The notes beneath the pieces were generated by a model, which worked only from the letters and a program-made list of their open reading frames with translations, ran no database searches and was not told the DNA's origin. The translations under genes were made by a program, and so were the position numbers. This document shows, piece after piece, positions 1 through 23,087 of a DNA stretch of 23,087 nucleotides. Every line of letters begins with the position of its first letter. Within the stretch, counting starts at the first letter, position 1. Source of the stretch: a virus; the IMG/VR virus record IMGVR_UViG_3300038701_002284, positions 1 to 23,087 of that record; one strand, 5' to 3'.

Positions 1-1
1 T

Positions 2-982
2 TTCGGACAGGCTTTTAACAATGCCAGTGGAGATCTTGAAAAGGTTATCTCATATCACGTTTCAGATATAGACGCGGCGATTGCAGAAAGTTCCGTAAGT
101 GGTAATGCTCTTACATTATCATACTGGGCAGCTCCTACATTCCGTTATAGTTTTGATGACTCACCAACAGCTAACGCTAAGATTACAAACTTTTCGCGCT
201 TTCCAATTTACCAAACTATCACAGTACCCAATGGTGCAACATTGGGGCATGTTAACCAAATCGCCGCAGGTGATAATGCTTTTGCCAATGCTGATACTGT
301 TGTATTGCACATGGTTAAGGTAGCTAATTATCTAACTTTAGCTGTGAGCGCGCATCAACGTGGACAAGGTGACCGCGTTAACACCCTCGCACTAGATGCA
401 ACCTCTGACACAAATGCACTATTTTCACTCAATGCTTATACTGCGGTACAAGCTAGAGCTGTGGCACATGGGACATCTTTACAGTCTACTGCGGGTGTGT
501 GGTCAAGTAATTTGCGCGAATTCAAATCGGGCAGCATTATCAACGTATGCCGAAGAAAGGCTGTGACGTTCACACAAACGGCCACAAACACAACAACACT
601 TACGTCAGTAGTCACGACGGATTTTTATTTCACAGAAAAACGCAGAATTAAAATTAGTTTGGTTTCCCAAACAGGCAGCACATCTACGGGCTCGCAAGCT
701 CGTGTGTTTGATGCTGGGACTACTGCATCAGGGCTTGTTGCTTTGTTTATCGGAAGTACAAATCACGGAACGTTGCAATTTACCACAGATGTATCAGGGG
801 CTTCCGCAGTGGACCTCCAATTACCAGCTTCATGTTTTAACTGGGACATCAGCGGAGGGGCTGTTGCGGCAGGAGACCAAAATTTCTCACTTCGCATAGC
901 CTCTACAAATGTTGCATGGGATATCGCCATTGACGGAATTATGGTCATCGAAGAACTTCCATACGACGGAGCAACAATCTAA
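2..982 (+). CDS. Phage surface or tail-type structural protein, 5' partial
   Basis: The frame is open from the window edge to the TAA at 980-982, so at least 326 residues are present and the start lies outside. An in-frame TTG at 242 is not the start, because the protein-like sequence continues upstream without a break. The protein is rich in Thr, Ser, Ala and Asn, low in charge, and has alternating polar/hydrophobic stretches typical of beta-rich virion proteins (for example VVLHMVKVANYLTLAV and RRIKISLVSQTGSTSTG). There is no signal peptide, membrane segment or enzyme motif. Its stop overlaps the next start by one base (TAATG), and it heads a run of virion genes, which suggests a tail, fibre or decoration protein. 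The exact role cannot be told from sequence alone. Confidence 0.7.
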   Translation, partial: FGQAFNNASGDLEKVISYHVSDIDAAIAESSVSGNALTLSYWAAPTFRYSFDDSPTANAKITNFSRFPIYQTITVPNGATLGHVNQIAAGDNAFANADTVVLHMVKVANYLTLAVSAHQRGQGDRVNTLALDATSDTNALFSLNAYTAVQARAVAHGTSLQSTAGVWSSNLREFKSGSIINVCRRKAVTFTQTATNTTTLTSVVTTDFYFTEKRRIKISLVSQTGSTSTGSQARVFDAGTTASGLVALFIGSTNHGTLQFTTDVSGASAVDLQLPASCFNWDISGGAVAAGDQNFSLRIASTNVAWDIAIDGIMVIEELPYDGATI

Positions 983-1317
983 TGAGCAAGCACTATGAAG
1001 CTTTTATGAAAGAGTATTTGGGATTTGAGATAGCAGAATATCCGCACGGATGTATCTCATACCGCCTAAATCCCGAACACAATGCCGTAGAAGTTGATGC
1101 AATATACACGGAGCCTGGACACCGTAAAAAAGGTTACGGCTCCGCAATGATGAATGAACAAATAGCTAAATGGAAGGCTGCGGGTTACTCTGCATTTTAT
1201 TCCAAGATATATCTTTCGTATGAAGGAAAAGAAACTAGCCTTTTAGCTAGTCTGAAATTCGGTGCTAAGGTGTTAGCCGCGGATAATATTAAAATAACAG
1301 TAGGTAAGGAGTTTTAA
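982..1317 (+). CDS. GNAT-family N-acetyltransferase
   Basis: A 111-residue protein. Residues about 44-58 read EPGHRKKGYGSAMMNE, which matches GNAT motif A (R/Q-x-x-G-x-G/A), the loop that holds the pyrophosphate of acetyl-CoA. It is preceded by a beta strand (VEVDAIYT) and followed by a helix, as in the fold. The C-terminal part has a short SLLASLKFGAKV stretch like the motif B region. The length is slightly below the usual 140-170 residues, so this is a minimal GNAT domain. It starts on the last base of the upstream stop and abuts the next gene. GNAT genes inside virion gene clusters of short-tailed phages are a pattern I recall; the acetylated target is unknown. The family call is fairly sure, the substrate is not. 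Confidence 0.72.
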   Translation: MSKHYEAFMKEYLGFEIAEYPHGCISYRLNPEHNAVEVDAIYTEPGHRKKGYGSAMMNEQIAKWKAAGYSAFYSKIYLSYEGKETSLLASLKFGAKVLAADNIKITVGKEF

Positions 1318-2499
1318 ATGAGCAAAGGTAGTATGTACGATTCCACAATAGGAGAACTTACTGGGTCCAATCGTGCAGCGGATGCAGCACAATCAGCGGC
1401 ACAAGCACAAGAACGGGCACAGAGTGTTGGAGTTCAATTTGCTGCTCAAGGGCTCAGTGACGCCCGCGATGTGTCTCAACGAATGAACCGGGACATTGAT
1501 TCAGCCATTGCTGATGCTTCGTCACCGCAGGAACTTCGCGCCCTGATGGGAAGCTTACAACAGCAAGAAAGTGCACTTGATAGACAAGCGGAATTGTTTC
1601 GCAGCATTGACCCAGCCATTATGGAAGCAAGCCAACAAGCACTCAGCATACTACGCGGCGAAGACTCTGCACAGTCTACAGGGATTGCAAAACGTAGGGC
1701 AGGGGAGCGTGATAAACTCGTATCTCGCTTGCGTGAGCAGCTCGGGCCGGGTGCCGAGACTTCCACTGCGGGAATTCAGGCATTAAGTAAATTCGACAGT
1801 GAGACTGAGGAGTTGCAACAGAACAGTTTAGGGCAGTTATTTGGGATGGCTCAGGCGGGTGCCCAAGGGCGCGGCGCACTTAACCAGAGTACCGCAAACT
1901 TGGCCAACATTGGAGGAGCTTTCGGTAACCGCGGAGGCCGTTTAGCTCAGACACAATTACAAGGTGCGGGTATGCGAGCTAACGCCGGAGGCCTCGTACA
2001 GAACGCACAAAATGCAAGAATTAATGCCCAACAAGGCTTGGCAGCAGCATCGGGATCACAATTTGTTGGCGAACAGCTCCGTGGACAGGCGCAAAATCAA
2101 TTCGTCAATGACCGAATTCAGGCGGGCGAGCAAATGGCTTCGCAAGCAATGGGGAGTGCGGGCTCTGCATGTTGTTTTATCTTTTTAGAGGCTCGTTACG
2201 GCAATGGAACCATGGATTCAGTGGTGAGAAAGTTCAGGGATGAACTAATGACTCCACGAAATCGCAGAGGTTATTACAAACTTTCTGAAGTACTTGTTCC
2301 ACTTATGAGAAAATATCCCAGCGTTAAGTGGCTGGTTCGCACATTTATGACTTCACCTATGGTAGCTGCGGGGAATAATTTATACGGTAAAAATAAATGG
2401 GGTTGGATTTTCAAACCTGTTGCCCACTTTTGGATTGGCTTGTTTGATTTCCTTGGGCAAGACCATCCATTTATTCGTGAAAACGGCGAGGTTGTGTAA
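1318..2499 (+). CDS. Putative internal virion (DNA ejection) protein with CFI-box-like C-terminus
   Basis: A 393-residue protein in two parts. Residues 1 to about 275 are dominated by Ala, Gln, Gly, Ser and Arg, with long helical, coiled-coil-like stretches and no cysteine. This is the composition of small internal or ejection proteins of podovirus-like phages. From about residue 283 the character changes abruptly to CCFIFLEARYGNG, followed by VVRKFRDELM and a hydrophobic, aromatic tail with MRKYPSVKWLVRTFMTSPM. That part resembles the CFI-box-CTERM module (CFIATAAYG then LRxFRD) known from bacterial proteins. It starts directly after the previous stop and overlaps the next gene by one base. 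The virion role is inferred from composition and neighbours. The function of the C-terminal module is unknown; membrane interaction during ejection is only a guess. Confidence 0.62.
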   Translation: MSKGSMYDSTIGELTGSNRAADAAQSAAQAQERAQSVGVQFAAQGLSDARDVSQRMNRDIDSAIADASSPQELRALMGSLQQQESALDRQAELFRSIDPAIMEASQQALSILRGEDSAQSTGIAKRRAGERDKLVSRLREQLGPGAETSTAGIQALSKFDSETEELQQNSLGQLFGMAQAGAQGRGALNQSTANLANIGGAFGNRGGRLAQTQLQGAGMRANAGGLVQNAQNARINAQQGLAAASGSQFVGEQLRGQAQNQFVNDRIQAGEQMASQAMGSAGSACCFIFLEARYGNGTMDSVVRKFRDELMTPRNRRGYYKLSEVLVPLMRKYPSVKWLVRTFMTSPMVAAGNNLYGKNKWGWIFKPVAHFWIGLFDFLGQDHPFIRENGEVV

Positions 2500-2765
2500 T
2501 GAGAAAAATCTCAATGGGCGAAATTTTAGGTGCAAAAGAAATGAAAACTATCACATTGGACAATTTGCATGAGTATCTAGGTGTGGATAAAACGCCGGAT
2601 ATGCCGAGAAATGCAGTAGGCAGGCACAGACTCATACAAGCGTTGCGCGGGCGTTACGGCGACCAATTCCGCAATGTCAAAATGCTAAAAAAGCTCGTTG
2701 ATGATTTTGACGCAGAAATTCGCCACGCCGAAACCATTCACAAACTAAAAAAGATAAAGGTGTAA
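2499..2765 (+). CDS. Small conserved-looking protein of the virion operon
   Basis: An 88-residue, Lys/Arg-rich protein with predicted helices and no cysteine, signal peptide or membrane segment. It contains HEYLGVDKTPDMPRNAVGRH and then RGRYGDQFRNVKMLKKLVDDF. The ATG overlaps the upstream TAA by one base and the next ATG follows one base after its stop, so it is translationally coupled within the ejection-protein run. I do not recognise the family. Its place between two putative internal virion proteins suggests a minor virion component or an assembly factor, but nothing in the sequence proves it. Confidence 0.6.
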   Translation: MRKISMGEILGAKEMKTITLDNLHEYLGVDKTPDMPRNAVGRHRLIQALRGRYGDQFRNVKMLKKLVDDFDAEIRHAETIHKLKKIKV

Positions 2766-2766
2766 T

Positions 2767-4023
2767 ATGAGTTTAGCTAAATTAATGATTCAATCCGCTA
2801 GTCAGAACATTCGGGATACTAAGAGTGACCCGAGTCAAATTTCTAAAGCTTATTCGCGTGGGGCGCAAATTGCTTTACAGAGGGAGAATTTAGAAAATCA
2901 GCGCTCCCGCATCCAACAAATGCAAATGCAAGTAGAAGCCAAAGGTGTTGAGCAGGTTATGAAGGCTTATCAGAATGCTGATAAGTTTAAAAGTGAGGCA
3001 GCGGCACAACGTTATATTAAATATGCCGTACCCGCAGCAATTAAAGCTTACAACTTAGAAGAACGCTTCACCCCCGAAATGCAAGAAATGCTACAAGGAA
3101 GCCGCGAAGCGCGAGATGCGGCTAACCTACTCATTGATGATGTGAGAAAAGGCAATCTCTCACTCTCTGATGGGTTAAAACAGCTAAACATGAACGGGCT
3201 CGCGGATTATGCAGAAATGCGCCAAATGCAAGAAGCCAGTGAATTTGCTGAGAGTGAAAAAGGTAAAGACCGCCGCGTGCTAATGCAAGCAGGTATCAGA
3301 CAACAGGCTGAAGATGTTAAATTTAGTCGGGAAGGGGAAAGAAGGCGCAGAGCTAAAGCCGGAGATTTATTTGAAACAAATTGGACTAATGGCGGCGGTG
3401 AAAGTGGTGCCCGCATGAAAATCCAATCACTTAAAGAAGTACGTAAAGCATTAGCGAACGATGAATTCGATATTGGAACATGGCCAACTAAAGTGCCTTT
3501 TGGAGCTGATCCTGCTGTGCTTGCAGTAGTTAATCCGAAATTAGCGGCAGCAGTACAAAAAGCGCAGGCTGGCGTTGAACTGCGAAAAATTCTCGGGGGC
3601 GCTTTTACACAAGCTGAAGCAGATAGAGAGCTTAATAGAATACTTAACCCTAGGTTAAGTAAAGAGGCTAACTTAGAGTCCTTGGATCGCTATATTAAAA
3701 AATCACAATCTGATCTTGATGCACAGGTAGAAGAATTTACAAAAATGGGATTTATTGGTGGTGAGCTTAGTACACCAATTGAAACGCGACAAGCTCCCGG
3801 AGCAAATGAAGAAAACGTCCCCGCAATGAGTCAGGAAAAAGCAGATAAGGCGATTGAGCTGATTAAAACGGGTAATTATGGTGAAACACCGCTGCGAGAG
3901 CTTCCGGGTGAACAGATCAAAGAACTCCTTATGGGAGCTTTTAAAATCAACGCGGAACAAGCTGATAATTTAATTAAAAAAGCAGGAGTGAAAAGTGGCC
4001 GAAACTCAAACCTCTCTAAATAA
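2767..4023 (+). CDS. Putative internal virion protein, helical
   Basis: A 418-residue protein, almost entirely predicted alpha-helix, rich in Ala, Gln, Glu, Lys and Arg, without cysteine or membrane segments. The N-terminus carries a coiled-coil-like stretch (residues about 30-75, QRENLENQRSRIQQMQMQV). The middle has charged helices (GEGRRRRAKAG-like basic patch near residue 195-210), and the C-terminus ends in a Lys-rich tail. The composition and position, between two other Ala/Gln-rich proteins, fit the second of three ejection or internal core proteins in podovirus-like genomes. The last 29 bases overlap the start of the next gene. No enzymatic motif is visible. The role is inferred from context. 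Confidence 0.6.
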   Translation: MSLAKLMIQSASQNIRDTKSDPSQISKAYSRGAQIALQRENLENQRSRIQQMQMQVEAKGVEQVMKAYQNADKFKSEAAAQRYIKYAVPAAIKAYNLEERFTPEMQEMLQGSREARDAANLLIDDVRKGNLSLSDGLKQLNMNGLADYAEMRQMQEASEFAESEKGKDRRVLMQAGIRQQAEDVKFSREGERRRRAKAGDLFETNWTNGGGESGARMKIQSLKEVRKALANDEFDIGTWPTKVPFGADPAVLAVVNPKLAAAVQKAQAGVELRKILGGAFTQAEADRELNRILNPRLSKEANLESLDRYIKKSQSDLDAQVEEFTKMGFIGGELSTPIETRQAPGANEENVPAMSQEKADKAIELIKTGNYGETPLRELPGEQIKELLMGAFKINAEQADNLIKKAGVKSGRNSNLSK

Positions 4024-6259
4024 TCCATTTGCACAACAGCCGAGTTCAATCGATACGCAGATTGATAACCCTTTTGAGGCGCTGAATGCGGAGCAAAGTG
4101 CGGCGGCTGATGCTATGGAAACGCAACCTCCGGTTGATGCTCCGGCGGCACCTCCAACAAACCCTTTTGCAGATATTGCAGGGGATGCTGCACCGGCTGA
4201 ACCGCCAATGAGTGAGTTTCAAACCGCACAAGGCGAAACCCTTCCAATGGAAACGGGTGAGCAAGGCATGATGGCTTCAGCCGGGGAACAACTCTCCGAA
4301 GCTTTCACACGATTTCGCAACGCCTGGACATCCACCCCGAAAGAGTCCCGTGATTTACTTAAAAAGAGTGGAAAATTTGATGATGTGAAAATTGGTAAAG
4401 ATGATGAAATAATGGTCAAACGTAAAGGTGATAAAGGTTATACGAAGTTCGACAGGGATGGAATTCAAGTACTCGGTGACCTGTTAGATTTAACTCGTAT
4501 TGGTGCTGAAGCCGGACTCGATACGGGGCTCACCGCAATGGGCGCAGCACTTAGTATTCCCACAACAGGAGGGGCCGCGGCTCCTGCACTCAGCGGCGCA
4601 TCCGCTATGGCGACACTTAATATTGCTGACCAAGTTGCGGAAAATTTAATCGGGGTTGAGCGAGATCCCGAACGTTCGCGAACCGCAGAAAATGCCATCG
4701 CATTTGCAGCCGGTGCTACATTTAATATGCTCGGCGCTTCTATTGGAAGGCGTTTAGCGCGAAATAAGGCTACACGAGATGCGGCTATTTCAGCCGTCGA
4801 GAAGATCAATAGTAAGATCACCGATGCCAAAGAAATGATTGGGATAGTTGAGAAAACGGGGATGAAACTAAACCCTTCAACGGGGGAAATGTTTCTCACT
4901 CCGGGGCAAGCCACACAAGGAGCAATGCCCGAGCTTACAATGGTGGAAAAGGAATTTTCAAAACTTCCAGAATATCGTAATTTTGTCGAACAACAAGGCG
5001 AGGTTATGAAGGATGCCTATGAAGGCATGGTTGAGCGCGTAGCCCGCGAAAATGGTATAACCAAAATACCAAAAGACTTTCAACTCAGCTATAAACAAAT
5101 GGGTGAATTTTTCGGTAAGGAAATTGGCAGGTTCCGCGAAATGGCTAAAGAGGGATTGAAGTTGAAACAGCCCGCACCTCAGACTTTCCAAAAAATGGTC
5201 GACATGAATGATGTGTTTCAGAGTTCAGGTAAACAACAAGCTACAATGTTACAAGAGTTATATCCGGCACTAACTGATAGCCAGTCGAAAATTGTAGCCA
5301 GCACATTGAATAAGGTAAAAGGTAAGTTTAAAAACGGTGCAATTGATATCAAAGATGTGGACCAACTGTATACCATGCTCCGCACACAAATTGATAACTC
5401 TGCAAATAGTGCAGCGGGGAAGCCTGTAGCTGATGCGCTCATTCCGATTAAAAATGCTCTGCGCGATGATTATGCAGAGATGATTGGAAAGGTTGTTCCA
5501 CCGGACCAAAAGCAAGCGTATGGTAATTTCATGAAACGCTATGCAGATTTTAAAAGTGGTGAAGGGGAGCTGCGAAACTTACTTAAAACCTCAGCACTTA
5601 GTCGAAAGGCCCTCATCTCTAAACTCTTTGAAGGCACAAATTCTCTCTCGCTTGCTAAAAGTGTGAAAACCGTAATGGATGAAACTGATCCGGCGTTTTT
5701 CAAACAATTAGCCGGTGAGTATTTTATGAAACTTAAAAACGATGCAGTGGATCCGGATAATATTGGAAAAGTTAACTGGCGAGCCATGGCCCGAAAGTTC
5801 GGCGCGAATGAAAAAACCGGACTTGGTAAAGAAATGCAAGATATGCTTCTCGATGGTGCGGGTTTAAAGCGCGAAGAGTTCAACGCACTTATGAACATTG
5901 GGCAAATGATTCAAGGCACGAGTTTCAAATTTGCAGTGGAGAAGCCGCCCGAAAAGCTCGGATGGGCCAAAACCCTTTGGAACTTAGTAATGACTCGCGG
6001 TGCGGCACAATCATCAGCCGGTGCTACCATCTTAGAATCAATGGCATTTAAAGATGGCACTCCTTTTATGACTTATATGAAAGACGGCGGGTTTGAAAAG
6101 TTCGTTAAGGCATTCCCCAATTATAGCCCGAGCAAAATTGCAAACGCACGAGCGTTTGTTGATAACTGGACGCCTCCGGTTGTGAAAACGGGAGCTCGTG
6201 CAGGCGTCCAAATGCTAAAAACATCCACTCGTAAAGATCTAGAAGGAACAAGTAATTGA
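3995..6259 (+). CDS. Large internal virion protein candidate with N-terminal NPF repeats
   Basis: A 754-residue protein starting with GTG at 3995, placed 6 bases after AGGAG (3984-3988), inside the end of the previous gene. The first 90 residues are disordered, acidic and Pro/Ala-rich, with three NPF motifs (NNPFAQQ, DNPFEAL, TNPFADI). Residues about 165-225 are Gly/Ala-rich and hydrophobic (LDTGLTAMGAALSIPTTGGA and on), a possible membrane-interacting segment. The rest is helical and charged up to a basic C-terminus. It is the largest of the three clustered internal-type proteins. This matches the pattern of a long ejection protein that threads through the cell envelope, as known for T7-type phages. 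No lytic transglycosylase motif (ExxxxG...) was seen. Function is inferred. Confidence 0.62.
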   Translation: MAETQTSLNNPFAQQPSSIDTQIDNPFEALNAEQSAAADAMETQPPVDAPAAPPTNPFADIAGDAAPAEPPMSEFQTAQGETLPMETGEQGMMASAGEQLSEAFTRFRNAWTSTPKESRDLLKKSGKFDDVKIGKDDEIMVKRKGDKGYTKFDRDGIQVLGDLLDLTRIGAEAGLDTGLTAMGAALSIPTTGGAAAPALSGASAMATLNIADQVAENLIGVERDPERSRTAENAIAFAAGATFNMLGASIGRRLARNKATRDAAISAVEKINSKITDAKEMIGIVEKTGMKLNPSTGEMFLTPGQATQGAMPELTMVEKEFSKLPEYRNFVEQQGEVMKDAYEGMVERVARENGITKIPKDFQLSYKQMGEFFGKEIGRFREMAKEGLKLKQPAPQTFQKMVDMNDVFQSSGKQQATMLQELYPALTDSQSKIVASTLNKVKGKFKNGAIDIKDVDQLYTMLRTQIDNSANSAAGKPVADALIPIKNALRDDYAEMIGKVVPPDQKQAYGNFMKRYADFKSGEGELRNLLKTSALSRKALISKLFEGTNSLSLAKSVKTVMDETDPAFFKQLAGEYFMKLKNDAVDPDNIGKVNWRAMARKFGANEKTGLGKEMQDMLLDGAGLKREEFNALMNIGQMIQGTSFKFAVEKPPEKLGWAKTLWNLVMTRGAAQSSAGATILESMAFKDGTPFMTYMKDGGFEKFVKAFPNYSPSKIANARAFVDNWTPPVVKTGARAGVQMLKTSTRKDLEGTSN

Positions 6260-6423
6260 TATTCTCTGATGATGAAGTGAGGCACGAGTTTTACCAACTG
6301 CCTCTAAGCATTCAAGTGGTTTATGAAAAGATTGCGCTGATGTTTGCAGAGCAAAAATTATTCATCACTGTAGAATCTATTCGGGGCCTAGAGGTAGGCC
6401 TGACTATCTCCGATAAGCTTTAG
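6256..6423 (+). CDS. Small 55-residue hypothetical protein
   Basis: A short frame starting with TTG at 6256 whose last two bases are shared with the upstream TGA (TTGA overlap), behind AGAAGGA at 6241-6247. The product contains EVRHEFYQLPLSIQVVYEKI and a second helix (ALMFAEQKL) and ends in TISDKL. Start and stop overlap, ribosome site and amphipathic helices look like a real, coupled last gene of the late operon. It ends 36 bases inside the 3' end of the convergent helicase gene. The family is not recognised. Confidence 0.5.
   Translation: MIFSDDEVRHEFYQLPLSIQVVYEKIALMFAEQKLFITVESIRGLEVGLTISDKL
6385..6400. other. Perfect short hairpin at convergent gene ends
   Basis: GGCCTA-GAGG-TAGGCC forms a 6-bp perfect stem with a 4-base loop. 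It sits where the + strand late operon and the - strand replication operon converge, over the helicase stop codon. There is no U-tract on either side, so it is not a standard intrinsic terminator. It may stop or stabilise transcripts from both sides. Confidence 0.35.
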
Positions 6424-7623
6424 CATGAGAGTTTGTTCGTTATAATCGAACAGCACTTTGTTTTGTGAAAGGGAAATTACTGTTTTGTAAACCGCATCTC
6501 GGTCATAACCATCTAACGTGAGTTGGTGCATGACTGAGTGAAGGTGATGGTCCCCCTCATTACGCTCGAAAAACCTAATCAGTGCATTGTTTAAACCCGT
6601 TTGGGATTTGGTATCACGTGCCCTACCCTCTCGGAGCATAATTGGAAGCTGTTTCTCAGCTTCATTCATTAGTTCCATTGCACGGTCCCAATGATGGCCA
6701 CGCAGCACGCGGTCTCCGTTTTCAGCAGCAGATATAATCATAGGAAGTTTGCGAATGATAGTGGGTTTTCTCGCCAGCAAGCTTTGAAGCTTTTCATTTT
6801 TCTGGCTTTGATGGAACTTGTCGAATTCTGGTGCCCATTTATTCCATTTCCCGGCAAATTCTTTGTCTGCGCTATAAGGCCCTACGATGCTCTGAATTTT
6901 AGCAAGGTCTTGCATGAGTTTGTAACGGTCAATTTTTTTGCTGTTTTTAGCTCCGCGACTCTCCCAGCTCATATCACGTGCAAAATATTCTTCTTGTATA
7001 ATGTAAGTTAGGCGCGAAGCAAACCCGCCCATGATGTTATCATCCGTGATGAGTTTTCCTAAGTAATCAAATGTCGAGCCCGCGAGAAGATTGAAACAAA
7101 TGTTTCGCAAGTTAGTTGGGCGCTCACCGCCTCCCATGGTCGCTTTTTGGAAGTTATCATCACAATCATAGAAACTCGTTATTGTGTTAATGAAGCCGCC
7201 GTAGAGATCTTTTAAGCACGCGCTGGCTTCAGAGGCGTAGAAATATCCCGCGCATTGTTCCTTTACCGTTGTGCCGTGAGTGAATTTGCGGTGATTTTTA
7301 GCCATTAGGTCAATCAATTTAGCTTCGGTGATTTGAGATGGGAGAATATTCAGCGCTTCCCCGTGCTGTTTGAGGTCGCGCAGCATACCCACAGCGGGGT
7401 TAATGGCTGAGCTTTTCCCGATTCCCGGTTTAGCTACGAATAAAATATACATATTGGGGAAGAATTTGAAATTTCCCCAAGGCAACCATACTTTTCTTTC
7501 GAGAGCTGCGGCAACTACGCTAATAGCAGCCCATTCGGTAAACTGCGGAGGCACAAATCCATCGTCGAATAGCCCTTTATATGCTTCGATGAAATTAGGG
7601 TAGTTGCGTTTTTCCGTAGTCAT
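6388..7623 (-). CDS. DUF3987-like replicative helicase/ATPase
   Basis: A 411-residue protein. The P-loop is AKPGIGKSS at residues 64-72 (A-x4-GKS), after a hydrophobic strand (NMYILFV). A second acidic motif, GYFYASEASACL (about 126-137), lies where DUF3987-type proteins have their Walker B/Glu. It is followed by a conserved-looking segment, FNLLAGSTFDYL, and MGGFASRLTYI, typical of the ring-ATPase sensor/Arg region. The N-terminus (FVPPQFTEWAAISVVAAALERK) matches the start of DUF3987 proteins that I recall from phages and plasmids. The ATG overlaps the stop of the DNA polymerase by four bases, so the two are made together. The likely role is unwinding DNA for the polymerase at the phage fork. 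There is no primase motif. It is the last gene of the replication operon. Confidence 0.7.
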   Translation of the reverse strand: MTTEKRNYPNFIEAYKGLFDDGFVPPQFTEWAAISVVAAALERKVWLPWGNFKFFPNMYILFVAKPGIGKSSAINPAVGMLRDLKQHGEALNILPSQITEAKLIDLMAKNHRKFTHGTTVKEQCAGYFYASEASACLKDLYGGFINTITSFYDCDDNFQKATMGGGERPTNLRNICFNLLAGSTFDYLGKLITDDNIMGGFASRLTYIIQEEYFARDMSWESRGAKNSKKIDRYKLMQDLAKIQSIVGPYSADKEFAGKWNKWAPEFDKFHQSQKNEKLQSLLARKPTIIRKLPMIISAAENGDRVLRGHHWDRAMELMNEAEKQLPIMLREGRARDTKSQTGLNNALIRFFERNEGDHHLHSVMHQLTLDGYDRDAVYKTVISLSQNKVLFDYNEQTLMLKLIGDSQAYL

Positions 7624-9866
7624 AAGTTGTATTCCTCTAGTTTGTCTAAATATGGCCCATACTCGGCTGAAGTGGGGATGGTAAGTTTCCCGCCAGGAAG
7701 TATAATTTCAGGGTGCCAATGATTGTAATCTTTACAAAATCTAACCAGTTGTTCAAGATGTTCGGGCTTTACGCTAAAAAGTGCGGAATCGTGGCATTGA
7801 ATGTGGAGGTTGAAGTTCAACTTGCCTTCGGTCCTGGCATCAAATGCAGCGAGAATCATATAGTTCATTATCATGGGAATGGTGCTCTGCGGCTCCCACG
7901 CATAAGCCTCCCTAAATGTGCCTGGATCTTTTCGTCCATAGAAGTATCTGTGGTAACCGAGCGGGTTTTCTAGCCTGCTGTGATCCCAAATCTGTTTTTC
8001 CACCCATCGGTGCCAGCGGCGAATGCCTGGAAATGCAGCATGATATCCCTCTAGTACCTGTTTAGCCTCTTTTAAAGATATGACCAAATCCATTTCTTTT
8101 AGGCAGGAATCTTGGAAGGTTTTCGCGGCCATTGCGTAGTTTCCTCCGTGGCCTGATTTTTTACCTAACTGGCGCTTCGACTCATCCCCGTTTCGCTTTT
8201 CTTCTAATACTTGCTCAATAGAGCAGTTGAAAATCTTACTCGCTACATAACTGTGAATATCTTCTTTGTTTTTAAGCATGTGCATGAGGGTTTCATCACA
8301 ACTGCGATAAGCCACGAAGAAGCTTTCGGCCTTTTCTAAATCTACGTTTAACCAAACGTGCCCTTCGGGAGGGCGAAACATTCCCTTGGCTTTTTTGGGA
8401 ATTGTCTGAGCATTGAAGCCGTAACCCCACGGATCAAGTTTAGAGGCAAAACGGAGCGTTTCAGTACCCGCATTTACAAATGTGTAATTTACTTTTTTGT
8501 TAGTTCGGTAATCAAAATCAAGGTAGCTACCTTTGAATTTTTCCAATTTCGAAACTTTAAGTAGGTTTTCAATATCTTGGTCTTCGGGATGCTTGAGGCG
8601 TAGTTTTTTCAACGCCAGTGAATCCGTAGTTTCTTTTTGCTGTCCCGTTTTTTTATCTGTTTGGCGGGGCAAGCGGTACCCCTTCTCTTTAAGCAGCTTT
8701 TGTTTTTGTTTACTGCTGCGATGATTAAAACCTTCTGGGAAGTCTTTTATTACTTCTTCAATTTCATTTAACACCTCTAAGCGAGTTAATTGGAGTTTTT
8801 CTTCATCCACAATGAGTCCTGTTAGGCACATTTCTTTAACCACGGGACACAAGCGCATGATGTAATTATCGAAAAAGTCACATAGGTTTCGTTGAATGAG
8901 TTCTCGGCGTTGGTTAGTCGCAGCTTCAAAAGTCCCCGTGGTATCATAGCAGTTATACAAAAGGTGCCTGTGCCAATTATCAATCTTATTCCAGTCACGC
9001 TTTTCATCATCACCTTCCTTTCCAATATCCTTCCAATAAGGCTCCATTGTGAAGAGGCGGCCCACGTTACCTAATCCACTTTTAAATTCAGGATATAACA
9101 CCTTGTTGGCGTGCATAGTATCGTGCCAAGTATTTTGCACGTCGATTCCATAGAGTGCGAAGTAAGCAGTTTCAAAAATATTATTCTGATATATCTTTTT
9201 GATTCTTGGAGATTCTAATATGTCTCGACATAAGCCCCAGAACATATGGAATTGTTCCACAGTCATATCTTCGGGACGACACTTCACCGCAATAGCATCG
9301 CAACTACTCCACGCAAATCCCATGGTGTTGATAATCCCATGGGAGGTTTCAATATCCACTGCGACAGTTTCTCGATTTTCTAATATGTCCCGCAGCACCT
9401 CTATTGTTTTGTCAAACGTAGGGTCAATGCGAAAGTTATAACTTTTGCGCGTCCAAGCTCCCGGTTGGTTTGCCTTTACAGCACGAATAAGTGCGCGATA
9501 AAAATAAAACCTATGGTCGTATTGGGCATTTAATCTGCGGAAGTTAAATGTGGGAACCACTTTTGGACAGCGTAGCCCTTCTACACTATCAAGTGGGGAG
9601 AGTTGCCACTTTTCCAGATTGCGCTTCCCTGTTGTAATGTGCATAGCGCGCTCACCCAATGTGACTATGACGTTATAATCACCTTGGTTAAGCTCGTTAA
9701 TAATGAGAGGGTGAATGAGTTTATAATCTACTTTTGTAGGATGTATCCCGGCTTGGAGTAAACCACTTTCAAGTAAGCGTTTCTCGGAGCCGCCGAAAGT
9801 CGTGCCTTCCATTTTAGCACTGACCGAGAGTGGCCCACTTCCTAATATGCAAATTGTATTACTCAT
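7620..9866 (-). CDS. Family A DNA polymerase with 3'-5' exonuclease and UDG-like N-terminal domain
   Basis: A 748-residue protein. Residues about 1-132 resemble the uracil-DNA glycosylase fold of families 4/5: ICILGSGPL, FGGSEKRLLESGLLQAG, DYNVIVTLGERAMHITTG and VVPTFNFRR. The usual active-site GExPG and HPS residues are altered, so it is probably non-catalytic. Residues about 165-325 form a DnaQ-like proofreading domain (Exo I D171-I-E173, Exo II region N229/D249, Exo III Y304-x3-D308). The polymerase has motif A VDLEKAES (D509, E514), motif B R565-x3-K569 to Y577, and motif C H692-D693-S694, with Ser in place of the usual Glu. The start follows GGGGGAG at a good distance. It is the phage replicase, cotranscribed with the helicase, the ssDNA-binding candidate and the recombination genes. 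The polymerase call is nearly certain; the UDG relation is inferred from motifs. Confidence 0.93.
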   Translation of the reverse strand: MSNTICILGSGPLSVSAKMEGTTFGGSEKRLLESGLLQAGIHPTKVDYKLIHPLIINELNQGDYNVIVTLGERAMHITTGKRNLEKWQLSPLDSVEGLRCPKVVPTFNFRRLNAQYDHRFYFYRALIRAVKANQPGAWTRKSYNFRIDPTFDKTIEVLRDILENRETVAVDIETSHGIINTMGFAWSSCDAIAVKCRPEDMTVEQFHMFWGLCRDILESPRIKKIYQNNIFETAYFALYGIDVQNTWHDTMHANKVLYPEFKSGLGNVGRLFTMEPYWKDIGKEGDDEKRDWNKIDNWHRHLLYNCYDTTGTFEAATNQRRELIQRNLCDFFDNYIMRLCPVVKEMCLTGLIVDEEKLQLTRLEVLNEIEEVIKDFPEGFNHRSSKQKQKLLKEKGYRLPRQTDKKTGQQKETTDSLALKKLRLKHPEDQDIENLLKVSKLEKFKGSYLDFDYRTNKKVNYTFVNAGTETLRFASKLDPWGYGFNAQTIPKKAKGMFRPPEGHVWLNVDLEKAESFFVAYRSCDETLMHMLKNKEDIHSYVASKIFNCSIEQVLEEKRNGDESKRQLGKKSGHGGNYAMAAKTFQDSCLKEMDLVISLKEAKQVLEGYHAAFPGIRRWHRWVEKQIWDHSRLENPLGYHRYFYGRKDPGTFREAYAWEPQSTIPMIMNYMILAAFDARTEGKLNFNLHIQCHDSALFSVKPEHLEQLVRFCKDYNHWHPEIILPGGKLTIPTSAEYGPYLDKLEEYNL

Positions 9867-9906
9867 GATGCTCCCCCGAGATGATTATATGGAATTATAA
9901 AAAGAA

Positions 9907-9973
9907 TTGGTGCGAGAGTAGGACGGGCTCAACGTTGCAAGACAAGCAGTTTTAGTGCTTACCCCCGCACCAA
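9907..9973. other. Structured intergenic element (three-stem, cloverleaf-like)
   Basis: The 113-base gap between the ssDNA-binding gene and the polymerase gene holds an 8-bp closing stem (TTGGTGCG at 9907-9914 with CGCACCAA at 9966-9973). Inside are a 4-bp stem with 7-base loop (9914-9930, GAGT/GCTC with one G-U on the + strand) and a 5-bp stem with 7-base loop (AAGCA 9944-9948 with TGCTT 9956-9960). It looks like a multibranch RNA. It lacks a T-loop consensus and an anticodon arm, so it is not called a tRNA. Confidence 0.4.
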
Positions 9974-9979
9974 AGTTAA

Positions 9980-10363
9980 TTACGAAATTGGCGCGTATGT
10001 TTTCACGTTCATGTAACCATCTTTTTCTACTACAATTGCAGATAGTTCATTTCCGTATACGCTAGTGATGTCGAAATCTCCTAGTGACGGGTCATACGCT
10101 TCACCTGTTGCGGCTTTGTAAAAATCCTTAAAACGGAATGCACCTTTACCATTGATCGGTGTGCGATCCCACATTTTACGTCCATTATTTTTCGGATCTT
10201 CTTCGTTAACAGTTTCCATTTCCCATTTAATGAAATGAGTCGAAGTGCCGTCTTGTTTTTCCCACTTTCCGGGCTCACCTTTTACAATTCTAAAGTTGTA
10301 CTCGCCGGGAGTTAGGTTTTCTTGTGTGTCGGAAAAATCCGGTTTTACTAACATATCTGACAT
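9980..10363 (-). CDS. DUF669-like single-stranded DNA-binding protein candidate
   Basis: A 127-residue acidic protein. It begins with a PGEYNFRIVKGEPGKW strand pair, then FIKWEMETVNEEDPKNNGRK, then GAFRFKDFYKAATGE, and ends with VYGNELSAIVVEKDGY plus YAP. This order (beta-barrel start, 'inW/+I..G', 'F..F..A.G', second barrel strand) matches DUF669-type phage proteins, which are found beside Sak4-like ATPases and act as ssDNA-binding or annealing partners. The ATG at 10363 follows AAGGAG by 7 bases. Its neighbours are a Sak4-like ATPase upstream and the polymerase downstream, which supports a role in coating ssDNA during replication and recombination. The family assignment is by pattern only. 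Confidence 0.65.
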   Translation of the reverse strand: MSDMLVKPDFSDTQENLTPGEYNFRIVKGEPGKWEKQDGTSTHFIKWEMETVNEEDPKNNGRKMWDRTPINGKGAFRFKDFYKAATGEAYDPSLGDFDITSVYGNELSAIVVEKDGYMNVKTYAPIS

Positions 10364-10398
10364 AATTGTCTCCTTGTGTTTTAGGCTTTTTGCCTTGG

Positions 10399-11136
10399 TT
10401 ATTTTAAATACTTTTCTAGTGCTTTGTAGCCGTCAGTGAAATCAAATGGGTTTGGTAGTCCTTTGATTTGTGAGCGGCAATCAAATTTACGATCTGATTG
10501 GGTTTGTACCATTGTGCGATCTTTATCCACAGTGAAACTCCATACTTCTTTGAAGTAAATGGGAAGTTGTGCCGAGAATGCCCCGTCCATTAAAGGGCGT
10601 CGCTGAATGGCTCCAGTGAGTTCATCTTTTGTTACGTCCACATGTGCAGTCATTATTATGTTGCACGGAAGGGAAAGTATGCCCGGGATGAGTCGGGCAA
10701 ATTCTCTTTTTAGTATTCCGTAATCTTGCAAGCAGGGTTGTACGCCCTGTTTGGTCGCGTTTCGTTTGATACCCGGGTTTGTCTGTACAATATGCTTAAG
10801 CACTGCAGAGGAGAAAGTAGTAATGCTGTCAATAATGATTGTTTTATATGCAAAGTCCCCAGATTTTTGCATAGGGATGAGTTCTTTTTCGATAATGGAA
10901 TTCATCTCAACCATTGGGTCTTTTGTGAGGTTGTCGCCGAGCTGGCGAACATCAATGCCTTCGAGGCGCGGTTTATCCTCTTTGTAGAATAGTGCCGCGG
11001 AATCGGCTTTGTTATCAAAATCCAAAAGAAGAATGGGGTACGGGAAGCTTGTGGCTGTGCAGGTTTTGCGATTACCCGGAGGCCCAATAAATAATCCCTT
11101 AAAATTTCCTTCTGTTTTTAATTCGCTTAGTTTCAT
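10399..11136 (-). CDS. Sak4-like RecA-fold recombination ATPase
   Basis: A 245-residue protein with the layout of Sak4/phage AAA single-strand annealing ATPases. A P-loop near the N-terminus (residues 18-25, GPPGNRKT) comes right after a strand (NFKGLFI), followed by FPYPILLLDFDNK, in which the second strand ends in Asp. The Walker B-like strand is YKTIIIDSITTF (D103), and IIMTAHVDVTKDE is a typical sensor strand. The P-loop is odd: Arg23 replaces the Gly that normally precedes the Lys. The gene overlaps the nuclease stop by one base and is followed by the ssDNA-binding candidate, a standard recombination trio. The product probably promotes annealing or strand exchange on phage DNA. The call is good; the effect of the changed P-loop on ATP binding is unknown. 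Confidence 0.75.
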   Translation of the reverse strand: MKLSELKTEGNFKGLFIGPPGNRKTCTATSFPYPILLLDFDNKADSAALFYKEDKPRLEGIDVRQLGDNLTKDPMVEMNSIIEKELIPMQKSGDFAYKTIIIDSITTFSSAVLKHIVQTNPGIKRNATKQGVQPCLQDYGILKREFARLIPGILSLPCNIIMTAHVDVTKDELTGAIQRRPLMDGAFSAQLPIYFKEVWSFTVDKDRTMVQTQSDRKFDCRSQIKGLPNPFDFTDGYKALEKYLK

Positions 11137-12182
11137 TATTTCACCTTTGTAAATTGGTTATTAAGTATGGGTTGCTTGAGATTTTCGGGGGCTCCACACA
11201 CAGGAAGAAACATACAGGCACCATAGTTAGCGCAAGCGTCTACACTTCCCATTGGAAAATACCCTTGCTCCTGCATCGCTAGCATGTTTGTGACATAGCT
11301 AACGACAGTCTTTCTGAAGTCTGTAATATCATCCAGTGTGCGCGTTGTAACTTGGCGCGGGAAGTGGGGAGCTGTTCCCCTAGCAGTTTTAGGTCGTGGT
11401 TTAACTTGTAGACCATTAACAAGGAACTTATCTGTTTTGAGCCCTAATACTTCCTGAGCAAGGTAAATATATCCTGTGTATTGGTGATTAGGTTTTAAAC
11501 GATTATAAAAATCATTCCCAACTATTGATGTGGTTTTATGATCACCTACTATGATCTCACCCGTTGCTTGGTTCTCAAACACTGCATCGACGGTACCGAA
11601 GAGGTTGATTTTTAACTTAGCACTATCATGTATGGTGTGTTCCATACGGAGCTCCACAACTGGCTCGCCTTCATGTTTATATATTGTATATGGGTCATTG
11701 ATATAAGCTTCAAAATAGTGCCTGAGAATCCAAACCCCATTAGGAATGCTGCGTTTATCACTGGCAGGTAAATTGGCCAGCGGGCTCGCCTCGTTTATAA
11801 ATTTCCTTGTAGCCGTATAAATTAAAGGTTCTTCATTTTCGAGGGTGTGCCCGTGGCCCATAAGGTCTAAATTTTCTTCGTAGTTATTTGGTAATACGCG
11901 CTGTTCGCGTTCCGCGAGATAAAACACCTCTAGTGCTTGATGAAGGGCACTTCCAAATATAAGTGGAGGTGAGCCTTCTTTAGGTTGATAGCCCTCTTCA
12001 ATGAGATATTGAAATTTGCGTGGGCAAACTTGCAGTAAAGAGAGTGAGGAATTGTTGATACGGACTATAGTCTGGCCATCTTCAACTTTCACACTCAGCA
12101 TTTCTTTTTTATCTGCTGCAGGTTTTTTTATTTCTGGTTTTATCTCAGATAGATCAATGTTGAGCTTCAAGCTGTCCCCCAT
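11136..12182 (-). CDS. Cas4/RecB-like PD-(D/E)XK exonuclease with four candidate Fe-S cysteines
   Basis: A 348-residue protein. Its nuclease core shows FGSALHQALE (H81), GTVDAVF (D199), VGDHKTT (D214-x-K216) and QYTGY (Q234, Y238). These are the ordered RecB/Cas4 motifs, including the trailing Q-x3-Y. Four cysteines sit at the family positions for an iron-sulfur cluster: C53 in LQVCPRKF and C317, C323, C329 in DACANYGACMFLPVC. The first 40 residues are Lys/Glu-rich and likely flexible. It is the first gene of the - strand replication operon, directly behind the promoter at 12206-12235, and overlaps the ATPase gene by one base. It likely trims DNA ends to make single strands for the Sak4-like ATPase. 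There is no cas1/cas2 nearby, so it has nothing to do with a CRISPR locus here. Confidence 0.83.
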   Translation of the reverse strand: MGDSLKLNIDLSEIKPEIKKPAADKKEMLSVKVEDGQTIVRINNSSLSLLQVCPRKFQYLIEEGYQPKEGSPPLIFGSALHQALEVFYLAEREQRVLPNNYEENLDLMGHGHTLENEEPLIYTATRKFINEASPLANLPASDKRSIPNGVWILRHYFEAYINDPYTIYKHEGEPVVELRMEHTIHDSAKLKINLFGTVDAVFENQATGEIIVGDHKTTSIVGNDFYNRLKPNHQYTGYIYLAQEVLGLKTDKFLVNGLQVKPRPKTARGTAPHFPRQVTTRTLDDITDFRKTVVSYVTNMLAMQEQGYFPMGSVDACANYGACMFLPVCGAPENLKQPILNNQFTKVK

Positions 12183-12202
12183 CCTGTTATGTCTTGCTGT
12201 TT

Positions 12203-12235
12203 GTTACATTAGCGTTACACTTTTCTGTGGGTCAA
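12203..12235 (-). promoter_or_regulatory. Promoter with overlapping operator-like motif for the replication operon
   Basis: On the - strand, TTGACC (12235-12230) and TAATGT (12211-12206) are 18 bases apart and lie about 25 bases upstream of the nuclease ATG. The -10 box is covered by GTTACATTAGCGTTACA (+ strand 12203-12219), which contains two GTTACA units. A near-copy is at 22447-22463 in the opposite orientation. The fit suggests a sigma-70-type early promoter with a regulator site; this is inferred from sequence only. Confidence 0.5.
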
Positions 12236-12269
12236 ACTTTATTTTTTGACTTTTTGCAATGGTTGCACC

Positions 12270-12299
12270 TTGTCATGAGTTTTTGTTCAGATATAGAAT
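12270..12299 (+). promoter_or_regulatory. Candidate promoter for the rightward lysis/accessory block
   Basis: TTGTCA (12270-12275) is followed after 16 bases by TATAGA (12292-12297), or after 18 bases by TAGAAT (12294-12299). It lies about 30 bases upstream of the first gene of the block (ATG 12331, ribosome site GGGAG at 12320-12324). It is diverging from the replication promoter, so 12183-12330 acts as a two-way control region. Confidence 0.4.
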
Positions 12300-12330
12300 A
12301 TACTTTGGATGTTTAAATAGGGAGATAAAT

Positions 12331-12534
12331 ATGTCTACAGAATTATACGCCGAAGGCGAAGTAAAAATTGAATTAGTAAAAGAAGATGTCGTGATCACTT
12401 ATGCCGGAAAGGGCGGAAGTGTTTCAGTGAAGATCGAGGGAGAGTATCTTTTAGATAAACTTGCTGAAGTTATTCCAGGTGATGTTGACGATACTATTAT
12501 TAATATTATTAAAGCCGCGCTGAAGGCTGATTAA
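12331..12534 (+). CDS. Small acidic hypothetical protein
   Basis: A 67-residue protein read from the ATG at 12331, 6 bases after GGGAG. An in-frame upstream ATG at 12259 would add 24 residues that run over the promoter and has no ribosome site, so it is not used. The product is acidic, with a beta-strand-rich first half (EVKIELVKEDVVITYAGKGG, SVSVKIEGEY) and a helical end (DDTIINIIKAALKAD). It has no cysteine or membrane segment. It is the first gene of the rightward block and shares one base with the next start. The family is not recognised. Confidence 0.6.
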   Translation: MSTELYAEGEVKIELVKEDVVITYAGKGGSVSVKIEGEYLLDKLAEVIPGDVDDTIINIIKAALKAD

Positions 12535-12749
12535 TGCTCCATGGCCTTCTGACTTCCTTTCTTAATCGCATTGCAGATCGCATTGTAGATTATGTAATTG
12601 TGCAGCTTCGCAAACAGGTGCGAATGATGAGAATTGATGAAGAAGGCCAAGCTATTAAAGATGAGTTGAGTAATGCGCAAACCCCAGCAGAGAGAGAGGC
12701 TGTTCTTGAGAAGATTCACGATCTTGTTAACAACATTGATGGTGTGTAG
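12534..12749 (+). CDS. Small helical protein upstream of the lysis genes
   Basis: A 71-residue protein whose ATG overlaps the upstream TAA by one base. The N-terminus is a hydrophobic amphipathic helix (GLLTSFLNRIADRIVDYVIV), not a clear transmembrane span. The rest is a charged helical stretch ending in AQTPAEREAVLEKIHDLVNN. Its last 77 bases overlap the lipoprotein gene in another frame. A position in front of a lipoprotein and an endolysin, together with the nested gene layout, recalls Rz/Rz1-type spanin loci. However, it lacks the membrane anchor of an inner spanin, so the role remains open. Confidence 0.55.
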   Translation: MLHGLLTSFLNRIADRIVDYVIVQLRKQVRMMRIDEEGQAIKDELSNAQTPAEREAVLEKIHDLVNNIDGV

Positions 12750-12996
12750 TGCTTGCACTATTGGACCTCCCCCTAAAATGGATACTGGTTTGCTTGATAT
12801 TGAGCGCAGGATGGTTAATTTCAAAAACCATAAAGGGACTAAGTTTTCTATTTCACTTGATACTACGGATGCTGAAGAGAAAAAGTATTTGGATAAACAA
12901 GTGATGATACCAGGGGATCAGTTAATTGACTTTATTACTTGGTTAAGGAAGGCTATGACACAACTTCAGAACACTTATTACAACAAGGCTAGATAA
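12673..12996 (+). CDS. Lipoprotein-like protein of the lysis cassette (outer-spanin candidate)
   Basis: A 107-residue protein with a basic N-terminus, a hydrophobic segment FTILLTTLMV, and then CSAC followed by TIGPPPKM. This looks like a lipoprotein signal with cleavage before the second cysteine and a Pro-rich start of the mature part. The ATG at 12673 has a weak ribosome site. An in-frame TTG at 12706, behind GAGAGAGG, would give a cleaner signal (MRRFTILLTTLMVCSAC) and may be the true start. Position -3 is Cys rather than the usual Leu, so the lipobox is imperfect. The mature part ends in a helical GDQLIDFITWLRKAMTQLQ. It overlaps the preceding gene and directly precedes the endolysin, as outer spanins often do. 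Confidence 0.55.
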   Translation: MRKPQQRERLFLRRFTILLTTLMVCSACTIGPPPKMDTGLLDIERRMVNFKNHKGTKFSISLDTTDAEEKKYLDKQVMIPGDQLIDFITWLRKAMTQLQNTYYNKAR

Positions 12997-14162
12997 TGAA
13001 TGACCCAAAGTTAGGAATTGAGCTTATTAAAAAATGGGAAGGTTTACACCTTGATGCTTACCTGGATCCTGTGGGGGTTCCCACTATTGGCTGGGGTACG
13101 ACTGTTTATCCTGATGGGAAGCCAGTAAAAATGGGTGACAGTATTACTTATGCCGAAGCCGAAGATTATCTTTACTATGATATAAAAACAAAGCGCGAGC
13201 CAGCGATAAAAGATCTCGTTAATGTTGAGCTTGATAATTATGAATTTGGTGCGCTCGTTAGCTTTATTTACAACGTTGGAGTAGGTGCTTTTAGGCGTTC
13301 AACGATGTTGAGAAAGATTAACCAACGTGATTTCAAAGGTGCTAGTGCTGAGTTTCCACGCTGGAATAAAGCAGGCGGGAAAGTTCTTAGAGGACTTGTT
13401 AACAGGAGGCGCGATGAGAGAGCTCTTTGGGATAAGGGATCTATTGCTATTGCAATTGTTGAAGATAACACTTCTGTTGTTGATGATGCGATTGATACGA
13501 GTGAGAAGATTGAGAAACTTCCTAAGTGGTTACAAGCTGTTGTTCGTGTGATTGAAAACCTGATCGATAAATTGTTTGCAGGTGTTGGGGCTTCAAAAGA
13601 TCGACCTATTCTTTCTAAGATACTCGATAACACGCCTGATATTGGACCTAAAATGACATCAATGGCACTTCCATGGCTTAAGGATGAGAGAATTAGAAAC
13701 CAAGATTATATGATGTTGGTTGATTTTGACCTTCACGACTCACGTAAGCGCGGTTATCTTGTTGATCTTAAAACAGGTAAGAGTGAGAAGTTTGAAGTGG
13801 CTCATGGGAAAAAGTCGGATCCAGACCGGGATGGGAAGCCCGATCAATTTAGCAACGTTAGTGGCTCTCACAAAAGTTCACTTGGTGCAATGGTCATGAC
13901 CAATCAATACGGAAAAAGTGTTGGGGGTTGGAGCAAGTTTAGATATGCACTTAAAATTGTGGGGCTACAGCGTGGAATCAATGATAAAGTTTTCGAACGT
14001 GCCATTGTTTTTCACGAAGCTAATTATGTGACTGATAGATTGAATGATCATACAGGCGATTCTCTTGGATGTTTCGCAGTCTCACCAAGTGTTGCAAAAA
14101 GAATTATTAATAAAATCGACGAAGGGTGTTTACTCTTCGCTTATCATAAAAGTTTAGATTAA
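12996..14162 (+). CDS. Endolysin: GH24 lysozyme fused to YkuD_2-like L,D-transpeptidase domain
   Basis: A 388-residue protein, about twice the length of a normal T4/P22-type lysozyme. Residues 1-150 carry the GH24 triad with exact spacing, E15-x8-D24-x5-T30, within KKWEGLHLDAYLDPVGVPT and IGWGT, plus the late RRRDERALW motif. It lacks a signal peptide, so a holin would be needed. Residues about 150-230 are a linker with a hydrophobic helix. Residues about 235-385 match the YkuD_2 type of L,D-transpeptidase: MLVDFDLHDSRKRGYLVDLK, VAHG, FSNVSGSHKSSLG, ERAIVFHEANYV (H340) and DSLGCFAVSP (C359). The first domain cleaves the glycan strand; the second would act on peptide crosslinks or stems of peptidoglycan. 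The active-site His and Cys are kept, so both parts may be active. Its gene starts on the last base of the lipoprotein stop. Confidence 0.85.
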   Translation: MNDPKLGIELIKKWEGLHLDAYLDPVGVPTIGWGTTVYPDGKPVKMGDSITYAEAEDYLYYDIKTKREPAIKDLVNVELDNYEFGALVSFIYNVGVGAFRRSTMLRKINQRDFKGASAEFPRWNKAGGKVLRGLVNRRRDERALWDKGSIAIAIVEDNTSVVDDAIDTSEKIEKLPKWLQAVVRVIENLIDKLFAGVGASKDRPILSKILDNTPDIGPKMTSMALPWLKDERIRNQDYMMLVDFDLHDSRKRGYLVDLKTGKSEKFEVAHGKKSDPDRDGKPDQFSNVSGSHKSSLGAMVMTNQYGKSVGGWSKFRYALKIVGLQRGINDKVFERAIVFHEANYVTDRLNDHTGDSLGCFAVSPSVAKRIINKIDEGCLLFAYHKSLD

Positions 14163-14181
14163 CCAAAAAAAAGGAGCAATG

Positions 14182-14589
14182 GTGCTAAACAGCATTAAAG
14201 ACTTAAAAGAGATTAACGGTAAACCAATTCTTGTAATGGATGAGTTGAGAGAGAAATATCCTGAAAAATTTAATGAATTAGGTTCTATGGATTACAAGTG
14301 GTTTGAAGAAAACATCAGGCCTAATTATAACATCTATGTTCGTCATGATGTCGATTCTATTTCATTTAACATGCTCACAAAGCCTGTTAGTGAAGGCGGT
14401 GACTTGAACCGCTGTCAATGGAGTGATGTGGTAACTATGGGCTTGGAAATGCTCAAGTATTTTAATGATAAATTTCCATGCAGAGAAAATGCTTTAACTA
14501 TCACAAAGCTTGAAGAGGCTTTGATGTGGAATGAAAAAAGAACTCAAGATAGAATTAAAAGAAATGTCGAAGGACAAAACAAACCATAA
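14182..14589 (+). CDS. Acb2/Tad1-hairpin-like protein, candidate cyclic-nucleotide sponge
   Basis: The GTG at 14182 lies 5 bases after AAGGAG (14171-14176). The ATG just before it at 14179 is too close to that site but is possible. The C-terminal third (residues about 82-128) has TMGLEMLKYFNDKFPCRENA and then LTITKLEEALMWNEKR. This matches the pattern I recall for the Acb2/Tad1 hairpin domain (R-E-x-S/A-L-x-I/L-T-K-L-E-E-A-x-M-W). That domain occurs in phage proteins that bind cyclic di-/trinucleotides or NAD-derived signals and so block CBASS or Thoeris. The N-terminal 75 residues are an extra region of unknown fold. It has no membrane segment and would act in the cytoplasm. The motif match is good; the ligand and function are inferred. 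Confidence 0.65.
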   Translation: MLNSIKDLKEINGKPILVMDELREKYPEKFNELGSMDYKWFEENIRPNYNIYVRHDVDSISFNMLTKPVSEGGDLNRCQWSDVVTMGLEMLKYFNDKFPCRENALTITKLEEALMWNEKRTQDRIKRNVEGQNKP

Positions 14590-14604
14590 AAAGGGAGAAA
14601 CATT

Positions 14605-14856
14605 ATGGAAATCGGAAAAGTTTATAAGAACCTACAAGATACAAGCGTTTTAAGAACAATTATTGTCAAGGAAGCCTCAAACATTCTTATGATGGATGTG
14701 AGCTATGATGCTAGTAGAGACACTGAATATCAAATCGAACAAGGTAACGGCGACTTTCACGTAACTGTTGGCGGTTTCGCAGCTGTTTGGCAAGAGGTTG
14801 AAAACGTTGACCTTAAAGCTGAAGTTAACGCCATTATGGCACCTAAGTACGCTTAA
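14605..14856 (+). CDS. Small hypothetical protein
   Basis: An 83-residue protein with a clear ribosome site (GGGAG, 7 bases before the ATG). It is a compact, beta-rich acidic protein: GKVYKNLQDTSVLRTIIVKE, NILMMDVSYDA, and GDFHVTVGGFAAVWQEV. It has no cysteine, signal peptide or membrane segment. It lies between the Acb2/Tad1-like gene and the LamG-type gene on the same transcript, ahead of the terminator at 15656. The family is not recognised. Confidence 0.6.
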   Translation: MEIGKVYKNLQDTSVLRTIIVKEASNILMMDVSYDASRDTEYQIEQGNGDFHVTVGGFAAVWQEVENVDLKAEVNAIMAPKYA

Positions 14857-14871
14857 TAGAGGAGGGGGGAA

Positions 14872-15636
14872 ATGGCTGAAACGTTTTATTTAAAGGGTGA
14901 TTCATTTACCCCTGTAGTTTATGGCGGTAGTAATGAGTTTGGACTGAAATCGGGAAATGAACAGATTTCTGCTGATGGTACGGCCATTGGGGGGTCAGTC
15001 CTAGATTTCGATACGGGAGCCATTTCGAATATCGGAGTGCATTATTCTGGTGTTGGAAATTGGCCGAACACGCCAGCGGTTTCTGTTTTAATGAGAATTA
15101 AGTTTGGTTCACTCAGTGGAACACTGGGGCTTTTTACATGTGGGGGGACTACAAGGGCTAACTCCGGCCAACTCTGTATGTATATTTCAAACACTGATTT
15201 TAAAGTCTATATGAGGGACGACGGTGGCTCTATTGGTATTAACAACCAAACTATCTCTACTCATGGAATGTCTACAGGTGTATGGTATGACATTGTTGTT
15301 ACTTATACAGGTGATACCACAACTGACGGATTTAAGGCTTATGTAGACGGTAGCTTGATAGGTTCTTTAACATCTACTAGATCATGGACTGACCCTAGAA
15401 GAAAAGTCTATACTGGCTTAGCTCTCATTCAAGGTGAGAACGTTAACAATGGCCAATGTGTTGTAAATGAGTTTGCCGTTTTCGATAATGTGATTAATCC
15501 TAATAATATTCCACTTGAAGGAAACCCAAATGGAGCGCTAAATGGCGCATCACGTAGTGCTTTTTTAGTAGTCACACCTACGTCCGCCTCTTCTGGCGGC
15601 AGCAAAAATCGCATTAACCTCGGCCACTTCGGCTAG
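14872..15636 (+). CDS. LamG/concanavalin-like lectin-fold protein
   Basis: A 254-residue protein with a strong ribosome site (GAGGAGGGGG just before the ATG at 14872). Residues about 55-215 follow the LamG/Laminin_G_3 pattern: a strand VSVLMRIKFGSL, then GQLCMYISNTDFKVYM, then TGVWYDIVVTYTGDTTTDGF, then KAYVDGSLIGS, and NEFAVFDNVINPNNI at the end. Such sandwich domains bind carbohydrates, or act as structural modules on tail fibres and capsid surfaces. There is no signal peptide. It is the last gene before a strong terminator. The likely role is a virion surface or receptor-binding accessory protein, although it sits apart from the main virion cluster. Confidence 0.7.
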   Translation: MAETFYLKGDSFTPVVYGGSNEFGLKSGNEQISADGTAIGGSVLDFDTGAISNIGVHYSGVGNWPNTPAVSVLMRIKFGSLSGTLGLFTCGGTTRANSGQLCMYISNTDFKVYMRDDGGSIGINNQTISTHGMSTGVWYDIVVTYTGDTTTDGFKAYVDGSLIGSLTSTRSWTDPRRKVYTGLALIQGENVNNGQCVVNEFAVFDNVINPNNIPLEGNPNGALNGASRSAFLVVTPTSASSGGSKNRINLGHFG

Positions 15637-15655
15637 TTCTAGACTTCTGTCTATA

Positions 15656-15708
15656 CCCCCCTTTTTGCCTATTTGCTAGGCTGTAATAAAAGAAGGGGGT
15701 TTTTATTT
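15656..15708 (+). terminator. Intrinsic terminator with nested hairpin
   Basis: CCCCCCTTTTT (15656-15666) pairs with AAGAAGGGGG (15690-15699), enclosing a second hairpin GCCTA-TTTGC-TAGGC (15667-15681), and is followed by TTTTTATTT. It ends the LamG-type gene transcript. Its 3' arm (AAGGGGG) also lies 5 bases upstream of the proposed ATT start of the next gene. Confidence 0.75.
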
Positions 15709-16475
15709 CCTCGGGCCAGATTAAACACTACCTAGTTTTCAACGACTCTCACGGGCCCTTTCACTGCCCCACTTCACATAGAATTATGTTTGAAATTGCC
15801 CACGATATTGGTGTTGATGGGATATGGATTAATGGAGACTTTTTAGATTTTTATAATGTCAATTCTCATGGTCCGAAGCATCCTTGTGTGGGGACTACTC
15901 TCGAAGATGAACTTTCGTGGGGAAGAATGGCACTAAAAGAAATCAGAAAAATGTTTCCCGATATCCCAATTAAATACATATATGGAAATCATGAAGATAG
16001 GTTAGAACGCTTCATTGTGCAAAATTGTAAACAACTTTTTGATAGTGTGAAACTTCATAGATTGTTGGGCTTGAAATCACTCAACATTGAATGGTTTCCT
16101 TATAATACCAGACACAGGATTGAAGATACTAACTTGTATTTACAACATTCGCCGCCGAGTTATGGAAAAAATGGCGCGATGACATCGCTTGAAAAGGACG
16201 TTGATCAGAGTTCGATTTATGGCTGTACGCATAGGCAGCAAGCTGCAGCGCGAACGGGCAAAAGCGGAGAGCAATATTATTGCTACTTTAATGGCTGGAT
16301 GGGAAGCACCACGAGATCACGCGAACACGCTCGAGTTTTCAGTTACGCCAAAGGGCATGAGTCTTGGCAAAAATGCTTCGCCATTGTGACTACGTTTGGT
16401 GGGGTGGATTTCAAAGTTCAACAGATTGAAATTAATAATGGAAAAGCTTTCTATGGAGACTCAGTTTATGAATAA
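15705..16475 (+). CDS. Calcineurin-type metallophosphoesterase with non-standard start
   Basis: The family motifs in order are: D-x-H in FNDSHGPF (encoded at 15738-15761), NGDFLDF (GDxxD), YGNHEDR (GNHE), LQHSPP and YGCTHRQQ (GxTH). The first ATG (15786) lies after the first metal-binding motif, so starting there would lose a key Asp and His. The frame is open only from 15690 (stops at 15684 and 15687) and contains no ATG, GTG or TTG upstream of the motif. ATT at 15705, 5 bases after AAGGGGG, is the best near-cognate start and gives 256 residues. The enzyme would hydrolyse phosphoesters using two metal ions; the substrate is unknown. Either a rare start is used, or the gene's 5' end has been damaged by the terminator. 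The enzyme family is sure, the start is not. Confidence 0.72.
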   Translation: MSSGQIKHYLVFNDSHGPFHCPTSHRIMFEIAHDIGVDGIWINGDFLDFYNVNSHGPKHPCVGTTLEDELSWGRMALKEIRKMFPDIPIKYIYGNHEDRLERFIVQNCKQLFDSVKLHRLLGLKSLNIEWFPYNTRHRIEDTNLYLQHSPPSYGKNGAMTSLEKDVDQSSIYGCTHRQQAAARTGKSGEQYYCYFNGWMGSTTRSREHARVFSYAKGHESWQKCFAIVTTFGGVDFKVQQIEINNGKAFYGDSVYE

Positions 16476-16701
16476 TTACCCCCAAGTGCGCGTTGTTTGG
16501 TTAGATGCTGAAAGTACTGATGATTGGACCCCAATCAGTGATGTGGACAGTAAGGTAAAACATATTGTCATGCTCGGCCATTTGATTAAAGATAATGAAG
16601 ATGGGCTTGTTTTAGCCATGAACTATGACCCAGACAATAAGAGTGTGAGTATGACCATGGCACTTCCGAATCACTGGATTGAAAGTGTTGAGTATTTGTA
16701 A
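16468..16701 (+). CDS. Small conserved-type phage protein
   Basis: A 77-residue protein read from the ATG at 16468, which overlaps the metallophosphoesterase stop by 8 bases and follows GGAG by 9 bases. In-frame ATGs further upstream lie within that gene and are less likely. It opens with VRVVWLDAESTDDWTPI and continues with MLGHLIKDNEDGLVLAMNYD and a final PNHWIESVEYL. This pattern of 'V.W.D....D.W' then 'G.LI.......V.A' is common in small phage proteins of unknown function. The stop overlaps the next ATG by one base. There is no membrane segment. Confidence 0.6.
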   Translation: MNNYPQVRVVWLDAESTDDWTPISDVDSKVKHIVMLGHLIKDNEDGLVLAMNYDPDNKSVSMTMALPNHWIESVEYL

Positions 16702-17333
16702 TGAACATTGATAAGATTAATGTATTTTGGGTTGAAGTTACGGCATTTTTTGCAGGTCTTGGCGCGTTCATTCGTTTCGTGTGGCCTAAGATTCAGGAAG
16801 TTTTAAGAGTTATTAGAATGAACTCGCGCAGGTCTATGGAGCAAGCCACGGCTGATATTGCTAAAATTATATATCACATGAGAGATATTTTGGAGCTTAC
16901 CGATGCTGTGCAAGTGGTACTCTTAAAGGCCCATAATGGCGGTGAGCCTATTAAGATTGGAACTTGGTTATATTCGAGTGTGATTTATGAGGTTAGAAAT
17001 CCGGGTGAGCAAGAAGTTAAGGACCGCTGGGTTGCTCAGCCACTTGATGAACTTTATTTAGAGATGCTTGCGCGATTGCAACGTGATAAAAAGATTAATC
17101 TTATAACTAAAGAATTAAAATCTGGCACACTTAAAGATGTTTATGTGTCAAACAACGTGGCATTTACGAAGGTGACTGAGTTGTTTTCAACTAAAGATAT
17201 GCAGAAATACTTCTATCTTTCATGTGTTTTTAAGAAAGATTTTAGTGAGCTGACAGCGGCTGAGCGTGATCAGATCCGTAGCTCAGCACAGGCTATTACG
17301 AATATATATATTAGAAATGAATATTTTGTGTGA
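16701..17333 (+). CDS. One-span membrane protein with GAF-like soluble domain
   Basis: A 210-residue protein with one hydrophobic segment near the N-terminus (VEVTAFFAGLGAFIRFVW, residues about 11-28). It is followed by a basic patch (RVIRMNSRRSMEQ) and a soluble domain. The soluble part has DAVQVVLLKAHNGGEPIKIG, then SSVIYEVRNPGEQE, which recalls a group of phage membrane proteins whose soluble domain looks GAF-like ('...LLR.HNGG'). The topology is probably N-out/C-in. It could be a holin-like or regulatory membrane protein, but no typical holin pattern is present. It is the last gene of the rightward block, before a promoter-like sequence and a terminator. Confidence 0.6.
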   Translation: MNIDKINVFWVEVTAFFAGLGAFIRFVWPKIQEVLRVIRMNSRRSMEQATADIAKIIYHMRDILELTDAVQVVLLKAHNGGEPIKIGTWLYSSVIYEVRNPGEQEVKDRWVAQPLDELYLEMLARLQRDKKINLITKELKSGTLKDVYVSNNVAFTKVTELFSTKDMQKYFYLSCVFKKDFSELTAAERDQIRSSAQAITNIYIRNEYFV

Positions 17334-17354
17334 TGTTCGTATATATGCTAATCT
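17326..17354 (+). promoter_or_regulatory. Sigma-70-like promoter directly before a terminator
   Basis: TTGTGT (17326-17331), 17 bases, then TAATCT (17349-17354) with an upstream TG (17346-17347) forming an extended -10. No + strand gene lies downstream; the terminator at 17377-17416 follows. If active, it would make an RNA of about 55 bases. Confidence 0.3.
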
Positions 17355-17376
17355 AAGAGTCGTTGAAAAACTTAGG

Positions 17377-17416
17377 TCTTAAGGCTCTGGTTCCGCCACC
17401 TTAAGGCTTTTTTTTA
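17377..17416 (+). terminator. Intrinsic terminator of the rightward block
   Basis: CTTAAGG (17378-17384) pairs with CCTTAAG (17399-17405) across a 14-base loop, followed by GC and an eight-T run (17408-17415). It ends transcription before the convergent - strand operon. The hairpin is also read from the other strand, where a shorter T-run follows after 8 bases, so it may work both ways. Confidence 0.75.
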
Positions 17417-17439
17417 TTTCACCCTCTCCAATATCTTTA

Positions 17440-17685
17440 TTAATGCACCAACTCTTCAGGCTCACCAAGTACCGAGTCAACTGAAGGCACCCAGCAATTT
17501 TTATACGGCCCTGATGTTGCCATTTTGAACGTTACTTTATCTTCAAAATAATAGTTATGTAAATCAGATACGGGCTCGTTATTTATCTGTCCTAGCATGA
17601 TGTTTCTTTTTTTATCGAAGTTTAAAACTTTAACCCAGAGGCTTTCTCCAGGAAGATTCACTTTTGTTAAGCTCCCTATCTTCAT
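17440..17685 (-). CDS. Small DUF2314-like protein
   Basis: An 81-residue protein. The core LPGESLWVKVLNFDKKRNIM, then LGQINNEPV and YYFEDKVTFKM, matches the order seen in DUF2314-type proteins ('G...WVKV', 'G.I.N.P', 'GD.V.F'), a small beta-barrel-like family of unknown role. It is the last gene of the - strand accessory operon and its ATG overlaps the upstream stop by four bases (ATGA). It has no membrane segment. The family match is tentative. Confidence 0.55.
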   Translation of the reverse strand: MKIGSLTKVNLPGESLWVKVLNFDKKRNIMLGQINNEPVSDLHNYYFEDKVTFKMATSGPYKNCWVPSVDSVLGEPEELVH

Positions 17686-17807
17686 AATTTCCCCAATATC
17701 TTTTTAAGATAATATATGATTGTTGATGTTAGGATTATAAATATAATCCCGAATACGAAATAGCCTATGCTGAATGTTAGGTAGAGGTTTTCAAAAAATA
17801 AAGTCAT
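17682..17807 (-). CDS. 41-residue membrane peptide
   Basis: Short frame, ATG at 17807 to TGA at 17682-17684, joined to its neighbours by ATGA overlaps on both sides. The product is strongly hydrophobic in the middle (SIGYFVFGIIFIILTSTIIY) with a basic tail (YLKKILGKL), the pattern of a one-span inner membrane peptide with its C-terminus inside. It shares its start region with the repeat at 17804-17818. The function is unknown; small holin-associated or envelope-targeting peptides are possible. Confidence 0.55.
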   Translation of the reverse strand: MTLFFENLYLTFSIGYFVFGIIFIILTSTIIYYLKKILGKL

Positions 17808-17818
17808 CTCGTCACCAA
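17804..17818. repeat. 15-base exact direct repeat (second copy 17893-17907)
   Basis: TCATCTCGTCACCAA occurs at both ends of an 89-base unit that contains the 24-residue membrane peptide gene. In both copies it encodes LVTR-stop and an overlapping ATGA. Confidence 0.65.
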
Positions 17819-17878
17819 GTAAACAAAGATCATGTAGGCTATTATTAAAAGTACGTCTAGGTAAGAATCAGGGTTCAT
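17804..17878 (-). CDS. 24-residue membrane peptide
   Basis: ATG at 17878, preceded by AAAGGAGG at a good distance, to TGA at 17804-17806, which overlaps the next ATG by four bases. The product is a short acidic head (MNPDSYLD), a hydrophobic span (VLLIIAYMIFVYLV) and a Thr-Arg end. The strong ribosome site and double coupling favour a real gene despite the length. Its last 15 bases repeat the end of the upstream gene (17893-17907). Confidence 0.5.
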   Translation of the reverse strand: MNPDSYLDVLLIIAYMIFVYLVTR

Positions 17879-17892
17879 TTATATCCTCCTTT

Positions 17893-18501
17893 TCATCTCG
17901 TCACCAATTCTTTTAAAAGCTCTTTAAACTCCAAAGGAGTAGCTCTTCTTTGCTTAGCCGAAAGCCTTTGACATATTCCCGTTTTAACAAGACGAGCCCT
18001 TTCCTCTTTTGAGTGAAAACCATCCTCCATAAGCTGTTTTCCTGGAGCCTTTCCCCACTTGAACTCTTTAAAGTTTATGTTCACACCATATAGCCACGTA
18101 AGCTTCTGACCGCGATGCCCGTAATGGCCCTGAGCTACACAACAAGAACGACCTCCATACTTATCAGGCTCAGTCCAATCACCCTTTTGCGAGGGTCTCT
18201 TTAAACCAAACCAATCCCATGCGTGACTAGCCTCGGGATGCTCTATAACGCCACTAAAAGTTCTTACGCACCAAAGGGAGTGGGCAAAAGCGTTTCCATC
18301 ATCACCTTTTAATAACTGTCTGTCTGTACCGTGAAGCATTGGTCCTCCGCCCCAGTACCTGCCCCATCTTTTACAGGGAGGATGAGCTATAACAGGATGT
18401 GGTCCTTTGTAATTAAAAGCATTTCTTTCGATATCCCATGGGTCAATATCTGGGTCATTGAAATAGATGCCGTTTGTCTCAACGAATAAACCTGCAATCA
18501 A
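17893..18501 (-). CDS. Phage protein with methyltransferase-like PPC motif
   Basis: A 202-residue protein starting at TTG 18501, behind AGGAGGG. It contains GLFVETNGIYFNDPDIDPWD, PHPVIAHPPCKRWGRYWGGG, GVIEHPEASHAWDWF, CCVAQGHYGHRGQKLTWLYG and a basic QRRATPLEF end. The HPPC and EHP motifs recall the catalytic PC and the ENV of cytosine-C5 methyltransferases. The whole pattern matches a common phage family, often left as hypothetical or methyltransferase-like. There is no obvious SAM-binding glycine motif, so activity is uncertain. It sits in an operon with two better-supported methyltransferases, which suggests a role in DNA modification. Confidence 0.65.
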   Translation of the reverse strand: MIAGLFVETNGIYFNDPDIDPWDIERNAFNYKGPHPVIAHPPCKRWGRYWGGGPMLHGTDRQLLKGDDGNAFAHSLWCVRTFSGVIEHPEASHAWDWFGLKRPSQKGDWTEPDKYGGRSCCVAQGHYGHRGQKLTWLYGVNINFKEFKWGKAPGKQLMEDGFHSKEERARLVKTGICQRLSAKQRRATPLEFKELLKELVTR

Positions 18502-18505
18502 TTAC

Positions 18506-18694
18506 TTATCCCTCCTCTTGGGTTTCAATCTTTTTCATAAACTCAGCAAGAGTCATTGGTCCCTCGCCTTCAACATAAATAAACTTATCTTTATAAAAGA
18601 AATCATGCTTTTCTTGCTCTGTTCGCTGTCTCGGTGGAGCGGCTTTTCCTAAATTTCTTTTTGCTGTAAAAAACTCCTTAAGTAATTTCAACAC
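18506..18694 (-). CDS. Small basic hypothetical protein
   Basis: A 62-residue protein from the GTG at 18694 (a TTG three bases on is an alternative), behind GAGGGG. The N-terminal half is Lys/Arg-rich (LKEFFTAKRNLGKAAPPRQR). The second half has FIYVEGEGPMTLAEFMKKIE. The end, IETQEE, and its DNA (18512-18530) repeat the end of the cytosine methyltransferase gene, and the repeat carries the ribosome site of the gene that follows. The family is unknown. Confidence 0.5.
   Translation of the reverse strand: MLKLLKEFFTAKRNLGKAAPPRQRTEQEKHDFFYKDKFIYVEGEGPMTLAEFMKKIETQEEG
18512..18530. repeat. 19-base direct repeat, 18/19 identical (second copy 20106-20124)
   Basis: CTCCTCTTGGGTTTC(A/G)ATC lies at the 3' ends of the 62-residue protein gene and of the cytosine methyltransferase gene. 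It encodes IETQEE in both and provides the ribosome site for the following gene in both. Confidence 0.65.
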
Positions 18695-18741
18695 TTACCC
18701 CTCTACCTTCTGGTTATATCCGTAAACGACTTTCATTGAAA

Positions 18742-18996
18742 TCATTCAGGATTTTCCTTTTCTTTTTCTCTATCATACATGTCTTGTTTTTCTTGAATAA
18801 ACCTAGACAAATCACCTAGCAAAATCCAATCTGACAAGTCCCATGTGCCATCAAGGGGCACTGAGCACTTTTCAAAAATGCCATCCTTAAACCAGACAAT
18901 TATCCTTTTATTCATCCCATGATTGAATGAATGCGGCTCGAAAATATACTCATCGGTCGTTTCTTTTTTTGGTCTATTATATCCCTGAATTGCCAT
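18742..18996 (-). CDS. Small hypothetical protein
   Basis: An 84-residue protein from the ATG at 18996, 20 bases inside the upstream gene and behind GGGAG. It contains KRIIVWFKDGIFEKCSVPLD, then GTWDLSDWILLGDLSRFIQE and a Lys/Glu-rich tail (REKEKENPE). It has no membrane segment or known motif. The 47 bases after its stop hold no gene. The family is unknown. Confidence 0.5.
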   Translation of the reverse strand: MAIQGYNRPKKETTDEYIFEPHSFNHGMNKRIIVWFKDGIFEKCSVPLDGTWDLSDWILLGDLSRFIQEKQDMYDREKEKENPE

Positions 18997-19210
18997 CGTT
19001 CTCTACTCCCTTCTCCTTAAACTCTTTGATCATTTTAATGCGGAGCCTCAACATTTCATGTATATCCAAGCCCAAGCCGCCTTTCATATCTAGATATTTA
19101 ATCAGGGCCTCCAGCTCATCAATAAGCTCCACGGCCTCTAGGTATTTCATTTTCAATTCAGTATGTTTTATTGCCAAGTCTGAAATGCCTTCCATCAAAC
19201 CTTTCATCAC
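18977..19210 (-). CDS. Coiled-coil protein, partial paralogue of the zinc-ribbon gene two positions upstream
   Basis: A 77-residue, almost wholly helical, heptad-like protein: ELKMKYLEAVELIDELEALI and RLRIKMIKEFKEKG. AVELID and IKxFKEK also occur, in the same order, in the product of 19532-19807, and the DNA shares a 19-base exact stretch (19119-19137 and 19641-19659). The ATG overlaps the previous stop by four bases. It is a likely dimerising small protein of unknown role. Confidence 0.55.
   Translation of the reverse strand: MMKGLMEGISDLAIKHTELKMKYLEAVELIDELEALIKYLDMKGGLGLDIHEMLRLRIKMIKEFKEKGVENDGNSGI
19119..19137. repeat. 19-base exact direct repeat (second copy 19641-19659)
   Basis: TCAATAAGCTCCACGGCCT occurs at 19119-19137 and 19641-19659 in the same orientation. 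In both copies it encodes, on the - strand, the AVELID helix of two different small proteins, which shows that part of one gene was copied into the other. Confidence 0.7.
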
Positions 19211-19539
19211 TCCCCCTCCCCATATTTCTCTTTCAATGTGGTTAGGGTTTTCTTTAAACTGTCATATCTCTGGCGCTCAGGTTCACTCCTAGAAAAGTTA
19301 TTTGTTCCTTCAGCCTCATCAAACTTGCAGGAGCCTTCAAGCGCCTCCATAGCCAGCTTTATATCCTCTTCCATCAGCTCTACTGCTGCGGTGAATAAAT
19401 AAGTAACGGCATCGTAAATCATCTCAGACAAGGCTTCATCGCCAACCTCGTCAACACCGTACTTTAACATAGCATCGAATGCTGCACCTATTTGAGCCTT
19501 ATTCAACTCTTCCATCTTAGCTTTCATTTCTTCAGTCAT
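19207..19539 (-). CDS. Acidic helical hypothetical protein
   Basis: A 110-residue protein starting at the ATG at 19539 (MTEEMKAKMEELNK), behind AGGAGAAG and overlapping the upstream gene by 8 bases. A longer frame to 19608 lies wholly within that gene and is not used. The protein is helical and acidic: DAVTYLFTAAVELMEEDIKL is the most hydrophobic stretch but carries charges, and it ends in RYDSLKKTLTTLKEKYGEGE. There is no enzyme motif. It is linked to the genes on both sides by overlaps. The family is not recognised. Confidence 0.55.
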   Translation of the reverse strand: MTEEMKAKMEELNKAQIGAAFDAMLKYGVDEVGDEALSEMIYDAVTYLFTAAVELMEEDIKLAMEALEGSCKFDEAEGTNNFSRSEPERQRYDSLKKTLTTLKEKYGEGE

Positions 19540-19807
19540 TCTGCTTCTCCTTAAAAGCTTTGATCTTTCTAAGTTGCACACACGACACACAACCACACTC
19601 ACCAACACCGCAATCCTCTTTTAAGTCAGCTTCTATTGAGTCAATAAGCTCCACGGCCTTAGTGAGGGCTTTTTTATGTTTGTCAATTCTGCCTTGTAAT
19701 TTACCATAAGTTTCACAAACCTCTGCTGCATATTCCTCTTGGCAATCCGAGCAAACTGTTTCATACCACGGCTCGAAATCTTTATCGCAATTCGCACAGG
19801 TCTTCAT
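19532..19807 (-). CDS. Zinc-ribbon small protein with coiled coil
   Basis: A 91-residue protein. The N-terminus CANCDKDFEPWYETVCSDC is a CxxC-x13-CxxC zinc-ribbon pattern. It is followed by a helical stretch with KKALTKAVELIDSIEADLKE and a second cysteine group (DCGVGECGCVSC). Eight of its ten cysteines lie in these two groups, or just outside them, so one or two bound zinc ions are likely. Such proteins often bind nucleic acid or recruit partners. The ATG overlaps the upstream stop by four bases. The coiled-coil part is shared with 18977-19210. Confidence 0.6.
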   Translation of the reverse strand: MKTCANCDKDFEPWYETVCSDCQEEYAAEVCETYGKLQGRIDKHKKALTKAVELIDSIEADLKEDCGVGECGCVSCVQLRKIKAFKEKQND

Positions 19808-20100
19808 CCCTCACCGTCCTTGCCTGCTAGGGCTTTGTTTATGGTATCTAAGGATTCTTTGCCTAATAAAGAGTGACCCCCTTCTATCTCAAAAGACTTT
19901 TTAAAATGCTCAAGCGCCTCACGCAGCCTTTTGATTTCTTCCTGGGCCTCAAGGTAGGCTTGGTGTTCGATGACGTGGAAGTATTCTGATCGGTCTGAAT
20001 GGAATTTGTCACAGTAATCAAAAACTCCTAAAATTGATAGATCGCCCCTTATGTTTTCCTTATGCCAAATTGCAAACTCCCTCGGCTCAGTCTTGCTCAT
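19804..20100 (-). CDS. Small hypothetical protein after the cytosine methyltransferase
   Basis: A 98-residue protein; the ATG at 20100 overlaps the methyltransferase stop by four bases and uses AGAGGAG inside that gene's tail as its ribosome site. It contains FAIWHKENIRGDLSILGVFD, then QAYLEAQEEIKRLREALEHF (coiled-coil-like), and a Lys/Gly-rich end. The RLRxAL helix resembles one in the protein of 21492-21797. There is no enzyme motif. The family is unknown. Confidence 0.55.
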   Translation of the reverse strand: MSKTEPREFAIWHKENIRGDLSILGVFDYCDKFHSDRSEYFHVIEHQAYLEAQEEIKRLREALEHFKKSFEIEGGHSLLGKESLDTINKALAGKDGEG

Positions 20101-20936
20101 TCTTGCTCCTCTTGGGTTTCGATCACTCCCATTAAATATTCAAAAGCTAATCTTGCTTGCGCTGGCACGACACCATTTCCAAGGGCTTTAAGTCTGTCCA
20201 CCCTAAAGGCAGTCCCATCATCATCTCGACAAATTGCGGGTTTAGGTAACCCTTGTATCCCCTCGAATGCACCAGCACAGCCATGCTTGGCGAATGCCTC
20301 CCATGGGGTTTGGGGTTCAAGCCATCCTTGTGATCCCGCGCTTGTGGTACGGGCCATAAGTTTTTTCTTGCTAGGCTGTTTAAGCTCTGTCGTTTTGGGC
20401 CCCTTCTTCCCGCGGCGCCACCTTGACTGTAACCGGACTGACTCGCTGTTGGCGTGGGCAAGCATGAAAAATCTTTTCCTTTGGTGAGGGGCTCCAACAT
20501 AATTGGCTGATACATTTGTCCATCGACAATCATACCCCATAGAGGAAAATTCTTCGGCGACATTATATAATCCTCTAGTGCGTATTGCCGGCACGTTTTC
20601 GAGAAAAACAAAACTGGGCTGAATCTCTTTGGTAAGGCGAGCAATCTCGAAAAAAAGACCGCTTCGCTCTCCGCCCAAACCGACTCCATTTCCTGCACAG
20701 CTAATGTCCTGGCAGGGGAATCCTCCAGTGATGATGTCACAGATTTGAGGCTCACCTTCGATGTTTTTGACATCTGCAAGTATTGGAGCTCTTGGGAGAG
20801 ACCCATCGGCCATTCGACTTGCGATAATTTTTTGTGCGTATTCTTCGATTTCGACATAAGCAATTGGTTTACACCACTCCTCTAGAGCTAAAGTTAATCC
20901 ACCATAACCTGTAAACAAATCTAGTGATTTCAACAT
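20097..20936 (-). CDS. DNA (cytosine-5-)-methyltransferase
   Basis: A 279-residue protein with the C5 methyltransferase motifs in order: I SLDLFTGYGG (residues 4-13), IV GGFPCQDIS (C75 catalytic), VI FLENVP (112-116), VIII QRKRFFML (152-159) and X ALGNGVVPAQ (251-260). The region between VIII and X is only about 90 residues, so the target-recognition domain is short. It transfers a methyl group from SAM to C5 of cytosine; the target site cannot be read from sequence. No restriction enzyme is near, so protection from host restriction is the likely purpose. The +1 frame of this gene is open for 238 codons (see that entry). It ends in VIETQEEQE, a tail repeated in the gene at 18506. Confidence 0.9.
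   Translation of the reverse strand: MLKSLDLFTGYGGLTLALEEWCKPIAYVEIEEYAQKIIASRMADGSLPRAPILADVKNIEGEPQICDIITGGFPCQDISCAGNGVGLGGERSGLFFEIARLTKEIQPSFVFLENVPAIRTRGLYNVAEEFSSMGYDCRWTNVSANYVGAPHQRKRFFMLAHANSESVRLQSRWRRGKKGPKTTELKQPSKKKLMARTTSAGSQGWLEPQTPWEAFAKHGCAGAFEGIQGLPKPAICRDDDGTAFRVDRLKALGNGVVPAQARLAFEYLMGVIETQEEQE
20147..20863 (-). CDS. Possible overprinted protein in the +1 frame of the methyltransferase gene
   Basis: A 238-codon open frame, +1 relative to the methyltransferase and inside it. Its product has segments that I recall from phage and bacterial proteins listed beside C5 methyltransferases: FPLWGMIVDGQMYQPIML, SCLPTPTASQSGYSQGGAAG, LWPVPQARDHKDG, and LNPQFVEMMMGLPLGWTDL. The first ATG/TTG (20863) has no close ribosome site (AGGAG is about 19 bases away). 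The match could be real dual coding. It could also be a shadow of methyltransferase conservation that has been predicted as a gene in many genomes. Treat it as a candidate only. Confidence 0.35.
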   Translation of the reverse strand: MLMSKSKNTHKKLSQVEWPMGLSQELQYLQMSKTSKVSLKSVTSSLEDSPARTLAVQEMESVWAESEAVFFSRLLALPKRFSPVLFFSKTCRQYALEDYIMSPKNFPLWGMIVDGQMYQPIMLEPLTKGKDFSCLPTPTASQSGYSQGGAAGRRGPKRQSLNSLARKNLWPVPQARDHKDGLNPKPHGRHSPSMAVLVHSRGYKGYLNPQFVEMMMGLPLGWTDLKPLEMVSCQRKQD

Positions 20937-20945
20937 TATCGACTC

Positions 20946-21488
20946 TCATTTTTGGTTATTTTGTTGAGTGCTATCTGGTTGATTTTCTTTAATAAAAGCG
21001 ACCCAATGAGTATGTGCTTTTTTGCCCGAATGATGCCCATATAAAGGTTTTTGGTCTGTTAAAGATAAAACCTTTTTTAAAGGTATCTCTGTGCTGGCCC
21101 ATTTGAAAATTAAAGTGCCGTTGGGTCTTAATACCCTAAAACATTCACTAAAGCCTTTTTTTATATCATCTTCCCAGGTCTCTTTATTTAGCACACCATA
21201 TTTAAACGGAAATATCCCAGTTTTGCCACTCCCTATAGTTTTTGCCGTTAAGTGGGGCGGGTCAAAGATAACATGGTGAAAAGTATTATCTTGAAGTACC
21301 ATTTCTCTGAAGTCCTGAACAAGGTCTGGTGCTACTACTACTGGCGACCTGCCTTTAGTGCTAGGGGTCCCTAAGTCGGCATCTCTCTTGCCCTGCCTGT
21401 TATCACAAAACAAAACCCTATAATCTTTTTTGTCGAACCAAAACATACGAGATCCACAACACGCATCCAAAACTTTTTTCTCACCCAT
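20946..21488 (-). CDS. Class I SAM-dependent methyltransferase, probably DNA
   Basis: A 180-residue protein with VLDACCGSRMFWFD (SAM-binding motif I, residues 6-19), LFCDNRQGKR (acidic end of strand 2), VIFDPPHL (D76-P-P-H, catalytic DPPY-like) and GTLIFKWASTEIPLKKV near the C-terminus, then GKKAHTHWVAFIK. The DPPH motif and the small size match the phage N6-adenine/N4-cytosine-like methyltransferase group that I recall with 'DACCGSRMFWFD'. The amino group modified cannot be decided. The ATG lies 3 bases after the upstream stop, and the cytosine methyltransferase follows 9 bases later, so the two are coexpressed. Confidence 0.75.
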   Translation of the reverse strand: MGEKKVLDACCGSRMFWFDKKDYRVLFCDNRQGKRDADLGTPSTKGRSPVVVAPDLVQDFREMVLQDNTFHHVIFDPPHLTAKTIGSGKTGIFPFKYGVLNKETWEDDIKKGFSECFRVLRPNGTLIFKWASTEIPLKKVLSLTDQKPLYGHHSGKKAHTHWVAFIKENQPDSTQQNNQK

Positions 21489-21491
21489 CGC

Positions 21492-21797
21492 TCACGCCTC
21501 CTTCTTTCCTAAGCTTTCTTTGCGCCATTTGGTGTGGGAAACAAGGGTCTCCCTGGTAACCAATCCAATTGTTCCAATTTGGTCTGGTTTTAAAAAACCG
21601 TTTTCGTTTTCATAGGTGTCATGAAACACATGAAGCGCATCCCTCAACCGATCCATCTCTTGCATGGCCTTATCAAGGGCGTCTTTTATGTCTTCTGGAT
21701 GCTCGCACATTCGACCTATAATAACTCCTGTTTCATTTCTTATAATTCCATTTTCTTGAATCTCAACCATAATGGACTTGCATTCATCTGCACTCAC
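21492..21797 (-). CDS. Small hypothetical protein
   Basis: A 101-residue protein from the GTG at 21797, which overlaps the upstream TGA (GTGA) and follows GGGGA by about 6 bases. A GTG at 21809, four codons earlier, is the alternative. It has IMVEIQENGIIRNETGVIIG, then CEHPEDIKDALDKAMQEMDR and LRDALHVFHDTYENENGFL. It is helical in the middle, has no membrane segment, and ends Lys-rich. The family is unknown. Confidence 0.5.
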   Translation of the reverse strand: MSADECKSIMVEIQENGIIRNETGVIIGRMCEHPEDIKDALDKAMQEMDRLRDALHVFHDTYENENGFLKPDQIGTIGLVTRETLVSHTKWRKESLGKKEA

Positions 21798-21889
21798 AAC
21801 TTTCCCCACGCAAAATAAAGAACCGCGCCTATGGTTAAACCTAGAATAATTGCATCAACGAGTGTCCATTCTGTTATTTGGTTGTTCAT
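21794..21889 (-). CDS. 31-residue membrane peptide
   Basis: ATG at 21889 (ATGA overlap with the hydrolase stop) to TGA at 21794-21796. The product is a polar head (MNNQITEWTL), a hydrophobic span (VDAIILGLTIGAVLYFAW) and a Gly-Lys-Leu end, a one-span membrane peptide. Coupling on both sides supports it. It is the third such peptide in this operon. The function is unknown. Confidence 0.5.
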   Translation of the reverse strand: MNNQITEWTLVDAIILGLTIGAVLYFAWGKL

Positions 21890-22311
21890 TTTCCCAACTC
21901 CCCTATAGCGTAAAGTATTCCCGCATATTGCCTTTTAATAATCCCTAAATGTGATGTTGCGGGTGTTTTAAAATTAACCGCACCTTCAATTGGGTAGCCC
22001 CGCAAGCCGCTGGTCTGATAATAGTTAACATGCATCCCAGCGTTCGAGGGGCTCGCAAGCCGTGAGTTATTCCAAAAGTCCCAGCGTCTCGCATCAAGTG
22101 TGATCAAGAGTTTGCAACGATGATTTCGCTTTATCGCATAACCAGCACCGAAACTGTGACCAATTATAACGTCCATAAGTGGAAGGGTTTGCACATCCCA
22201 CGGATAAGTGATGACCGTATTGCCCATTTCACGAAGTGGCGTTTCCAGCACTTTACTAAGATGCCTTCCGTAATAATAAGACCCTAAGCCTTCTATCAAA
22301 GCTATTCGCAT
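21886..22311 (-). CDS. Small alpha/beta-hydrolase-like serine hydrolase
   Basis: A 141-residue protein. DVIIGHSFGAGYAIK (about residues 47-61) is a G-H-S-F-G nucleophile elbow after a strand, as in alpha/beta hydrolases. RIALIEGLGSYYYGRHLSKV at the start has the first strand and a Gly-rich loop for the oxyanion. A later Asp (TLDARRWDFW) and a His near the end (ATSHLGII) could complete the triad. At 141 residues it is shorter than most family members, closer to RBBP9/YdeN-type minimal hydrolases. There is no signal peptide. It is the first gene after the terminator at 22337-22373. Substrate and role are unknown. Confidence 0.6.
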   Translation of the reverse strand: MRIALIEGLGSYYYGRHLSKVLETPLREMGNTVITYPWDVQTLPLMDVIIGHSFGAGYAIKRNHRCKLLITLDARRWDFWNNSRLASPSNAGMHVNYYQTSGLRGYPIEGAVNFKTPATSHLGIIKRQYAGILYAIGELGK

Positions 22312-22336
22312 GGTGGGATCCTCTCGCCTGTTCCAG

Positions 22337-22373
22337 ATAAAAAGGCCAGAGGGAGGTTAAACACTCTGACCTT
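22337..22373 (-). terminator. Intrinsic terminator for the upstream - strand genes
   Basis: On the - strand, AAGGTCAGAG (22373-22364) pairs with CTCTGGCCTT (22351-22342) in a 10-bp stem with one G-U pair, followed by a T-run (22343-22339). It ends the transcript of the genes at 22473-23087 and separates them from the accessory operon. Confidence 0.75.
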
Positions 22374-22446
22374 AAATTGTTAAAAGTTCCGCATACGTAC
22401 TGTGATGTGGTTATAAACTTTTTTAGGTTTGATGGGAAGTTAAATA

Positions 22447-22478
22447 TGTAACACTAATGTTACGTGTAATAATTACAC
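22447..22478. promoter_or_regulatory. Tandem operator-like dyads
   Basis: TGTAACACTAATGTTAC (22447-22463) is a GTAAC-N6-GTTAC dyad and matches 15 of 17 bases of the motif at the replication promoter (12203-12219, opposite strand). It is followed directly by GTGTAAT-A-ATTACAC (22464-22478), a perfect palindrome that overlaps the stop codon of the 113-residue gene. A shared regulator is suspected. Confidence 0.45.
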
Positions 22479-22814
22479 ACCAGTACTTCGAGCATTTTGC
22501 AGGTACGTAATACCCACAGCGTCATCATTATTATCTGCATTCACGTACCAATCAGCGATGTCGAAGTTAATATTCGTACCGCCTAAAAGTTGGTTAGATA
22601 AAACAAATGTTTCACCCGCTGCGAGAGTGATTCCGCGTTTAGTGTCAGTGGAATTATCTACGTTTGCATCTCCGATATAAATATTACCACTATTTGTGGT
22701 GAGGGCTTGAAAGACTACGGCTACACATAGGATAGAAGAGGTAGATATCTGCTCAGGCGTTCCTGCTGTTGTGACGTCCACAAAATCCAAAGTTGTGGGT
22801 GTTAGTGCTGACAT
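22473..22814 (-). CDS. Small virion-type structural protein
   Basis: A 113-residue protein with a strong ribosome site (AAGGAG, 6 bases before the ATG). It is beta-rich and Thr/Asn/Ala-rich: DFVDVTTAGTPEQISTSSIL, CVAVVFQALTTNSGNIYIGD and GITLAAGETFVLSNQ. The pattern 'V..T.AGT...IS....C..V.IQA...N.G.IYIGD' with 'GI.LAAGE' is typical of small phage head or decoration proteins. It is 10 bases downstream of the partial gene and is followed by the operator-like dyads and a terminator. The exact place in the virion is unknown. Confidence 0.65.
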   Translation of the reverse strand: MSALTPTTLDFVDVTTAGTPEQISTSSILCVAVVFQALTTNSGNIYIGDANVDNSTDTKRGITLAAGETFVLSNQLLGGTNINFDIADWYVNADNNDDAVGITYLQNARSTGV

Positions 22815-22824
22815 TTTGTTCTCC

Positions 22825-23087
22825 TTATTTAAGAGTTATTTTTTTAGTTTCTATATATTTGGCAATCTGAGCTTCACTAATGGGATGCTGGGATTCCCGG
22901 ACTTCATTTAATAGTATCTCATATTCTGCACGTGTGAGGTATCTAGGTTTGCGCTTTCTAATGGTTAACATAAATGTACCTTTGTGGGTGACGCGCCAAG
23001 ACCAAGGGCGTGCTGGCTTCTTTCGCTTCGCCTCTTTTTTAGCGTGGTAACGCTGAAGGGTGAGATATTTCCAATTTTTTATGTATT
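22825..23087 (-). CDS. Basic hypothetical protein, 5' partial
   Basis: A frame open from the window edge to the TAA at 22825-22827, with at least 87 residues and the start outside. The first visible half is very basic (QRYHAKKEAKRKKPARPW and RVTHKGTFMLTIRKRKPRYL). The rest is helical (RAEYEILLNEVRESQ) and ends in ETKKITLK. An internal ATG would give a 48-residue product, but the basic sequence continues upstream in frame, so a longer gene is more likely. It may bind nucleic acid. The family is not recognised. Confidence 0.5.
   Translation of the reverse strand, partial: YIKNWKYLTLQRYHAKKEAKRKKPARPWSWRVTHKGTFMLTIRKRKPRYLTRAEYEILLNEVRESQHPISEAQIAKYIETKKITLK

Follow-up and report, generated by a model that had tools for sequence, protein, structure and literature searches.

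Two described C5 cytosine methyltransferases, M.EcoHK31I and M.AquI, come closest to the locus analyzed here. M.EcoHK31I is a bacterial enzyme described in 1995 by Lee, Kam and Shaw; its small polypeptide is reportedly encoded in a second frame within the gene of the large subunit. In this enzyme, motifs I-VIII and X lie in the large subunit and motif IX lies in the smaller polypeptide (PMC3404938). M.AquI, with its alpha and beta chains, is a natural C5 methyltransferase split into catalytic and recognition parts, and its motif X lies in beta (PMC3404938).

In this study, we analyzed a viral DNA stretch of 23,087 nucleotides (IMG/VR record IMGVR_UViG_3300038701_002284), referred to as the window, which carries a C5 methyltransferase gene on its minus strand. 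The frame-0 product of this gene (alpha) holds motifs I-VIII and X, the arrangement that marks the large subunit of an M.EcoHK31I-type enzyme; M.EcoHK31I was compared by its description. The trait reported for that enzyme, a small polypeptide in another frame inside the large gene, was also found in the window, where the +1 frame would encode it (beta). The recognition domain of M.EcoHK31I was predicted to lie in the large subunit (PMC3404938), whereas the selection data for the window place this region in the +1 product. The division into catalytic and recognition parts resembles that of M.AquI, but motif X of the window lies in alpha, and motif X was found in beta only at the loci L130 and L144 and in the Baby16 gp79/gp78 pair. 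Alpha folds in the model as the large domain of the single-chain enzymes M.HhaI and M.HaeIII; in these enzymes, a single frame holds motifs I-VIII, the recognition domain and motif IX, whereas frame 0 of the window has neither of the latter two in a recognizable form. The +1 protein belongs to the family phrog_1008, which PHROGs label only as 'DNA methyltransferase', the overlap being absent from the entry, and no paper describing this overlap in phages was found in our literature search. On this comparison, the window methyltransferase is best filed with M.EcoHK31I as an enzyme that would work in the same way. We propose, with a probability of about 0.86, that it is a two-subunit C5 methyltransferase of the M.EcoHK31I kind, both subunits of which are encoded by one DNA segment in two frames.

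Results

Alpha (20097..20936, minus strand, as are all features below; 279 aa) matched Pfam PF00145 at 1.2e-37 and phrog_363 at 2.4e-63. Its motif IV, GGFPCQDIS with the catalytic Cys (20700..20726), and its motif VIII, GAPHQRKR (20472..20495), were located in alignments A1 and A6, and motif X, RVDRLKALGNGVVP, lies in frame 0 at 20163..20204. In +1, an open run of 238 codons (20147..20863; first codon TTG) has the position and length given in the first-pass annotation, and all of the segments quoted there are present. Two conserved segments of beta stand out in alignment A5, namely WGMIVDG (20519..20539; G110 and G115 nearly invariant) and LPTPTAS (20441..20461; T137 and P138 nearly invariant). 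The latter is LAHANSE read in +1, directly after motif VIII. A third segment, LNPQFVEMMMGLPLGWTDL (20189..20245), is motif-IX-like and overlaps the approach to motif X of alpha, being the +1 reading of PAICRDDDGTAFRVDRLKAL, the stretch that leads into this motif. The +1 protein matched the phrog_1008 profile at 2.4e-18, and sequence searches of Pfam, NCBIfam and the PDB gave no match to it. The upstream neighbor (20946-21488, minus strand), which ends 10 bases before alpha, resembles another DNA methyltransferase (IFDPPHLT motif), and the phage may carry these two modification genes in tandem.

Using only the frame-0 protein, we gathered 80 relatives from IMG/VR and another 80 from genomes of bacteria. 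Since the query profile (A1) had been built from genes found via their +1 frame or via the window gene, the 160 relatives sample one lineage and not all C5 methyltransferases. All 80 IMG/VR relatives and all 80 bacterial relatives had a long ORF in +1 that was recognized by the +1 profile. In 78 distinct relatives, the +1 frame contained 174 stops, mostly at gene ends outside the open run, versus 511 expected from synonymous shuffling. A +1 run covering at least 70% of the gene was found in 95% of 80 methyltransferases versus 1.2% of 86 other genes from the same loci. In five single-chain C5 methyltransferases that have an in-frame motif IX, the number of +1 stops was as expected, and the +1 LNP motif was missing from all five. 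A stop in alpha or in beta was seen at a few loci (L022, L142 and L162). Junction-preserving shuffles had little power, since the dinucleotides from which +1 stops arise are retained in them. Mean +1 conservation relative to shuffles was inflated by shared ancestry in every frame; therefore, codon-position tests were used instead.

The tblastn matches of the +1 protein examined in GenBank phages (L001-L007) were without exception +1 readings of a C5 methyltransferase gene, and Paenibacillus phage Shelly annotates the protein as 'g55 internal gene'. The first-pass annotation had pointed to a protein family of this kind and had left room for it to be a set of shadow predictions, with a stop-rich +1 frame in close relatives and unconstrained third positions. 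In close relatives, however, the frame has stayed open, and there is strong constraint on third positions; homologues that lie mostly apart from the methyltransferase gene also exist (Mycobacterium phage Baby16 gp78, L144 and L130). The family in question proved to be a real conserved +1 protein, phrog_1008. Judged from the sequences, it is nearly certain that the second frame within the methyltransferase gene is a genuine gene.

Between motifs VIII and X, differences in 34 independent pairs fell on frame-0 codon positions 1, 2 and 3 in 454, 113 and 75 cases, respectively (binomial p ~3e-83). Because the wobble position of +1 codons coincides with frame-0 position 1, these counts indicate purifying selection on the +1 protein and little selection on frame 0. 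The pair L005/L025 alone gave 28, 6 and 3, the +1 protein being nearly identical and frame 0 heavily altered. The nearest relative of the window, L009, is ~70% identical in frame 0. Within the part from VIII to X, 41 of 84 residues were identical between the two in +1 (score 155) versus 23 of 82 in frame 0 (score 40), and +1 outscored frame 0 against 123 of the 134 relatives. Together with the pLDDT values given below, these comparisons characterize the stretch at 20208..20444 as a linker in frame 0, predicted to be disordered and under little protein-level selection, and as the putative recognition region of beta in +1.

Fourfold-site divergence was profiled in the group of genes without the FAGAGG start, to which the window belongs. 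It was ~0.5-0.6 up to aa 100, ~0.3 at aa 111-120 and aa 131-140, and 0.02-0.11 at aa 231-250 (LNPxFVExxMGxPxGW; ~0.55 elsewhere), and it was back to ~0.5 at motif X, where the frame-0 codon pattern reappears. Since divergence drops over the LNP motif and then recovers at motif X, both frames must be read, and translation appears to run to the end in both. Protein-level selection acts on both frames in different parts of the gene, with a clear switch from frame 0 to +1 and back to frame 0.

The AF2 model of alpha had a pLDDT of ~95 over aa 1-165 (motifs I-VIII), ~40-48 over most of aa 181-240 and 83-97 over aa 251-270 (motif X helix). Foldseek matched it to M.HhaI and M.HaeIII over ~168 residues (E ~1e-15 to 1e-14). 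Alpha is predicted to fold as an HhaI-type large domain without a small domain, the place of the recognition domain being disordered. No motif IX was seen in frame 0 in the sequence alignment.

At the column of alpha aa 66, a start codon with a Shine-Dalgarno-like sequence was enriched (42 observed vs 15.2 in shuffles), the typical family sequence being gcGAGGAATTG-TTG. From this family start and the enrichment at its column, the probable beta of the window would be a protein of 197 aa starting from the GTG at 20740 (20147..20740); an alternative start is the ATG at 20689 (180 aa). The purine-rich stretch nearest to the GTG, aaggtgag, lies ~11 nt upstream, which is long, and no well-spaced Shine-Dalgarno sequence was found there. 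Many genes of the FAGAGG group (65% of all genes aligned) contain, in addition, an ATG in +1 that follows the alpha start by four bases, so that beta may be longer in this group. Starts in +1 with a Shine-Dalgarno-like sequence were enriched at one more column, that of aa 269 at the end of alpha (19 vs 3.7).

The LNPxFVExxMGxPxGW segment of beta resembles motif IX, the canonical form of which is RKLTPRECWRLQGFP. A motif IX matrix made from five canonical enzymes had its best site on this segment in 57 of 93 betas, which are related to one another. When beta was compared with canonical methyltransferases by profile (hhalign), motif IX was not recovered at a significant level; the only signal was motif X of the split betas, and it was weak. 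The identification of the LNP segment as motif IX is only suggestive. AF2 modeled beta alone poorly (mean pLDDT 59), and this poor model had no Foldseek match in the PDB.

Beta was accompanied by alpha at every locus examined. It forms a single family, strong members of which in phrog_1008 are Baby16 gp78 and the internal gene of Shelly, and it is also found as a nearly separate gene in split versions in mycobacteriophages (e.g., Baby16 gp79/gp78). In L144, L130 and Baby16 gp78, beta continues beyond the end of alpha, and motif X is part of the beta frame; for this reason, it is very probably a functional methyltransferase part in these three cases.

Several variants of the arrangement were also noticed. 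The +1 proteins of L010 (2023-3342) and L039 (2005-3240) contain several WPTPTARD-like units, and frame 0 there reads as VADADSER-like repeats. In L068 (1920-2897), frame 0 ends with WVEWLMGWPIGWTDLKPLAMGKFQKW, which is the C-terminus of beta, and the frames are swapped near the end, presumably by an indel. An E. coli prophage (L174, 42-1028) carries a second, different methyltransferase type with a long +1 frame that contains PTPVAND and LNPAHSRWLMGLP segments. Two single-chain enzymes with motif IX in frame (L259 and L260) nevertheless have +1 runs of 165-173 codons with weak matches to the +1 profile, perhaps a relic of an overlapping ancestor.

Discussion

In the proposed two-subunit enzyme, alpha would provide the catalytic large domain, in which a connecting segment of nearly arbitrary sequence links motifs I-VIII to motif X. 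Beta would be a separate polypeptide translated in +1 from a probable internal start near alpha codon 66, at the GTG at 20740 or, less surely, the ATG at 20689. It would carry the target-recognition region and the motif-IX-like segment, which together would form the small domain. We infer that alpha and beta would pair, that beta would determine the sequence at which the phage genome is methylated, and that this methylation would most likely serve as protection from host restriction.

The family was suggested in the first-pass annotation to have been born by overprinting of a methyltransferase. This view was not supported in that form: the C-terminal part of the gene is selected in +1 while frame 0 is nearly free; the +1 product therefore looks like the small domain of the enzyme itself, with its frame moved. 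An overprinted novel protein family is not favored, +1 being the constrained frame in the small-domain part. It is more likely that the frame-0 linker, rather than the +1 product, is the overprinted newcomer. The small domain of a canonical gene may have been shifted to +1 by compensating frame changes, with an internal start rescuing the second chain.

The two frames are open and overlap, and it is conceivable that a programmed ribosomal frameshift, instead of internal initiation, fuses the N-terminus of alpha to the recognition domain; a shift near motif VIII would join motifs I-VIII and this domain in one chain. However, the +1 constraint precedes motif VIII, with its start at ~aa 101 of alpha (fourfold divergence 0.44, then 0.32 and 0.29 vs ~0.6). 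This makes a frameshift less likely, since a shift early enough to explain the constraint would lose motifs VI-VIII. Motif X is also constrained in frame 0 to the end, the start codon and Shine-Dalgarno-like sequence are enriched at aa 66, and beta is an ORF of its own at the split loci. We consider frameshifting improbable. Slightly less probable still is that the +1 product is a real protein with a separate job, such as an anti-restriction or regulatory one, and not a methyltransferase subunit. In favor of this reading, beta had no match to a solved structure or a Pfam family, and profile comparison did not reveal motif IX in it. But frame 0 has neither a foldable recognition domain nor motif IX, beta always occurs together with alpha at the loci examined, the split betas carry motif X, and the LNP segment is the best site of the canonical motif IX matrix in more than half of the betas.

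There is very little probability that the +1 frame is a mere shadow, open and conserved through frame-0 and codon-usage conservation. Its similarity over motifs IV-VIII is indeed partly dictated by frame 0, and all of the alternative frames outscore shuffles in sequences that share ancestry. Between VIII and X, however, it is the +1 protein that is conserved and not the frame-0 protein, and the open run is neither reproduced by synonymous shuffles nor present in single-chain relatives. The shadow-ORF reading was rejected on the stop deficit, the contrast with neighboring genes, the single-chain controls and the codon-position pattern.

Beyond the two-subunit enzyme proposed for the window, it is likely that all members of this lineage of phage and bacterial C5 methyltransferases strictly require two subunits, their recognition domain being encoded by the catalytic gene in its +1 frame. 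If this is true, the frame-0 segment annotated as a variable or recognition region is a passive read-through linker, and many annotated single-gene cytosine methyltransferases are inactive or without specificity from frame 0 alone. The arrangement of the 1995 oddity looks like a common design, present in all of the frame-0-selected relatives and in many bacterial phyla, and it is mostly unannotated in phages and bacteria. Gene callers usually retain one frame, so that recognition subunits are missing or labeled hypothetical, and cloned or recoded genes with frame 0 only may be dead. It is also an unusually long overlap, on one strand, between two functional domains of the same enzyme.

A separate observation concerns motif IV of other methyltransferases, in which a six-base insertion lies exactly between the Pro and the catalytic Cys (GGFP-stop-x-CQDIS, and also GGYP-TGA-CCN-CQPFS). 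It was found at L018 (2220-2246), L146 (1871-1897), L264-L269, L271-L283, L285, L288, L294, L296, L303, L304 and L315, which represent ~20 distinct phage methyltransferases, ~18 of them distinct FPCQD-type genes (clusters at 95%) and at least 2 of the YPCQP type. When insertions of 1-31 bases were scanned for at this site, exactly six bases were found in 17 of 20 matches. In all recognizable methyltransferases with the insertion, it opens with a stop codon (TAA, TGA or TAG), and the inserts seen were TGACCA, TGACCT, TGAACA, TGATCA, TAACTG, TAACTT, TAATTA, TAGCTG and TAGCCC. Candidate explanations are ribosome hopping (CCN-stop-CCN), readthrough (the +4 base is mostly C) or something else. Selection persists on both halves of these genes, with a position-3 excess on the two sides of the insertion (275/233/792 and 1057/583/1706).
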